From positions 1 to 64,000 of the forward strand of contig JAKSKR010000008.1 of the NCBI GenBank assembly GCA_024401645.1: 64,000 bases of DNA, given 5' to 3'. This DNA comes from Paludibacteraceae bacterium. Lineage in GTDB: Bacteria; Bacteroidota; Bacteroidia; Bacteroidales; Paludibacteraceae. Under the pieces are notes generated by a model, which worked only from the letters and a program-made list of their open reading frames with translations, was not told where the DNA came from and did no database searches. The position numbers and the translations under genes are program-made. Shown here in pieces: positions 1-64,000 of the stretch (positions are counted from its first letter, which is position 1; each line of letters begins with the position of its first letter).

Positions 1-56
1 ATCGTACAACATGTCCTTAGATTTTAGGTTATTGTTATTTCTTTCTTGCAAATATT

Positions 57-100
57 GAGGCTTGGTGTGCCAAATATAGGCACACTAGAGCCTCTTTTTT
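57..100 (+). terminator. Intrinsic terminator of an upstream gene outside the window
   Basis: Two stacked stems are visible: GAGGCT (57-62) with AGCCTC (89-94), and TGTGCC (66-71) with GGCACA (79-84). A run of six T follows on the plus strand. The T run is only on this strand, so it should end a plus-strand transcript that enters from the left. Positions 1-56 show no gene. Confidence 0.75.
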
Positions 101-101
101 G

Positions 102-1607
102 TTAAATTCCGCGTTTACGTCTTTCTTCTGACGGATCTTCGAAAGTTACAGCTCGAACCATACAGCCGAACGATCTACACAGTGGCAGGAGCGTCTGTAT
201 AGTATCATCGCATTCATCAAACCTCAATCCATATGCGCTATCAAATGGGGTATATACGCTTGATGAAAAATAACCTGAAAATTTCTCTTCATTATCACCA
301 TCCTTACTATTATAAAAAGGAAGGAATATTGTTTTACCATTCTTCTTACTTTCGCCCAACAAACCCGACTCTCCAGAATCATCAAAGTCATCGACCCATT
401 CCCATGTACAAGAATTTCTCAACTCACGAATTTGGTCTGCTGTTGGCATCATCCAATTGTCGCCCCAATTAACTGATGCAGCATCATCTTCTTGACTCAA
501 ATCTCTCTGTTTGTCTTTTTTATTATATTTTATCACATCAGGAATTATCTGATTTTGATTCTTAACCCACCATCTATACCCTTCTCTAGTATATCTGTAT
601 TTGGGGTTTGTTTCACCCCATGCAAAAAAGTCGCCACTTTTTTCCGGACTTTTTGCTCCAACATTGTATGTAGCCCACAAAGTTCCACTTTCTAAACCCA
701 GGTCAACATAAGTGTATTCATCCTTAAATCCACTGACAGAAACACCTTGTTCGTCTTCTTCGTATTCTATTATATCTTCAAGGTCTTCTTCTTCATCAAA
801 ATTATCATTGTCTTCATTCTCTTCACTTTCCTCACACTCATTACCCATGGCGACGATCGCACGAACGGCATATCCTTCATTCAACTCACTATCGTAAACC
901 TGTGGATCAACGTCCTCTGAAGCTTCAAGTAAATACAAACAATCATCATCGTCACGATCACCCCTACGGATAGTAGTAGATAGGTAATAACCTGTAGGAA
1001 AGAAAATTGTGTTCCCGTTAGACTTACTTGTGCCCAATTGCCCTGACACTCCTGTTCCGTTAAAGTTTTCAATCCATTCCCATGAGCATCCATCAACAAG
1101 TTCATTAAGATCATCACTAGAAGGTATTCTCCACATCGCTCCCCAATTGCTTGCCGCCGCATCATCATCTTGGTTAAGCACCTCATTTCCATTCACCGTT
1201 CTGAAGTTCTCGTAGATGCACTTTAGATATTTCTCGCCGTCATATTTTCTATATTCAACCCATTTATAATCATCAATATCATCAAATGACTCACGGGCTT
1301 CGGTCTCTCCATAAGCATAAAAATCGCCAGATTTCTCTACACTCTCGGCTCCTAAATTACATGTAGCCCATAGTCTGCCGCTGGGCAAACCGAGGTCAAC
1401 ATAAGATTTATCTCCTTTCTTACCACTGACCGTTACTTTATACTGTTTCTGAGTCTCAGCACCATCAGGAGCCTCCGTTGTTTTCGGAGCCTCTATTCCA
1501 ATGATTGAAGCTTTCATCTGGTCAAACTCCGACTGAGTAAGAGCTCCCATTTCCTTTAATTCTTGTAGTTTAGCCAGTTGGGCCAACTTTTCCATCATAT
1601 CAGCCAT
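102..1607 (-). CDS. FISUMP-like two-repeat protein with N-terminal SHOCT-like segment
   Basis: This 501-residue protein begins with a short helical segment (residues 5-37, KLQELKEMGALTQSEFDQMK) that looks like a SHOCT domain, often found on proteins that oligomerise. Two long homologous repeats follow, at about 69-255 and 299-491. Each opens with YVDLGLxSGxLWAT and a SGDFxAxGET block, holds a conserved NWG...W segment, and ends in a VRA strand. This pattern resembles the Fibrobacter succinogenes major paralogous (FISUMP) domain, whose function is unknown. An acidic Glu/Asp-rich linker (about 258-288) joins the repeats. No signal peptide or lipobox is visible, which is odd for a family usually found at the surface. 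The gene is AT-rich and lies next to a decayed IS66 element, so it may be accessory. The start is the first in-frame ATG and gives a complete SHOCT-like segment. Confidence 0.7.
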   Translation of the reverse strand: MADMMEKLAQLAKLQELKEMGALTQSEFDQMKASIIGIEAPKTTEAPDGAETQKQYKVTVSGKKGDKSYVDLGLPSGRLWATCNLGAESVEKSGDFYAYGETEARESFDDIDDYKWVEYRKYDGEKYLKCIYENFRTVNGNEVLNQDDDAAASNWGAMWRIPSSDDLNELVDGCSWEWIENFNGTGVSGQLGTSKSNGNTIFFPTGYYLSTTIRRGDRDDDDCLYLLEASEDVDPQVYDSELNEGYAVRAIVAMGNECEESEENEDNDNFDEEEDLEDIIEYEEDEQGVSVSGFKDEYTYVDLGLESGTLWATYNVGAKSPEKSGDFFAWGETNPKYRYTREGYRWWVKNQNQIIPDVIKYNKKDKQRDLSQEDDAASVNWGDNWMMPTADQIRELRNSCTWEWVDDFDDSGESGLLGESKKNGKTIFLPFYNSKDGDNEEKFSGYFSSSVYTPFDSAYGLRFDECDDTIQTLLPLCRSFGCMVRAVTFEDPSEERRKRGI

Positions 1608-1831
1608 ATTCTATCTTTTTATTTTTATAGTTTATTTCTCAAGGAATTAAATTACCGCACCATACAGTTTCTCCATGATTTTGACCATCGCCAAAGTGTT
1701 GAGTTTGCAATAGTAGAGCAGCGCCATTCTGGTTTGCGACTTCTGAGGTTATGCCATATCCTTTATTTTAGGGAAAACAGTCATGGCTTCTCCTTCATTT
1801 TGTAAACATCTATTTAATTAATTTCATATTA
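1608..1831. other. Intergenic stretch with no recognised gene
   Basis: This lies between the FISUMP-like gene and the IS66 debris. Only short, unconvincing open frames occur on either strand. It would be the long leader of the FISUMP-like gene if the promoter at 1832-1839 is used. I see no tRNA, riboswitch fold or clear hairpin. Confidence 0.4.
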
Positions 1832-1839
1832 CAAATATA
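1832..1839 (-). promoter_or_regulatory. Candidate -7 element facing the FISUMP-like gene
   Basis: Reading on the minus strand this is TATATTTG, matching the Bacteroidota -7 consensus TAnnTTTG. It sits in the left copy of the duplicated IS66 3' end and points at the 102-1607 gene, with a leader of about 220 bases. No clear -33 element was identified. Confidence 0.45.
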
Positions 1840-1884
1840 GGCTAAAAGTGCAATAAAACAATAAAATCAGATAAAAGGCAGATT

Positions 1885-1956
1885 CTAAATCTCTTTTATT
1901 CTGTCTGGTGTCAGTTTTTCGCAGTCTCCATAGTCATCGGTCAAAGCGTAAACGTC
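1885..1956 (-). pseudogene. Remnant of a second IS66 transposase C-terminus
   Basis: The minus strand encodes about 23 residues ending in LTDDYGDCEKLTPDRIKEI and a stop. This matches LTNDYGDYEKLTPDRINEI at the end of the neighbouring 2041-2556 fragment with few changes. No further transposase sequence lies upstream in frame, so only the extreme tail remains. Confidence 0.75.
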
Positions 1957-1996
1957 TAATTTATTAATTATATCTGCAATATATAGCCTAAAAACG

Positions 1997-2030
1997 CTAT
2001 AAAACAATAAAATCAGCCCGAAGGCTGATT
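1997..2030 (-). terminator. Intrinsic terminator after the transposase fragment
   Basis: On the minus strand an 8-bp perfect stem AATCAGCC/GGCTGATT closes a TTCG tetraloop (2011-2030) and is followed by a T-rich tail. It lies just past the transposase stop. The matching position in the left repeat copy has lost the pairing. Confidence 0.7.
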
Positions 2031-2040
2031 CTAAACCATT

Positions 2041-2556
2041 CTAAATCTCATTGATTCTGTCTGGTGTCAGTTTTTCGTAGTCTCCATAGTCATTGGTTAA
2101 GGCCTCCAAGACCTTGACGAAATAGTCCCTTGGAGACACGCCGTTTAACTTGCATGTCTCCACCAAAGTGTAAAATCTTGCGGCTATCCTGACACCCTCT
2201 TCGCTGGTGAAGCCCTTACAGGCGCTCCGACCTACTGTAAACGGACGGATTGACCTTTCCGATAACGAGTTGTCAATATCGTAGTTCCCGTCATCAAGGT
2301 ATTTCTGCAGACCGTCCCATCCATTCAGCATATACTTTAGCGCCTTTTTCATCAGTTCGGAGTAGTGGTATTCTTCGGGATTGTCCCACAGGTCTTGAGC
2401 CTTCTCATAAAGATCCCTCATTATTGTTTTGACGTCCTCCCTGTTTCGCCGCTCCTTTATTTGTTCAGGTGTCATGTTCAGGTTCCTAATCTCACGCTCA
2501 ACTCCGTACAGTTTGCCGATTTGTTCGAGGAACCAGAAATTGGAATCTGTGCTCAT
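2041..2556 (-). pseudogene. IS66 transposase (TnpC) C-terminal fragment
   Basis: The 171 residues match the last third of IS66 DDE transposases. They include the LYGVEREIRNL helix and the block IDNSLSERSIRPFTVGRSA (about residues 92-110), which carries the Glu of the DDE triad. Full-length proteins have roughly 480-540 residues. The N-terminal region and the two catalytic Asp residues are absent, so it cannot transpose. The apparent start codon at 2556 is created by the deletion junction with tnpB and is probably not a natural start. Confidence 0.85.
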
Positions 2557-2767
2557 AGGCCTTCATAAACACCGTGTAGGAGTGGTTTTCGTATCTGACC
2601 AGCTTGACCTTGTCACGCTTCTTCGACATGGTTATAAACACGTCGCCGTTATAAGGGTCACGACCGAGCATCTCCCGTTTGGTGTTGCAGAGGCGGAAGT
2701 GACCGAGACGCATGTCGGTGATACCCTCTACGTAAAAGTACCTGTAGTCAGGATTGAGGTTCAGCAT
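2557..2767 (-). pseudogene. IS66 accessory protein TnpB, truncated
   Basis: The frame opens with MLNLNPDYRYFYVEGITDMR and continues through GRDPYNGDVFITMSKKRDKVKLVRYE, the typical core of IS66 TnpB (Orf2). After about 70 residues homology stops at the junction near 2556, and the frame runs on out of phase over the transposase fragment to 2498. Its start overlaps the end of tnpA by 7 bases, as expected for translational coupling in IS66 elements. The last third of the protein is missing. Confidence 0.8.
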
Positions 2768-3078
2768 AACACGGCAATTTTATCGATCAGACTTCTCAGT
2801 TCTGATAGGCAGATGGGCTCATGCCTTAGATTCAATCCGTTTGGCAGCACAAGGTCTGCCTTGATTGAAATTTCAGTCCGTGCCGGTGCTGGTGTTTGCT
2901 CATGCTCGACAATTTCAACAGGAACCAGTTTGGGTTTCGCCTGCAACGTAAGCCAGTCGACATATTCCGCTATCGGCACACCCGATTGTTTGCAGATTTT
3001 GGAGATGGTCACTCCTTCCTTGTCCTTGTTCGCCTCGTACGCATCACGTATTTGACACATTTTCTTTTCGCTTGCCAT
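2761..3078 (-). CDS. IS66 accessory protein TnpA (Orf1)
   Basis: This 105-residue protein appears intact. An N-terminal helix-turn-helix-like part (residues about 5-45, including ISKICKQSGVPIAEYVDWL) is followed by a linker and the C-terminal LPNGLNLRHEPICLSELRSLID segment typical of IS66 Orf1. In this family Orf1 is needed for transposition with Orf2 and the DDE enzyme; its exact role is not settled. Since both partners are broken here it is probably a relic. Confidence 0.8.
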   Translation of the reverse strand: MASEKKMCQIRDAYEANKDKEGVTISKICKQSGVPIAEYVDWLTLQAKPKLVPVEIVEHEQTPAPARTEISIKADLVLPNGLNLRHEPICLSELRSLIDKIAVLC

Positions 3079-3161
3079 ATTTTCTAAATTTTATGTTCGC
3101 GACAAAGATAAGGGGCAAGTCGAGTTTTAGATTGGATGCTTACGCTTCTCATATAGTAACA

Positions 3162-3344
3162 TCAGAACGGTAGAGCATCATTATCATCATCTTTCTTTTC
3201 ATCAGTCAGGGAAATGTCCTGTTCAAAAAGACTCGGATAATCATCAGTTGTTTTCTGTTTTTTTCGTTTGTAATGCACCCAACAATCTCTTTGAATGCTT
3301 ACCCTATGCCCAACATGGCAAACAGGAAAAGGGCTTGCACACAA
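3162..3344 (-). pseudogene. Short ORF ending in an SSB-like acidic tail
   Basis: The 60-codon frame ends in EKKDDDNDALPF, an acidic stretch closed by LPF. This is the style of the C-terminal peptide by which single-stranded DNA-binding proteins recruit partners. No OB-fold precedes it. The N-terminal part (MCASPFPVCHVGHRV) looks unlike a real protein start. The most likely reading is the tail of a longer gene whose body was lost between the IS66 end and the histidine kinase. A chance ORF is possible. Confidence 0.35.
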
Positions 3345-3352
3345 ATAAAAGT

Positions 3353-4534
3353 CTAGTCATTGTCAGGCAGGTTGAGAAGGATGCGGAAGGTTGTGCCCTT
3401 ACCCAACTCGGAATGCTTAACAAAGATAGAGCCATGATGGTAGTCTTCAACAATACGCTTCACCAACGAGAGCCCCAACCCCCACCCACGTTGCTTGGTG
3501 GTAAAGCCCGGACTGAACACCGTTTTAAACTTTGACTTTGGTATGCCTTTACCAGTGTCGGTAAAGTCGAGACACACTTGCTTCTCGAGCATAGAGACAT
3601 TTACGTCTATGCTGCCGCGACCTTCCATGGCATCGACAGCATTCTTGCAAAGGTTCTCGACTACCCATTCGAAGAGCGGCACACACATAGGCAGGCTGAT
3701 AGGCGTATTCGACTGGTAAACCGAAGTGATAACCACCTTGCTCGACACGCGCCGACGCATATAGGCCAACGTATTGTCGAGGACATCGTTCAAACAAGCT
3801 GGTTTCAGTTCTGGAACCGATCCCACCTTCGAGAAACGGTCGGCAATGGTTTGCAAACGACTGACGTCCTTTTCCATTTCGGGCAATATGTCGAGGGCAA
3901 TTTCTTGCGCCTTCATGAGTTCCACCCAAGCCATTAGCGACGATATGGGGGTACCCAACTGGTGCGCCGTTTCCTTCGACAAGCCCGCCCACACCTTATC
4001 TTGTTCGGCACGTTTTGCCAACGTGAAAAAGAACAGGACGGTGAGGAAAAACAAGGCTATAACCCCCCACTGGATGAACGGATAGTAAGACAAGTGTTTC
4101 AGCACCAGCGAATTGTCGTAATAGATGTACTGCTGGGTTTCCTTGTCGATGTTAATTTCAATGCGTTCGTTAAGGTCGGCAAACAGCTCTTGCTTTTGCT
4201 TCCAGAAAGCCTTCAACTTATCGTCCGTCAACTTGCTCGGCACATCTATGTTTCGGGAGCCAATCACGTTGTCGTTCTGGTCGAGGATGAAGCAGGGAAT
4301 GGTTGTGTTGTCGGCAATCACCTTTAACAAGAATTCAAAATCGGTCACTTCGTCGGCAGCCGCCAGCTTACGGGTCGCCTCCGCCCACAAGGCCATCTTT
4401 CGGTTTTCCTCTTGTGCCATACTCTTCACCAATCCATTGGTAAAGTAACCGGAAATGCCGACAATGACCAGCGCCAACAGGGCGAACAGGTATTTAAGTT
4501 TCGAAAACTTGTCGAACGTGATATGCATAGGCAA
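3353..4534 (-). CDS. Orphan membrane sensor histidine kinase
   Basis: The 393-residue protein has a first membrane helix at about 16-34, a periplasmic sensor region of about 115 residues, and a second helix at about 153-173. The kinase core follows: H-box KETAHQLGTPISSL with phospho-acceptor His191, N-box ENLCKNAVDAM (293-303), G1 DTGKGIP (326-332) and G2 GWGLGLSLVKRI (350-361). All ATP-binding motifs look intact. No HAMP domain is evident. It starts 6 bases downstream of rsgA and should share its transcript. No response regulator is adjacent, so the partner is unknown; the LuxR-type regulator at 23.4 kb is one candidate, by inference only. Confidence 0.9.
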   Translation of the reverse strand: MPMHITFDKFSKLKYLFALLALVIVGISGYFTNGLVKSMAQEENRKMALWAEATRKLAAADEVTDFEFLLKVIADNTTIPCFILDQNDNVIGSRNIDVPSKLTDDKLKAFWKQKQELFADLNERIEINIDKETQQYIYYDNSLVLKHLSYYPFIQWGVIALFFLTVLFFFTLAKRAEQDKVWAGLSKETAHQLGTPISSLMAWVELMKAQEIALDILPEMEKDVSRLQTIADRFSKVGSVPELKPACLNDVLDNTLAYMRRRVSSKVVITSVYQSNTPISLPMCVPLFEWVVENLCKNAVDAMEGRGSIDVNVSMLEKQVCLDFTDTGKGIPKSKFKTVFSPGFTTKQRGWGLGLSLVKRIVEDYHHGSIFVKHSELGKGTTFRILLNLPDND

Positions 4535-4540
4535 AAAACT

Positions 4541-5464
4541 TTAACGGTATTTAGCTTCGTTCTCGTCGTCCATAATGCTTAAGTAGCTGTTATAGCGACT
4601 CTCGCTGATGTAGTGTTCCTCAACCGCCTTCAGCACCGCGCAACCGGGTTCGTGCGTGTGGGTGCAGTTGCCAAACTTGCAATCGGCCGAGAAGCGGAAG
4701 ATGTCGGGGAAATAGTGTCCCACTTCCTCTTTCTTAAAGTCGATGGTGCCGAAGCCACGAATGCCCGGGGTGTCGACAATAAAGCTATCGGGCGCAATCT
4801 CGAACATTTCAGAGAAGGTGGTAGTGTGCATACCGGCATCGTGAACGTCTGAAAGGTCGCCAATGCGAGCCTTAAAGTCGGGATCGATGGCATTGACCAA
4901 CGACGACTTGCCTACACCCGAATTACCTGACAGCAATGTAATCTTACCCTTCATCAGTTCGGCCACTTCGGCAACACCTTCGCCCGTCTTTGCCGAAACG
5001 GCATAACACGGATAGCCAATCTGCGTGTAAAGGTGCATCAGGTTGTTCATGTACTCCAACTCGTCGGCATCGTAAAGGTCTTTCTTGTTGATGAGCAAGA
5101 TGGCTGGCACGTTGTAGGCTTCGCACGTAGCCAAGAAGCGGTCGATGAAGACGGTTGACGTAACAGGATGGTTGATGGTAACGACAAGCATTGCCGCATC
5201 GAGGTTAGCCGCTATGATGTGCAACTGCTTCGACAAGTTGGCAGGGCGACGAACAATGTAGTTACGGCGAGGCAACAGCTTGGTGATGAGACAGTCTTCG
5301 GCCGAACGGACGTCGAACTCCACATTGTCGCCCACCGCAATAGGGTTGGTGCTTTTAATACCTTGAATGCGGAAATTGCCTTTTAGGTGACAATCGAAGA
5401 CCTGCTTGTCGGCAGTACGCACCAAATATGAGCTACCGGTATTCTTAATGACGAATCCTTCCAT
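4541..5464 (-). CDS. rsgA: Ribosome small-subunit-dependent GTPase RsgA
   Basis: RsgA is a circularly permuted GTPase that checks late 30S subunit maturation. The 307-residue protein has an N-terminal OB-like domain (1-70), then G4 NKKD (126-129), the P-loop GNSGVGKSS (180-188) and G3 DTPG (231-234), in the permuted order. A C-terminal zinc module follows with Cys262, Cys267, His269 or His271 and Cys275. Length and order match the family. It lies 94 bases downstream of frr with a hairpin between them, and just upstream of the histidine kinase gene. Two ribosome-cycle genes side by side make functional sense. Confidence 0.97.
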   Translation of the reverse strand: MEGFVIKNTGSSYLVRTADKQVFDCHLKGNFRIQGIKSTNPIAVGDNVEFDVRSAEDCLITKLLPRRNYIVRRPANLSKQLHIIAANLDAAMLVVTINHPVTSTVFIDRFLATCEAYNVPAILLINKKDLYDADELEYMNNLMHLYTQIGYPCYAVSAKTGEGVAEVAELMKGKITLLSGNSGVGKSSLVNAIDPDFKARIGDLSDVHDAGMHTTTFSEMFEIAPDSFIVDTPGIRGFGTIDFKKEEVGHYFPDIFRFSADCKFGNCTHTHEPGCAVLKAVEEHYISESRYNSYLSIMDDENEAKYR

Positions 5465-5488
5465 AAACGAATTGTATGAAACAAAGAA

Positions 5489-5523
5489 CGCAGAACGGCA
5501 TCGGTTAACGGCACCATTCTGCG
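5489..5523. terminator. Hairpin between frr and rsgA, possible attenuator
   Basis: CGCAGAACGG (5489-5498) pairs with CCATTCTGCG (5514-5523), with one G-T pair. T-rich tracts flank it on both strands. On the minus strand it would partly terminate frr transcription before rsgA. I see no good -7 element for rsgA in the gap, so readthrough is likely. Confidence 0.5.
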
Positions 5524-5558
5524 GTTTCTTTTTCTTATTTTAGTCCGACGGTCAACAA

Positions 5559-6119
5559 TTAGACAGTCATGATTTCCTTTTCCTTTACAGCGAAAGCTTC
5601 GTCGACCATCTTGATGAACTTGTCGTGAATCTTCTGAACCTTGTCTTCAGCATCCTTTTCAGCATCTTCAGCCAAGCCATTCTTAATTTCCTTCTTCAAG
5701 CCATCAATAGCGTCGCGGCGCGCGTTACGAACAGCCACCTTTGCGTTTTCTGCCTCTGCCTTTACCTGCTTAACCAACTGCTTACGACGGTCTTCGGTGA
5801 GCGGTGGAATGCTAAGACGGATGATTTCGCCATTGTTTTCGGGAGTGATGCCGACTTCAGAAGCCAAGATTGCCTTTTCAATAGCTGGCAACATCTTCTT
5901 TTCCCAAGGCTGTACAACGATGGTACGTGCGTCGGGGGTTGTAATGTTAGCCACACCTGAAAGTGGGGTTATTGTACCATAATAGTCGAGACGAACAGGG
6001 TCGAGGATACGAACATTAGCCTTACCAGCACGAATGTGTGCAAAAGCATCATCGAGGTGAGACAATGCGCCTTCCATCTTTGTCTGGGCGCTCTTATAGA
6101 AACTTTCTACGTCTGCCAT
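5559..6119 (-). CDS. frr: Ribosome recycling factor
   Basis: RRF works with EF-G to split the 70S ribosome after termination. The true start is the ATG at 6119 (MADVESFYKSAQTKMEG), giving 186 residues, the usual family length. The upstream in-frame extension to 6185 would run through the promoter. Family blocks are visible: HIRAGKANVRILDPVRLDYYG near the start, SIPPLTEDRRKQLVK in the middle and the C-terminal helical KVQKIHDKFIKMVDEAFAVKEKEI. In many bacteria frr follows pyrH, but here pyrH is 20 kb away on the other strand. It has its own -7 element and heads the frr-rsgA-kinase unit. Confidence 0.97.
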   Translation of the reverse strand: MADVESFYKSAQTKMEGALSHLDDAFAHIRAGKANVRILDPVRLDYYGTITPLSGVANITTPDARTIVVQPWEKKMLPAIEKAILASEVGITPENNGEIIRLSIPPLTEDRRKQLVKQVKAEAENAKVAVRNARRDAIDGLKKEIKNGLAEDAEKDAEDKVQKIHDKFIKMVDEAFAVKEKEIMTV

Positions 6120-6154
6120 AAATTTAAAATCTTCTATATTATTTATATTCTGCA

Positions 6155-6162
6155 CAAAAATA
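6155..6162 (-). promoter_or_regulatory. -7 promoter element of frr
   Basis: Reads TATTTTTG on the minus strand, matching TAnnTTTG, with a leader of about 30 bases before the frr ATG at 6119. Confidence 0.65.
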
Positions 6163-6227
6163 GCAGAAAAAAAGGAATTACACAAAAAGGGACCTAAACG
6201 ACTGTATTTTTTTATACCTTGACGCTA

Positions 6228-7282
6228 TCAAGCCTCAATTCTTGGAGTTACATTTTCCCCTTCCAAATAGGGTTCTTCGGCATCACTTTCCCTTTCCACA
6301 ACCTGTGCCACGTCCTTCCTTTCACCCGCCATCATAGAAAAAGCCACACCATACATTTGCATATACCCATCGACTACCGACTTCCAGATAGAGAGGTATT
6401 CTGCAACCTCAAGGAATCGTTCATACGCCTCCTTGCTTAAGCCTGCGGCAACAACACCCGTATAGAGGGCTCCGCAAAGATATTCATTAGGCTTCACGTC
6501 CCAAACAGATTTCTTCAACCCGGTAGTTTTTATTTCGGGGAACGCCTGTGTAGCATAAAAGCTCCAGTCTCTAGACTTCACCTTACGCTTAAATTCCTTG
6601 AACAGAGCCGGATACCCATCCTTCAGTAATTTTTTCAATTCCACACAATCGTGTATCGTCAACGCTTTTTCACTACCAACACACACATAGGCAACCAGAC
6701 CAGCCAAAGCCACAACATTATCCCGCTCAGGTTCATATTCGTCATAATAATAAGACTCACGAAAACCGTATTCCTTTCTAACATTGTTCTGTTTCTCCAA
6801 AAGCCTAGTCAACGGAGAAAGTCCAACGAACCATGAGTATAAAACAGGGATGCAGAACACAAGACTGATGGTCATTGCGTTCTTGTAATGCACCAACGGA
6901 ATAAGAACAACGGCAGTAACTGCAAGGGCCGGAAGTATTGCTAACAATATCAAGACCAAACGTTTAGTCAGAGGACGAATAAAACACAGCGGGGGGCCAC
7001 CAAACAAATGCCATAAGCCACAAACCAATCGTAACGACTGTACATAACATAATATGACATCCAATCGCAACAATAGAACACAGCCAAGATGCCCAACGTG
7101 GCCCCTAAAAGCTTAATGACATTTACCTTATCGTGTTCCACAACGAGCCACATCATTGTCACAATAGCCATCACGTGACGGTACCCTTCTTTGAAGTGAC
7201 CTTGGAACATAATAAAAATATACGCAATAGCAGGCAACACCATAATCAGGTACCACTTCAGCAAGAGTAAGACAAACCTCAT
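6228..7282 (-). pseudogene. Membrane protein gene split by a frameshift at a G6 tract
   Basis: Two overlapping minus-strand frames cover this span. The first (7282-6968, start MRFVLLLLKWYLIMV) encodes about 95 plausible membrane-protein residues up to GICLV, then runs into a stop. The second (open to 6228) encodes a plausible continuation from PLCFIRPLTKRLVLILLAIL, but its own upstream part (MLRLDVILCYVQSL) is only the first frame read out of phase. They switch at six G (6991-6996; CCCCCC on the coding strand). One extra C would give a single 351-residue protein with several N-terminal membrane helices and a soluble C-terminal half rich in Tyr and charged residues. I do not recognise the family. 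The first frame starts 4 bases after the cytidylate-kinase-like gene, so it is the third gene of the MATE operon. Explanations are a sequencing or assembly error, a real mutation, slippage-based phase variation or programmed frameshifting. Confidence 0.6.
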
Positions 7283-7286
7283 AGTA

Positions 7287-7916
7287 TTACAAGTTGAATT
7301 TCATCTTAATAAAGTCACCAACAAAAGCAGCCGTTTGTTCCACTCCCAACTGGGTAACGTCGGCACACATGTTATAGCTAGACGAATGTCCCCACTCCTT
7401 ATCGGTAAAGTAATTGTAGTAAGCGGCACGTTTCTTGTCAGTCTTCAAAATCAGTTCACGCACCTCTTCGTCATCGGTCATGCCACTGCGTTCCTTGACA
7501 CAAGCAATGCGGAAGTCGATTGGAGCAGAGAAATAGACACTGAAAAGGTTGGGGTTGTTGCGCAACACATAGTCGCTGCAGCGTCCCATAATGACGCACG
7601 GACCTTCAGACGCCACCTTCTTGATGGCCTCGCTTTGAATTTCGAACATATTCGAAGCCGAAAGGAAACTGTTACTTTCGCCATTAATGCCAAACATGAG
7701 CTGGCCTATATTTTGAAAGAAAGATGGCACGCCCGGTTTTTCGTCGGCCTTGGCAAAGAAGGAAGGGTCGAAACCCACCTCTTTTGCCGCCAGGTTGATG
7801 AGTTCGGCATCGTAAAACTTAAAGCCGAAACGGTCGGCCAAGGCCTTGCCTATGATGCGGCCCTTGCAGCCAAACTGGCGGCCTACGCTTATTACTATAT
7901 TATCTTGTTTCTCCAT
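7287..7916 (-). CDS. Cytidylate kinase-like family protein
   Basis: The 209 residues match the cytidylate kinase-like family (Cytidylate_kin2 type), distinct from housekeeping Cmk. The N-terminus has VISVGRQFGCKGRIIGKALAD (residues 8-28), an altered P-loop-like segment in place of the standard GxxGxGK. Further conserved parts are the FYDAELINLAAKE segment, CVIMGRCSDYVL (about residues 107-118) and a basic lid-like region around KKRAAYYNYFT. The substrate in this family is not established, so CMP phosphorylation is inference. It sits 6 bases after the MATE gene and 4 bases before the frameshifted membrane gene, so all three are probably cotranscribed. Confidence 0.85.
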   Translation of the reverse strand: MEKQDNIVISVGRQFGCKGRIIGKALADRFGFKFYDAELINLAAKEVGFDPSFFAKADEKPGVPSFFQNIGQLMFGINGESNSFLSASNMFEIQSEAIKKVASEGPCVIMGRCSDYVLRNNPNLFSVYFSAPIDFRIACVKERSGMTDDEEVRELILKTDKKRAAYYNYFTDKEWGHSSSYNMCADVTQLGVEQTAAFVGDFIKMKFNL

Positions 7917-7922
7917 AACACA

Positions 7923-9296
7923 TTACTTACTTATATTTTGCTCTCGGTTTGCCATTGCCTTGAACTTACGCAACTGCCACACCAGCACCACAGCCGTGAG
8001 CAACGACGAAAGGGCATCGGCAATTGGCAGGCTGAACCAGACGCCGTCGAGTTGCCACATGGTGGGCAACACCAACAATAGCGGGACCAGGAACAACAAC
8101 TGACGGGTTGTGGAAAGTATGGCGGCAAGGAGAGCCTTGTTTATACTTTGGAAAAAGTTAGATGACACCATTTGGAAGCCAACGATTGGGAAAGTGGCTA
8201 CGGTTATGCGCAAGCCATAAGACGAAACGGCAACCATCTCCTCACCATCGGAAAACAAGCGCATGATGGTTGACGGAAACAGCTCGCAAACCGTGAAGGC
8301 ACACAACATAATGACGGTTGCATAAAGAATGGCATACTTCAGCACCTCGGTCACACGATGGAACTGACGAGCGCCGAAATTGTAGCCCGCAATTGGCTGC
8401 ATGCCCTGGTTGATGCCCAACACCACCATGGCAAACAGCATGAGCACCTTGTTGACGTTGCCATAGGCACCCTGGGCCGCATCGCCACCAAACTCGTAAA
8501 GGCGGTGATTGATGAGGATGACCACCAAACAAGAGCAGATGTTCAGCAAGAAAGGCGAAATGCCGATTGACAAGATGCCTTTAACGATGGAGCCTTTCAG
8601 CTTGAACGCCCAACGCTGGAAGTGCAGGAACTGCTGTGGGTTTGAAAAATAACGAACAATGACCGAGAGGGATATAATCTGCCCCATAACGGTTGCCAAG
8701 GCCGCGCCCCGAAGTCCCCACCCAAAGACGAAAATGAACAGCGGCGCCAACACCAAGTTTATCACTACGGTTAGGAATGTCATGTTCATGGCCATCTTCG
8801 GATTTCCGCTAGAACGCAAGGCGTTGTTCAAACCAAAATAGAGATGCGTGAAGACATTACCCAACAGAATGACCGTCATGAACTCACGGGCATAGGGACG
8901 TATGTCTTCACTCGCCCCGAAAATGGAAAGAATGGGATCCATAAACGTAAGGCCGACCGTCATGATGAGCAAGCCCAGAATGACATTAAGGGTTGCCACA
9001 TTGCCCAACACATTGGCAGCGCCCCTATCGTCTTTCTGCCCCATCTTAATGGAAATGAGGGTACTGCCGCCCGCACCAACCATAGCGCCAAAAGCAGCCG
9101 CAACATTCATTAGAGGCAACGTAATGGCCATGGCGGTAAGCGCCTTGTCGCCCACGCTGTGCCCCAAGAAGGCACTGTCGATGATATTGTAAACAGAAGA
9201 AGCCATCATTGCCGCAATGGGGGGCAACGAGTAACTGACCAGCAACTTCTTTACTGGCAAGGTTCCCAACTCGGTAGGCGATTTTCCAACACTCAT
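7923..9296 (-). CDS. MATE family multidrug/metabolite exporter
   Basis: The 457-residue protein is strongly hydrophobic with about 12 predicted membrane helices in two related halves, as in MATE antiporters driven by Na+ or H+. Typical features include PIAAMMASSVYNIIDSAFLG near the N-terminus, the GNPKMAMNMTF loop after helix 4, and the second-half GINQGMQPIAGYNFGARQ segment. The substrate cannot be read from sequence. It is the first gene of a minus-strand operon and is transcribed divergently from typA, with separate -7 elements in the gap. Confidence 0.93.
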   Translation of the reverse strand: MSVGKSPTELGTLPVKKLLVSYSLPPIAAMMASSVYNIIDSAFLGHSVGDKALTAMAITLPLMNVAAAFGAMVGAGGSTLISIKMGQKDDRGAANVLGNVATLNVILGLLIMTVGLTFMDPILSIFGASEDIRPYAREFMTVILLGNVFTHLYFGLNNALRSSGNPKMAMNMTFLTVVINLVLAPLFIFVFGWGLRGAALATVMGQIISLSVIVRYFSNPQQFLHFQRWAFKLKGSIVKGILSIGISPFLLNICSCLVVILINHRLYEFGGDAAQGAYGNVNKVLMLFAMVVLGINQGMQPIAGYNFGARQFHRVTEVLKYAILYATVIMLCAFTVCELFPSTIMRLFSDGEEMVAVSSYGLRITVATFPIVGFQMVSSNFFQSINKALLAAILSTTRQLLFLVPLLLVLPTMWQLDGVWFSLPIADALSSLLTAVVLVWQLRKFKAMANREQNISK

Positions 9297-9389
9297 ATAA
9301 AAGGAATTATTCTTTATTATATAACGCAGTCATAAGGGCGCTCCGTCCCCCAGACCAAAGATTTCAAAAAAAAAATTCAGTATGTGGTA

Positions 9390-9397
9390 CAAAGTTA
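9390..9397 (-). promoter_or_regulatory. -7 promoter element of the MATE operon
   Basis: Reads TAACTTTG on the minus strand, an exact TAnnTTTG match. The leader to the MATE start at 9296 is about 85-90 bases. Confidence 0.65.
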
Positions 9398-9495
9398 ACG
9401 AATAAAATGCGGCAAGAGAGTTATAAGGCGAACCAAATTAATGTTGCACAGCATATTTTTAACCTATAAATAGATAAGGTTTTAGCAAAAATAGC

Positions 9496-9503
9496 TAACT
9501 TTG
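9496..9503 (+). promoter_or_regulatory. -7 promoter element of typA
   Basis: TAACTTTG followed by C, an exact match to the Bacteroidota -7 consensus, about 37 bases before the typA ATG. It is divergent from the MATE promoter about 100 bases away. Confidence 0.7.
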
Positions 9504-9539
9504 CACAATTGAATATATATCATTAAACAAACAGATACG

Positions 9540-11354
9540 ATGCAAGAAATCAGGAATGTCGCAATTATTGCGCACGTCGACCACGGTAAGACTACGCTGG
9601 TGGACAAGATGTTACAAGCCGGTAAACTTTTCAGCGATCACGAAAAGCCAGGCGAACTCATCCTCGACAACAATGATTTGGAGCGTGAACGAGGTATAAC
9701 AATCGTTTCAAAGAACGTATCAATCCGTTACAAAGGCTACAAGATCAACATCATTGACACTCCGGGCCACTCTGACTTCGGTGGTGAGGTTGAACGCGTA
9801 TTGAACATGGCCGACGGATGTTTGCTATTGGTTGACGCATTTGAAGGTCCAATGCCACAGACCCGTTTCGTGTTGCAGAAGGCACTTCAGATTGGCTTGA
9901 AGCCAATTGTTGTCGTTAACAAGGTCGACAAGCCGAACTGCCGCCCAGACGAAGTACAGGAAGAGGTTTTCGACTTGATGTTCAACTTGAACGCAACAGA
10001 AGACCAGCTTAACTTCCCAACCGTATATGGTTCTGCAAAGAACAACTGGATGAGCCCAGACTGGAAGCAGCCACGTGAAAACGACATTACCGCTGCCCTC
10101 GATGCCATCATCGAAAACATTCCTGCACCAAAGGAAAACCCAGGTACAGCCCAGATGCTTATCACTTCATTGAACTACTCTTCTTACGTAGGCCGTATCG
10201 CCATTGGTCGTTTGCACCGCGGTACCTTGAAGGAAGGCCAGATGGTTACCCTTGCAAAGCGCGACGGTAGCATGGTTAAGAGCAAGATTAAGGAACTTCG
10301 CGTATTCGAAGGTTTCAGCCAGAGCAAGGTACAGGAAGTTGAGAACGGTGAACTTTGCGCTATTGTAGGTTTGGAAGGTTTTGAAATTGGCGACTGCATC
10401 TGCGACGCTGAAAACCCAGAACCACTACCAGCAGTAAGCATCGACGAACCTACAATGAGTATGGAATTCGCCATCAACGATTCTCCATTCTTCGGTAAGG
10501 AAGGTAAGTTCGTTACTTCACGCCACATTAACGACCGCTTGGAAGCTGAATTGGAACGCGACGTTGCATTGCGTGTTGAAAAGGGTATTGCCGATGGACA
10601 CTGGACCGTATTCGGCCGTGGTGTGCTCCACTTGTCAGTCCTTATTGAAACCATGCGTCGTGAAGGCTACGAATTGCAGATTGGCCAGCCAAAGGTTATC
10701 ATCAAGGAAATTGACGGCGTTAAGTGCGAACCTATGGAAGAGTTGACCATCGACACTCCAGAAGAAGGTTCAAGCAAGGTTATTGAAATGGTACAGGTCC
10801 GCAAGGGCGAAATGGTAAATATGCAGCAGAAGGGCGACCGCGTTCACTTGGAATTCATGATTCCTTCACGTGGTATCATCGGTTTGCGTACCAACGTATT
10901 GACTGCAACTGCAGGTGAAGCCGTTATGGCACACCGTTTCGTAGAGTTCCAGCCTTACAAGGGCCCTATGGAACGCCGTAACAACGGTTCAATCATCGCA
11001 ATGGAAGGCGGTACCGTATTTGCATACGCATTGAACAACTTGCAAGACCGTGGTAAGTTTTTCATCAACCCACAAGACGAAGTTTACATGGGTCAGGTTG
11101 TAGGTGAGAACAACAAGCAAGACGACTTGGTTGTTAACGTCTGCAAGAGCAAGAAGTTGACCAACATGCGTGCCGCAGGTTCTGACGACAAAGTTAAGTT
11201 GGCTCCTCCTATCGTATTCAGCTTGGAAGAGATGCTCGAATACATTAAGGAAGACGAATACGCAGAAATCACTCCAAAGAGCATGCGTATGCGTAAGATC
11301 ATCCTCGACGAAGGCGAACGCAAGCGTAACGCCAAGAAGGTTGTTTCTGAATAA
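9540..11354 (+). CDS. typA: Translational GTPase TypA/BipA
   Basis: TypA is a ribosome-binding translation-factor GTPase linked to stress, low-temperature growth and 50S assembly. The 604 residues have the full set: G1 AHVDHGKTT (11-19), the switch region ERERGIT, G3 [13 protein letters not shown]4 NKVD, then EF-G-like domain II and domains III and V with the TypA-specific C-terminus ([17 protein letters not shown]). Length is standard. The gene is monocistronic with its own promoter and a strong terminator. Its codon use looks biased like a highly expressed gene. Confidence 0.97.
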
Positions 11355-11375
11355 ATCGCAATCACTCAATAAAAG

Positions 11376-11412
11376 AATAGGGAAATCCGCAAGGGTTTCC
11401 CTATTTTCTTTT
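11376..11412 (+). terminator. Intrinsic terminator of typA
   Basis: A 10-bp perfect stem AATAGGGAAA (11376-11385)/TTTCCCTATT (11396-11405) is followed by a T-rich tail. Confidence 0.85.
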
Positions 11413-11413
11413 A

Positions 11414-11421
11414 TATATTTG
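11414..11421 (+). promoter_or_regulatory. -7 element upstream of the 193-residue secreted protein
   Basis: TATATTTG lies directly after the typA terminator and about 38 bases before the next ATG. Confidence 0.6.
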
Positions 11422-11459
11422 TGGGAACAAGAACTAATCATTAACAAATAAATTCTAAC

Positions 11460-12041
11460 ATGAGAAAAATTGCATTTATCATCTCTCTACTATGCGCACT
11501 ACCTAGTTTTGCTGCAAGCATGAAAGACGTAAAGGAAGCCACCTACTACGGCATCGACTATTCACACGTTAAGGTATCTTCAACCGAAACAGCCGAAGAA
11601 TTCATCAATGTTTTCGGCAGCATAAACGACCTCATCCTCCAAGAGCAAAAGAAGTACGTCGACCAATTGGCCCAAACGCTAAAGATAAAGATTACCGACG
11701 TTGACCTTGCCAAGCAGAAGGAAGTCATCAAAGCCATCAACACCGACAGCCTCATGGTAAGCCGCGTAAAGGTAGAGTCTTCCGAGAGCTACCTTGGCAG
11801 CATCCTCAACAACATTGAGTCAAAGGGCAACACCTACGGCATCTTACTCGTTGCCAAGGCATACGACAAGGCTGCAAACTCTGGCTACTACGACTTGGTG
11901 GTGTTCAACGCACAGACCAAGGAAGTAATTGCCACCCAAGCCCTTGAAGGCAAGGCAGGCGGTTTCGGCTTGAGAAACTACTGGGCAAAGACAGCCTTTA
12001 CTGCCGCAAAGAGCATCAACGTGAAGAAGTTGAAGAAATAA
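11460..12041 (+). CDS. Secreted protein of unknown function
   Basis: The 193-residue protein starts with a signal peptide (MRKIAFIISLLCALPSFAAS), probably cleaved after about residue 18. The mature part is mixed alpha/beta with repeated Ser/Thr-Glu and Lys-rich segments, and no motif I can assign. A central segment (SYLGSILNNIESKGNTYGILLVAK, split here only by reading) suggests a beta strand and helix fold. There is no lipobox Cys, so it is probably periplasmic or exported. It has its own promoter and a following hairpin, so it is likely monocistronic. I do not recognise the family. Confidence 0.75.
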   Translation: MRKIAFIISLLCALPSFAASMKDVKEATYYGIDYSHVKVSSTETAEEFINVFGSINDLILQEQKKYVDQLAQTLKIKITDVDLAKQKEVIKAINTDSLMVSRVKVESSESYLGSILNNIESKGNTYGILLVAKAYDKAANSGYYDLVVFNAQTKEVIATQALEGKAGGFGLRNYWAKTAFTAAKSINVKKLKK

Positions 12042-12051
12042 AAGAAACCAT

Positions 12052-12091
12052 TAGTGTCCCGAAAAATCATCCCGATTTTCACGGGACACTA
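12052..12091 (+). terminator. Hairpin after the secreted protein gene
   Basis: A perfect 10-bp stem TAGTGTCCCG (12052-12061)/CGGGACACTA (12082-12091) lies 10 bases after the stop. The T tail is weak (TTGCATTT), so termination efficiency is uncertain. Confidence 0.55.
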
Positions 12092-12228
12092 TTGCATTTA
12101 TTTAACAGAAAAGTCGACAAGAAGCGTTCTTCCGAGGATGTCAATTAAATTAAGGTTCGGCAAAACAAACAAGACATTTTTAACGCTTTGAAAGTACCAG
12201 GCATTACAAATGTTTACCTCTTTACACA

Positions 12229-14079
12229 ATGGTAAGATATAATTTTGATAACGTTTTTGCAGACTATCGTCTGATTGAGACTACCAATTTTAATGAAACG
12301 TCGGTAAAGACAGAAAGTACCGAACGTATTAGCATGGAAAGAACCATGAAAGGTTTTCTGCTAAACTGTTATCTGCCCGACTATCCAGAAGACTCCATAC
12401 CGGCTGAACTAAAAGATCCAAACTATAAAAAACTCTATGAATCATCTTTTCCGAGACCATTCGAAGTGTCGGATAATGGTTACCTCTTTCAGTTTAAGAA
12501 CAGTTCTCATTTTGTAAATCGTATAAAAACCACCTTACAAGACCTGATGATTGCCGACAATGAAAGGGGAAACGACCTGCGCTATTATAGCGACACTTAC
12601 GATAGAGTTACAAAACAGATATGGAAGCAAGAACAACATCCGTTCCTAAATTTGTTTCTCAACAATGGATACGATAAGAAACAACAATTCTTCATTGACC
12701 TTAACCCAAAGTGTGATTGTTTGATTGAGGTCTCGTTTGACAGTTCAATAGATAACCAGAAAAAGACAGATAAGTTTTCTGTGACAGGAGCCGATGGTGG
12801 AAATGTGAAACAAGTTGTTTCTTCGTATAGTATAGTGTGCACAAAAGAGGGACTCCCAGATAAGATGGAGTTTGTTGCTGACATAAAGTACAGAAATACA
12901 ACCATTATCCATAGGAAGACGTTGAACCTTATCGATTCTGAATTCATTGTTGAGGAGAATGGGGTCGATGAGACCATTGTTGTGACCATTGGAATGGATG
13001 AGTATAAGATTACAAAAAAAATTGAGCCAAACACAGTTAGTCCTTCAAATGGGGAAAAGATAAAGCTTTCAGGTTATGTAGTGAATATGCTTGATAATGA
13101 ATTGAGAATCACTACTGAAAACGGTTTCGTGGGAAAGCCGGAAAGTGCTGTCGACATACAATCAGCAAAAGAGGCATTCTTTTGGGTGGTGTCGATTCGA
13201 TGCCAAGGCAAAGAGTATTATCAGTTTGTAGATGGTGCTGTTGGGTGTCTATCAACGAAGCCTATAGAAGAAGACAGTTCCCCAAACATTGACAAACGAT
13301 ATGTTTTTACTGACTATGAAAAGCTTGACAAAGAAAAAATAGAAAGCATTTCCATAAACAAATTTTTCCTCGACAAGCAAGCCATTTCTCCGCTCAATTT
13401 TAATCCGTCAGCGTTTAATGGAAAGGTTGAAAGATGGAAGGAATTATACATCAACAATGCCGACGTTGAAAGTCTTAACTTTTTCTTGAAACTAGGAGTG
13501 TTGGATGTTAATCAGCCCCTAAACAGCCAACTTAAAATTAACGTGTTAGGCGACATTGCCTTCGAAATGACCGATCGAGTTCCTCTGCCGCAAGAATATC
13601 CAAGTATACAAATCGGAGTTGGTGATGAACCTGGCAAAATTGATCTTTGGGCTAACGAATTCAAAGGCAAAGAAACCAAAGATGTTGATTACGACTTTGT
13701 TTCATTCGACCAATACATGGGTTGGTACCGTCATTATCGTATAGAAAAGGGGGCTAAAGCACCAATTATGTATCAGTACGAGGGAAACCTCATGCTAAAA
13801 GTGCTTGTAGAGTGCGATAACCTAATTTTTTACCGTCTCTCTCTTGGAGACAAAACACTCGTAAAAAAAGGGCCTTATAAGCAGGAGTTCGATGTGACGA
13901 TGAAAATTCCAGGAAAGTTAATCGAGACACTACTTCCGCTTCATCGCAGTGGCAGCAAAACCATTGAGAAAGACGGACGATTCTGGGATAAGGTTGTAAG
14001 AACTATTATGCCAAGTTGCAAGAATGAAGTCGTTTGCCGGATTCGAGAAGAAATAAAAAAAGAATTGAACATAAAGTAA
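12229..14079 (+). CDS. Unrecognised 616-residue protein, AT-rich gene
   Basis: This long intact frame has no signal peptide, lipobox or membrane helix and looks cytoplasmic. The sequence is rich in Asp, Glu, Lys and Asn with many beta-strand-like stretches. A region around residues 310-345 (FFWVVSIRCQGKEYYQF) and a Cys pair (NPKCDCLIEVSF, about 163-174) stand out, but I can assign no domain. The gene is visibly more AT-rich than typA upstream and the DUF5686 gene downstream, which hints at an accessory origin. No clear -7 element or strong ribosome binding site was found upstream. The start at 12229 is the first ATG; the ATG at residue 36 (MERTMKGFLL) is an alternative. It converges with the methyltransferase gene 5 bases away, with no terminator between. 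Confidence 0.65.
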   Translation: MVRYNFDNVFADYRLIETTNFNETSVKTESTERISMERTMKGFLLNCYLPDYPEDSIPAELKDPNYKKLYESSFPRPFEVSDNGYLFQFKNSSHFVNRIKTTLQDLMIADNERGNDLRYYSDTYDRVTKQIWKQEQHPFLNLFLNNGYDKKQQFFIDLNPKCDCLIEVSFDSSIDNQKKTDKFSVTGADGGNVKQVVSSYSIVCTKEGLPDKMEFVADIKYRNTTIIHRKTLNLIDSEFIVEENGVDETIVVTIGMDEYKITKKIEPNTVSPSNGEKIKLSGYVVNMLDNELRITTENGFVGKPESAVDIQSAKEAFFWVVSIRCQGKEYYQFVDGAVGCLSTKPIEEDSSPNIDKRYVFTDYEKLDKEKIESISINKFFLDKQAISPLNFNPSAFNGKVERWKELYINNADVESLNFFLKLGVLDVNQPLNSQLKINVLGDIAFEMTDRVPLPQEYPSIQIGVGDEPGKIDLWANEFKGKETKDVDYDFVSFDQYMGWYRHYRIEKGAKAPIMYQYEGNLMLKVLVECDNLIFYRLSLGDKTLVKKGPYKQEFDVTMKIPGKLIETLLPLHRSGSKTIEKDGRFWDKVVRTIMPSCKNEVVCRIREEIKKELNIK

Positions 14080-14084
14080 AATGA

Positions 14085-14687
14085 TTATGCCTTTGTTATT
14101 ACCGCAATAGCACACGGCATTTTGCCCTCGACCAAGCTAAACTCAACATTGGTGTAACCCATATTGGCAAAGAACTGCCGGTAGGTGCGGTAGCTGAACT
14201 GCCGCTTGAAGTTGGCCCCAAACTTTTCGAGCAGACGAATGAAAAGACTCGGTTTGCCATTGTTTTCGTAGTTGACGTAGGTTGGCACGATGATTTTTCC
14301 ACCAGGTCGGCACACCCGTTCCAATTCACCCATGGCAACTTCGGGTTCGGCAAGCAAATGAATGACATTGCCAGCCACCACCTTGTTGAAGGAAGCATCG
14401 GCATAGCCTAGTTTCGTAATGTCGGCATTGCAGAAAACAATGTTGTTAAAGTCGGCACACTTGTGGCGTGCCCGTTTCAGCATTCCTTCTGAAAAATCGG
14501 TAGCCACCAGGCGTTTGCACCTTGGTGCCATACGTTTGCTAATCATGCCGGTGCCACAAGCACACTCAAGCACCACATCGGTAGGCCGCACCATCAGTGC
14601 CACCCTATCTGCCAATTCGCGGTTTACCTTACCGTTATAGAAATCTTCGAAAAAATCGTACACCCCGGCTACAAAATCCCAAAACAT
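14085..14687 (-). CDS. SAM-dependent class I methyltransferase
   Basis: The 200 residues form a Rossmann-type methyltransferase. Motif I is VVLECACGTGMISKRM (about residues 38-53), followed by the acidic motif ATDFSEGML, then NADITKLGYADASFNKVVAGNVIHLL and a post-motif RVCRPGGKIIVPTYV. This resembles the UbiE/Methyltransf_11 type. At 200 residues it is shorter than true UbiE, and the substrate is unknown. It has its own promoter, divergent from the DUF5686 gene. The first glycine position of motif I reads ACGTG, the common ExxxGTG style. Confidence 0.88.
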   Translation of the reverse strand: MFWDFVAGVYDFFEDFYNGKVNRELADRVALMVRPTDVVLECACGTGMISKRMAPRCKRLVATDFSEGMLKRARHKCADFNNIVFCNADITKLGYADASFNKVVAGNVIHLLAEPEVAMGELERVCRPGGKIIVPTYVNYENNGKPSLFIRLLEKFGANFKRQFSYRTYRQFFANMGYTNVEFSLVEGKMPCAIAVITKA

Positions 14688-14716
14688 AACTGTTTTCCCT
14701 TATAAGTTTTACACTG

Positions 14717-14724
14717 CAAAGGTA
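14717..14724 (-). promoter_or_regulatory. -7 element of the methyltransferase gene
   Basis: Reads TACCTTTG on the minus strand, matching TAnnTTTG, about 30 bases upstream of the start codon. Confidence 0.65.
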
Positions 14725-14817
14725 ATACACACCTTTGGCAACCTGGTTGCAAAGAGAAAACGCCAGCCGTTTATTACAATAGTAATTGAGAAAACTGAAA
14801 TGCAGCGAAAAAAGCAG

Positions 14818-14825
14818 TATTTTTG
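14818..14825 (+). promoter_or_regulatory. -7 element of the DUF5686 gene
   Basis: TATTTTTG lies 63 bases before the ATG at 14889. It also overlaps the region before an earlier in-frame ATG at 14841. A transcript from here supports the later start. Confidence 0.55.
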
Positions 14826-14888
14826 CGGTATGGGTAAAGTTTGGCAAAATTTTTGTTGTATGCCTTACGAAAGATTAGAATTGAAGAG

Positions 14889-17465
14889 ATGATAAAATAC
14901 TTCTGCATTACACTTTTAACCGCATTGGCACTAATTGTGCCCCAACAACTACGTGCCGATGTCATATACGAAGGATTCGTCCGCGACTCGGTAACGGGCG
15001 AGGAATTGCCGTTTGCCGCCGTCATCTACAAAGGCACCCCTTACGGTACAGAAACCGACTTGCAGGGTTTCTACCGTTTGGAAACCGACTATCCGAAATC
15101 GGACAAGATAGAATTCTCATACCTCGGCTATAAGACGAAAGTGATTGACTTAAGGAAAGCCAGTCACCGCCTTAACGTGGTTCTAACGCCAGACGATGCG
15201 CAAGAACTTGGCGAAATTGTGGTAAAGACCAAGCGTAGGGAAAAGTACCGCAGGAAGGGGAATCCGGCAGTAGACCTCATTAAGAAGGTGATTGAGTACC
15301 GCGACAGCAACGACATACGCACCACCGACTACTATTCGGTAAAGAAATACGAGAAAACCATTCTGGGCTTGAACGACTTTAAGGCGCCAACCGACTCGGT
15401 AAAGCGCAACAAGCACAGCTGGAACTACATGTACGACTACATAGACACTTCCGAAATCTCGAAGAAGACCTACCTTCCGGTTTCGGTGAGAGAGAACGTC
15501 AGTACGGTCAGCTACCAGCAGTCGCCCGAACGCATAAAACGCACGGTTAACGCACAGAACAACAAGACCATCATCAACGTCATGTCGGAACAGATGATCG
15601 ACAACCTGTTGAACGAATGTTTCACCGACGTGCAGCTCTACAACAACAACATCGACATCTTCGTGGAGAAGTTTATGAGCCCGTTGTCGTCAATGGCGCC
15701 TGTGTTCTACCACTTCTACATTTCCGACACCGTAACCCTTGAAGATGGCAAGCCATATACCGAAATGACCTTCGTACCGGCCAATTCTAGCGACCTTGGC
15801 TTTACGGGCTACCTCTACATCACCACCGACAGCACCTATGCCGTTAAGAAGGTGAAGATGGACATTCCGCGCGACATTAAGCTCAACCTTGTTGAGAAAC
15901 TACACATTGAACAAGAGTTTGACCAAACAGAAGAAGGCAAATGGGCCATTAAGCACGAACGCATGATTTCGGAATTGTTCCTCATCGATGGTCTGCAAGG
16001 TGGCTATGCCCGCCGCGACGCCTACTACACCAACTATAAGTGGCACGACATTGACAAGGAGGTGTTTAACCGCGAGGAAAACCTTGTGGTGGAAAAAACG
16101 GCAAAACAACATGTCGACACGTTCTGGACTGCGGCTAGGCCTACCAACCTTTCGCGCAACGAGGCCCGCATAGACACACTGATTGACCGCATGGACCAAA
16201 GCACCTTCATCAACATTGGCGAATACCTTATCAAGACCTGTGTAGAAGGTTACATGACCATTGGCAAGAAAGAGTACTTCGATTATGGCCGCGTAATGAG
16301 CACCTACTCGCGCAACGACCTTGAAGGTAACCGTTTCCGCATTGGCGGACGTACCAATCCGTCGCTTAACGACCGCCTGTTCTTCGACGGGTTCCTGGCC
16401 TACGGCACCAAGGACGAGAAGTTTAAATACAAGGCAGAGCTTGAATATTCGTTCCGCGACAAGGAGTTCAGTAAGATGGACTTCCCGCGCCACTCCATCA
16501 TGGTCAACTATGTTTACGACTGGGACATTCCCTCGGAACGTTTCCTTGGCGAATACAACAGTAGCTTCATCCACTCGTTCAAACGCGAGAAGGTGACGCA
16601 GTTTGCCTACGTGAAAAGCCAGACCTTCCGCTACCTGAACGAGAAGGGCAATGGTTTCACCTACAGCGTTAGTGCCAAGCACTACGAGGAGACGCCTGCC
16701 GGCGACCTTCAGTACTTGAGAATGGAAGACTTCTCGAGGGTGAAAGAGTTGGAACAGACCGAGTTTAACCTTTCGTTGGGCTATGCACCGGGCATCCACT
16801 ACTACCAGAACAAGAGCACACGCTACATAATGAACAAAGATGTGCCGCAGTTTGCGTTGAGCCACACCACCGCACTTAAGGACGTGCTTGGCAGCCAGTA
16901 CGACTACAACAAGACCGAGTTCTCGTACAAGCAGAAATACAACGTCACGCCATTGGGTTACATGTTGTTTGCCTTCAAGGCAGGCAAAATTTGGGACAAG
17001 GCGCCTTACCCACTGCTCTTCATTCCGGCAGCCAACCTTTCGTACATCAACAACGACGAGACCTTCTGGCTGATGAACAACATGGAATTCCTTACCGACC
17101 AGTATGCTTCGGTTGACCTTTTCTACAACATGAACGGCTTCCTGCTTGGCAGAATTCCGGGCATTAGAAGGTTGCAATGGAAAGAGGTGTTCCGCTTCAA
17201 GGCCCTTTATGGCGGACTTACCGACAAGAACAATCCGTTCCTTGCACAGAACTACAACGACGGCACCCTGTTCCAGTTTCCTATGAGCAAGTATGGCAGC
17301 CAGACGTCGTTTGAACTAGACAAGAAGCCATACATGGAAGTGAGCGTAGGTCTGCACAACGTGTTCAAGTTCTTCATGATTGAAGTGACACGCCGTTTGA
17401 ACTACCTCGACAATCCGAATGCCCAGAAGTGGGGCATAAACGTAGGTATGGGACTTTATATGTAA
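14889..17465 (+). CDS. DUF5686 outer-membrane protein with carboxypeptidase-regulatory-like domain
   Basis: I place the start at 14889 (MIKYFCITLLTALALIV), because this begins a proper signal peptide; an in-frame ATG 48 bases earlier would bury it. The product is 858 residues. After the signal peptide comes a CarboxypepD_reg-like beta-sandwich (about 24-105: GFVRDSVTGEELPFAAV, TDLQGFYRLET, FSYLGYKTKVIDL), as found at the front of many Bacteroidota outer-membrane proteins. The rest matches the DUF5686 type, with an alternating pattern that suggests a C-terminal beta-barrel (for example MEVSVGLHNVFKFFMIEVTRRLNYL near the end, read in two parts). Function is unknown. The PorT-like gene follows about 90 bases later with its own promoter. 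Confidence 0.88.
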   Translation: MIKYFCITLLTALALIVPQQLRADVIYEGFVRDSVTGEELPFAAVIYKGTPYGTETDLQGFYRLETDYPKSDKIEFSYLGYKTKVIDLRKASHRLNVVLTPDDAQELGEIVVKTKRREKYRRKGNPAVDLIKKVIEYRDSNDIRTTDYYSVKKYEKTILGLNDFKAPTDSVKRNKHSWNYMYDYIDTSEISKKTYLPVSVRENVSTVSYQQSPERIKRTVNAQNNKTIINVMSEQMIDNLLNECFTDVQLYNNNIDIFVEKFMSPLSSMAPVFYHFYISDTVTLEDGKPYTEMTFVPANSSDLGFTGYLYITTDSTYAVKKVKMDIPRDIKLNLVEKLHIEQEFDQTEEGKWAIKHERMISELFLIDGLQGGYARRDAYYTNYKWHDIDKEVFNREENLVVEKTAKQHVDTFWTAARPTNLSRNEARIDTLIDRMDQSTFINIGEYLIKTCVEGYMTIGKKEYFDYGRVMSTYSRNDLEGNRFRIGGRTNPSLNDRLFFDGFLAYGTKDEKFKYKAELEYSFRDKEFSKMDFPRHSIMVNYVYDWDIPSERFLGEYNSSFIHSFKREKVTQFAYVKSQTFRYLNEKGNGFTYSVSAKHYEETPAGDLQYLRMEDFSRVKELEQTEFNLSLGYAPGIHYYQNKSTRYIMNKDVPQFALSHTTALKDVLGSQYDYNKTEFSYKQKYNVTPLGYMLFAFKAGKIWDKAPYPLLFIPAANLSYINNDETFWLMNNMEFLTDQYASVDLFYNMNGFLLGRIPGIRRLQWKEVFRFKALYGGLTDKNNPFLAQNYNDGTLFQFPMSKYGSQTSFELDKKPYMEVSVGLHNVFKFFMIEVTRRLNYLDNPNAQKWGINVGMGLYM

Positions 17466-17472
17466 TTTTTTG

Positions 17473-17480
17473 TAAATTTG
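17473..17480 (+). promoter_or_regulatory. -7 element of the PorT-like gene
   Basis: TAAATTTG followed by C, just after the DUF5686 stop, with a leader of about 70 bases to the ATG at 17555. Confidence 0.65.
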
Positions 17481-17554
17481 CAGACGGGTAAACTCAATAA
17501 AATGGTAAATATGCCGTTTTTTGAATTAACAGTGTTTTCCTTCAGAACAGAACA

Positions 17555-18289
17555 ATGAACAAAATAATAAAGATATTACTGCTGTCGACCTTGCTGCTAG
17601 CCACAGCAACATCGGCTTATTCCCAATCGGCCTACAAGAACTTTGGGAAGGCGATGAACCTGATTAATGTCGACAACAAGCAATATCATTTCGGTTTCAT
17701 TCTCGGCTTCAATGCCATGGACTTCAACGTTGCGCAAAGCAATGCTGTTGCCAAAGACGACGGCAAAGTTTGGTATGCCGACGTTGTCAGCATGGGTTCG
17801 GGCTTTACCGTCGGCATCATCACCGACTTGCGCTTGGGCGAATATTTCGACCTTCGTTTCAACCCAGTTTTGTTGTTCAACGACCGCGTGGTGCACTACG
17901 TCGACGACAAAGGTCAACCCGCAATGGAAGACGTGACCGTGAAGTCAAGCGTCATCGACTTCCCTTTGTTGGTAAAGATGAGGGCACAGCGCATGCACAA
18001 CTTCCGCCCCTACCTGGTTGCCGGTCCGGCAATGACGTTAGACCTTGGTCGTTCGCAAGACTGCAACCTACTGTTAAAGGCAATTGACTACGGTGCAGAA
18101 TTTGGTTTCGGTTTCGACGTGTACCTGCCTTACTTTAGGCTAGCCCCAGAAATAAAGATGTTCTACGGCTTTAACGACATGCTCGACCGTGACCGACCAG
18201 ACATTATTGGTACAACCGACGAGAAATGGCAAAACGCCATAAACAAGCTAACATCGCGCATGTTTACCCTAACATTCAATTTCGAATAA
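17555..18289 (+). CDS. porT: PorT-like outer-membrane beta-barrel protein
   Basis: The 244-residue protein has a signal peptide (MNKIIKILLLSTLLLATATSAYSQ) and then the alternating pattern of a small outer-membrane barrel: HFGFILGFNAMDF, GSGFTVGIITDLRLGEYFDLRFNP, VIDFPLLVKMRAQR, RPYLVAGPAMTLDL, YLPYFRLAPEIKMFYGF, and a terminal aromatic strand MFTLTFNFE. Length and blocks match PorT/SprT, a T9SS component, which fits the T9SS-sorted protein at 59 kb. The porT name is my recognition from pattern. A general PorT-family (OMP_b-brl_2) barrel not tied to T9SS is the alternative. It has its own promoter and terminator. Confidence 0.75.
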   Translation: MNKIIKILLLSTLLLATATSAYSQSAYKNFGKAMNLINVDNKQYHFGFILGFNAMDFNVAQSNAVAKDDGKVWYADVVSMGSGFTVGIITDLRLGEYFDLRFNPVLLFNDRVVHYVDDKGQPAMEDVTVKSSVIDFPLLVKMRAQRMHNFRPYLVAGPAMTLDLGRSQDCNLLLKAIDYGAEFGFGFDVYLPYFRLAPEIKMFYGFNDMLDRDRPDIIGTTDEKWQNAINKLTSRMFTLTFNFE

Positions 18290-18296
18290 GAGAACA

Positions 18297-18329
18297 AATC
18301 GGAGCCAGGCAACAGGCTCCGATTTTTTT
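18297..18329 (+). terminator. Intrinsic terminator of the PorT-like gene
   Basis: A 10-bp perfect stem AATCGGAGCC (18297-18306)/GGCTCCGATT (18315-18324) is followed by a T run. Confidence 0.88.
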
Positions 18330-18366
18330 GTTTTGGGTAACAGTCCTCTGCAGATTATGCTTTGAG

Positions 18367-18374
18367 TATTTTTG
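18367..18374 (+). promoter_or_regulatory. -7 element of the AAA-ATPase/nuclease-like gene
   Basis: TATTTTTG lies 17 bases before the ATG at 18392, giving a short leader of about 10-12 bases. Confidence 0.6.
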
Positions 18375-18391
18375 TAACAAAGTAGACGGTT

Positions 18392-19951
18392 ATGGAACAA
18401 TTCATCCGAAAATATCCCATCGGCATTCAAACCTTTGAGGAAATCATTGAAGGTGGTTATTGCTATGTCGACAAGACTGACTTGATATACAAAATGGTAC
18501 AAACAGGGAATTACTATTTTTTGAGTCGTCCCCGTCGTTTCGGTAAAAGTCTACTTATCACCACACTACAAACCTACTTCGAAGGGAAGAAGGACTTATT
18601 CAAAGGCCTAGCCATTGAAAAACTTGAAAGGGAATGGGAACAGTATCCGGTTTTCCATCTCGACTTTTCAGGAAACAAATACAACGAGGACGGAGACTTG
18701 CAGAACGTTGTCGACCTATTCTTAAAGAATTTGGAAGGTATTTACGGAGCAAACGAAAGCGAAAAGACTTTCGGTTCAAGAATGCAAGGCTTACTTCTAC
18801 GTGCGGCTAGACAGACGGAGAAGCAATGTGTCGTGCTTATTGACGAATATGACAAACCGTTGACCGACACCATTGACAAACCCGACATTCAAGACCTAAA
18901 CCGAGAAATACTACAAAGTCTTTATGGCGTCTTGAATAGTGCCGACGCCAACATAAAATTTGCCATGCTAACAGGGGTTACCCGTTACGGCAAATTAGGC
19001 ATTTTCAGTGCCAGCAACAACTTGAACGACATTTCAATGGCCCCCGCATTCTCTTCTATATGCGGTGTTACTGAAGATGAGTTGAAAAACAATTTCAGCA
19101 ACGACATTGAGGCATTAGGCATAGAACTCGGCATTTCGCCCGAAGACACTTACGAGATTTTAAAAAGGAAGTACGACGGCTATCATTTTTGCCTCAAGTC
19201 TAAAGACATTTACAATCCGTTCAGCCTGTTAAAGAGTCTAGACAACAAGGTAATTGCAAACCATTGGTTTGCTACCGGCACGCCAACTTACCTAACCAAG
19301 ATTCTAAAGACCTCCGATTTCAACCCCGCCCTGCTGGAAGGTGAAATCTACGCAACAGAAGAAAACATCAGTTCATTTGGTAATGGTCAAGGCAACATTG
19401 TTGCCGCTATGTATCAAAGCGGTTACTTAACCATTAAAGATTTTGAAGATGGCATATACACGTTAGGCATACCAAACGAAGAAGTTGCCTCGGGACTGAC
19501 ATCGTACCTCATTCCTGAATTTTTGGGAGAAACAACCAGCAACTATGCGCCAGAAATAAAAGCATTGGGCAAATACATAAAGAACGGTGATGCCGATAAC
19601 ATAATGCAACAATTGCAGAGTATTATGGAAGAAATTCCGTTCGAAAACAACGACACGAAAATGGTAGAAGCCCATTTCCGAAACATGGTTTACCTGCTTA
19701 TTCGTGCCACAGGACACAAAACTTATGTTGAGCTGCCAAAACTTGGGGGCAGAATTGACATCTGTTTCGAAACTGACAGATTTGTCTACATCATAGAATG
19801 TAAGCGCGACCAGTCGGCACACGACGCACTTATGCAAATAGAAGAAAAGAAATATGGCAAGCGCCTTTCTTCAGAGGGGAAAAAAGTGATTAAGATTGGA
19901 GCCAATTTCAGCAGCAAAGAGAAGAATTTAGTTGAATGGATGGTCAGATAA
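18392..19951 (+). CDS. AAA-ATPase-like / PD-(D/E)XK nuclease superfamily protein
   Basis: The 519-residue protein has the paired architecture common in Bacteroidota: an N-terminal AAA-ATPase-like domain (PF09820 type) and a C-terminal PD-(D/E)XK domain (PF08011 type). It opens with the typical YPIGIQTFEEIIEGGYCYVDKT. Walker A is RPRRFGKSLL (about 46-55), Walker B is VVLIDEYDKPL (about 147-157), and a sensor-like LTGVTRYGKLGIFSASNNL follows. The C-terminal motif keeps Asp in GGRIDICF (about 454-461) and ExK in YIIECKRDQ (about 467-475), so both catalytic centres look intact. Genomes often carry many copies and the role is unknown; mobile or defence-related functions have been suggested but not shown for this type. 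It has its own promoter and no partner gene. Confidence 0.92.
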   Translation: MEQFIRKYPIGIQTFEEIIEGGYCYVDKTDLIYKMVQTGNYYFLSRPRRFGKSLLITTLQTYFEGKKDLFKGLAIEKLEREWEQYPVFHLDFSGNKYNEDGDLQNVVDLFLKNLEGIYGANESEKTFGSRMQGLLLRAARQTEKQCVVLIDEYDKPLTDTIDKPDIQDLNREILQSLYGVLNSADANIKFAMLTGVTRYGKLGIFSASNNLNDISMAPAFSSICGVTEDELKNNFSNDIEALGIELGISPEDTYEILKRKYDGYHFCLKSKDIYNPFSLLKSLDNKVIANHWFATGTPTYLTKILKTSDFNPALLEGEIYATEENISSFGNGQGNIVAAMYQSGYLTIKDFEDGIYTLGIPNEEVASGLTSYLIPEFLGETTSNYAPEIKALGKYIKNGDADNIMQQLQSIMEEIPFENNDTKMVEAHFRNMVYLLIRATGHKTYVELPKLGGRIDICFETDRFVYIIECKRDQSAHDALMQIEEKKYGKRLSSEGKKVIKIGANFSSKEKNLVEWMVR

Positions 19952-20008
19952 ACCACGTTTGCAAATTCGACTGAAAGGGACATGAGGAAATACTCGTAAC
20001 ATAAAAAC

Positions 20009-20051
20009 AATCCCCTCTAACTCTCAATTTGCGGGAGATTTAGAGGGGATT
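20009..20051. terminator. Hairpin between convergent genes
   Basis: An 11-bp perfect stem AATCCCCTCTA (20009-20019)/TAGAGGGGATT (20041-20051), extended by CTCTC/GGGAG inside, lies between the ATPase gene and the minus-strand membrane protein. Neither side has a strong T run, so it may act as a weak bidirectional terminator or an mRNA 3' stabiliser. Confidence 0.55.
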
Positions 20052-20083
20052 AACTATGAACTGAAACCGTCTAACTATAGTCA

Positions 20084-20539
20084 TCAATGACTAATATGAA
20101 AACCTTTTTTAAAGAATTCGAGTAACAACCCGCCAGTACAGAACACCTGGAAATAGACGAAGAAATTGCAGAAAAGGGCAAAAGTGTGCAAACCTTTGAA
20201 AGAGCCCCCCACAATTAATAAAGTGACAACCAAAGCCAAGGCGCCTGCAACAACATCGACGATACCGAAAACAAATCCAAGCATCGAGGCGAAAAGTCCC
20301 AAGACAAAGATCACCGAAACCAAACAGCAGAAGACCGAAATGACCTTAAAAAGGGGGTCGCTTACAAAATAACCGGTAACTCCTAAAATTGGAATGACGG
20401 ACAACGCAAACATAATGGGGAAATGAACAGTATGGTAGTTGTCGTAGTATTGTTGATAGAGAGAACCAAAGAACGAAAATACCACTATAGCTATAATAAC
20501 CATTGCAGGCACTACAAATGCGAAAGGAACTAAACTCAT
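20084..20539 (-). CDS. Small multi-pass membrane protein of unknown function
   Basis: The 151 residues are mostly hydrophobic, with four to five membrane helices at about 5-25, 42-60, 66-92, 96-116 and 119-142. There is no signal peptide separate from the first helix and no catalytic motif. A -7 element lies 35 bases upstream, which supports real expression. It stands alone, converging with the ATPase/nuclease-like gene. I do not recognise the family. Confidence 0.6.
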   Translation of the reverse strand: MSLVPFAFVVPAMVIIAIVVFSFFGSLYQQYYDNYHTVHFPIMFALSVIPILGVTGYFVSDPLFKVISVFCCLVSVIFVLGLFASMLGFVFGIVDVVAGALALVVTLLIVGGSFKGLHTFALFCNFFVYFQVFCTGGLLLEFFKKGFHISH

Positions 20540-20573
20540 AATCGAATAAATTTTGTTGTTTGTTTTGATGTGA

Positions 20574-20581
20574 CAAAGTTA
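20574..20581 (-). promoter_or_regulatory. -7 element of the small membrane protein gene
   Basis: Reads TAACTTTG on the minus strand, an exact consensus match, about 35 bases before the start codon. Confidence 0.65.
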
Positions 20582-20891
20582 CAACGCCCCACAACGCAAG
20601 AAAAGAGCAAGAACGTACAGAAAGTAAGCAAAAGAGAACAAAAAGGTTCTATACCATGAGAACAGAGATTTCTTGGAAATAAAAAAAGGGAATTATATAC
20701 CAATCGGTAGCAAAATAATAAAATGATAGTTTGTTAACAGAATTGCAAATCGGTGAAGTGTAGCGAGCCAAAACGGCCTTTTAGGACATAGTTACCACTT
20801 GGAAAGGCCTGGAAAACAGCCATCAAAGATGTCATAGAAAACTGCCTAACGCAGAAAACGAAAACATCAGAAAACCTTAACATAAATACCT
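20582..20891. other. Gene-free intergenic region
   Basis: About 310 bases separate the small membrane protein's promoter from the cysK terminator. No open frame with family resemblance, tRNA or clear hairpin is visible. The composition is A-rich on the plus strand. I see nothing assignable in it. Confidence 0.5.
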
Positions 20892-20924
20892 AAAAAAAGG
20901 GAATGCACCAAGCGGCACATTCCC
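20892..20924 (-). terminator. Intrinsic terminator of the metY-cysK unit
   Basis: On the minus strand GGGAATG pairs with CATTCCC (20918-20924 with 20899-20905), with further partial pairing inside, and seven T follow. It lies about 25 bases after the cysK stop. Confidence 0.8.
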
Positions 20925-20949
20925 ATAATAAACCAAGTTTCTAAAAAAA

Positions 20950-21897
20950 TTATAGAGGATATTCTTCAAAAGCGTAAAGGATGGTAGACAAGTAGCGTTC
21001 GCCAGTGTCTGGCAACAAAGCCACAATCTTCTTGCCCTTGTTTTCAGGCAACTTTGCCAATTCTGAAGCAGCGAATGCAGCTGCGCCAGACGAGATACCA
21101 ACCAAAAGACCTTCGGTCTGTGCCAACTGACGGCCAGTGCGAATGGCTTCGTCGTTTTCTACGGTTACAATCTGGTCTACTACACTGCGGTTGAACGTCT
21201 TTGGCACGAAACCAGCACCAATACCCTGAATTTTGTGTGGGCCAGGAGCGCCACCCGACAATACAGGAGAAGAAGCAGGCTCAACAGCCACGATCTTAAC
21301 GTTTGGATTCTTTTCCTTCAATAGTTTACCTACACCACTAACAGTACCACCAGTACCAACACCAGCCACAAAAATGTCGACCTGGCCATCGGTATCCTTC
21401 CAGATTTCCTCACCTGTTGTGCGGTAGTGCTTTTCTGGGTTTGCCAAGTTTTCGAACTGCTGAAGGATGACAGCACCCGGAGTTTCTGCCTTCAAGCTTT
21501 CAGCCTTGGCAATGGCTCCCTTCATGCCGTCCTTGCCTGGGGTAAGTTCAAGGCGAGCGCCATAAGCCTTAAGCAAGTTGCGACGTTCAACACTCATTGA
21601 GTCTGGCATGGTAAGGATGAGCTTGTAGCCCTTAACGGCAGAAACGAATGCCAAACCAACGCCGGTGTTGCCACTGGTAGGTTCAATGATGGTTGCACCT
21701 GGCTTAAGAATGCCCTTCTGCTCGGCATCTTCTACCATTGCCAATGCAACACGGTCTTTTACGCTACCGGCAGGATTAAAATATTCTACCTTTGCAATGA
21801 CTGAACCTTCGGCAATACCTTTTGATGCCGCAAATTTATTGAGTGCGAGAAGTGGTGTGTTACCAACTAATTCGGTGAGTTTATTAGCGATTTTCAT
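20950..21897 (-). CDS. cysK: Cysteine synthase A
   Basis: CysK is a PLP enzyme that makes L-cysteine from O-acetylserine and sulfide in the cytoplasm. The 315 residues hold the PLP lysine in NPAGSVKDR (Lys47), the substrate loop TSGNTG (74-79), the PLP-phosphate loop [12 protein letters not shown], and the C-terminal [10 protein letters not shown] block. Length is standard. It lies 63 bases after the metY-like gene on the same strand and is followed by a terminator, so the two form a sulfur-assimilation unit. CysM is the alternative, but the overall blocks favour CysK. Confidence 0.96.
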
Positions 21898-21960
21898 ATA
21901 GCTTTCAATTTTTAAAGTCCTTGGTAAAAAATATTCTTGAATTCCTCTTTTGTTTCTGTT

Positions 21961-23244
21961 TTAAATTGCGTCGAATGCCTGTTGCAAATCGTCGATGATG
22001 TCGTCGATGTGTTCGGTACCAATACTCAAGCGGATGGTGCTCTGTGCAATACCCTGATCGGTAAGTTCCTCGTCGCTAAGCTGCGAGTGGGTGGTACTTG
22101 CAGGGTGGATGACCAAGCTCTTAACATCGGCAACGTTTGCCAAGAGTGAGAAAATCTTCAAATGGTCGATGAAGGTTTCGGCTTCCTTCACGCCACCCTT
22201 AATGTCGAATGTAAAGATGGAACCTGCACCCTGTGGGAACAACTTCTTGTAAAGGGCGTTGTTTGGATGTTCGGGAAGTGAAGGGTGATTGACGCGAGCC
22301 ACCTTCGGATTGTTCTTCAAATATTCTACAACCTTCAACGCATTCTCGACGTGACGTTCAACACGCAAAGACAAGGTCTCGAGTCCCTGTAGCAACAAGA
22401 AAGCTGAAATTGGAGACAAGGTTGCACCAGTGTCGCGAAGAACGACGGCACGAATGCGGGTTACGAATGCAGCAGCACCAACTGCGTCGGCAAAGACAAC
22501 ACCATGGTAGCTTGGGTCTGGCTGGCTAAGCTGTGGGAACTTGTCGTTCTGCTTCCAGTTGAACTTACCGCTGTCTACAATCACACCGCCTAGGGTTGTT
22601 CCGTGGCCGCCAATGAACTTGGTTGCAGAGTGGATAACGATGTCGGCTCCGTGTTCAATTGGACGAAGCAAGTATGGAGTTGCAAAAGTGCTATCGATGA
22701 AGAGCGGAATACCATTCTTGTGGGCAATGTCGGCAACGGCATCTATATCGATGATGTTTGAGTTAGGGTTACCCAAGCTTTCAATGAAAACCAACTTGGT
22801 GTTTGGCTGAATGGCTTTTTCGAAAGCACTCAAATCGTCAGGATCGACGAATGTGGTAGTGATGCCGAACTGCGAAAGGGTGTGGCTTAACAAGTTGTAG
22901 GTGCCACCATAAATGGTCTTGGCAGCTACAATGTGGTCGCCAGCCTTTGTAATGTTCTCAATTGCGTAGGCAATAGCAGCTGCACCACTGGCAACAGCCA
23001 AACCCGCAACACCGCCTTCAAGGGCAGCAACGCGTTCCTCGAAAACGCCCTGGGTTGAGTTGGTCAAACGACCGTAGATGTTACCGGCATCGCGAAGGCC
23101 GAAACGGTCGGCTGCATGCTGAAAATTATGGAACACGTATGAAGTTGTCTGGTAGATAGGCACTGCACGTGCATCGGTTACTGGATCGGCCTGTTCCTGA
23201 CCAACATGAAGTTGAAGCGTTTCGAAGTGAAGTTTCTTTCCCAT
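21961..23244 (-). CDS. metY: O-acetylhomoserine sulfhydrylase (MetY-type, Cys/Met metabolism PLP enzyme)
   Basis: The 427-residue protein belongs to the Cys/Met metabolism PLP family and most resembles O-acetylhomoserine aminocarboxypropyltransferase, which makes homocysteine directly from sulfide. The start LHFETLQLHVGQEQADPVTDARAVPIYQTTSYVF is typical, read in pieces. The PLP lysine is Lys209 in SATKFIGGHG. TIYGGTYNLL and the C-terminal LSIGTEHIDDIIDDLQQAF are also characteristic. It is longer than cystathionine gamma-synthase (about 380-400), which supports MetY. A promoter lies upstream; no SAM riboswitch-like fold is apparent in the leader of about 70 bases. It is cotranscribed with cysK. 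Confidence 0.92.
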   Translation of the reverse strand: MGKKLHFETLQLHVGQEQADPVTDARAVPIYQTTSYVFHNFQHAADRFGLRDAGNIYGRLTNSTQGVFEERVAALEGGVAGLAVASGAAAIAYAIENITKAGDHIVAAKTIYGGTYNLLSHTLSQFGITTTFVDPDDLSAFEKAIQPNTKLVFIESLGNPNSNIIDIDAVADIAHKNGIPLFIDSTFATPYLLRPIEHGADIVIHSATKFIGGHGTTLGGVIVDSGKFNWKQNDKFPQLSQPDPSYHGVVFADAVGAAAFVTRIRAVVLRDTGATLSPISAFLLLQGLETLSLRVERHVENALKVVEYLKNNPKVARVNHPSLPEHPNNALYKKLFPQGAGSIFTFDIKGGVKEAETFIDHLKIFSLLANVADVKSLVIHPASTTHSQLSDEELTDQGIAQSTIRLSIGTEHIDDIIDDLQQAFDAI

Positions 23245-23316
23245 AATTTATATCCTCCTATATTTTTTTATTTTTCTATTTTGTTGCTTGTCGTTTTTTA
23301 TTTCCTTTCGACATTG

Positions 23317-23324
23317 CAAAGTTA
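23317..23324 (-). promoter_or_regulatory. -7 element of the metY-cysK unit
   Basis: Reads TAACTTTG on the minus strand, an exact match, about 75 bases before the metY ATG. It is divergent from the response-regulator promoter at 23403. Confidence 0.68.
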
Positions 23325-23402
23325 AGGAGGTATGGGTAGGTAGGCAATCGCACAAAAATGCCATTTTCATACCACATATATGGTATAATGTCATTTTTTG
23401 GA

Positions 23403-23410
23403 TAATTTTG
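23403..23410 (+). promoter_or_regulatory. -7 element of the LuxR-type response regulator gene
   Basis: TAATTTTG followed by C lies 14 bases before the first ATG at 23424 and 20 before the second at 23430, so the leader is very short. Confidence 0.65.
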
Positions 23411-23423
23411 CATTAAGAAACCA

Positions 23424-24080
23424 ATGGTTATGAATTTACTATTAGCAGACCAGCAAGACATTGCAAAAGCAGGTATTAGGCACTATGTCAGCAAATTAAG
23501 CGAGGAAGTTACGCTCATAGAGGTAAACGACAAGAAAGAACTGGTTGAAGAGCTACAGAAAAATCCAGATTCGATGGTCATTCTCGACTATACGAATATG
23601 GACTTTCAGACGGCCGAAGACATTCTTATAGTAGAAGAACGTTTTCCAAACTCACAATGGATGCTTTTTAGCTTAGAGCTTAGTGAAGTTTTCCTTCGTC
23701 AAGTCATATTAAGCAACACCCGCACCAGCGTCATCATGAAAGACTGCAAGGCAGAAGAAATTGAGTTTGCCCTTCATAGCATGTTCCACCACGAGCGTTA
23801 CCTGTGCCACCTAGTCTCGAATATGCTGTTAAATGTAAGCCTCAATAAGCAAAAGGAAACTAGCAACGATCCGCTGACACAAACCGAGAAACAAATTCTA
23901 AAGGAAATTGCACAAGGGAAAACCACCAAGGAGATTGCAGCCAACAAGAACTTGAGTTTCCACACCGTGAACACCCACCGCAAGAACATCTTCAGGAAAC
24001 TGGAGGTAAACAACGTACACGAAGCCATAAAATATGCCATGAAAGCCGGCATTGTAGACGTTGCGGAATATTATATTTAA
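23424..24080 (+). CDS. NarL/LuxR-type response regulator
   Basis: The 218-residue protein has an N-terminal receiver domain (1-120) and a C-terminal LuxR-type helix-turn-helix (about 150-212: LTQTEKQILKEIAQGKTTKEIA, then FHTVNTHRKNIFRKL). The phospho-acceptor is Asp55 in MVILDYTN and the conserved Lys is Lys106 in SVIMKDC. The acidic pair near the N-terminus reads LADQQD, so the second Asp is replaced by Gln10 and metal binding may be weak. No kinase is adjacent. The gene is divergent from metY-cysK, but no regulatory link can be read from the sequence. The second ATG (MNLLLADQ) is an equally good start. Confidence 0.92.
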   Translation: MVMNLLLADQQDIAKAGIRHYVSKLSEEVTLIEVNDKKELVEELQKNPDSMVILDYTNMDFQTAEDILIVEERFPNSQWMLFSLELSEVFLRQVILSNTRTSVIMKDCKAEEIEFALHSMFHHERYLCHLVSNMLLNVSLNKQKETSNDPLTQTEKQILKEIAQGKTTKEIAANKNLSFHTVNTHRKNIFRKLEVNNVHEAIKYAMKAGIVDVAEYYI

Positions 24081-24152
24081 AATGTTCACAACTTCGGCTG
24101 CATTATGCTAGGATAGCTAAAAAGAAAGTCCTACATTCGCACAAGAAAACAA

Positions 24153-24240
24153 GGAAAGATGCCAGAGTGATCGAATGGACCGGACTCGAAATCCGGCGTA
24201 CGGCCTAGCCGTACCGTGGGTTTGAATCCCACTCTTTCCG
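24153..24240 (+). tRNA. tRNA-Ser (anticodon CGA)
   Basis: An 88-base cloverleaf is visible. The acceptor GGAAAGA (24153-24159) pairs with TCTTTCC (24233-24239), with G as discriminator. The anticodon stem CCGGA/TCCGG encloses loop CTCGAAA with anticodon CGA. A long variable arm (GTACGGC...GCCGTAC) marks it as class II serine tRNA, and the T arm is GTGGGTTTGAATCCCAC. The CCA end is not fully encoded. It lies 72 bases after the response-regulator gene. Confidence 0.96.
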
Positions 24241-24243
24241 CAT

Positions 24244-24286
24244 AAAGCCAAGTCCACGGCACAGCCTGGTCTTGGCTTTCGTTTTA
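24244..24286 (+). terminator. Terminator after tRNA-Ser
   Basis: AAAGCCAAG (24244-24252) pairs with CTTGGCTTT (24271-24279), followed by CGTTTTATT. Confidence 0.75.
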
Positions 24287-24345
24287 TTAACAAATAAGCA
24301 CAACTTAAAAGTTCATTTGTTTTTTTAGCGCATACAAAAAATGTA

Positions 24346-24353
24346 AATTTGTG
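24346..24353 (+). promoter_or_regulatory. -7 element of the LysM hydrolase-pyrH unit
   Basis: TAAATTTG lies 75 bases before the ATG at 24421. A TTTG at 24318-24321 is slightly too far upstream for a standard -33 element. Confidence 0.6.
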
Positions 24354-24420
24354 AGAGAGGGTATGCATTGCCCTTATACAGACAAACATTGATATTTCTC
24401 CGTCCATCTAATACCATAAA

Positions 24421-26436
24421 ATGAGAAAGTACCTACTTTTCCTTATAACCATGTTCCTGTGCCTGCCACTTATGGCAGTGCCACCCAAGAAGAAGGTGAA
24501 CGGTAGGGTAACAAGACCGGTCAAGAAGATTGACCAATCGATAGAACACGACACGTTAAGTCCGCCAGTTACCTTGGCAGACTCCATTGTTTTCGAAGCT
24601 AGCAAGCACTTGGGCAAGCCCTACCACTTGGGTAGCAAGGGTCCAAAGGTCTTCGACTGTTCGGGTTTCACTTCATACGTCTTCAAGCAGCTGGGTTTCA
24701 ACCTAGGCAGCAACTCTTACGACCAATCTAGGCAAGGCGTAAAAATCTCGAAAGAGCACGTTCACAAAGGCGACCTCATCTTCTTTGCAGGTCGCGACGC
24801 GCGTGGTGGCATTGGTCACGTAGGCATCGTTTTCGACGTAAATCCCGACGGCAAGTCGTTCCGTTTCATTCACTCGTGCTGTTCAAAGGGTGTGTCTATT
24901 GCCCCATACCCCGACAATGGCTATTACAGCAAGCGTTTCAGATGCATTAGACGTATGGTCGACGTTGCATCGCCAGCACCATTGCCAATCGACAACACGT
25001 TCCACTCCCTCACCCCTCCACCGGTCATCTCTATGAACGAGAGCGAAGGGAATGGCGAAATTGACTTGACAAACAACAAAGAGACCATTCACATTGTTAA
25101 GCAGGGCGACAACCTTGCGAAAATTGCCCAGCGCTACGGTTGCACACCTAACCAGATTATGAAGTGGAACAACCTGAAGAGCAACAAGCTTAACATACGC
25201 CAGCAACTGATCATCAAACCACGTCCGAAGAAGGATGACGAACATACCAGAGAGATTATTGAGAAAGCAGAGCAAGAAAAATATGCAAATGCCATTAACG
25301 TAAAAATTACCGTTAATAAAGGCGACGACATCTACTCTATTTCCCAAAAATATAACTGTACCGTTAAGGAAATAGCCACCTGGAACCACCTTAAAGGCAA
25401 CGAGCTAAAGGAAGGTCAAGAATTGGTAATTCGTCCGCTAGACAACTCGGTGAAGAAAGACACCATTCTCGATGGAATGATTATCCATACGGTTGCCAAG
25501 GGCGAAAACATCTTCCAAATTTCACGCAAATACGGATGTCAGGTAAGGGAAATCAAGCTTTGGAACAATCTTCCAAACAACCTCATACAACCAGGCAAGA
25601 AACTGAAGATTAAGCGTGCAAGCGACCAAGGCGGCGTTCACGTCGTACGCGAAGGTGAAACACTAGAAGCCGTAGCCGTGAAGTACGACGTTTCGATTGA
25701 AGAACTTCGCGATTGGAACCACCTTACCAGCAACGACATCAGACCTGGCCGATTCTTGAAAGTGACCAACGACATTACCGAATTCAACAAGGCATACAAT
25801 AAGAACGACTCTACCGCCAACGAGCCTGCGGCTCCGCTTAAGGTCACCGGTACAACTGTTCAACAGCCTTTGGGCGAGGGGGAAACCGACTCTACGACTA
25901 CCGTTCCAACTGCCATTACTGACAAGAACAAGACTGAAGATTCCGAGAACATCTACTATAAGGTTCAAGGTGGCGACACCTTCAGCAAGATTGCCCTAAA
26001 ATACAAGACCACTTCGAAACAAATTTTGATTTGGAACGGGCTGGACAACTACAAGCTAAGGCCAGGCCAAAAGCTAATTGTTGGCAAAAAGAAGGTGCAA
26101 CCAGTAGCAACCGAGGCTAAAGCGCAAGAAGCCGCGCCAGTAAAGAGTGTAAAAGACGCACCTGCACCAAAAGTTCAGGAACCAACAGCAAAGAAACAGC
26201 CCGAGGCAGGAACGAAAAAAGCGCAAGAGCCTGCGGCTAAAAAAGAGGCTAAACCAGCCGACAACAGCCAGAAGACGCTTAACGCAGATGGCAACATTGT
26301 TCACACCGTTGTGAACGGCGACAACCTCTACAACATTGCAAGGAAGAACCATTGCACGGTTAAACAACTAATGGAATGGAACAACCTTAAGAACGACAAG
26401 TTAAGGTTAGGACAAAAGATTATAATAAAACAATAA
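24421..26436 (+). CDS. NlpC/P60 peptidoglycan hydrolase with six LysM domains
   Basis: The 671-residue exported protein has a signal peptide (MRKYLLFLITMFLCLPLMA). An NlpC/P60 domain follows at about 52-180 with catalytic Cys80 (FDCSGF), His133 (GHVGIV) and His151 (FIHSC), expected to cut peptidoglycan stem peptides. Six LysM repeats bind glycan, at about 223-266, 295-338, 355-398, 406-448, 512-555 and 629-671. Each ends in a WNxL...G..L.I pattern. A Lys/Ala/Pro-rich linker (about 556-625) separates the last two. The hydrolase-first order is unusual for such a long LysM array. The stop is 13 bases before pyrH, so the two are very likely cotranscribed. Confidence 0.95.
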   Translation: MRKYLLFLITMFLCLPLMAVPPKKKVNGRVTRPVKKIDQSIEHDTLSPPVTLADSIVFEASKHLGKPYHLGSKGPKVFDCSGFTSYVFKQLGFNLGSNSYDQSRQGVKISKEHVHKGDLIFFAGRDARGGIGHVGIVFDVNPDGKSFRFIHSCCSKGVSIAPYPDNGYYSKRFRCIRRMVDVASPAPLPIDNTFHSLTPPPVISMNESEGNGEIDLTNNKETIHIVKQGDNLAKIAQRYGCTPNQIMKWNNLKSNKLNIRQQLIIKPRPKKDDEHTREIIEKAEQEKYANAINVKITVNKGDDIYSISQKYNCTVKEIATWNHLKGNELKEGQELVIRPLDNSVKKDTILDGMIIHTVAKGENIFQISRKYGCQVREIKLWNNLPNNLIQPGKKLKIKRASDQGGVHVVREGETLEAVAVKYDVSIEELRDWNHLTSNDIRPGRFLKVTNDITEFNKAYNKNDSTANEPAAPLKVTGTTVQQPLGEGETDSTTTVPTAITDKNKTEDSENIYYKVQGGDTFSKIALKYKTTSKQILIWNGLDNYKLRPGQKLIVGKKKVQPVATEAKAQEAAPVKSVKDAPAPKVQEPTAKKQPEAGTKKAQEPAAKKEAKPADNSQKTLNADGNIVHTVVNGDNLYNIARKNHCTVKQLMEWNNLKNDKLRLGQKIIIKQ

Positions 26437-26449
26437 ACTCACATACAAA

Positions 26450-27160
26450 ATGGCAAAGTTCAAAAGAATATTGCTCAAGCTTAGCGGAGAATCGCTAATG
26501 GGCGAAAAGGGCTATGGCATCGACGAAAAACGTCTTGCCGACTATGCAGAACAGATTAAGGAAATCCACGAAATGGGAATCGAAATCGGTATCGTTATCG
26601 GTGGTGGCAACATTTTCCGTGGTCTTAGTGGCGCATCAAAAGGTTTCGACCGTGTAAAGGGCGACCAGATGGGTATGTTGGCAACAGTCATCAACAGTTT
26701 GGCATTGCAGTCTGCCCTAAAGGCCATTGGCGAAAAGGCAGAAGTGCTTACCGCCATCAGAATGGCACCTATCGGCAAGTTCTACAGCAAGGACAAGGCA
26801 CTTGAAGTCATTGAATCTGGCAAAATCGCCATCTTCGGAGCAGGTACCGGTAACCCTTACTTCACTACCGACACAGGTTCTTCACTACGTGGCATTGAAA
26901 TTGAGGCCGACGTCATGTTGAAGGGAACCCGTGTAGACGGCATCTACACAGCAGACCCAGAGAAGGACCCAACAGCCACCAAGTTCGACGAAATCTCGTA
27001 CGACGAAATTTTGAAGCGCGGTTTAAAGGTAATGGACCTTACAGCAACCGAAATGTGCAAGACCAACGGTCTTCCAATCATCGTGTTCAACATGGACAAA
27101 TACGGCAATTTAAAGAAGGTTATGAGCGGCGAAGGTATTGGCACCTACGTTCACCCATAA
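26450..27160 (+). CDS. pyrH: UMP kinase
   Basis: PyrH phosphorylates UMP to UDP in pyrimidine nucleotide synthesis. The 236 residues match the bacterial amino-acid-kinase-fold enzyme: LLKLSGESLMG near the N-terminus, GIVIGGGNIFRG (about 45-56), GDQMGMLATVINSLAL, FGAGTGNPYFTTDT, and the ATP-site ADVMLKGTRVDGIYTADPEK. Length is standard. It sits directly behind the LysM hydrolase rather than beside frr, and ends in a very strong terminator. Confidence 0.97.
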   Translation: MAKFKRILLKLSGESLMGEKGYGIDEKRLADYAEQIKEIHEMGIEIGIVIGGGNIFRGLSGASKGFDRVKGDQMGMLATVINSLALQSALKAIGEKAEVLTAIRMAPIGKFYSKDKALEVIESGKIAIFGAGTGNPYFTTDTGSSLRGIEIEADVMLKGTRVDGIYTADPEKDPTATKFDEISYDEILKRGLKVMDLTATEMCKTNGLPIIVFNMDKYGNLKKVMSGEGIGTYVHP

Positions 27161-27178
27161 ACGCCATTAGAACGCACA

Positions 27179-27218
27179 AAAACGGGCAAAAATCGAAAGA
27201 TTTTTGCCCGTTTTCATT
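27179..27218 (+). terminator. Strong intrinsic terminator of pyrH
   Basis: A 16-bp perfect stem (27179-27194 with 27199-27214) carries a GAAA tetraloop and is followed by a T-rich tail. Confidence 0.92.
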
Positions 27219-27280
27219 TTTTACAATCTGTCTATAACAGTTATATAATCAAATCGTCTAATGTACCAACACAATACAAC

Positions 27281-27316
27281 AAAAAAAGGGTTCCCGAAAA
27301 ACGAGAACCCTTTTTG
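27281..27316 (-). terminator. Terminator of the ribosomal superoperon
   Basis: On the minus strand AAAAAGGGTTC (from 27315) pairs with GAACCCTTTTT (to 27283), followed by more T. It lies 20 bases after the rplQ stop. Confidence 0.85.
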
Positions 27317-27335
27317 TAAATATCTGGAATAAGAA

Positions 27336-27818
27336 TTATTCAGCAGATTCAGCAGGAGCAGCAGTTTCTTCAACTACAGCAGCATCTGTTGCCTTCTTCT
27401 TACCACCACGACGAGTAGCCTTCTTTGCAGGAGCTGCAGCGTTGTTCTTCAACATAGCTTCGTTGTAGTCAACGAGTTCGATGAAGCACATTTCAGCAGC
27501 ATCACCCTGGCGGATACCAGTCTTGATGATACGAGTGTAACCACCGTTACGGTTAGCAATCTTCTGAGAAACTTCACGGAACATTTCAGTGATAGCTTCC
27601 TTGTTCTGAAGATAGCTGAATACAACACGACGAGAGTTAGTTGAATCGTCCTTTGCCTTAGTAAGGAGAGGCTCAACATACATTCTCAAAGCCTTAGCCT
27701 TAGCTACAGTAGTAGTGATGCGCTTGTGCTTGATGAGAGAAATCGCCATGTTAGCAAGCATAGACTTACGGTGAGAAGCCTTTCTGCTCAAATGGTTGAA
27801 AGATTTGATATGTTTCAT
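27336..27818 (-). CDS. rplQ: Ribosomal protein bL17
   Basis: The first 115 residues match bL17, a 50S protein near the exit tunnel: [41 protein letters not shown] and [18 protein letters not shown]. The remaining 45 residues are an Ala/Lys-rich tail ([20 protein letters not shown]) common in Bacteroidota but absent from E. coli. It is the last gene of the superoperon, 6 bases after rpoA. Confidence 0.97.
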
Positions 27819-27824
27819 TTTAAT

Positions 27825-28817
27825 TTACTCTTTTTCTAGTTTATACTTTGAGATATCCAAACCGAAGGAAAGGTTGAGACTATCCAAAAGCTGATCCAAC
27901 TCAGTGAGAGACTTCTTACCGAAGTTTCTGAACTTTAATAGATCATTCTTATTGAATACAACCAAATCGCCAAGGGTTTCAACATCTGCTGCCTTCAAGC
28001 AGTTGAGAGCACGAACAGAAAGGTTCATGTCAACCAACTTAGTCTTGAGAAGCTGACGCATGTGGAGAACCTCTTCATCGAAGCCTTCAGTATCATCACC
28101 ATCACGTGAATCGATAGTAATCTTTTCATCAGAGAAAAGCATGAAGTGGTAGATAAGGATCTTAGCTGCTTCCTTCAAAGCTTCCTTTGGATGGATAGAA
28201 CCATCAGATTCAATCTCAAGAGTCAACTTTTCGTAGTCAGTCTTCTGTTCAACACGATAAGGGTCGATAACATACTTAACGTTACGAATAGGAGTATAGA
28301 TTGAATCGATAGGAAGAACGCCAATTTCCTGGTTAGCCTGCTTGTTTTCGTCAGCAGGAACCCAACCACGACCTTTACCGATGGTCATCACGATATGGAA
28401 TTCAGTACCAGCATTCAAGTGGCAGATTTCCAATTCTGGGTTGAGGACTTCAAAGCCAGTCAAACCTTTGGTAATATCTCCGGCTGTGAACACTTCGGTG
28501 CCCGAAATAGTCAAGTCAACTCTTTCGTTTTCAACTTCATCAACTTTCTGTTTGAAACGAACCTGCTTGAGCTTAAGAATGATGCCAGTGACATCTTCAA
28601 TTACACCCGGAATATATGAAAACTCGTGATCAACACCATCGATTTTGATGGATGTGATGGCAAAGCCCTCTAGAGAAGAAAGGAGAATTCTTCTCAAGGC
28701 ATTACCGATTGTAATACCATAGCCAGGCTCTAACGGACGAAATTCAAAGACACCTTTGTGGTCGTCCGCCTCCAACATTATAACTTTATCGGGTTTTTGA
28801 AATGCTAATATAGCCAT
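27825..28817 (-). CDS. rpoA: RNA polymerase alpha subunit
   Basis: The 330 residues contain the N-terminal dimerisation and assembly domain ([22 protein letters not shown]) and the C-terminal helix-hairpin domain that contacts DNA and activators ([36 protein letters not shown]). The domains are joined by a linker around residue 240 ([11 protein letters not shown]). Length is normal. It lies 14 bases after rpsD and 6 before rplQ, the usual alpha-operon position. Confidence 0.98.
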
Positions 28818-28831
28818 GGATAAATTATTTA

Positions 28832-29440
28832 TTATTGTTTAGAGTATAATTCGACGATTGCTTGTTCCTTGATGTTTTCAGGGATGTCAGCGCGAGCAGG
28901 GATGCTAGCGAACTTACCAGCCATAGAGGCGTTATCCCATTCTAACCAAGAGTACTTGCTGTGATTGAAACCAGCCAAAGCGTCAGAAATAGCCTCTAAA
29001 GACTTAGACTTCTCGCGAACAGCAACGATCTGACCAGGCTTAACCAAGTAAGAAGGGATGTTTACTACCTTACCATCAACAGTGATGTGACGGTGAGATA
29101 CGAGCTGACGAGCAGCTGCGCGAGTAGGAGCTATACCCAAACGGAATACAACATTGTCAAGACGAGACTCAAGAAGCTGCAAAAGAACTTCACCAGTTAC
29201 ACCCTTTGAACGAGATGCCTCTTCGAAGAGGTTGCGGAACTGCTTTTCAAGAACACCATAAGTGTACTTAGCCTTCTGCTTTTCGTTCAACTGAGCACCG
29301 TACTCAGAAGTCTTCTTTCTCTTGTTAACACCGTGCTGTCCTGGTGGGAAGTTGCGCTTAGCCAAAATCTTATCAGGACCGAAGATAGCCTCACCAAACT
29401 TACGAGAGATTCTCGTTTTTGGACCAATATATCTTGCCAT
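28832..29440 (-). CDS. rpsD: Ribosomal protein uS4
   Basis: The 202-residue 30S primary binder shows [19 protein letters not shown], the S4 RNA-binding domain ([30 protein letters not shown]) and the C-terminal VELYSK. It is the form without zinc-binding cysteines. An unusually long 116-base gap separates it from rpsK and could hold an autoregulatory element (see separate entry). In E. coli uS4 represses its own operon. Confidence 0.98.
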
Positions 29441-29454
29441 TTTTTGTTTTAAAA

Positions 29455-29523
29455 TTTAAGTGTCTTCGTTCTTCAAGTGCAGCCGCAATTGAGAGAGGTT
29501 TGGTATGCAATTATGACACTAAA
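29455..29523 (-). promoter_or_regulatory. Candidate structured leader of rpsD
   Basis: In the rpsK-rpsD gap TTTAGTGTC and GACACTTAAA (plus positions 29515-29523 and 29455-29464) can pair with one bulged base, enclosing about 50 bases just upstream of the rpsD start. The gap is far longer than most in this operon. Regulation by S4 or another ribosomal protein is inference. Confidence 0.35.
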
Positions 29524-29556
29524 GGAACCAAGACTAAATTAAGTAATAAATAATAA

Positions 29557-29946
29557 TTAAACTCGACGTGTTTTAGGTGGTCGGCAGCCATTATGTGGAA
29601 GTGGTGTAACGTCGATGATTTCGGTTACTTCAATACCAGCACCATGGATAGTGCGGATTGCAGATTCTCTACCGTTACCAGGACCAGTCACGTATGCCTT
29701 TACCTTTCTCAAACCAAGATCGAAAGCAATCTTTGCACAATCCTGAGCTGCCATCTGTGCAGCGTAAGGAGTGTTCTTCTTAGAGCCACGGAAGCCCATC
29801 TTACCAGCAGAAGACCAAGAGATAACCTGACCTTCAGTGTTAGTCAAAGATACGATAATGTTGTTGAAAGATGAATGTACGTGCAGCTGACCTTCGGCGC
29901 TAACTTTTACAACCCTTTTTTTAGCTGCTACTGCTTTTTTTGCCAT
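29557..29946 (-). CDS. rpsK: Ribosomal protein uS11
   Basis: The 129-residue 30S platform protein shows [21 protein letters not shown], the [16 protein letters not shown] helix and the C-terminal [18 protein letters not shown] that contacts 16S rRNA. Length is standard. It lies 29 bases after rpsM. Confidence 0.98.
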
Positions 29947-29975
29947 ACTAGTTAAAAATTAATAGCATTTAGTTA

Positions 29976-30356
29976 TTACTTAGTTGCCTTCTTCTTGTTA
30001 GCAACAGTCTTTCTCTTACCCTTACGAGTACGAGAGTTATTCTTGGTACGCTGACCTCTCACAGGCAAACCGAGACGATGACGGATACCTCTGTAGCAAC
30101 CAATGTCCATCAAACGCTTGATGTTCATTGAGATTTCTGAACGGAGGTCACCTTCTACCTTGTACTCAGCACCAATAATCTCACGAATCTTGGCAGCCTG
30201 ATCGTCAGTCCAATCCTTTACTTTGATGTTCTTATCAACACCAGCTTTTGACAAAATCGTTGTTGCAGCGCTACGGCCGATACCGTAGATATAAGTCAAA
30301 CCGATTTCGCCACTCTTGTTTTGCGGCAAGTCTACGCCGACAATTCTTATAGCCAT
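29976..30356 (-). CDS. rpsM: Ribosomal protein uS13
   Basis: The 126-residue 30S head protein contacts the 50S subunit and P-site tRNA. Visible blocks are [34 protein letters not shown] and the basic tail [20 protein letters not shown]. It begins the alpha-operon portion, 43 bases after rpmJ. Confidence 0.98.
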
Positions 30357-30399
30357 AAACTACTTAAACTATATTTTTTTGCAAAAATAAAAAAAAAGA

Positions 30400-30516
30400 T
30401 TAACCCTGACGTAATTTAAACTTAGGATTTTTCTTGTTAATAACATAAAGACGTCCTTTTCTGCGTACAATCTTGCAGTCTGGAGTGCGTTTTTTAAGAG
30501 AAGCTTTAACTTTCAT
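30400..30516 (-). CDS. rpmJ: Ribosomal protein bL36 (zinc-free form)
   Basis: Direct translation gives 38 residues, starting [20 protein letters not shown] and ending [10 protein letters not shown]. The classical zinc ribbon needs C-X2-C-X12-C-X4-H. Here only one Cys remains, so this is the C-minus variant, as in many Bacteroidota. It lies between infA (12 bases) and rpsM. Confidence 0.95.
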
Positions 30517-30528
30517 TGCGTTTAATTA

Positions 30529-30747
30529 TTATTTATACCTAAAGGAAATTCTACCTTTACTTAAATCATATGGAGACATTTCAACCTTGACTTTGTCACC
30601 TGGAAGAATCTTAATGTAGTGCATTCTCATCTTACCAGAAATGTGAGCAATAATCTCATGTCCGTTTTCGAGTTCAACACGGAATTGACAGTTTGAAAGA
30701 GCCTCACGAATAGTACCGTCTTGTTCGATTGCTGTCTGTTTAGACAT
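30529..30747 (-). CDS. infA: Translation initiation factor IF-1
   Basis: The 72-residue OB-fold protein binds the 30S A site during initiation. Blocks include [40 protein letters not shown] and the C-terminal [12 protein letters not shown]. It starts one base after the map stop, indicating tight coupling. Confidence 0.98.
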
Positions 30748-30748
30748 A

Positions 30749-31516
30749 TTATTGAATTTCTATAAAATCAAAAGATGACAATATTTCCGCCTTATCGCGC
30801 CCTATTGCTACAGTATGTTCGAAATGGGCAGCTGGAAGATGGTCGTTAGTAGTTGCGGTCCAACCGTCTTTTGAAAGACTTATTTTGTTAGACCCCATAC
30901 AGAACATAGGTTCAATGGCAATAACCATACCCCTACGCAATGTTAATCCATAGCCAGCAGAACCATAATTCCTTACCAAAGGATCTTCATGCATGTTGCG
31001 ACCAATGCCGTGACCGGTATATTCGCGAACAACCGAGAACCCGTCTTTTTCAGCTTGCTGCTGAATGGCAAACGACACGTCACCTAAACGACGTCCCTCT
31101 ATTGCCTGGGCTATACCACTATAAAGAGCTGCCTTGGTTGATTCCAACAAGGCAGCTACATTATTATGTGATACTGAACCTACTGTAAAAGTATAGCAGG
31201 AATCTCCATGAAAACCATTTATCAGAGCACCACAGTCTACTGATACAATGTCACCTTCTTTCAGTTCGTAATTATCGGGAATTCCGTGTACAACCTGTTC
31301 GTTAACCGAAGTACAGATTGAATTTGGAAATCCGTTATACCCTAAAAAGCTGGGAACCGCACCGTTGTCGCGGATGAAGGTTTCAGCAATTTTATCAAGC
31401 TTTAATGTAGTAATACCGGGTTTGATATTACGACCAACTTCGGCAAGCGTCTTTGCTACGATAGTGTTGCTGATTTTCATCAGCTCAATCTCCTCGTCGG
31501 TCTTAAGAAATATCAT
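30749..31516 (-). CDS. map: Methionine aminopeptidase, type I
   Basis: Map removes the N-terminal Met of nascent proteins. The 255 residues keep the five metal ligands: Asp in VSVDCGALI, Asp in HGDSCYTF, His in [15 protein letters not shown], Glu in AIEPMF and Glu in HFEHTVAI. No N-terminal zinc-finger extension is present. It sits between secY (9 bases) and infA (1 base), the standard spc-operon order. Confidence 0.97.
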
Positions 31517-31525
31517 CGACGGATA

Positions 31526-32878
31526 CTAGTCATTAGTGGTAACAGCGCTTGAGCGTCTTTGAATACGAGAACTTGTCTGCATACCGTTGACGCTACTCTT
31601 CGATAGATGACTCTTAATTTGCTGACAGGTGTCGAGAACAACACCAACCATGATCAACAATGAAGTTCCACCGAAGAACTGTGCAAGCTGCGAGTTAACA
31701 CCAACTACAGGACCTATTATAGAAGGAAGTATAGCCAAGAAAGCAAGGAACAAAGCACCAGGAAGAGTAATACGAGACATGATAGTATCGATATACTCAG
31801 CGGTATCTGAACCTGGCTTTACACCTGGGATGAAGGAACCAGTTCTTTTCATATCTTCAGCCATCTGTGTAGGCTGAATTGTAATTGCAGTATAGAAATA
31901 GGTGAAAGCCAAAATCAATAGAGCAAAAACAACGTTGTAGGCAACACCACGGTAGTCGAAATAGCTCTGGAATGCAGAACCGATTTCTTCGCCCATAAGT
32001 GGAGCAACAGAATAAGGAATGAACATGATAGCTTGTGCAAAGATGATAGGCATCACATTTGCAGCATATACCTTCAAAGGAATGTACTGGCGTTCACCAC
32101 CAATACCCTTGGCACCGCCAATAGCCATCTGCTTAGCATAGTTGATAGGAACTTGACGAGTTCCCTGTACCAACATGAGAGCAAGGCCAATAACAACAAG
32201 CAACAAAACAATCTCAACAATAAGCTTGATGAGACCACCATTGGCATTAGGACCGAGTTGCAAAGCGAATTCTTCACCCAAAGCAGGCAAGAAACGTGCA
32301 ATAATACCAATAAGGATGATGAAAGAGATACCGTTACCGATACCGCGATCAGTAATGCGCTCGCCCAACCACATAACAAACATACTACCACCGCAAAGGA
32401 TCAACGTAGAAGAAATGTTGAACCACCAGTCGTTAGCAGGCACTGCGCCTGAAGTCTGCATGTGTAAGTTAACAAGATAAGAAGGTCCCTGTAGAAGTAA
32501 GATAAAAACTGTAAGGATACGAGTATATTGCGTAAGGGTTCTACGGCCACTCTCACCATCGCGCTGCAACTTCTTGAAAGAAGGCAATGCAACAGTCAAC
32601 AATTGAATAACAATTGAAGCAGAGATGTAAGGCATGATACCCAACGCAAAAATAGAAGCGTTAGAGAACGCTCCACCGGAGAACATATTGAGCAAGCCCA
32701 TGATGCCATCCTTAGTTTGATTCTCTAACCCTCCCAAATGGTTCACATCAACTCCAGGGAGTACGATGAAAGAACCAACTCGGTAGATAAAAACGAATAA
32801 AAGAGTAATGAGGATACGATGACGTAAGTCATCGTTACCCCATATATCCTTAAATGTCTTTACTATTTGATTGTCCAT
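31526..32878 (-). CDS. secY: Preprotein translocase subunit SecY
   Basis: The 450-residue channel protein has ten membrane helices. Signatures include RVGSFIVLPGVD near the start, the plug region GLLNMFSGGAFSNASIFALGI, and GIGNGISFIIL and TAITIQPTQMAEDMKR-type blocks of the cytoplasmic loops. The C-terminus is basic and Ser-rich. It follows rplO by 3 bases. Confidence 0.98.
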   Translation of the reverse strand: MDNQIVKTFKDIWGNDDLRHRILITLLFVFIYRVGSFIVLPGVDVNHLGGLENQTKDGIMGLLNMFSGGAFSNASIFALGIMPYISASIVIQLLTVALPSFKKLQRDGESGRRTLTQYTRILTVFILLLQGPSYLVNLHMQTSGAVPANDWWFNISSTLILCGGSMFVMWLGERITDRGIGNGISFIILIGIIARFLPALGEEFALQLGPNANGGLIKLIVEIVLLLVVIGLALMLVQGTRQVPINYAKQMAIGGAKGIGGERQYIPLKVYAANVMPIIFAQAIMFIPYSVAPLMGEEIGSAFQSYFDYRGVAYNVVFALLILAFTYFYTAITIQPTQMAEDMKRTGSFIPGVKPGSDTAEYIDTIMSRITLPGALFLAFLAILPSIIGPVVGVNSQLAQFFGGTSLLIMVGVVLDTCQQIKSHLSKSSVNGMQTSSRIQRRSSAVTTND

Positions 32879-32881
32879 TTA

Positions 32882-33334
32882 TTACTTCTTCAAAGTTTCA
32901 ACTTTACCACCAGCGGTTTCGATAGCAGCCTTAGCAGATTCAGAGAAAGCATCGGCAGTTACGTTCAAAGCCTTTGTAACAGCACCGTTGCCGAGAATCT
33001 TAACCAAGTCGTTCTTACCAACCAAGCCAGCTTCGAAAAGAACGCTCTTGTTGATATCAGCAACATTCTTTTCATCAGCCAACTTCTGCAAGTCAGCAAG
33101 GTTAATAGCCTTATAAGAAACACGGTTGATATTCTTGAAACCGAACTTAGGAAGACGACGCTGCAATGGCATCTGACCACCTTCGAAACCAATCTTGTGA
33201 GAATAACCAGAACGTGAACCAGCACCCTTGTTACCGCGAGTTGAAGTACCTCCGTAACCTGAGCCCTGACCGCGACCTAATCTTCTTTTTCTATGGCTTG
33301 AACCTTTAGCAGGCTGTAAATTACTTAAATCCAT
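32882..33334 (-). CDS. rplO: Ribosomal protein uL15
   Basis: The 150-residue 50S protein shows MDLSNLQPAKGSSHRKRRLG, the glycine-rich GRGQGSGYGGTSTRGNKGAGSR extension that threads into 23S rRNA (read in two parts), and FEGGQMPLQRRLPKFGF. It lies between rpmD and secY. Confidence 0.98.
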   Translation of the reverse strand: MDLSNLQPAKGSSHRKRRLGRGQGSGYGGTSTRGNKGAGSRSGYSHKIGFEGGQMPLQRRLPKFGFKNINRVSYKAINLADLQKLADEKNVADINKSVLFEAGLVGKNDLVKILGNGAVTKALNVTADAFSESAKAAIETAGGKVETLKK

Positions 33335-33354
33335 TTTTGTAAGTTTTTCTGAAA

Positions 33355-33531
33355 TTATTTAACCTCGATAACCAAATGTCCAACGACCTTAAGCATACCG
33401 CGGACAGAAGGAGTATCTTCCTTCTCGATGATTGTGCCATTCTTCTTGAAGCCAAGAGCTTCCAAGTTGGCCTTCTGACGCTTGGTGCAGTCAATTGCAG
33501 AACGCACCTGTTTCAATTTGATCTTAGCCAT
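33355..33531 (-). CDS. rpmD: Ribosomal protein uL30
   Basis: Direct translation of the rpsE-rplO gap gives 58 residues, starting MAKIKLKQVRSAIDCTKRQK and ending GMLKVVGHLVIEVK. This matches uL30 in size and pattern. It starts 5 bases after the rpsE stop. Confidence 0.95.
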   Translation of the reverse strand: MAKIKLKQVRSAIDCTKRQKANLEALGFKKNGTIIEKEDTPSVRGMLKVVGHLVIEVK

Positions 33532-33536
33532 ACTTC

Positions 33537-34064
33537 TTAACCTTTAAATACTTTTTCAAGTGAAACACCACGATTCTGAGCTACGGTACGAGCATCACGC
33601 AACTGAGAAAGAGCCAACATAGTAGCCTTAACCAAGTTGTGAGGGTTAGAAGAACCCTTAGACTTAGCAAGGACATCCTTAACACCAGCGCTTTCAAGTA
33701 CAGCACGCATAGCACCACCTGCCTTCAAACCAGTACCTTCAGAAGCAGGGATTAGAATAACTTCAGATCCGCTGAACTTTGCAAACTGTTCGTGAGGGAT
33801 AGTACCCTTGCAAAGAGGTACGTTAATCATTGCCTTCTTGGCAGCTTCAGTACCCTTTTCGATAGCAGCGGTAGCATCGTTAGCCTTACCAAGGCCGAAA
33901 CCTACCTTACCATTACCATCACCTACAACCATGATAGCTGCGAAAGTGATTGCACGGCCACCCTTGGTAACCTTGGTAACGCGGTTGAGCGCAACCATGT
34001 GGTCAGAGAATTCAACCTCGTTGCTATTGTTTGCTTGCTTTGTATTATTTTTATTTTCAGCCAT
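33537..34064 (-). CDS. rpsE: Ribosomal protein uS5
   Basis: The 175-residue 30S protein affects decoding accuracy. It has the S5 N-terminal double-stranded RNA fold ([38 protein letters not shown]) and the C-terminal domain ([19 protein letters not shown]). It sits 6 bases after rplR. Confidence 0.98.
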
Positions 34065-34070
34065 AACAAA

Positions 34071-34481
34071 TTAAAATTTAAGACCTCCCTTACGAGCTGC
34101 ATCAGCAAGCTCCTGGACTCTTCCGTGATACAAATAACCATTACGGTCAAAAACAACTTCAGTGATGCCAGCTGCGAGTGCGTTCTTTGCAAGAAGTTCG
34201 CCAACCTTAGCAGCCTGTTCCTTCTTTGTGATCTTACCAGTCTCGCCAAGAGAAAGTGAAGATGCAGAGCAAAGAGTCTTGCTGCTCATTACATTGATTT
34301 CTTCTTCAACAACACCGTTGTGCTTCACTTCGAACTTGTGAGCGTAACTGTCGTCAACAATCTGAGCGTAAATCTGCTTGTTGCTGCGGAAAACCGTTAG
34401 ACGAGGTCTGCTAGCAGTACCAGAAATCTTTTTTCTGATGCTCAGCTTTATCTTGTTTCTTCTTTGAATTTTATCAGTCAT
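34071..34481 (-). CDS. rplR: Ribosomal protein uL18 with an internal insertion
   Basis: uL18 binds 5S rRNA. The N-terminus ([39 protein letters not shown]) and C-terminus ([28 protein letters not shown]) are typical. The protein has 136 residues, against about 114-120 in relatives. The surplus lies after QIVDD, where [20 protein letters not shown] (about residues 45-64) precedes the usual [11 protein letters not shown] strand. The frame is clean, so this looks like a lineage-specific loop rather than an error. Confidence 0.96.
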
Positions 34482-34500
34482 AATAACCTAAGTTTACGTA

Positions 34501-35055
34501 TTATTTAGCGCCAGCAGACTTACCAGCCTTTCTACGAATCTGTTCACCAATGAACTTGATACCCTTACCCTTATAAGGTTCAGGCATACGGAAAGAACGA
34601 ATCTTAGCACAAATCTGTCCGATCAACTGCTTATCGCAGCATTCGAGTGTAAGAAGTGGGTTCTGGTTTCTTTCGCTCTTGGTCTCAACCTTAACTTCAG
34701 CAGGAAGCTGGAAGTAGATAGCGTGAGAGTAACCGAGAGAGAATTCGATGACGTTACCCTGGTTAGATACACGGTAACCTACACCGACCAACTCCATTTC
34801 CTTCTTATAACCTGCAGAAACACCAACAACCATGTTGTTAACTAGTGCTCTGTAGAGACCGTGCATAGCCTTGTCATTCTTTTCGTCGGTTGGACGAGTG
34901 AATTCGATCTGGCCGTCTTCTACCTTAACTGAGATGCGAGGGTTAATAGCTTGTGAAAGTTCACCCTTAGGGCCCTTTACAGTAACAGTGTTGTCCTTAA
35001 CAGAAACTGTAACACCACTTGGAATACTGATTGGTAATTTACCTATTCTAGACAT
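34501..35055 (-). CDS. rplF: Ribosomal protein uL6
   Basis: The start is the ATG at 35055 (MSRIGKLPISIPSGVTV), giving 184 residues; an in-frame upstream ATG at 35088 would overlap the Shine-Dalgarno region (AGGAGG just upstream of 35055). The two repeated L6 folds and the C-terminal EPYKGKGIKFIGEQIRRKAGK signature are present. Confidence 0.97.
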   Translation of the reverse strand: MSRIGKLPISIPSGVTVSVKDNTVTVKGPKGELSQAINPRISVKVEDGQIEFTRPTDEKNDKAMHGLYRALVNNMVVGVSAGYKKEMELVGVGYRVSNQGNVIEFSLGYSHAIYFQLPAEVKVETKSERNQNPLLTLECCDKQLIGQICAKIRSFRMPEPYKGKGIKFIGEQIRRKAGKSAGAK

Positions 35056-35072
35056 TGTACAATTCCTCCTAA

Positions 35073-35468
35073 TTAATAAACATAACACAATACTTCACCA
35101 CCAACCTTCAATTCGCGTGCTTCCTTATCGGTAATAACGCCCTTTGAGGTAGAAACAATGGCAATGCCCAATCCGTTGAGGACACGAGGCATTTCCTTGT
35201 AACCAGTATACTTACGTAAACCTGGAGTAGAAACTCTTTCAAGGTTCTTGATAGCATTAACCTTGTGAGCAGAATCATACTTCAAAGCGATCTTGATAGT
35301 TCCCTGAGGACCATCCTCAACAAACTTGTAGTTCAAGATATAGCCCTTGTCGAGCAATATCTTAGTGATTTCTTTCTTAAGGTTAGAAGCAGGAACTTCA
35401 AGAACCCTGTGCTTTGCGCGGATAGCATTCCGCAATCTTGTTAGATAATCAGCTATTGGATCTGTCAT
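35073..35468 (-). CDS. rpsH: Ribosomal protein uS8
   Basis: The 131-residue 30S primary binder shows MTDPIADYLTRLRNAIRAKH, GYILNYKFVEDG and the C-terminal LGIAIVSTSKGVITDKEAR. In E. coli uS8 autoregulates the spc operon by binding near rplE; I could not identify such a site here. The gap of 56 bases after rpsN is longer than usual. Confidence 0.98.
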   Translation of the reverse strand: MTDPIADYLTRLRNAIRAKHRVLEVPASNLKKEITKILLDKGYILNYKFVEDGPQGTIKIALKYDSAHKVNAIKNLERVSTPGLRKYTGYKEMPRVLNGLGIAIVSTSKGVITDKEARELKVGGEVLCYVY

Positions 35469-35524
35469 AAAAATAAAAATTAAATTGATCAGGAGAGCCC
35501 TGACAATATTTAAAATAATAAAGC

Positions 35525-35794
35525 TTACCAGCTTGCTTTCTTTACGCCTGGGATAAGACCAGCAGAAGCCATTTCACGGAACTGAATACGAGAAAGGCCA
35601 AAAACGCGCATATAACCTCTTGGACGGCCAGTCAACTTGCAACGGTTGTGAGCACGAACAGGAGATGCGTTCTTAGGAAGAGCCTGAAGGGCCTGGTAAT
35701 CACCGGCCTTCTTCAGAGCTGCTCTTTTTTCTGCATATTTGGCGCAAAGTTTTGCACGCTTAACTTCGCGTGCGATCATTGATTCTTTTGCCAT
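35525..35794 (-). CDS. rpsN: Ribosomal protein uS14 (zinc-free form)
   Basis: The 89 residues match uS14: [39 protein letters not shown]-type block and the tail [11 protein letters not shown]. It lacks the four-Cys zinc site of the short form, so it is the C-minus long form. It starts 5 bases after rplE. Confidence 0.98.
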
Positions 35795-35799
35795 CTATT

Positions 35800-36342
35800 T
35801 TACTTTTTAAAAGGTAATCCGAATTCTTTCAACAAAGCGTAACCTTCTTCATCGGTTTTCGCTGAGGTTACAAAGGTAATATTCATTCCCAAAATATGAG
35901 TAATAGAATCGATATTTATTTCAGGAAAAATGATTTGTTCCTGAATACCGAGAGTGTAATTACCCATACCATCGAACTTAGATTCGATACCCTTGAAGTC
36001 ACGGATACGTGGTAAAGCAACACGAACGAGACGTTCCAAGAACTCGTACATCTTCTCGCGACGGAGAGTTACACGAGCACCGATAGGAAGTTTCTTACGG
36101 AGCTTGAAGTTAGAGATATCCTTCTTAGAGATAGTAGCAACGGCTTTCTGACCAGAGATAGCAGTAAGTTCGTTGATAGCGGTTTCGATGATCTTCTTGT
36201 CATCTACAGCCTTACCAAGACCTTCGTTGATAACAATCTTCTCAAGAACAGGAACCTGCATTCTTGTAGTGTAACCAAACTGTTTGGTTAGAGCAGGAAC
36301 GATACGCTCAGCGTATTCATTTTTCAAACTTGCAGTATTCAT
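35800..36342 (-). CDS. rplE: Ribosomal protein uL5
   Basis: The 180-residue protein binds 5S rRNA and the P-site tRNA elbow. Blocks include [38 protein letters not shown] and [23 protein letters not shown], read in parts. Its start overlaps the rplX stop by 4 bases, indicating translational coupling. Confidence 0.98.
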
Positions 36343-36677
36343 TTCTTAACCTCCGCATCTTTAATTTCTTCACCAGATTTCTTAGCATAACGAACCAACT
36401 TGCCAGCTTCGTTCAAACGACGGCCAATGCGAGTAGCCTTGCCTGTCTTAGGGTCAACTGGGTTCAAGTTAGAGATATGTATAGGAGCCTCCATGGTAAC
36501 GATACCACCCTGAGGATTCTTGGCGCTAGGCTTAGTGTTCTTCTTAACCATGTTTACGCCCTTAACGATAGCGCGTTGTTCCTTAACAAGGACCTTGAGG
36601 ACTTCAGCAGTAGTGCCTTTGTCCTTGCCTGTGTTGACGTAAACGATATCGCCTTTTTTGATATGTAACTTAGTCAT
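36339..36677 (-). CDS. rplX: Ribosomal protein uL24
   Basis: The 112-residue 50S assembly initiator shows the KOW motif ([20 protein letters not shown]), the [13 protein letters not shown] block and [15 protein letters not shown]. It overlaps rplE by 4 bases and lies 18 bases after rplN. Confidence 0.97.
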
Positions 36678-36695
36678 TACCTAAAAAATTGAAAA

Positions 36696-37061
36696 TTAAA
36701 GAACTTCAGGAGCGAGTGAAATAATCTTCATGTTAGAAGCACGAAGTTCACGTGCAACTGGACCGAAGATACGGCTTGCTCTCATTTCACCAGCGCCATT
36801 TAACAAAACGCAAGCATTGTCATCGAAACGGATGTAAGAGCCATCAGGACGACGGATTTCCTTCTTAGTTCTAACAACCACAGCCTTAGAGACAGTACCC
36901 TTCTTCATTTCTGAAGAAGAAAGTACGTCCTTTACTGTAACTACAATGATATCACCTACTGAAGCGTAACGCTTGCCAGTGCCACCAAGGACACGGATGC
37001 ACAATGCAGATTTGCCTCCGCTATTGTCAGCTATATTCAATCTTGATTCTTGCTGTATCAT
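36696..37061 (-). CDS. rplN: Ribosomal protein uL14
   Basis: The 121-residue 50S protein forms an intersubunit bridge. It starts [20 protein letters not shown] and has the family signature around [27 protein letters not shown] (read in parts) and the end IISLAPEVL. It begins 2 bases after rpsQ. Confidence 0.98.
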
Positions 37062-37063
37062 AA

Positions 37064-37315
37064 TTACTTAGCTTTTTCAACGACTTCGATGAGTCTCCAT
37101 CTTTTTGATTTACTCAGAGGACGAGTTTCCATGATGCGAACTACATCGCCGATGTTGCATTCGTTCTTCTCGTCGTGAGCGTGATATTTCTTCGTCTTGC
37201 TGACGAACTTCTTATAAATAGGGTGCTTTTCCTTATACTGGATAGAAACCGTAATGGTCTTGTCCATCTTGTTGCTTGACACAACACCCTGACGTACTTT
37301 TCTTAAGTTTCTCAT
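37064..37315 (-). CDS. rpsQ: Ribosomal protein uS17
   Basis: The 83-residue OB-fold 30S protein shows [37 protein letters not shown] and the signature [20 protein letters not shown]. It lies 9 bases after rpmC. Confidence 0.98.
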
Positions 37316-37324
37316 AAATCAAGC

Positions 37325-37528
37325 TCAATTTTTAGTATTATTCAATTCTCTGGCACGCAACTCAGTTAACATACGAGCGATGTCCTTACGAGAAGCCTTC
37401 AAGATTGCAGGGTTCTCGAGAGGAGAGACAGCATGCTGAAGTTTCTTGGCATTGAGATCCTTGACTGCGTCCTTCAAACGGGTCTGAAGGTCCTTATCTG
37501 ACAATTCTTTTAATTCTGCTGCTTTCAT
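37325..37528 (-). CDS. rpmC: Ribosomal protein uL29
   Basis: The 67-residue two-helix protein sits at the tunnel exit. MKAAELKELSDKDLQTRLKD and the signature ENPAILKASRKDIARMLTEL are visible. It starts 3 bases after rplP. Confidence 0.97.
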   Translation of the reverse strand: MKAAELKELSDKDLQTRLKDAVKDLNAKKLQHAVSPLENPAILKASRKDIARMLTELRARELNNTKN

Positions 37529-37531
37529 AAC

Positions 37532-37966
37532 TTAGGCATTTTGAGATAAATCGTAATCGCGACGAACGATGAACTTAGTTGCGATAGGGAGCTTCTGAGC
37601 TGCAAGGCGGAGAGCTTCCTTAGCCACAGCGTAAGGAACACCGTCAACTTCGATGATGATACGTCCTGGGGTTACAGTAGCTACGAAACCTTCTGGGTTA
37701 CCTTTACCTTTACCCATACGTACATCCAACGGTTTCTTAGTAATAGGCTTGTCAGGGAAAATTCTGATCCAGATCTGACCTTCACGGTTCATGTAACGAG
37801 TAACTGCCACACGAGCTGCTTCAAGCTGGCGACCAGTGATCCATCTTCTATCTTCCAAGACCTTAATGCCGAATGATCCGAAAGCAAGCTGATTGCCACG
37901 CTGAGCGTTACCCTTCAACTTACCCTTCTGCCATCTTCTGAACTTGGTTCTTTTTGGTTGTAACAT
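37532..37966 (-). CDS. rplP: Ribosomal protein uL16
   Basis: The 144-residue 50S protein lies near the A site and peptidyl-transferase centre. It starts [19 protein letters not shown] and has [20 protein letters not shown] with [12 protein letters not shown], the loop that reaches tRNA. Length is standard. Confidence 0.98.
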
Positions 37967-37983
37967 TGTGATTCAATTGAAAA

Positions 37984-38718
37984 TTAGTTGGACTGTTTTT
38001 TCTTTTTCTTGCCGAAGTTCTTGCCACCACGGTCGTTGTTGAAAGAACGGCCGCTTTCCTTAACAGCGGTAAAATTAGGAGCGAGGTCCTTCTTACCATA
38101 AACTTCACCACGGCAAATCCAAACCTTGATACCAATCAATCCAACCTTGGTCAAGGCAGAAGTTGCGCAGTAGTCGATATCAGCGCGAAGTGTGTGGAGA
38201 GGAGTTCTACCTTCCTTGAACATTTCGCTACGTGCGATTTCAGCACCGTTCAAACGGCCAGAAACCTGCACCTTGATACCTTCAGCACCCATGCGCATAG
38301 CTGAAGAGATAGCCAAACGAGCAGCACGCTTGTAAGCGATTTTGCCTTCAATCTGACGAGCGATATTGTTACCAACGATAACAGCGTCGAGTTCTGGTTT
38401 CTTAACTTCGAAGATGTTGATCTGAACTTCCTTTGAAGTGAACTTCTTCATTTCAGCCTTCAACTTGTCAACTTCCTGACCACCCTTACCGATAATGATA
38501 CCTGGACGAGCAGTGCAGATAGTGATAGTTACAAGGTTAAGAGAACGTTCGATAACGATCTTAGAAACGCTAGCCTTAGCAAGACGAGCATCAAGATACT
38601 TTCTAATCTTAGAATCCTCTAGGATATTGTCACCGTAATTCTTACCGCCAAACCAGTTAGAATCCCAACCTTTGATGATGCCTAAACGGTTAGCTACCGG
38701 ATTAATCTTTTGTCCCAT
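37984..38718 (-). CDS. rpsC: Ribosomal protein uS3
   Basis: The 244-residue 30S protein lines the mRNA entry. It starts [20 protein letters not shown]. The KH domain carries the GxxG loop in [16 protein letters not shown], and the C-terminal domain shows [19 protein letters not shown]. The tail is basic ([13 protein letters not shown]). It lies 6 bases after rplV. Confidence 0.98.
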
Positions 38719-38724
38719 CTTCTA

Positions 38725-39144
38725 TTAGTTTTGATTATCGTTAGAACCTTCTTTCTTGATTGTGTCCACGAAAACTGTAACGTGGTTAGAGCGCTTGCGA
38801 ATTCTATAGCCGCGACCCTGAGGAGCAGTGCGAAGTCTCTTCAACATGCCAGCACCGTCTACGCTGATGTTAGAAACGTAGAGGACACCCTGTTCAGCCT
38901 TATTTTGAGTCTTCTGTTCCCAGTTTGCGATGGCAGAACGCAATAGTTTTTCTAGACGGACAGAAGCTTCCTTTGCAGAGAAATGGAGAGTACCAAGAGC
39001 TCTGTAGACTTCCATACCGCGGATCATATCTGCTACAAGGCGCATCTTACGAGGAGAAGTAGGTACGTCGTTAAGCTTAGCGAAGTACAAGCTTTTCTTA
39101 GCCTCTTTGCGAGCGTCAGCAGCTAGTTTTTTTCTTTGATACAT
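38725..39144 (-). CDS. rplV: Ribosomal protein uL22
   Basis: The 139-residue protein reaches into the exit tunnel with a long loop. [20 protein letters not shown] and the tip-to-tail stretch [18 protein letters not shown] are visible. The first 20 residues ([20 protein letters not shown]) form a basic N-terminal addition relative to E. coli. Confidence 0.97.
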
Positions 39145-39177
39145 ATTTAAATGTTCTTTTTTCTATTTTATAACGGA

Positions 39178-39444
39178 TTACTTTCTATTGTTACCGTGAC
39201 CTCTGAAGTTACGAGTCATAGAGAACTCGCCAAGCTTGTGGCCAACCATGTTTTCGGTAACAAAAACGGGAATAAACTTATTACCGTTGTGGACAGCGAT
39301 AGTGTGGCCCACGAAATCAGGCGAGATCATAGTAGCTCTTGACCAAGTCTTGATAACGGATTTCTTACCGCTTTCATTCATTGCGAGCACCTTCTTCTCG
39401 AGTTTGACATCGATATATGGACCTTTCTTTAATGAGCGACTCAT
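39178..39444 (-). CDS. rpsS: Ribosomal protein uS19
   Basis: The 88-residue 30S head protein shows [39 protein letters not shown] and the [19 protein letters not shown] signature. It lies between rplB and rplV. Confidence 0.98.
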
Positions 39445-39466
39445 AAAAATACCTTAGTTTTAATGA

Positions 39467-40291
39467 TTACTTCTTTCTTCTTTCAATAATGAACTTATTG
39501 CTAGCCTTCTTAGGAGTACGAGTCTTGTAGCCCTTAGCCAAAAGACCCTTACGTGATCTAGGATGACCACCAGACTGGCGACCTTCACCACCACCCATTG
39601 GGTGATCAACAGGGTTCATAACGACACCTCTGTTGCGTGGACGACGGCCCAACCAACGTGAGCGACCAGCCTTACCTGAGCTTTCCAAGAAGTGGTCTGC
39701 ATTACCTACTGTACCAACAGTAGCCTTGCAAGAACAAAGAATCATTCGTGTTTCACCTGAAGGTAATTTCACGATTGCATACTTGCCTTCTCTCGAAGTC
39801 AACTGTGCACCTGTACCTGCTGAACGGACCAAAGCAGCACCCTGACCTGGACGAAGTTCGATGTTGTGAACCATTGTACCAAGTGGAATGTTCTGCAATG
39901 GGAGGGCGTTACCGATTTCTGGAGCAACGTCAGCGCCCGACAACAGTTCCTGTCCTACTTGCAATCCGTTAGGCGCAAGAATGTAGCGCTTTTCGCCATC
40001 TTTGTAAAAGAGAAGAGCGATACGAGCTGAACGATTTGGATCGTATTCGATAGTCTTCACAACAGCTGGCACACCATCTTTTTCTCTCTTGAAATCAATT
40101 ACTCTGAACTTTCTCTTGTGACCACCGCCGATATAGCGCATTGTCATCTTACCGGTGTTGTTACGGCCACCAGTACCTGTCTGGCCTTTTACAAGAGATT
40201 TTTCTGGCTTGTTTGTGGTAATTGTGTCAAACGAGCCAATAACTTTGTGTCTTTGCCCCGGTGTTGAGGGCTTAAATTTACGAACAGCCAT
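39467..40291 (-). CDS. rplB: Ribosomal protein uL2
   Basis: The 274-residue 50S protein is essential near the peptidyl-transferase centre. It has the N-terminal OB-like part ([20 protein letters not shown]), the SH3-like part, and the conserved [17 protein letters not shown] block with its His. It follows rplW by 5 bases. Confidence 0.98.
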
Positions 40292-40296
40292 TTTAT

Positions 40297-40584
40297 TTAA
40301 ATATTGCTATAAAAGTCTATTACTTGACCCTTTTCCAAGGTAACGTATGCCTTCTTGTAGACACCAGTGTTACCAGAAATAAGGCCACGCTTAGTAGAAC
40401 GCGTTTTAACCTTACCGTTATACATTGAAGTATTAACAGCAAGGACCTTAACATTATAAATCTCTTCAATAGCAGCCTTGATAGCTGGCTTTGAAGCTGA
40501 CTTCAAAACACGGAAGCCATATACCGAGCTCTCATTAAGGGCGGTAACCTTCTCTGTTACAATAGGTTTAACTATGATTCCCAT
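40297..40584 (-). CDS. rplW: Ribosomal protein uL23
   Basis: The start is set at 40584 ([16 protein letters not shown]), giving 95 residues; the ATG at 40596 would extend it into rplD. It docks signal recognition particle and trigger factor at the tunnel exit. The KPIVTEK start and [18 protein letters not shown] block are typical. Confidence 0.96.
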
Positions 40585-40588
40585 CTTA

Positions 40589-41218
40589 TTATGCATTTAA
40601 AGTTTTTTCAATATTTGCCAATGCACTTTCAGTGAAAATCACGGTCTTAGCGTCCATAATTTTGTATGTGTTTAGTTCAGAAGCATTTACAACTTCTGCC
40701 TTTGGCACATTACGAGCAGACAAATATACGTTTTTATTTGCTTCTGACAAAGCCAAAACTGACTTCTTATCAGAAACTTTCAAATTATTTAAGAAATTGA
40801 TGTATTCCTTAGTCTTAGGAGCTTCGAATGTGAAGTCTTCAACTACGATGATACCGTTAGCCTTAGCCTTGTAAGAAAGAGCGCCCTTACGAGCCAACTG
40901 CTTAGTCTTCTTGTTGAGCTTGAAAGAGTAGTCGCGTGGCTGTGGGCCGAAGATACGACCACCACCAACCAACACTGGAGACTTGATGTCACCGCGGCGA
41001 GCACCACCTCCACCCTTCTGCTTACCGAGCTTACGGGTAGAACCAGCGTTTTCGCTTCTTTCCTTAGCCTTGTGAGTACCCTGGCGCTGATTAGCCAAGT
41101 ACTGTTTAACGCCCAAGTAGATTACGTGGTCGTTAGGTTCAATACCAAAAATGTTGTCGCTAAGGGTAACCTTCTTACCGGTATCTTCACCTTTTATGTT
41201 TAATACACTAAGTTCCAT
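40589..41218 (-). CDS. rplD: Ribosomal protein uL4
   Basis: The 209-residue 50S protein has an extended loop reaching the tunnel ([40 protein letters not shown]). In E. coli uL4 represses the S10 operon; no equivalent leader is obvious upstream of rpsJ here. Its ATG overlaps the rplC stop by one base (TAATG). Confidence 0.97.
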
Positions 41219-41832
41219 TATTTATTGATGATTACGATTGAACCTTTAGTTCCTGGAAGTGAACCCTTCAAAACGAGTACGTTGTTCTCAGGAATAACCT
41301 TTAATACTTCGAGATTCTTGACAGTAACAGTGTCACCACCCATACGGCCAGCCATGCGCAAACCCTTGAATACACGTGCAGGGTATGAACAAGCACCGAT
41401 TGAACCTGGGTGACGCTGACGGTCGTCCTGACCGTGAGTTGACTGCTGAACACCGCCGAAGTGGTGGCGCTTAACAACACCCTGGAAACCCTTACCCTTA
41501 GAGGTACCGCATACGTCTACGAACTTAGTGTCTGCGAAAAGGTCTACAGTGATTACATCTCCAAGGTTGTAATCCTCATCAAATTTGAACTCGGCCAAGT
41601 GTCTCTTTGGAGTTGTATTCGCCTTCTTAAAGTGTCCCAACTCAGCAGCAGAAGTGTTCTTTTCCTTCTTCTCCTCGAATCCAAGTTGGAATGCTTTGTA
41701 ACCGTCTTTTTCAACGGTTCTAACCTGCGTTACAACACAAGGACCTACTTCGACAACAGTGCATGGCACATTTTTGCCCTCGGCACTGAAAACGGATGTC
41801 ATTCCGATTTTTTTACCTAATAATCCTGGCAT
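41218..41832 (-). CDS. rplC: Ribosomal protein uL3
   Basis: The 204-residue 50S protein starts [19 protein letters not shown]. It carries the signature [19 protein letters not shown] and [20 protein letters not shown] close to the catalytic centre. The Gln in GQDDRQ is the site often methylated in other bacteria. Confidence 0.98.
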
Positions 41833-41853
41833 TTCTTTTAAATATTAAAAAAC

Positions 41854-42159
41854 TTAAACCTTAATTTCAACATCAACACCGCTTGGCAACTCAAGCTTCA
41901 TAAGAGCATCAACAGTCTTAGCAGTAGAGCTGAAGATATCGATAAGTCTCTTGTATGAAGACAACTGGAACTGCTCGCGAGACTTCTTGTTAACGAAGGT
42001 AGAGCGGTTTACAGTGAAGATGCTCTTGTGAGTTGGGAGCGGAATTGGACCGCTAACAAGAGCACCAGTGCTTTTTACAGTAGACACGATCTTTTCAGCT
42101 GACTTGTCAACCAAAGCGTGATCGTATGACTTCAATTTGATTCTGATTTTCTGACTCAT
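41854..42159 (-). CDS. rpsJ: Ribosomal protein uS10
   Basis: The 101-residue protein serves the 30S head and transcription antitermination with NusB. Blocks are [38 protein letters not shown] and the SREQF-type loop. Here it directly follows fusA (43 bases) instead of starting a separate S10 operon. Confidence 0.98.
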
Positions 42160-42202
42160 TTTTGAATCTATGAAATTTACTTGTTTTACAAAATTAGTGA
42201 AA

Positions 42203-44326
42203 TTACTTGAGAAGATCTACACGACCCTTAGCTTCTTCTACAACAGCCTTTGCGATTGTGTTAGAAACAGCCTCGTAGTGAGAGAACTCCATTGAAGAGG
42301 TTGCACGACCAGAAGTGATGGTACGCAAAGAGGTTACATAACCGAATGTTTCTGCGAGAGGAACCTTTGCCTTAACAACACGTGCACCGGTACGAGAAGT
42401 TTCCATACCTTCAACCTGACCACGACGCTTGTTCAAGTCACCGATAACGTCACCCATGTTTTCTTCTGGAGTAACAACTTCGAGCTTCATGATTGGTTCA
42501 AGCAACATTGGCTTAGCCTTAGCAGAAGCTGCCTTGAATGCGAGGTTAGCACAGATTTCGAATGAAAGCTGGTCAGAGTCAACTGGGTGATAAGAACCAT
42601 CGACAACAACAACCTTCAAGCGGTCTACTGGGAAGCCTGCAAGAACACCGTTCTTCATAGCGTTGGTGAAACCCTTCTGGATAGCTGGGATGAATTCCTT
42701 AGGAATGTTACCACCCTTAACCTGGTCAACGAACTGAAGTGAACCAACGAAATCTTCGTCAGCAGGACCAACTTCGAGGAGCATGTCAGCGTACTTACCA
42801 CGACCACCAGACTGCTTCTTATAAGATTCGCGGTGGCTAACAGTAGCAGTGATAGCTTCCTTATAGTTAACCTGAGGCTTACCCTGGTTACATTCAACCT
42901 TGAATTCGCGCTTCAAACGGTCAAGGATGATATCCAAGTGAAGCTCACCCATACCAGAGATGATAGTCTGACCGCTCTGTTCGTCGGTGCGAACAACGAA
43001 AGTAGGGTCTTCTTCAGCCAACTTAGCAAGACCCATACCGAGCTTGTCGACGTCAGCCTGAGACTTAGGTTCTACTGCGATACCAACCACAGGATCAGCG
43101 AACTTGATAGATTCAAGAACGATTGGGTTAGCTTCGTCGCAAAGAGTATCACCAGTGCGGATATCCTTGAAACCTACACCTGCACAGATATCACCTGCTT
43201 CGATGGATTCAATAGCGTTCTGCTTGTTAGAGTGCATCTGGAACAAACGTGAAACACGTTCCTTCTTACCAGAGCGAGGAATCCAAACGTAAGAACCTGC
43301 ATCCAACTTACCAGAGTAAACACGGAAGTAGCAAAGACGACCGTTGAATGGGTCAGTTGCGATCTTAAATGCAAGAGCACAGAGTGGCTGTTCAACATCA
43401 GCGTGGCGAACAACTTCAACGTTTTCGTCATCAACAGAGTGACCAACGATATCGTTGTTGTCCTTAGGGCTTGGCAAGTATGCACAAACAGCGTCAAGCA
43501 TGGTCTGTACACCCTTGTTCTTAAATGAAGAACCGCAGATTACAGGGAACAACTTGTTAGCAAGGGTACCCTTACGGATAGCAGCGCGGATCTGATCTTC
43601 AGTGATAGATTCAGTTTCACCACCGAGGAACTTTTCCATGATGTCGTCATCGAATTCAGCGATAGATTCGAACATCTTTTCACGCCATTCCTTAGCTTCG
43701 TCAAGAAGAGCTGGCTCGATTTCATCGATTTCGTATTCAGCACCCATTGTTTCATCGTGCCAAAGAAGTTCCTTCATGGTAATCAAGTCGATTACGCCCT
43801 TGAAAGTTTCTTCTGCACCTACAGGGATCTGAATTGCACAAGAGTTAGCACCAAGCATTTCACGGATCTGCTTAACTACGTCGTAGAAGTTAGCACCAGA
43901 ACGGTCCATCTTGTTAACGTAGCAAATACGTGGAACACCGTACTTTTCAGCCTGGTTCCATACAGTTTCAGACTGTGGCTGAACGCCACCTACTGCACAG
44001 AAAGTTGCAACTGCACCGTCGAGGACGCGAAGTGAGCGTTCTACCTCAGCAGTAAAGTCAACGTGTCCTGGAGTGTCAATCAAGTTAAACTTGTACTTGT
44101 TGCCCTTGTAGTTCCAGAATGCAGTTGTTGCAGCAGAAGTGATAGTGATACCACGTTCCTGCTCCTGAACCATCCAGTCCATTGTAGCGGCACCATCGTG
44201 AACTTCACCGATCTTGTGAGTAAGACCAGTATAGTAGAGGATACGCTCTGAAGTAGTGGTCTTACCGGCATCGATGTGGGCCATGATACCGAAGTTTCTT
44301 GTAAAATGTAAATCGTACTTAGCCAT
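42203..44326 (-). CDS. fusA: Elongation factor G
   Basis: EF-G drives translocation and, with RRF, ribosome recycling. The 707 residues contain G1 [23 protein letters not shown]3 [17 protein letters not shown]4 NKMDR, and domain IV with GSYHPVDSD, where the conserved His lies at the tip. Length and motifs fit the canonical factor, not a fusidic-acid-resistance paralogue. In this lineage tuf does not follow. Confidence 0.98.
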
Positions 44327-44356
44327 TTTAATTTAATAATTGAGTGAAGAAAAAGA

Positions 44357-44833
44357 TTAGAAACGGAAGTGAGCGAATGCACGGTTAGCTTCAGCCATCT
44401 TGTGCATGTCTTCCTTACGCTTGAACGCGCCACCCTGAAGGTTGTAAGCGTCAGAGATTTCAGCAGCAAGCTTTTCAGCCATTGAGTGACCGCTTCTCTT
44501 ACGAGCGTAAATGATCAAGTTCTTCATTGAAATAGATTCCTTACGATCAGCTCTGATTTCAGTAGGAACCTGGAAAGTAGCGCCACCAACGCGGCGTGAC
44601 TTAACTTCAACCAATGGGGTGATATTTTCCAAAGCCTTCTTCCAGATGTCGATAGCAGCCTTCTCTTCGTTAGGGAACTTAGCAGCGAGCTTTTCCAATG
44701 CTGAATAGAAGATAGTGTAAGCGATGCTCTTCTTACCGTCGTACATCAAGTGGTTAACGAAACGAGTAACCATAATTTCGTTGAAAACGGGATCTGGTAA
44801 AATAACCCTTTTCTTTGGTGTTGCTTTTCTCAT
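44357..44833 (-). CDS. rpsG: Ribosomal protein uS7
   Basis: The start is at 44833 ([19 protein letters not shown]), giving the usual 158 residues; the open frame extends 17 codons upstream without family likeness. uS7 organises the 30S head. The [19 protein letters not shown] and [15 protein letters not shown] blocks are typical. Confidence 0.97.
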
Positions 44834-44979
44834 TTTTTTGTTAAAAATGTTCTGTTTTTGTTTGTGGTTGCTAATACGCTTCAACGGGTACGTTTACCCA
44901 TTTACTCAACCGGCACAATGCTACCAGTAAACTCAAACAATGTTAATAATTAGTAGTTATTAAAGGGAGGATGAACTAA

Positions 44980-45366
44980 TTACTTCTTAGCTCCTTCTTT
45001 AGGACGCTTTGCACCGTACTTAGAACGACGCTGAGTACGACCTGCAACAGCAGCTGTATCGAGAGTACCACGAACGATGTGGTAACGTACACCTGGAAGG
45101 TCCTTTACACGACCACCACGAACCAATACGATTGAGTGTTCCTGCAAGTTGTGGCCTTCGCCTGGGATGTAAGCATTCACTTCCTTCTGGTTTGTCAAGT
45201 GAACACGTGCAACCTTACGCATTGCAGAATTTGGCTTCTTAGGTGTTGCGGTATAAACCCTTACACATACGCCACGTCTCTGTGGGCAAAGATTCAGCGC
45301 TGGAGACTTACTCTTGTCTTCCAAGCTTGTCCTTCCTTTTCTAACTAATTGTTGAATAGTAGGCAT
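44980..45366 (-). CDS. rpsL: Ribosomal protein uS12
   Basis: The 128-residue decoding-centre protein is the first gene of the superoperon. It starts [20 protein letters not shown]. The [19 protein letters not shown] loop keeps the lysines whose substitution gives streptomycin resistance, and [19 protein letters not shown] carries the Asp often methylthiolated. So the sequence is of the drug-sensitive type. The gap to rpsG is 146 bases. Confidence 0.98.
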
Positions 45367-45419
45367 TTCTTAAAACTTTTTAATTAACTTTTTGATATAT
45401 TCTTACTAATAGTAGTCTG

Positions 45420-45427
45420 CAAAATTA
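45420..45427 (-). promoter_or_regulatory. -7 element of the rpsL-rplQ superoperon
   Basis: Reads TAATTTTG followed by C on the minus strand, about 54 bases before the rpsL ATG. It is the only consensus match I see upstream of rpsL, so it may serve the whole 18-kb unit. Confidence 0.7.
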
Positions 45428-45553
45428 CAAAAAAAAACTGAATTATAAAATATTATCGGCAAATTTCTATCATACTGAATATAAAGCATCCAACAACCTT
45501 ATCAACACACCCTTTTTTGACCCCTCTAAAAAAGTGGTAAATGGAAATAATGC

Positions 45554-45561
45554 TATATTTG
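45554..45561 (+). promoter_or_regulatory. -7 element of the PgpH-like gene
   Basis: TATATTTG followed by C lies 26 bases before the ATG at 45587 and is divergent from the rpsL promoter. Confidence 0.68.
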
Positions 45562-45586
45562 CAATGTTTAAGAAAATTCTTAGGTT

Positions 45587-47740
45587 ATGAGTGAACAGAA
45601 AGTAGACACTTCTACAATTATAAACAACGGTCTGAAGGCTTACGAAGAGAAACTTCAGGAAAAGGAAAGGCAAGAAAAGGAAAAAAGGAAGAAATGGATT
45701 GTAAACTATGCCCTTTTCCTAATAGTTACCGCAATAATCGTTTACATTTTCCCTTCAACCAACCAGTTCAAGTATGCCTACGCACTTGGCGAGCACTGGG
45801 GGTATGAGGCTTTGGAAGCCCCAATAGACTTCCCTATCCTCAAGACGGAAGACGAACTGAAGAAGGACTATAACGACCTGCTGAAGCAATATTACACCCC
45901 TTACTTCCATACCGACACGGAAATCATCAACAAGATTGAGGAACGTTTCACGAAAGGAAGCAAGTCGAACGAAGCCCGTTATGGCGAAGACTATACCTTA
46001 TATATAAAGGGAGCCATAAAAAAGGTTTGCGACGAGGGCATCATATCGAACAAGGACAATGATGACATTGAACGCATCGGCATCACAAAATTGAAGATTC
46101 TAGTAACGCCAAAGGACAACAAGGAAGACAACTACTATGTTGAAACCGACATAAAGAAAATACGTACCGAAAAGGAGGCCTACAACTACATAATTGAAAA
46201 TGTGCCGAACAACCTTGAACGAAAAATCGTCAAGCAATTCAACATTAACGAATACCTACGCCCTACCCTAGTTATCGACGAAGAACAGTCAGCCCTCTCG
46301 AAGAAGGAGGCTACCATGTCAATGTCGCGCGACAAGGGTAAGATTGAATACGGACGTAAGATTGTAGAACGTGGAGAAATAATCACTAACGAGACTTTCC
46401 AGTTATTGGAGTCGCTAAAGTATGAACTGGAGAATAGCCAGCAAGACGTGTCGACACAAGCAAGGGCGGGCCAAGCCATCTGCGTGTTGTGCATACTCAC
46501 TGCCCTATTCCTATATTTCGTTCTCTTCAGAGACTTCTACCTAACCAAGCGCCGCATGATATTTGTACTTGGCATGGTGGTGGGCATGTGTGCACTAACG
46601 GCATACGTCACCAACCTTTCGTATAACATGAAGGAGCTGACCGTCTACATCATACCATACGCTATTGTGCCAATAACCATCAGCACGTTCTTCGACACCC
46701 GCAGTGCATTGTTCTCGCACCTGGCAACCGTGTTGATCTGTTCCCTTATTGCACCACACGAATTTGAATTCCTATTACTGCAGATATTAATAGGTATGAT
46801 CTGCATCAGCACCCTTAAAAAATTCTACCAGCGTTCACAGCTTTTCAAGACAGTGGGCATCATTGCCAGCATCTACATCATTACCTACCTCGGATTGGTA
46901 TTGACACACGCTGCCGGTTGGGACGATAACGACACCATGGTTCTGATTTCATTCCTCATCAATGCCGGTCTCTTGCTCTTCTCTTACCCATTGATTTTCG
47001 TGTTCGAGAAGCTGTTCAACTTCACATCAGACATTACGCTGGTTGAGCTTACCAATTCAAACAATCCACTACTCCGCCAGTTTTCGGAAGTTGCGCCAGG
47101 CAGTTTCCAGCACTCGCTACAAGTGTCGAACCTTGCCAGCGACGCCGCCGACCACATTGGCTGCAACGCATTGCTTGCCCGTGCCGGAGCCCTTTACCAC
47201 GACATAGGCAAAATGGCGAATGCCATCTACTTCACCGAGAACCAGAACGGCTATAACCCACACAGCAAGCTTACCGCATTGGAGAGTGTGAAGATTATTA
47301 CCAACCACGTTTCCGACGGCCTAATCATTGCCCGCAAGAACGGATTGCCACAACAGATACAGAAGTTCATAGAAAGCCACCACGGCAAGAATCCGGTGCG
47401 CTACTTCTACAACACCTACTGCAACGAACACCCCGACGAGGAGGTTGACATAAAGGAATTCTCGTACAAGGGACAGCTTCCAACTTCGAAAGAAGAGGCT
47501 GTCGTCATGATTTGCGACACGGTTGAAGCCGCTTCCCGTAGCCTTGACACTTATACCGACGAGAAGATCAACAACCTTATTGAAGGCCTGGTAGCCGTTC
47601 AGCTGAAAGACGGAGCCTTTGCCGATGCGCCAATCACCTTAAAGGAAATTGAAGATGTAAAGACCATCTTGAAGGAAAAACTGAAGAATCTTTACCACAC
47701 GCGCATTCGCTACCCAGAACTAAACAAGAAGAAAGACTAG
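45587..47740 (+). CDS. PgpH-like membrane HD phosphohydrolase (probable c-di-AMP phosphodiesterase)
   Basis: The 717-residue protein matches the 7TM receptor-HD (PgpH) layout: a cytoplasmic Lys/Glu-rich start, one membrane helix (about 37-55), an extracytoplasmic 7TMR-HDED-type region (about 56-290), seven membrane helices (about 294-475), then an HD domain. HD-site residues are visible in GSFQHSLQVSN (His509), ALYHDIGKM (His538-Asp539) and IESHHGKNP. In Firmicutes and relatives this family degrades c-di-AMP to pApA; assigning that here is from family knowledge. It is monocistronic with a promoter and a strong terminator. Confidence 0.92.
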   Translation: MSEQKVDTSTIINNGLKAYEEKLQEKERQEKEKRKKWIVNYALFLIVTAIIVYIFPSTNQFKYAYALGEHWGYEALEAPIDFPILKTEDELKKDYNDLLKQYYTPYFHTDTEIINKIEERFTKGSKSNEARYGEDYTLYIKGAIKKVCDEGIISNKDNDDIERIGITKLKILVTPKDNKEDNYYVETDIKKIRTEKEAYNYIIENVPNNLERKIVKQFNINEYLRPTLVIDEEQSALSKKEATMSMSRDKGKIEYGRKIVERGEIITNETFQLLESLKYELENSQQDVSTQARAGQAICVLCILTALFLYFVLFRDFYLTKRRMIFVLGMVVGMCALTAYVTNLSYNMKELTVYIIPYAIVPITISTFFDTRSALFSHLATVLICSLIAPHEFEFLLLQILIGMICISTLKKFYQRSQLFKTVGIIASIYIITYLGLVLTHAAGWDDNDTMVLISFLINAGLLLFSYPLIFVFEKLFNFTSDITLVELTNSNNPLLRQFSEVAPGSFQHSLQVSNLASDAADHIGCNALLARAGALYHDIGKMANAIYFTENQNGYNPHSKLTALESVKIITNHVSDGLIIARKNGLPQQIQKFIESHHGKNPVRYFYNTYCNEHPDEEVDIKEFSYKGQLPTSKEEAVVMICDTVEAASRSLDTYTDEKINNLIEGLVAVQLKDGAFADAPITLKEIEDVKTILKEKLKNLYHTRIRYPELNKKKD

Positions 47741-47763
47741 TTCACAAACAAAATAGGCACAAG

Positions 47764-47806
47764 AAAAGGGTTCACTTCGGAAAGATGAAGTGAACCCTTT
47801 TAGTTT
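47764..47806. terminator. Bidirectional terminator between PgpH-like and lipoprotein genes
   Basis: A 15-bp perfect stem AAAAGGGTTCACTTC (47764-47778)/GAAGTGAACCCTTTT (47787-47801). T-rich ends occur on both strands, so it can end both convergent transcripts. Confidence 0.85.
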
Positions 47807-47844
47807 TACAGGAAGCGCATCCATTGCCCGGATGAGCACCTATA

Positions 47845-49380
47845 TTACTTTACTGTTGATGCTCCTGAAATGCCATCGGCTGTGGTATCGATTGGCGAAC
47901 CATAGGTAGCTTTCAGTTCGGGAGAGTCGAGTGCCGATTGGAAGTCGGACGGATTGAAAACGACCGGTGTCTTCGAGAATTCTGGCACATTGTAACACTT
48001 TAGAAGGTTGATGTCGTGGTGCGGATCGGCATGAGGTAGCATTATAGCTTTTGACACCTTTCCATCGGGGTTTACATGTGCGAAGTATGGCCTTGAATAA
48101 TTACCATCGTATCTTCGCGAAGAAAACACGAACCATTTGCTATTACTAGTCCAATCGTGGTAACTGTCTGACTCACCCTTGCAATTAATTTCTTCAAGGT
48201 TACGAACCTCTTTCGTATTCAAGTCCATCATGTATAAATCGGCAGACTTGTTGGTTTGTGTAGAAGTTCCGTAATCGGCCTCAGTAAACAACAGGTAGCG
48301 ACCGTTAGGCGACACACGCGGGTAGGTAGCGCTACGCATCTTCGAAGCAGCATCGTACACCAATTCAGGCTTACCCCAAGATATGGAATCGGCATTGAAA
48401 GGTATGCGGAACAGGTTGTAACGAAGGTGCTTGATATTACCAACAACCGCCAAAGTAGAATCGGAAGAATTATAATAAAGGTATTTGCCGTCGGGAGCCC
48501 AATTCGGATTCGTTTCCTGACTATTCCTTGTCTTTAGCACGGCTGTTATCTCGTTCTTCTCAATGTTATAGAGTACCAAGTCGGAATAAAGGTCATAAGG
48601 TTCAATCTTGTTAATCTCGAACGTATTGAACGATTGCTTAATGACGTTAGACGAGAACGCGATGAATGGCAAAGTTGGGTGCCAAGCCGGATAGACCGTA
48701 CCTGCAAACATATCGCCAGCGCGGGTATTAATTTTCTGCACCTTGCCATTGTACGTCAACAAGAGTCCACCGTTAGGTCCACGGTAATAGAACATCTTGT
48801 TTTCGGGATGATTGCGCTGTGAGGTATGGCAGTTGACGCACTTCTGACCACGAATTGCAGGATTCTTATGACAACGGTGATTGTCTAAAATGACCTTTTC
48901 GGCATTATTCTCTAGGTCGTACTGATAGACACCAATTTCGCCGGTGCCCATGTAAGAAGGCTCAATAAGTCGATAGGTCAAGTAAGGGTCAATTGAATCG
49001 GCCGAAACCGTATTTGTAAACGGCTTGTAATGCAACCAATTTCCACCCTTCTTCACATAAAGGTCGTACTTCAACGTTTTGCCAACATTAGCAGCAAGCA
49101 TCGTCTTCCAAGCCTTTTCGGGAATGATGACGTCGTTTTTGCCCGATGCCGAAATGGTAAGGGCACTACCCTCTTCGGGCGTAATGGTCAACACGGCAGC
49201 GTCGGCAGTGTCTTTAACAAAAAAGTTAAGCGGTGCAATGTTAACCGGCACCACGCAATTGGTATAGTCGGGATATATGCACACATCACGGCCATTCTCG
49301 GTAAAAGAACCGGGAACACCCGATGAACAAGATGCCAGCAACGAGAATAAGCCAGCAACGGTATAGAGTTTTACCTTCAT
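47845..49380 (-). CDS. Lipoprotein with a CxxCH haem motif and TolB-like propeller repeats
   Basis: The 511-residue protein has a lipoprotein signal (KLYTVAGLFSLLASCSS, lipid Cys18). One canonical haem-binding motif CVNCH lies at 181-185, just after VILDNHRCHKNPAIRGQK. The second half holds WD40-like/PD40 propeller blades (for example AWHPTLPFIAFSSNV, NPNWAPDGKYLYYNSSDSTL, YPRVSPNGRYLLFTEADYG). An electron-transfer or ligand-sensing role is inference; a single c-type haem fused to a TolB-like propeller is notable. It starts 6 bases after the large membrane protein gene and is surely cotranscribed with it. Confidence 0.85.
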   Translation of the reverse strand: MKVKLYTVAGLFSLLASCSSGVPGSFTENGRDVCIYPDYTNCVVPVNIAPLNFFVKDTADAAVLTITPEEGSALTISASGKNDVIIPEKAWKTMLAANVGKTLKYDLYVKKGGNWLHYKPFTNTVSADSIDPYLTYRLIEPSYMGTGEIGVYQYDLENNAEKVILDNHRCHKNPAIRGQKCVNCHTSQRNHPENKMFYYRGPNGGLLLTYNGKVQKINTRAGDMFAGTVYPAWHPTLPFIAFSSNVIKQSFNTFEINKIEPYDLYSDLVLYNIEKNEITAVLKTRNSQETNPNWAPDGKYLYYNSSDSTLAVVGNIKHLRYNLFRIPFNADSISWGKPELVYDAASKMRSATYPRVSPNGRYLLFTEADYGTSTQTNKSADLYMMDLNTKEVRNLEEINCKGESDSYHDWTSNSKWFVFSSRRYDGNYSRPYFAHVNPDGKVSKAIMLPHADPHHDINLLKCYNVPEFSKTPVVFNPSDFQSALDSPELKATYGSPIDTTADGISGASTVK

Positions 49381-49386
49381 ATATCT

Positions 49387-51174
49387 TTATTTATTTGATT
49401 TCAGATTATTGGCATTCGGATAAGGATTACCGAACAAAAGGAAATAGAGGTACGAACCCTGATATTGTTTTAGCTGTTCGGCACCATTTTCGTGATCTTT
49501 TGCATAAAATTCAGCAGCCTTCACAAAACCTGCAACCCTTTCGGCCACATCCCTTTTAATTGGGAAATACTTTATCAGGTTAATCTTGGTGTTCATGGCA
49601 TAAAGCGCCACAATTTCCTGCATGCACATAGGCATCTTTTCTCGATACATACCAGCAACGGTCTGCAAGTCTGAAATGAAAGCGTTGGTGTTCTTACTAT
49701 AAAGGTGTAGCAACAAGCGACGCTCCATATTAACAGGATCGAGCTGACTGTAGGATGACATAACTTTAGGCAAATCGAAAATACCTATAGAGTTGACCAT
49801 TGGCAACTGGTGTCGGTAGACATTGCCCAGCACAGGGTATGCGTTAAAGAGCTCTTGCTGCTTGCCAACGTAAGGCTCAAAATCTTCTGCCCACTTCGAA
49901 TAGCCAACCGTCTGCTTTAACTGATTGATGTACTTTCTTGAAAGTTCAGCCTCGCCTTGAATGAGAGAAGTGAGCGTAAAGCGCTTCAAGTCTGACACCG
50001 TGCGCTTGGTGTTGGTCCACGACTCCATACCCCACAACAGACTGATGTTAGGCTGTGAAGAATAAAGCATCAAGTCGGGTTGGAAAATCAAGTCGGTAAT
50101 GTCGGTATAAGGCGAGTTAATGGTATCGTAACGCACAGGGAAATTGAACAAGTCGGTCGACAAACGGCCTTTTGCTTCCAAGGCAATGTAACGGTAGGCT
50201 GCAATTGGTCTGGTAGGACGTTTTACGGTTTCGGCCACCTTCAGCGCACCATCGAAATCCATGTCTTCAACACAATGCTTCATTTCAAGCTCGGTGCGGT
50301 AGTTGGCATCACGGAAAGAGAAGTAGAACGTAAGGCCACACAACGCCAACACACAAGCCGGCGTTACAAAAGTTTTCTGCATCAGTTCCAAATCCCTGAA
50401 AATAGGCACTGCAATGGCCATAACAACCGACACCAAGGTCAACATTGCCAACATAAAGAGAGGCTTGAAGTAAGGCACTGGCAATGGGCCAAGCAATGTA
50501 AACAAGTAGTCTTCCTGAACCATAGAGGTGGCAAGCATAGGCAAAAGCAGCAATAAGGCAACCCCTCCCAACAAGAAATGCAAGGCCGTCTTCCTATCGC
50601 TTGCAAAGAGAGAGGCACTTGCTACAAGCAGCGAGAATGGAGAGAAAATGCCGATAGCGAAATAAAGGACAATGGCCAGTACCGTGCTAACGGCCAACCC
50701 CTTTGTGCCTAGCTTTGCATAAAGCAAGCGGAAAGCATTTGCCAAACCTAGCGAGAGAAGGAGTCCAACCTCTAGACTTACGGCAAACGATGTGTCGAAA
50801 TTATCGTAAATGGCATAGCCTGCCGACGTTTGCGCCAACAGCACCAGCAGCGAAGGCACGAAGACCGAGAGCAAGCGGCAATAGCAGTCGCAAGTCGTTA
50901 GGCGTGCCACTAATCTTTCAATACCTACCAGACCAGCCGACATGAAGCAAGCGCCCAAAAGCGGATAGTGAAGGAACTGATTCAAGAATTTCGACACATA
51001 GACCAGAACGCCAGCCGACTGCGCCAGTGTTTCGTTGGCAAAAACACTATTTGCCAAGAACAGGTTTTGTGCCTGCAATGCATATAGGTACTCGGCATTA
51101 AACACGCCTAGGAACAAGAACGCGAAGATAAAGAGAACCGCTTCGCAAATCCACCTTGTCTGTTTGAATGACAT
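49387..51174 (-). CDS. Large membrane protein (DUF6057-like), partner of the haem lipoprotein
   Basis: The 595-residue protein has about ten membrane helices in its first 290 residues, then a soluble, mostly helical C-terminal half of about 300 residues (repeated helix pairs such as DGALKVAETV, ELSRKYINQLKQTV, VAGFVKAAEFYAKDH) that resembles tetratricopeptide-like packing. This organisation fits the Bacteroidota family I recall as DUF6057; the assignment is from memory and uncertain. No catalytic motif is visible. It is the first gene of a two-gene unit with the CxxCH lipoprotein, with its own -7 element upstream. Confidence 0.7.
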   Translation of the reverse strand: MSFKQTRWICEAVLFIFAFLFLGVFNAEYLYALQAQNLFLANSVFANETLAQSAGVLVYVSKFLNQFLHYPLLGACFMSAGLVGIERLVARLTTCDCYCRLLSVFVPSLLVLLAQTSAGYAIYDNFDTSFAVSLEVGLLLSLGLANAFRLLYAKLGTKGLAVSTVLAIVLYFAIGIFSPFSLLVASASLFASDRKTALHFLLGGVALLLLLPMLATSMVQEDYLFTLLGPLPVPYFKPLFMLAMLTLVSVVMAIAVPIFRDLELMQKTFVTPACVLALCGLTFYFSFRDANYRTELEMKHCVEDMDFDGALKVAETVKRPTRPIAAYRYIALEAKGRLSTDLFNFPVRYDTINSPYTDITDLIFQPDLMLYSSQPNISLLWGMESWTNTKRTVSDLKRFTLTSLIQGEAELSRKYINQLKQTVGYSKWAEDFEPYVGKQQELFNAYPVLGNVYRHQLPMVNSIGIFDLPKVMSSYSQLDPVNMERRLLLHLYSKNTNAFISDLQTVAGMYREKMPMCMQEIVALYAMNTKINLIKYFPIKRDVAERVAGFVKAAEFYAKDHENGAEQLKQYQGSYLYFLLFGNPYPNANNLKSNK

Positions 51175-51240
51175 TATCGTAATTATTTAAATCTTAAAAC
51201 ATTAAACCACGTCCGCCGTACACAAGGCGAATGGTTTTCA

Positions 51241-51248
51241 CAAATTTA
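51241..51248 (-). promoter_or_regulatory. -7 element of the membrane protein-haem lipoprotein pair
   Basis: Reads TAAATTTG on the minus strand, about 67 bases before the start at 51174. It lies immediately after the tRNA-Arg terminator. Confidence 0.65.
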
Positions 51249-51254
51249 AGGGAT

Positions 51255-51291
51255 AAAAAAAATCCAAACAAGTAAGAACCCGTTTGGATTT
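51255..51291 (-). terminator. Terminator of tRNA-Arg
   Basis: On the minus strand AAATCCAAAC (from 51291) pairs with GTTTGGATTT (to 51260), a perfect 10-bp stem, followed by a T run. Confidence 0.85.
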
Positions 51292-51303
51292 CGAAAATCT
51301 AAG

Positions 51304-51377
51304 TGATTGAGAAGGGATTCGAACCCTTGACCCACAGCTTAGAAGGCTGTTGCTCTATCCAGCTGAGCTACTCAACC
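51304..51377 (-). tRNA. tRNA-Arg (anticodon TCT)
   Basis: A 74-base cloverleaf reads on the minus strand. The acceptor GGTTGAG pairs with CTCAATC, with discriminator A. The D arm is GCTCAGCTGGATAGAGC, the anticodon stem CAGCC/GGCTG-type encloses TCT, and the T arm has GGGTTCGAATCCC. The CCA end is not encoded. Confidence 0.96.
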
Positions 51378-51399
51378 AAACCTTTACGATTTTGCAGTG

Positions 51400-51407
51400 C
51401 AAAATTA
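51400..51407 (-). promoter_or_regulatory. -7 element of tRNA-Arg
   Basis: Reads TAATTTTG followed by C on the minus strand, 23 bases before the mature tRNA 5' end, between the TamL-like stop and the tRNA. Confidence 0.62.
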
Positions 51408-51446
51408 GTACATTTATTTGGATGTACAAAAAAATATCGGCAAAAA

Positions 51447-53774
51447 TTAGAATGGATAACCAATTGCGAAGTGGAATGCAAAGTCGTCGTGCCATGTAAT
51501 GTTACGGTAACGCCAACGGTTAGACCCCGAAAGTGCCGGGTCGTAAGCCTTCATACCCAAGTCGAAACGGATAAGGAAGTACGTAAAGTCGCATCGCAAG
51601 CCTAAACCGTAAGCAAGGGCAATCTGCTTATAGAACTTGTCGATGTAGAAAGTACCCTCGTGCTGGAACTTGTAGTCGCGCAGGTTCCAAATGTTACCTG
51701 CATCGACAAACGCAGCACCTTCGAACAACCAGAACAGTTTAGAGCGGTACTCGGCATTCAGCGTCAGCTCCAGGTTACCAGACTGGCTCACGAAATCTTC
51801 GGGATTTTCAGGTTCGTAGGAACCTGGGCCCAAGGTTCGCACCGACCAACCGCGAACACCGTTAGCACCACCACCAAAGAACTTCTTTTCGAAAGGTACG
51901 GTATTGGCATTCAGGTAGGGATATTCGCCACCAATCTTGGCATGGAAAACCACACGGTTCTTATCGTCGATAAAGCGGTTGTAGGCATACTCGAATTCAG
52001 CTTTCTGGTATTGAGAGAACGGAATGTCGCCCACCACGTAAGTGTCGTTTTCCTTCTTAAAGTCGAAAATACGAGCCAACCCATACAGCAAGTTACCAGC
52101 CGACTCGTACGAGAAGCGATACGATTTTTTGTTCAACCGGAGTTTGCTGGCTTGGTTGTTATAGGCCATGGTGAAACCCGTAGCCAAAATGAGGTGGTCG
52201 GAATAACTTTCGCGCAGTACCGAATATTTCGGATCGGCATAACGCATATTGAACGCGTCTGAAATCCACGGCAAGTAAACGTAGTTCAAATTGAAGGCGT
52301 CTATTGTCATGTTATAAAAGCGGCGGGCAACCCAGTTGTACTTACCACCCGCAGTTAAAATCTTTCGGGTATATTCCGGACGTTCCTGGTCGTTATAGGC
52401 CAACGTAAATTCGGTTGTAGAATTGACACGGCGTCGGAACGAGTTAGAAAGGAAAGGGAACACGAACTGGGGCAACTTTAAAGACAGCTCGCCTTCGTAC
52501 TCTTTCACACGTTTTTTCAGCATGTCGGTAAACTCCTTCGAATTGTTGGTTACAGCCTCTTCGGCAAAACGGCCTTTCAAAGACAGCAGTTCTGAACCGC
52601 GGAAAAGGTTCTTGTGCTGCAGCATGCCAGTTACGGCAAAGCCCAAGTCGCCTGAAGAATTGGTACCTTCCAAATCTAGCGAGAAGCTGTGCGGCTTGTT
52701 AGGCACCAGCACCACGTTACAATCCAATTGGTTATCGCCCGTCTTGGGGTCGCTAAAGGAAATTTCGGCAGACCTTACAATGCCCAAGCCACTCAAACGG
52801 GTATAGGTCTGGTTAACGAAGAAACTGTTGTACCACATACCCGGCACAATTCTCAAGCTGTTAGCCAGCACCTTCTTCCTCACCAATGGTTTCTTCTCGT
52901 AGAAGACGAATATGTTATCGTTAATGCTTAACGAATCGTAGTCGGAATGATTGCGGACCGATGACGTTGAACGTGGCAACGTCAGCACATTCACATTCCG
53001 GATGGTAAAACGTGGGTGATTGGTTTCTTGCGAAATGCCGTCGAGTGTTGGTGTGTGGTAAGGCTTAACCAACAGAGTCAAATCTACCTCGTGCGACCTT
53101 AAGGCACTGTCGGCAAGATACGACACGTCGTCCTTTGTAAAGTAATAATAGCCGTTTCGGCGTACAATGCCTGTTACGCGTTCACGTTCTTCGTCAAGTA
53201 CATCGGTATCGAACAGGCTACCCGAGACTAGTTTTGTTGTTGAGAAACGATTATGTTTCACCAAGTTGCCAATAACCGTGTCGTTATGATAGTCGTAAAT
53301 AATGTTGCGAATGCGGTAAGGCTCGTTTTCGGTCACCAGGTAGAACACCCTAGCCTTCTTGTCTTTAAGCACAACCGAGTCGCGCACTTGCGCATTGAGG
53401 TAACCCTTCGTCTTGAAAAACTGTTCCAACCTTTTTTCAGACCTTGCCTTCTGAAACTCGTCGTACAACACAGGCGGTTCACCCATGCGTCTAAGCCAAC
53501 GGTTTCGGCGTTTCGTCGTGTCTCGGCCAGAAAGGCTATAAGTCAACAAACGCAAACGAGACATACCGAAAACACGGAAGTTTGGTCGCTGTGTCAAATA
53601 AGACTCCAACTCTTGCGAGTTCATATTCGGAGCCGACGTTTGAATTGTGGTTTGGTCAAGCAAATACTGTCCGTCGGGAACATACTTCGTAACAGAACAC
53701 GAAGCCAACAAGAATGTCAGCACAAAGCCAACTAGACATCTAACAGCAAATATGTGTTTCGGATTCGTATTCAT
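51447..53774 (-). CDS. TamL-like lipidated Omp85 (BamA/TamA family) outer-membrane protein
   Basis: The 775-residue protein begins with a lipoprotein signal ending LLASCS (lipid Cys26), a feature of the Bacteroidota TamL proteins. POTRA-type segments follow (for example FFKTKGYLNAQVRDSVVL, VRRNGYYYFTKDDVSY), then a C-terminal Omp85 barrel (about 360-775) with GGGANGVRGWSVRTLGPGSY matching the conserved VRG(F/W) lid-lock loop. The last strand ends in DDFAFHFAIGYPF with a terminal Phe. TamL usually works with TamB in envelope biogenesis. No tamB gene is adjacent: the next features are a tRNA and an unrelated pair. Confidence 0.88.
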   Translation of the reverse strand: MNTNPKHIFAVRCLVGFVLTFLLASCSVTKYVPDGQYLLDQTTIQTSAPNMNSQELESYLTQRPNFRVFGMSRLRLLTYSLSGRDTTKRRNRWLRRMGEPPVLYDEFQKARSEKRLEQFFKTKGYLNAQVRDSVVLKDKKARVFYLVTENEPYRIRNIIYDYHNDTVIGNLVKHNRFSTTKLVSGSLFDTDVLDEERERVTGIVRRNGYYYFTKDDVSYLADSALRSHEVDLTLLVKPYHTPTLDGISQETNHPRFTIRNVNVLTLPRSTSSVRNHSDYDSLSINDNIFVFYEKKPLVRKKVLANSLRIVPGMWYNSFFVNQTYTRLSGLGIVRSAEISFSDPKTGDNQLDCNVVLVPNKPHSFSLDLEGTNSSGDLGFAVTGMLQHKNLFRGSELLSLKGRFAEEAVTNNSKEFTDMLKKRVKEYEGELSLKLPQFVFPFLSNSFRRRVNSTTEFTLAYNDQERPEYTRKILTAGGKYNWVARRFYNMTIDAFNLNYVYLPWISDAFNMRYADPKYSVLRESYSDHLILATGFTMAYNNQASKLRLNKKSYRFSYESAGNLLYGLARIFDFKKENDTYVVGDIPFSQYQKAEFEYAYNRFIDDKNRVVFHAKIGGEYPYLNANTVPFEKKFFGGGANGVRGWSVRTLGPGSYEPENPEDFVSQSGNLELTLNAEYRSKLFWLFEGAAFVDAGNIWNLRDYKFQHEGTFYIDKFYKQIALAYGLGLRCDFTYFLIRFDLGMKAYDPALSGSNRWRYRNITWHDDFAFHFAIGYPF

Positions 53775-53799
53775 CAGTCAAAAGAAAGACATTTATCTG

Positions 53800-53807
53800 C
53801 AAAGATA
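53800..53807 (-). promoter_or_regulatory. -7 element of the TamL-like gene
   Basis: Reads TATCTTTG followed by C on the minus strand, about 26 bases before the start codon. Confidence 0.68.
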
Positions 53808-53924
53808 AACTATTTGCCGGAGTTTACGGGTTTTACACGCTTATAATGTAAGGTGTTTTACAGACGTTCACACAACCCGAAATATTGGCACCCCACATTT
53901 TATTATAATAAGTAGCTTTTGCCT

Positions 53925-53932
53925 ATATTTGC
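53925..53932 (+). promoter_or_regulatory. -7 element of glmM
   Basis: TATATTTG followed by C lies 26 bases before the ATG at 53958 and is divergent from the TamL-like promoter. Confidence 0.68.
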
Positions 53933-53957
53933 CCCAGGAAAATAAAACAAGAAATAG

Positions 53958-55352
53958 ATGACTTTAATCAAATCAATTTCCGGTATCAGAGGAACCATTG
54001 GCGGAAAGGTCGACAACAACCTAACCCCGCTCGACATCGTAAAGTTCACATCGGCCTATGCCATGTGGGTAAAGAAGAACAGCAAGAACAGCAAGAACAG
54101 CAAGCACAAGATTGTAGTTGGCCGAGACGCACGTCTTTCTGGCCCTATGGTAGACGGCATTGTCACCGCCACCCTTAGCGGCATGGGCATGGACGTGGTT
54201 AACATTGGCCTTGCCACCACCCCTACCACAGAAATTGCCGTACAGAAGGAGCATGCCGACGGTGGCATCATCATCACCGCCAGCCACAACCCGAAGCAGT
54301 GGAACGCACTAAAGTTGCTCAACAGCAATGGCGAATTCTTGAGCGATGCCGACGGCAAGCAAGTGCTAGCCATGGCTGCCAGCGAAGACTTCACATACGC
54401 TGAGATTGACGACATGGGCACCGTTACCTACAACAACGACTACAACCAGATTCACATTGACGACGTGTTGAAATTGAAGTTGGTTGACGTTGAGGCCATC
54501 AAGAAGGCAAACTTCACCGTTGCCATCGACTGCGTCAATTCTGTTGGCGGACTCATCTTGCCCGACCTTTTGCGCAAGCTTGGCGTAAACAACATTGTGG
54601 AGCTCAACTGCGACGCAACCGGACATTTTGCACACACACCAGAACCAATACCTGAAAACTTGACCCAAATAGCCAACCTTATGAAGGAAGGTAAGGCCAA
54701 CGTTGGTTTCGTTGTAGACCCAGACGTAGACCGCCTTGCCATCATTTGCGAGAACGGCGACATGTTTGGCGAAGAATATACCCTAGTATCGGTTGCCGAC
54801 TACGTACTCGGCAACACCAAGGGCAACACCGTTTCAAACTTGAGTTCGACCCGCGCACTTCGCGACGTTACCCGCGCACACGGTGGCGAATATAGCGCAG
54901 CTGCCGTTGGTGAGGTAAACGTTGTTACCAAGATGAAGGCCGTAAACGCCGTAATTGGTGGCGAGGGCAACGGTGGCGTCATCTACCCAGAAAGCCACTA
55001 TGGTCGCGACGCCCTTGTTGGTATTGCCTTGTTCCTTTCACTCTTGGCAAAGAAGAACAAGAAGGTTTCTGAATTGAAGAAAGAATACCCTCCTTACGAA
55101 ATTTCGAAGAACAAGATTGAGCTTACACCAGAAATTGACGTCGACCTCATCTTAAAGAAGATGAAGGACAAATATGCCAACGAAGACGTTACCGACATTG
55201 ACGGTGTTAAGATCGACTTCCCTGAAAAGTGGGTACACTTGCGCAAGTCGAACACCGAGCCAATCATCCGCATCTACTCCGAGGCAGCGACCAAGCAAGC
55301 TGCCGACCAACTTGCAGAAGACATCATTAAAGACATTAAGGCACTCATTTAA
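53958..55352 (+). CDS. glmM: Phosphoglucosamine mutase
   Basis: The enzyme converts glucosamine-6-phosphate to glucosamine-1-phosphate for cell-wall precursors. The 464 residues keep the phosphoserine loop ITASHNPKQWNALK (Ser109), the metal loop VDPDVDRLA, the sugar loop GGEGNGGVIYPE and the phosphate-binding LRKSNTEPIIRIY near the end. A 9-base unit encoding Lys-Asn-Ser is repeated three times at 54075-54101, expanding a surface loop at residues 40-48. Phosphomannomutase is a possible alternative in this family. It is monocistronic with its own promoter and terminator. Confidence 0.92.
   Translation: MTLIKSISGIRGTIGGKVDNNLTPLDIVKFTSAYAMWVKKNSKNSKNSKHKIVVGRDARLSGPMVDGIVTATLSGMGMDVVNIGLATTPTTEIAVQKEHADGGIIITASHNPKQWNALKLLNSNGEFLSDADGKQVLAMAASEDFTYAEIDDMGTVTYNNDYNQIHIDDVLKLKLVDVEAIKKANFTVAIDCVNSVGGLILPDLLRKLGVNNIVELNCDATGHFAHTPEPIPENLTQIANLMKEGKANVGFVVDPDVDRLAIICENGDMFGEEYTLVSVADYVLGNTKGNTVSNLSSTRALRDVTRAHGGEYSAAAVGEVNVVTKMKAVNAVIGGEGNGGVIYPESHYGRDALVGIALFLSLLAKKNKKVSELKKEYPPYEISKNKIELTPEIDVDLILKKMKDKYANEDVTDIDGVKIDFPEKWVHLRKSNTEPIIRIYSEAATKQAADQLAEDIIKDIKALI
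54075..54101 (+). repeat. In-frame tandem repeat inside glmM
   Basis: Three perfect copies of AAGAACAGC encode KNSKNSKNS, followed by a partial unit (AAGCAC). The number of repeats could change without breaking the frame. Confidence 0.9.
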
Positions 55353-55378
55353 GCGCCAAGTCGAAACACCGAATAAGG

Positions 55379-55414
55379 AAGTGGCTACAAAAACCAATTG
55401 TAGTCACTTTTTTT
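55379..55414 (+). terminator. Intrinsic terminator of glmM
   Basis: AAGTGGCTACAA (55379-55390) pairs with TTGTAGTCACTT (55398-55409) with one G-T pair, followed by a T run. Confidence 0.85.
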
Positions 55415-55430
55415 TCGTATTAATAAGGTG

Positions 55431-55438
55431 TAAATTTG
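55431..55438 (+). promoter_or_regulatory. -7 element of the phosphatase-uvrA unit
   Basis: TAAATTTG followed by C ends only 7 bases before the ATG at 55446. If transcription starts at the usual distance, the mRNA is nearly leaderless. Confidence 0.68.
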
Positions 55439-55445
55439 CATTACA

Positions 55446-56081
55446 ATGACCAAATTCATCATCACAAGACACGGGCAAACCGAATGGAACGTAGAAATGC
55501 GCATGCAAGGCCAAAGCAATTCGCCCCTCACCCCACTAGGTAGGCAGCAAGCGGTGGCACTAGGCAAGAGGCTTTCCGATACCGAAATACATGCGGTTTA
55601 CAGCAGTTCGTTGGAACGCACACTCGACACAACCGAGATTGTCTGCAAGGGACGCAACCTCCGCATCACCCCACTCGACAGTTTAAGGGAAATAGCGTTA
55701 GGCAGTTGGAGTGGACAGCTTTTGGCTGATGTTGAGAAAGCCTACCCCGAGAAAGTGGAGAGCTTTTGGAAACACCCCGAGAGCTACGAACCCATGCCCG
55801 GTGGCGAGACCTACATGGAGCTGCGTAAGCGTGCAAGCAATGCCTTGAAAGAAATGGCTTGCAATCACCGAAACGAGACCATACTGGTCGTAGCCCACGG
55901 CATTGTCTTGAAAGCGCTGTACAACTACTTCCGCAACCAACCCATCAGCGACATTGGCGGCAACAACCCGCACCCAAAGTCGTGTTGCTACTGCGAGGTA
56001 GAATGGAAAGACGGCGTTTGGTACATTAACAAGTGGAACGACACCACACACTACGAACTCATACCCGACCAATACAAATAA
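55446..56081 (+). CDS. Histidine phosphatase family protein (phosphoglycerate-mutase-like)
   Basis: The 211-residue protein has the family motif TRHGQTEWN with catalytic His9, the partner residues Arg8 and Arg59 (SSLERTLDT), the acid-base Glu in [11 protein letters not shown], and the second His in [12 protein letters not shown]. It is probably a phosphatase of the CobC/GpmB type; the substrate cannot be read. It ends 5 bases before uvrA and shares its promoter. Confidence 0.9.
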
Positions 56082-56086
56082 GATAT

Positions 56087-58897
56087 ATGGCAGACAAAGG
56101 AGAAATAAGCATTAAGGGTGCAAGGGCCCATAACCTGAAGAACATAGACGTGAAGATACCGCGAAACAAAATCACGGTCATCACCGGTCTGTCTGGTTCT
56201 GGCAAGTCATCCCTTGCATTCGACACCCTCTATGCAGAAGGCCAACGACGTTATGTTGAGAGTTTATCCTCTTATGCCCGCCAGTTCCTTGGAAGGCTAA
56301 GCAAACCCGAGTGCGACTACATTAAGGGCATACCGCCCGCTATTGCCATAGAGCAGAAGGTCAGCACCCGCAACAGCCGCTCAACCGTAGGTACTTCAAC
56401 CGAGATATACGATTACCTGAAACTTCTCTATGCCCGCATTGGCAAAACCTATTCGCCCATTTCGGGCAACGAGGTGAAGAAGCATACGGTAACCGACGTT
56501 GTCGATTTCATACTCTCGTTCCCAGCCGGCACCAAGGGGGTTGTCTTAAGCAAGATTACCTACCCTGCCGACCGCACCTTTAAGGAACAGCTAGACATCT
56601 TGCAAAAGCAAGGTTTCAGCCGTGTGGAGATGAACGACACCTTCTACCGCATTGACGAGCTTGCAGAAGCCCAACTCGACGACGTGCAACAACGCGCCAT
56701 CAACCTTGTGGTAGACCGCTTCACCGCAAACGACACCGACGAGAACAAGAGCCGACTAGCCGACTCGGTACAAACCGCCTTTCACGAAGGCGACGGCTGC
56801 AGCTGCAGCATAAAGATGTTTAAAGCCGACGGGACCACCCAAATTGCCGACTTCAGCAGCAAGTTTGAAGCCGACGGAATGGTCTTCGACGAGCCGAACG
56901 AACTTATGTTCAGCTTCAACAGCCCATTCGGAGCTTGCCCCGAATGCGAAGGCTTCGGCAAAGTCATCGGCATCGACGAAGATTTGGTCATCCCAAACAA
57001 GTCTCTGTCCGTTTTCGAAGGGGCTGTGGTATGCTGGAGGGGTGAAAAGATGGGTGAATGGCTCGACGAGTTGGTAGCCAATGCCAAGTTCAACAAGTTC
57101 CCTATCCATACACCTTACAACGAGCTCACACAGGCAGAACGAGATATGTTGTGGAACGGCACCGAACACTTCCACGGCATTAACGACTTCTTCAAATTCG
57201 TAAAAGAGAACCAATACAAGATTCAATACCGCGTTATGCTTGCCCGTTTCAGGGGTAAGACCACTTGCCCTTCTTGCCACGGCACAAGGCTCAAGAAGGA
57301 AGCCAATTACGTAAAGGTTGCCGGCAAGAGCATCAGCGAGTTGGTTGTCATGCCTGTCACCACACTCCAACAGTTCTTTAAGGACTTGAAGTTGTCGGTA
57401 GGCGACATGAACATTGCAAAACGACTATTGACAGAAATCACCAACCGCTTGCAGTTCTTGCACGACGTGGGTTTGGGTTACCTCACGCTGAACCGTCTTT
57501 CAAACACCCTATCGGGCGGAGAAAGCCAGCGCATCAACCTAGCCACTTCGCTTGGTAGCAGCTTGGTGGGTTCGCTCTATATACTCGACGAGCCTAGCAT
57601 TGGCTTGCACCCTCGCGACACCGCACAACTCATTAAGGTGCTGCGCCAGTTGCAGTCGTTAGGCAACACGGTAGTCATTGTTGAGCACGACGAAGAGATT
57701 ATGCGTGCTGCCGACTACATCATCGACATCGGTCCGGTTGCCGGCCGAAAAGGCGGTTACGTCACCTTCCAGGGCACCATTACCGATGGCGAGGGACACC
57801 CCGAAAAGAGAGCCGAAAGCTTCACCTTCAAATACCTTCTGGGCGAAGAGAAGATTGAGGTACCAAAATACCGACGCCCTTGGAGCAACTACATTGAAGT
57901 GAAAGGTGCTACCGAGAACAACCTCAAGAACATAGACGTAAAATTCCCATTAAACGCCATTACAGCCGTCACTGGCGTTAGTGGTTCAGGTAAGTCTTCT
58001 TTGGTATGCGACGTGTTCTACAATGCCCTTAAACGCGAATGCGGGGGCAACACCGAAGGTCACATCGGCTCGCACGCATCTATTGGCGGCAGCCTGAAAC
58101 TTGTTCACGATGTCGAGTTCGTCGACCAGAACCCAATAGGCAAGTCGGCACGTGCCAACCCTGCAACCTACATAAAGGCCTACGACGACATTCGTAAGCT
58201 CTACGCCGACCAGGCATACGCCAAGCAGATGGGCTACACCGCAGCCTACTTCTCGTTTAACGTAGAAGGTGGCCGTTGTGAAGAGTGCCAAGGCGAAGGA
58301 ACCATCACCGTAAAGATGCAGTTCATGGCCGACCTTGTACTTCCGTGCGAAGCCTGTCACGGCACGCGTTTCCGCCAAGATGTATTGGAAGTGAAACACC
58401 GTGGCAAGAACATCTACGACATCCTCGACATGACCATTAACCAGGCCATAGAGTTCTTCGAGTCTGGCAGCACAGCTATAGAAAAGAAGATTGCCGGCAA
58501 GCTGAAACCATTGCAGAACGTTGGATTGGGCTATGTAAAGATGGGACAACCATCGAGCACCCTATCGGGTGGTGAAAGTCAGCGTGTGAAGCTGGCCTCC
58601 ATCTTGGCCGACGAGAAACCAACCCCAACCGTCTTCATCTTCGACGAACCTACCACAGGCCTGCACATACACGACATAAAGACTTTGATGAAGGCATTCG
58701 ATGCTCTTATTGAAGCCGGACACACCGTCATCATCATCGAACATAACCTCGACGTTATTAAGTGCGCCGACTACATCATCGACATCGGCCCTGAAGGCGG
58801 CGAGAAAGGCGGCAATCTGGTCTTTGCAGGCACGCCAGAAGACTTACTTAAATGCAAGGATTCATACACCGCAATATTCTTGAAAGGAAAACTCTAA
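56087..58897 (+). CDS. uvrA: UvrABC system protein A
   Basis: The start is at 56087 ([20 protein letters not shown]), giving 936 residues; the open frame extends upstream into the phosphatase gene but without likeness. UvrA scans DNA for damage in nucleotide excision repair. Two ABC modules are complete: Walker [10 protein letters not shown] and GVSGSGKSS, signatures [12 protein letters not shown] and [12 protein letters not shown], and two zinc modules (CPEC...CPSCHGT and CEECQGEG...CEACHGT). It is cotranscribed with the histidine phosphatase. Confidence 0.98.
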
Positions 58898-58916
58898 CAA
58901 CCATAGTAGAAAAGTT

Positions 58917-58950
58917 AAGGGGAAACGTCACAAAACGTTTCCCCTTTATT
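58917..58950 (+). terminator. Intrinsic terminator of uvrA
   Basis: A 12-bp perfect stem AAGGGGAAACGT (58917-58928)/ACGTTTCCCCTT (58935-58946) with a T-rich tail, 19 bases after the stop. Confidence 0.88.
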
Positions 58951-58954
58951 TATT

Positions 58955-58995
58955 GTCAAAAAGAAAGAGAGGAAACACCAAAGGCATTTCCTCTC
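58955..58995 (-). terminator. Terminator of the T9SS-sorted protein gene
   Basis: On the minus strand GAGAGGAAA (from 58995) pairs with TTTCCTCTC (to 58967), followed by TTTCTTTTTG. Confidence 0.78.
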
Positions 58996-59020
58996 TGATT
59001 AATTATGGTTTATAACCTAA

Positions 59021-60625
59021 TTACTTCTTGATGATCTTAGCAGTAGCAACACCGTTTACAGTCTGTGCCTTTACGATGTACATGCCAGAAGCCAAGCTTG
59101 CAACATTTACCTGGTTACCTTCAGCCTTTGCAACTACTGAACCAAGAGCGTTAACAACTTCAACGCTAACAACGCCTTCGTTGTTTACAGTGATAACGTC
59201 AGTTGCAGGAACTGGTGATACAACTGCAGCAAGTGATTCAGATTCAGCAGCAATGACATCAACATCGTTGTATTCGCTAACACCTTCAGGATATGAGCTT
59301 ACAACTTCAGCGCAGCTAACTGCATCTGAAGTCAAGCGAAGGTTATCAACAACGTAAGACAAGAAAGGAGCCTTGTCGAAGATAACAGCCAAATACTTCT
59401 TAGACTTGTTGAAAGGGAACTTAGCAGAATATTCAGTCCACATAGAAGCCAAAGGTTCTTTAGTTACCTTGTTAGCAGCTGAAAGTTCAACAGTTGAAGC
59501 CTCAACAGCATCGTCTACGTATGCATAGTAGATAGGCAAAATCAAGCTATCAGCATCTTCAGCGAATACTTCAGTAGTTCTTGATGCATCCCATTTAGAA
59601 AGGAACTCCATAGTAACTTCTTCAGTTGCTTCAAGACCCTTAGTTGGAATCAAGGTGAATGCACGGCCGTTCAAACCAGTTGCAGTACGCTTACCAGCAT
59701 TAGCAGGAAGAACGATGTCGAGAGCGTGAAGGATTTCAGTATCGTAGTATTCTGAACCGTCGTTACCCTCATCTTCATACAAACGCTTAGCATCCAAAGA
59801 AATCTGCTTGTTTGAGTACTTACCACCTTCTGCAGAGTTTTCTACAGTGTACCAAGCAGTTTCGCACTTCCAAGGGTTAGTTGCAACATCACCAGCCTTA
59901 AAACCGCAAGCTTCATATTCACGAACTTCGCCGTCTTTAACAACATAGTAGTTAAGACCGTTGGCAGCTTCAGCAGAAACAGAAGAGAAACCTTCGAAGT
60001 CTTCTGCGAAGAAAGGCTTGTTACCTTTACCAACGAACTTCATGTTCTTAATGTAAACAGGCTTCAAAGCCAAAATTTCATCAGTGTTTGGCTTACCAGT
60101 TACACCAATCTGGCGCTGCCAACCGAAAATAATTTCCTTAAGGGTAGTTACGCTAGCTGGAGCATAAACATACTGGCTTTCAACGTTCCACTTCTTAGCG
60201 GTTGCCTTATTCTTAACATTGAAAGTATTCTGGCAAATAATATCCTTCAATGAATAGCGGTTGCCAGTAGTGTCGGTATGGTAACCAAGGTCAATAATTT
60301 CCCACTTATTAGCACCAGAGTGAGTAACAGAGTCAACTTCTTCGAAATAGTATTCAATTTCAATGTTCCAAGCCTTCTTCAAGTCAATGCCATCAGCCTT
60401 GTAGAAACGAGCTTCTGTACAGTACAACTGGTGAGTGATTGAAACAGCAGCTTCACCGTCTGGGCTAGTAGTTTCCTTTACAACAGGGCCATCGAGAGGA
60501 TCGTCGTATTCAAGAACTTCAACACCATCGGCCAACTTACCGTCCTTAATGATGTAGATTTCATCAGCAGAAACTGGAGACACGAGTCCTGCCAACATTG
60601 CAAGAGAAAGTAAATGTTTCTTCAT
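59021..60625 (-). CDS. Secreted protein with a T9SS C-terminal sorting domain
   Basis: The ATG at 60625 (MKKHLLSLAMLAGLVSPVSA) starts a clear signal peptide; an upstream TTG at 60631 is less likely. The 534-residue product ends in a Por-secretion (type A) domain: SPVPATDVITVNN, VSVEVVNALGSVVAKAEG, VASLASGMYIVKAQTVNG and TAKIIKK. This targets it through T9SS to the surface or medium. The middle is beta-rich with no enzyme motif I recognise; a repeated pattern (YYVVKDGEVREYEACG near 230, IYIIKDGKLADGVEVLEYDD near 25) suggests an internal duplication. It lies downstream of the SusD-type genes but has a terminator between, so cotranscription is uncertain. Confidence 0.88.
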   Translation of the reverse strand: MKKHLLSLAMLAGLVSPVSADEIYIIKDGKLADGVEVLEYDDPLDGPVVKETTSPDGEAAVSITHQLYCTEARFYKADGIDLKKAWNIEIEYYFEEVDSVTHSGANKWEIIDLGYHTDTTGNRYSLKDIICQNTFNVKNKATAKKWNVESQYVYAPASVTTLKEIIFGWQRQIGVTGKPNTDEILALKPVYIKNMKFVGKGNKPFFAEDFEGFSSVSAEAANGLNYYVVKDGEVREYEACGFKAGDVATNPWKCETAWYTVENSAEGGKYSNKQISLDAKRLYEDEGNDGSEYYDTEILHALDIVLPANAGKRTATGLNGRAFTLIPTKGLEATEEVTMEFLSKWDASRTTEVFAEDADSLILPIYYAYVDDAVEASTVELSAANKVTKEPLASMWTEYSAKFPFNKSKKYLAVIFDKAPFLSYVVDNLRLTSDAVSCAEVVSSYPEGVSEYNDVDVIAAESESLAAVVSPVPATDVITVNNEGVVSVEVVNALGSVVAKAEGNQVNVASLASGMYIVKAQTVNGVATAKIIKK

Positions 60626-60720
60626 ACACAATATGTTTAAATTATTAATTATAATCGAAAATCTAATGTTTCAAGCACTAAATTACGAAACATCTTCCAA
60701 GAAAAAAAATAGTTAGGACA

Positions 60721-60750
60721 AAAAAAGCCCGCCGATTTTCCGGCGGGCTT
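60721..60750 (-). terminator. Terminator of the SusD/IPT operon
   Basis: AAGCCCGCCG (60725-60734) pairs perfectly with CGGCGGGCTT (60741-60750). On the minus strand a T run follows, 27 bases after the stop of the IPT protein gene. Confidence 0.88.
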
Positions 60751-60776
60751 CTTTATTTAATCTAAGGAATCAGAGA

Positions 60777-62345
60777 TTACTGAAACATCTTAGTTCTTGG
60801 AGCAGTTGCATAGTGCTGAGTTGGAATACCGAAGCCAAGCTTAGGATAGATAGCACCATTACCATCGTTAGGTACGATACGAACGTTATCGATAGCAAAA
60901 CGAGATGTATTGTTCTTAACACTAGGATTCAAAGAGAAGTCATATGAACTCATACAAATTGAGAAACCACCAAAGTAGTCAAACATATCGTCGTCATTGC
61001 TCAACATGCTGCTATACTTTTGTACATAAGTACGATGTTCAGGATCACCAAAAGCTTCTTGATCACCTTCAGCACTGAAATCACCCTTAGAGAAGTTTTC
61101 AGCTGAGGTAGTATAGTTCTTTTTTTCAAAGTTCCAAATAAACTCACTCATTGGAACTGTAACAGTCATCCAGCCATCAGTATTGAAGTCCTTTGCACCC
61201 TTAGGGGTCCAGCCACCTTCTTGAGGCTTATCCCAATCAACTTCAGACATTTGAAGAGTCGCACAATATTTACGGCAAGTTCCTTCAAAATCGTTTGCAG
61301 AACCAGTAAAGCCCATAGCCAAGCACATACCATTGGTTGGAGCATCCTTGTCGACATTAACTTCGAACTTAACCACAAAGTTTGAAGCCAAGTCAGGATT
61401 AGATTGAATCTGTTTCTTGAAAGAACCGTATACAGATCTAACTTCATCCTGTTCCTCTACAAAATCAGGAGCGAAGATGATACCTTCGAATTCAACAGCA
61501 CCACGAACAGTACCGAACTGGTTTCTTGTTGCCTTGTTTCTGCTATAGCCTTCTTCAATGTCAGCCCAAGCATCGTCAAGAGCTAACAAGTTATCAAATA
61601 GGTTATAAGCGCCATCTGCAGTTTTGTCAACGATACCACACTTGGTTGTGTAAAACAAAGACTCTTCACTTTCGAAGTCGCACAAAATGTTACGACAGTC
61701 GCGGAAAAGGAAAGGAGCAACGCATTCCTTACCTTCTGCGTTATTTCTAATAATAAGAGTCAGGTTTTCACCCAAGCCATTAGGTATAGTAACATACATT
61801 TCGGTTCCATCATTATTCTTGATTTCCAAGTTAGAACCAGAAACTACAGTTTCAGTACCATCCTGAGATCTGAAAATAGCTTGCATATCGTCACCTACGA
61901 AAGAAGCACCCTTAATTTTAAGAGTTCCACCATCGCCAACGAATTCATTATAGGCCATGTAAACTTCAGGAGTACCTACAACAGTTGTAAGCGCTTTCTT
62001 CTTGAAACCAGAAGGACAGCTTTCGGTAATCAACTTACCAACACAAGACTTTGAAACTACTGGAATTTGAAGTACGATAGAGTTATCGGTACGGTAAGCA
62101 GGCTTAATACTTACAATCTTACCACCGAAATCGATAGCAGTTACGCTACCTAGGTTGCTACCAAGAATGGCAACATAGCTACCTGCTTCAACTTCACCTT
62201 TGATAGTCTCTTTAGTGTTGAGATTTTCAACCTTATCGATAACAGGAACACTGCAATCGCAACCGCAATCGTTCACATCATCACAAGATGTGAAGCCTGC
62301 CAACGATGCCAATGCAGTAGCTACTAATATTGAATATTTTTTCAT
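60777..62345 (-). CDS. IPT/TIG-domain surface lipoprotein (glycan-binding, SusE-position)
   Basis: The 522-residue protein has a lipoprotein signal (LASLAGFTSCDD, lipid Cys21) and a Cys-rich start (DCGCDC). An IPT/TIG domain follows at about 35-115 (AGSYVAILGSNLGSVTAIDFGG) and a second at about 118-205 (GGTLKIKGASFVG, YVTIPNGLG). The C-terminal half looks like a carbohydrate-binding beta-sandwich (for example NGMCLAMGFTGS, GWMTVTVPMSEFIWNF). Its place 29 bases after a SusD gene makes a surface glycan-binding role likely; the glycan is unknown. Confidence 0.85.
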   Translation of the reverse strand: MKKYSILVATALASLAGFTSCDDVNDCGCDCSVPVIDKVENLNTKETIKGEVEAGSYVAILGSNLGSVTAIDFGGKIVSIKPAYRTDNSIVLQIPVVSKSCVGKLITESCPSGFKKKALTTVVGTPEVYMAYNEFVGDGGTLKIKGASFVGDDMQAIFRSQDGTETVVSGSNLEIKNNDGTEMYVTIPNGLGENLTLIIRNNAEGKECVAPFLFRDCRNILCDFESEESLFYTTKCGIVDKTADGAYNLFDNLLALDDAWADIEEGYSRNKATRNQFGTVRGAVEFEGIIFAPDFVEEQDEVRSVYGSFKKQIQSNPDLASNFVVKFEVNVDKDAPTNGMCLAMGFTGSANDFEGTCRKYCATLQMSEVDWDKPQEGGWTPKGAKDFNTDGWMTVTVPMSEFIWNFEKKNYTTSAENFSKGDFSAEGDQEAFGDPEHRTYVQKYSSMLSNDDDMFDYFGGFSICMSSYDFSLNPSVKNNTSRFAIDNVRIVPNDGNGAIYPKLGFGIPTQHYATAPRTKMFQ

Positions 62346-62374
62346 GTTTTTCTAAAATTGATATAAACAATGAA

Positions 62375-64000
62375 TTAATAAGGATAAGAACCTTTCTTAA
62401 TCTGATCAAGATCGTCGAATGTCTTGCTGCTCAATGAGCTTGCAACAGCAGATGGAACTGGGAAGAACCATGCAACGTTCTTAGTGTCGATAGGAGTTTC
62501 TGCAGGCAATGTAGGGTCTGCAGTGTTCAACTCGTACTGACGCTGGTACTGAGCATCGCCCTTAGCAACTTCTACACCCAACTTGTTACCATAAACCCAA
62601 CCACGATCCTGGTGTTCCAAGAATTCGAGAGCTGAAGCCTGGTTACGGTAGTAGATGCGCTTCAAATCCAACCAGTTCTGACATTCAAGAGCGAACTCGT
62701 GACGTCTTTCTTCAAACAAGTCGTACTTGTTGCTGTAAGTTTTGTAAGAATATTCCTTAACATCAGATGCATCTCTGTCATCAACGAAGGTTGTAGTCTG
62801 TTCTGCATCAGTATCGTACAAAGCAACAGGTTGGTTATAAGCAGTAAGACCAGCACGCTGACGAACAACGTTCAAGTCTTCCAAACCAGCTGAAGATTTT
62901 GCAAATACATCTGGAGCGCCAGTTTCAAGAGCCATCTTAGCTTCTGCACGCATCAAATACAAGTCAGCAGTACGCAAGATAGGCAATGAAAGAGCTGCAG
63001 AGAATTCGTTTGTTACAGGCATACGGTAAACGAACTTACGAAGTGCGTTCTTACAAGGCATTTCAGGTTCTGAACCGTAAGGAGAGTTACAAAGGCCCTT
63101 CTTATCTACAAGAGTCTTGCTTGGATTGTAGTAATAAACGTAATCAGGACCAGAATACATCTTGTAAACAGGAGTGTGTTCCTTTGCATCGTCCATCTTA
63201 TCACCATCAGCATAGTAAGAACATGCCTTCTTACGAATATCTGAAGGTTCGAATGAGTTGAACAAAGTAACAGTCAAACCCTTTTCACCACCGTAAGCAT
63301 TTTCGCCAGAGTTCATAAACTTAGAACGACCCCACATGATCTGGCGCTGTGAACCTGCACCGTAAGGACCCTGTTCAAAGTAAAGAGAGAAGAGGTTTTC
63401 CTGGTTGTAAGACTTTGGCCAGAAAATGTTTTCGTAATTAGCAGTGCTTTCCAAGTAACAGCTAGGAATGATTTCATCCAAAATTTTGATAGCATCCTGG
63501 TTATACTCATTGAATGACTTTTCTGCATTGAACTTGTGGTTAGCAAGGTCAGGAGTTGCAGCAGCTGCACCCATTGTCAAATACAACTTAGCCAACATAC
63601 CCTTTGCAGCAACCTTTGCAGGACGTTCGTTACTTGTTCCCCAACGGTTAGCAGGCAACATTTCTTCAGCCTTCTTGAAGTCCCTTTCAGCCTGTGCGTA
63701 AACGCAACGGCGAGAAGCCTTCTTAATGTCGTTAGACTTGTCGGCAAGGATAGTCTTGTTGTTGTTTGTAATGATAGGCACTTCGCCCCAATACTCGGTC
63801 AAAAGGAAGTAGCAGTAGCCACGCATGAGGTAAGCCTCACCCTTTGCTCTCTTCTTAGCCTCGGCAGAAACACCTGAACCACACTGCTTGTCAAGATCGT
63901 TGATGATCATGTTACAACGGCTAATTACACCATAAAGGCACTGGTAACCGTTTAACAAGTGTGCGTTAGTTTCGCTGAACTGCAAGAAGAAGAATGAGCC
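62375..64000 (-). CDS. SusD/RagB family nutrient-binding lipoprotein, partial
   Basis: The frame stays open to the window edge, so the N-terminus and signal peptide lie outside. The 540-plus residues seen match SusD: helical TPR-like parts (AKKRAKGEAYLMRGYCYFLLTEYWGEVPI, read in parts), the C-terminal SusD_RagB block with LRTADLYLMRAEAKMAL, and the family end ESRHEFALE-like stretch (EERRHEFALECQNWLDLKR). It ends in WFFPVPSAVASS and DDLDQIKKGSYPY. SusD captures glycans for the SusC transporter, whose gene should lie just outside the right edge. Confidence 0.95.
   Translation of the reverse strand, partial: GSFFFLQFSETNAHLLNGYQCLYGVISRCNMIINDLDKQCGSGVSAEAKKRAKGEAYLMRGYCYFLLTEYWGEVPIITNNNKTILADKSNDIKKASRRCVYAQAERDFKKAEEMLPANRWGTSNERPAKVAAKGMLAKLYLTMGAAAATPDLANHKFNAEKSFNEYNQDAIKILDEIIPSCYLESTANYENIFWPKSYNQENLFSLYFEQGPYGAGSQRQIMWGRSKFMNSGENAYGGEKGLTVTLFNSFEPSDIRKKACSYYADGDKMDDAKEHTPVYKMYSGPDYVYYYNPSKTLVDKKGLCNSPYGSEPEMPCKNALRKFVYRMPVTNEFSAALSLPILRTADLYLMRAEAKMALETGAPDVFAKSSAGLEDLNVVRQRAGLTAYNQPVALYDTDAEQTTTFVDDRDASDVKEYSYKTYSNKYDLFEERRHEFALECQNWLDLKRIYYRNQASALEFLEHQDRGWVYGNKLGVEVAKGDAQYQRQYELNTADPTLPAETPIDTKNVAWFFPVPSAVASSLSSKTFDDLDQIKKGSYPY

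Follow-up and report, generated by a model that had tools for sequence, protein, structure and literature searches.

What might a lipoprotein with a haem motif do beside a large membrane protein? The question is raised by two neighbouring minus-strand genes in the 64,000-nucleotide stretch of Paludibacteraceae DNA analysed here (the window), the first encoding a DUF6057 membrane protein and the second the lipoprotein (Table 1). Their facing ends (49387 and 49380) leave exactly the 6 bases between them that had been predicted. From this gap, from a terminator-like site that follows the tRNA-Arg upstream, and from a hairpin spotted by eye past the lipoprotein gene (about 47764-47801), it would be reasonable to regard the pair as expressed as one unit; the terminator scan gave 5 terminator-like sites against 4.4 in shuffles. 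A unit of this kind, a haem-motif propeller lipoprotein with a large membrane protein, is carried by many gut Bacteroidales. The explanation we favour, to which we would give slightly less than an even chance, is a membrane-docked periplasmic haem-c lipoprotein that in several lineages may have acquired a covalently bound FMN on its flexible tail.

Table 1. Features of the gene pair and its surroundings (window positions).
Feature	Position	Strand	Basis
DUF6057 membrane protein, 595 aa, first of pair	49387..51174	-	Pfam PF19529 218 bits, E 3.5e-64; AlphaFold2 pLDDT 90.5
DUF6057 membrane part, residues 2-285, nine membrane helices	50320..51171	-	model secondary structure, hydropathy, VIA GT-C matches; weak
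DUF6057 helical-repeat (TPR-like) tail, about residues 290-583, probably periplasmic	49426..50307	-	VIA TPR-type matches
PD40/TolB-like propeller lipoprotein with CxxCH, 511 aa, second of pair	47845..49380	-	sequence, Pfam, AlphaFold2, Foldseek, VIA
Signal peptide and lipobox, residues 1-18, lipid Cys18	49327..49380	-	sequence; Cys18 in 118/119 homologues
CVNCH haem-c motif, residues 181-185	48826..48840	-	conservation in homologues and distant relatives
Propeller region, about residues 127-472	47965..49002	-	extent of the VIA and Foldseek alignments to TolB and hydrazine synthase alpha
DGISGAS, residues 502-508, putative ApbE motif in disordered C-terminal tail	47857..47877	-	sequence
Terminator-like hairpin between tRNA-Arg (51303-51377) and DUF6057 gene	51259..51292	-	consensus match only

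The original prediction had asked whether the pair and its CxxCH motif are conserved in relatives, and both are. A DUF6057 gene lies within 400 bases of 118 of 119 lipoprotein homologues, at a median gap of 4 bases, L087 being the one lipoprotein without such a partner; the set of 119 leaves out the frame-broken L075, identical copies and lipoprotein matches below 450 bits, and L095 was dropped, its region holding neither gene of the pair. Conversely, the lipoprotein adjoins 117 of 120 DUF6057 genes, and those of L096-L098 stand alone. Counted as paired here are the second DUF6057 genes of L163, L168 and L174, which come after the lipoprotein and are followed by a gene of another cluster and no second lipoprotein. 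An order-wide draw, in which 21 of 198 sampled genomes had DUF6057, gave 42 loci over the cut-off: 36 with the lipoprotein, 3 without it, 1 that is itself a fragment and 2 that end at a contig edge. We consider it fairly probable that lipoprotein and DUF6057 form a complex, a confidence that would be higher were it not for the lone DUF6057 genes.

The lipoprotein itself is much as predicted: it has a lipobox and only one CVNCH motif, whose two cysteines (C181 and C184) are aligned in 118 of 119 homologues and whose histidine (H185) is aligned in all 119. CxNCHS occurs at the equivalent site of distant relatives, and one paralogue, L086, has lost CxxCH. The TolB-like blades that had been predicted are borne out by a PD40 match at residues 286-306 and by the AlphaFold2 model (pLDDT 89.9), for which TolB is the best match with both Foldseek (E 4e-15) and VIA. 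In this model the CxxCH lies in a strand, beside a low-confidence stretch. Of additional note, the window protein has neither His198 (present in 110/119 homologues) nor His377 (114/119), an observation that bears on the sixth haem ligand and that we count against our preferred explanation. Acidic residues after the lipid cysteine are the surface-export signal of Bacteroidetes. Since the window protein has no acidic run there, the lipoprotein is more likely to be periplasmic than surface-exposed; among the 116 homologues with a lipobox, 7 have at least two acids at positions +2 to +6.

Attachment of haem c needs machinery in the host, and its gene ResB is present in every one of the 19 genomes of the order that have a clear lipoprotein match (above 150 bits); of the other 179 genomes, 116 have it (p = 5e-4, uncorrected for kinship). 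It is also present in G131 and G154, which hold edge fragments of the lipoprotein; G011 (DUF6057 only, at a contig end; 61% complete) lacks it, and the genomes with a ResB match do not include G157 (a distant-type fragment; 83% complete). The genome of the window encodes a fused ResB-CcsA protein (L187, 5783-7828), clustered with a di-haem oxidoreductase. Thus a conserved CxxCH in an exported protein and haem-c attachment machinery occur in the same host, as expected of a c-type cytochrome, and the presence of ResB in all 19 genomes makes covalent haem c on the lipoprotein likely. NrfA was considered as a partner and set aside: of the 19 lipoprotein genomes, 8 have a strong NrfA match and one more, G112, has a match below the cut-off, and none was found in the window's own, 71%-complete genome.

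The membrane protein matches Pfam DUF6057 (PF19529) at 218.1 bits (gathering threshold 29.8) over residues 10-581 and is therefore a full-length member of a family that has no described function and is named nowhere in the open-access literature searched. By our own reading, its model has nine membrane helices rather than the approximately ten predicted, and the predicted helical-repeat tail stands: VIA matches over about residues 307-445 are largely to TPR-type proteins. The odd number of helices would place this tail in the periplasm. No column within the membrane helices has histidine in more than half of 120 DUF6057 sequences; in a 39-row alignment, histidine reaches half directly behind the final membrane helix and then also in the tail. 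We therefore see no haem-b wire through DUF6057, which also lacks the conserved helix histidine characteristic of membrane cytochromes b (PepSY/MsrQ/DUF4405-like). With this result and the more likely periplasmic position of the lipoprotein, the membrane-to-surface electron transfer once proposed for the pair finds no support. The broader proposal of a redox or haem role gains from the conserved unit, from the conserved CxxCH and from a flavinylation motif that had gone unnoticed.

This motif, DGISGAS at the C-terminus of the lipoprotein, exactly matches the ApbE target D-x-x-[S/T]-G-A-[S/T] as defined in passages of PMC12052999, where ApbE is described as preferring threonine and disfavouring serine as the last motif residue; by our own count, 14 of 18 tail motifs end in serine. 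The tail around it is disordered in the model (pLDDT 33-40). Of the 119 homologues, 13 carry the motif in their final 50 residues, in one to three copies and 18 in all, while shuffled tails gave a mean of 0.02 and a maximum of 1 over 2000 rounds. Among 1552 distinct called genes, 18 contain the motif at any position; the 13 that have it in the tail all belong to the lipoprotein family. The trait falls into four groups of the lipoprotein tree, a quick build with long branches flagged, and needs at least 5 changes on it. The nearest relative, L101, has DGQTSAS in place of the motif, and L172 has EGTTGAS. Because 106 of 119 homologues have no tail motif, flavin would not be the core function. The window's genome has an ApbE (294.8 bits) on another contig, away from the pair, and ApbE was found in all 11 genomes searched (ten with the motif and that of L101); we abandoned its presence as evidence, since across the order 180 of 198 genomes have it. 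A DNA-level motif scan of the window's own genome was likewise discarded: the motif gave 19 matches and the reversed pattern 17, so that the count as such is background. In-frame motifs in exported proteins of this genome, picked by eye, occur in the window, L229, L236 and L238. Free-standing ApbE tags, with no flavin-binding domain, may put FMN on haem-c propeller lipoproteins of Bacteroidales, making them tethered relays on DUF6057 in several branches and perhaps extending to L229 and L238; we regard this as possible, somewhat short of probable.

Based on these findings, we propose the following mechanism, in which the attachment of both cofactors, the docking, the periplasmic side and the electron transfer are all deduced from sequences and models. 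DUF6057 would sit in the inner membrane as a platform whose helical-repeat tail lies in the periplasm, and on this tail the lipoprotein may dock with its TolB-like propeller facing the periplasm. CcsBA (System II) would attach haem c covalently at CVNCH. The flexible tail of the lipoprotein, which bears from one to three ApbE motifs here and in several further family branches, could keep covalent FMN tethered near the haem, and this FMN could shuttle electrons between the haem and flavoproteins of the periplasm. The pair would then make up a small redox module in the envelope. The open-access literature searched holds no description of such an electron carrier, with both haem and flavin as cofactors, and we found there no account of the pair or of its tail motif. 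If true, the proposal would provide a first functional handle on DUF6057, which is often found beside polysaccharide-utilisation genes; it would represent natural flavin tagging of a cytochrome without a dedicated FMN domain; and it would tie envelope electron transfer to gut glycan metabolism.

Other readings of the pair have to be weighed against this redox module. The haem could be structural or sensory and relay no electrons, the lipoprotein stabilising or gating DUF6057, as the single-haem cytochrome TfcP is described as doing for PilY1 in passages of PMC8833165. The lipoprotein does have just a single haem motif, DUF6057 lacks conserved membrane histidines, and no electron donor, acceptor or other redox partner was recognised near the pair in the window; this reading leaves the recurrent flavinylation motifs of the tail unexplained, and we consider it rather unlikely. 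Far less credible is the idea that CVNCH holds no haem and forms a disulfide or zinc site. A CxxCH histidine binds zinc in hydrazine synthase alpha, where haem is also attached (passages of PMC12607021 and PMC12758564), and the strand position of the motif would be compatible with such a site, but C-x-x-C-H in nearly all homologues and distant relatives and ResB in every genome with a clear match argue for haem.

It is also conceivable, at a low probability, that DUF6057 belongs to the GT-C-type glycosyltransferases and has a TPR tail, that the lipoprotein is its substrate-side helper at polysaccharide-utilisation loci, and that haem and flavin are secondary. In the DUF6057 model, the helices at residues 27-35, 43-50 and 55-69 make the first outer loop a long one, which we take to resemble the layout of GT-C proteins. 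Among the listed VIA matches of the membrane part to known membrane proteins, 13 of 14 are enzymes that we assign to the GT-C class (OST/STT3, Z 8.7 over 251 residues; PglB, 7.7; Pmt4, 7.7; ArnT, 7.2; AftA, 6.8), but Z below about 13 for helical models may reflect only a common helix arrangement. EmbC was matched below threshold (E 0.65), and Foldseek gave no PDB match with E below 0.001. The catalytic acid of GT-C enzymes sits at TM1 and the first outer loop; the expected place holds Asp or Glu in only 76 of 120 sequences, Glu in the window. Moreover, no GT family is among the 25 Pfam families listed for 39 DUF6057 members (7 more are unlisted), and the membrane part is shortened in several members. 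The neighbourhoods speak for the glycosyltransferase reading: of 37 loci, 23 have SusC/SusD, glycoside hydrolases or esterases near the pair, as do 2 of 20 control windows, with search profiles that, being built from the pairs' own neighbours, favour the pairs over the controls. For SusC/SusD alone the figures are 13 of the 37 loci and 1 of the 20 control windows (p = 0.012). The 37 loci leave out the distant relatives L099 and L100 and the window, which had no matches. Sliding control windows gave 13/128 for all families and 4/128 for SusC/SusD, and 10 of 80 named loci, which are the best matches to the window protein and not a random sample, had SusC/SusD. The absence of a partner enzyme nearby, as first reported, thus holds for the window, where no polysaccharide-utilisation genes lie beside the pair, and less so for relatives, in which glycoside hydrolases and SusC/SusD are frequent neighbours.

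The haem-c lipoprotein of our preferred explanation recalls several known systems. It has the propeller fold of TolB (VIA Z 26.9 over 281 residues) at 15% identity, but, unlike TolB, it is lipid-anchored and has CxxCH and a DUF6057 partner; against the TolB equivalog model it scores 31.7 bits, far below the cut-off of 343.15. The best fold match apart from TolB is hydrazine synthase alpha (5c2v; Z 24.1 over 292 residues), also a propeller protein with covalent haem. We rejected a hydrazine-synthase-like haem site, the fold matching and the CxxCH being at a different place: the active-site haem CxxCH of the synthase (His587) is beyond its aligned range of 52-551, whereas that of the lipoprotein is inside its aligned range of 127-499. 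With E values up to 0.1 allowed, the lipoprotein matched no hydrazine synthase Pfam domain. In some ApbE-flavinylated FMN_red proteins, according to passages of PMC11334425, one or more motifs are proposed on a disordered C-terminal extension, as in the lipoprotein, but the genes of these proteins lie with apbE, whereas in the window's genome apbE is on another contig than the pair. The FMN_bind family has the exact motif in common with the lipoprotein, which itself gave no match to the FMN_bind domain (PF04205) at E up to 0.1; one clear FMN_bind protein is encoded elsewhere in the window's genome. Also related are PD40-TPR proteins with CGNCH (L099, and L100 at 8267-11119), whose propeller is the same and has CxNCHS at the same place as the lipoprotein. 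They differ in having an Asp aligned to His198, no DUF6057 found in their loci, and TPR repeats on the propeller's own chain; L211 and L212 resemble them in layout, the TPR scan having covered L099 and L100. Since haem propeller and TPR repeats share one chain in these distant relatives, the propeller of the lipoprotein and the helical-repeat tail of DUF6057 may work together.

The pair of DUF6057 and propeller lipoprotein genes is a real, conserved unit. In the window, the DUF6057 gene is followed on the same minus strand, after a gap of 6 bases, by the lipoprotein gene; Pfam places the membrane protein in DUF6057 over its full length, and the lipoprotein combines a PD40 match with a lipobox whose cysteine is Cys18 and a single CVNCH (residues 181-185). 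We drew homologues from 198 Bacteroidales genomes and from 80 named loci, whose titles are Bacteroidales in every case but one 'Roseburia' and one 'Clostridium' assembly, and counted conservation over 119 non-identical lipoprotein homologues. The original prediction depended on the CxxCH being conserved in orthologues and on the two genes not being commonly found apart, and it held on both with few exceptions, since C181 and C184 are retained in 118/119 homologues (H185 in 119/119), 118/119 have a same-strand DUF6057 gene within 400 bases (upstream in 113; median gap 4), and the lipoprotein lies near 117/120 DUF6057 genes but not near the other 3. In a phylum-wide draw of 296 genomes, 192 gave some match, nearly all weak and limited to the propeller repeats; among the matches listed, only two besides that in the own genome were of full strength, and the stretches read at both contain the CxxCH and an adjoining DUF6057 match. 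As a separate observation, a paralogue at L086 has lost both cysteines of the motif, a natural haem-less version; its genome, G178, keeps two intact copies.

Judging from its sequence, the lipoprotein likely carries covalent haem, and we consider it probably a c-type cytochrome. ResB, of the haem-c attachment machinery, occurs in 19/19 order genomes with a clear lipoprotein match versus 116/179 without (Fisher p = 5e-4), and among good assemblies in 16/16 versus 101/150 (p = 0.003), both uncorrected for kinship. NrfA does not account for this machinery, because it is strong in only 8 of the 19 lipoprotein genomes. The own genome probably makes other cytochromes c, as its ResB-CcsA gene clusters with those of a di-haem oxidoreductase and an imelysin-like protein. 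As for the sixth haem ligand, the window protein has Tyr and Asn where His198 and His377 are common in the family; it does have His234 and His408.

A feature missed in the original prediction is the lipoprotein's C-terminus, ...DTTADGISGASTVK, which holds an ApbE motif. According to PMC12052999 this motif is D-x-x-[S/T]-G-A-[S/T], its seven residues being enough and tagging most effective at a chain end; the tail is predicted to be disordered (pLDDT 33-40). The motif lies within the last 50 residues of 13/119 homologues, in 18 copies (one further copy is just outside), with two or three per protein in five relatives (L102, L136, L150, L166, L171), versus a mean of 0.02 copies and a maximum of 1 in 2000 rounds of tail shuffling. 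Across the 1552 distinct genes called in these loci, the motif occurs anywhere in 18: the 13 with a tail motif are all lipoproteins of this propeller family, and the remaining five, two of them from the same family, have it internally. On a quick tree, the tail motif is spread over four groups, and no fewer than five changes are required. ApbE is present in the own genome and in 11/11 genomes searched, ten of them motif-bearing, against a baseline of 180/198 in the order. Two points count against flavinylation: the last residue is Ser, which ApbE uses less well, in 14/18 tail copies, and the nearest relative carries a broken form of the motif. We regard flavinylation of the tail as evenly balanced. 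For FMN_red proteins, C-terminal extensions that carry the motif have been proposed (PMC11334425); no report of a flavin tag motif on a cytochrome-like propeller was found in the open-access literature searched.

Elsewhere in the own genome, a small, apparently exported protein (L229) has DAVDGQSGAT right after its signal-like start, closely resembling DAVDGVSGAT of the genome's FMN_bind protein, and is possibly a second free flavin tag. DSITGAT in the linker following the lipobox of another lipoprotein (L238) may be a chance occurrence. In this 71%-complete genome, neither an NqrC- nor an RnfG-like match turned up.

Coordinates of the features discussed
Feature	Locus	Positions	Strand
Propeller lipoprotein gene	window	47845-49380	minus
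DUF6057 (PF19529) gene	window	49387-51174	minus
Paralogue lacking both Cys	L086	7156-8667	
DUF6057 gene without middle stretch	L126	4035-5675	
Fused ResB-CcsA cytochrome-c assembly protein, own-genome cluster with CxxCH lipoprotein, di-haem oxidoreductase and imelysin-like protein	L187	5783-13898	
Small apparently exported protein	L229	G000:C31:14706-14725	minus
Lipoprotein with formylglycine-enzyme-like domain (PF03781)	L238	G000:C58:6240-6259	
Sole FMN_bind match above cut-off found in the 71%-complete own genome	L236/L239	G000:C56:94019-94249	

In the DUF6057 model (pLDDT 90.5) we count nine predicted membrane helices; its first outer loop is long, and VIA aligns its helical tail to TPR-type proteins. 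Its membrane part aligns to several GT-C enzymes at VIA Z 6.8-8.7, a size common among helical models; because, in addition, Foldseek gave no match under 0.001 and the expected GT-C acid is kept only in part across DUF6057 sequences, the possible GT-C-like fold is a lead. A haem-b conduit through DUF6057 is unsupported, since the alignment has no His common in the membrane helices. At six loci (L126, L144, L159, L166, L170, L175), the DUF6057 protein retains its first helices and its tail but is missing a large section from the middle of its membrane part.

The pair is often, not always, beside SusC/SusD, glycoside hydrolase or esterase genes, because these lie within four genes in 23/37 relatives' loci versus 2/20 same-genome control windows (p = 2e-4; the search profiles were biased towards the pairs) and in 33/80 named loci. 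For SusC/SusD alone, the figures are 13/37 versus 1/20 (p = 0.012) and 10/80. The window copy is not so placed; it has ordinary neighbours, namely a 7TM-HD protein, an Omp85 protein and tRNA-Arg. In eight relatives (L126, L158, L163, L168, L172, L173, L174, L179), a gene from one and the same cluster comes after the pair or after its second DUF6057 gene; the member scanned is a DPP-IV-like S9 peptidase.

No description of the function of the DUF6057-lipoprotein pair was found in the open-access literature searched. More distant relatives share the propeller and have C-x-N-C-H-S where the window protein has CVNCH, and 4/6 of those examined extend about 200-390 residues past the propeller, as TPR repeats in the two scanned (L099 and L100). 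Because propeller and repeats are one chain there and two adjoining genes here, this suggests that the haem propeller and helical-repeat domain act together. We favour a complex of DUF6057 with the lipoprotein, and hold the redox-module reading as a whole tentatively, at slightly less than even confidence. Among known systems, the lipoprotein model (AlphaFold2, 64 sequences, pLDDT 89.9) is predicted to share the fold of TolB-like propellers (Foldseek E 4e-15; VIA Z 26.9). The next distinct fold match is the hydrazine synthase alpha subunit (VIA Z 24.1), in which the CxxCH of the active-site haem falls beyond the part aligned to the lipoprotein.
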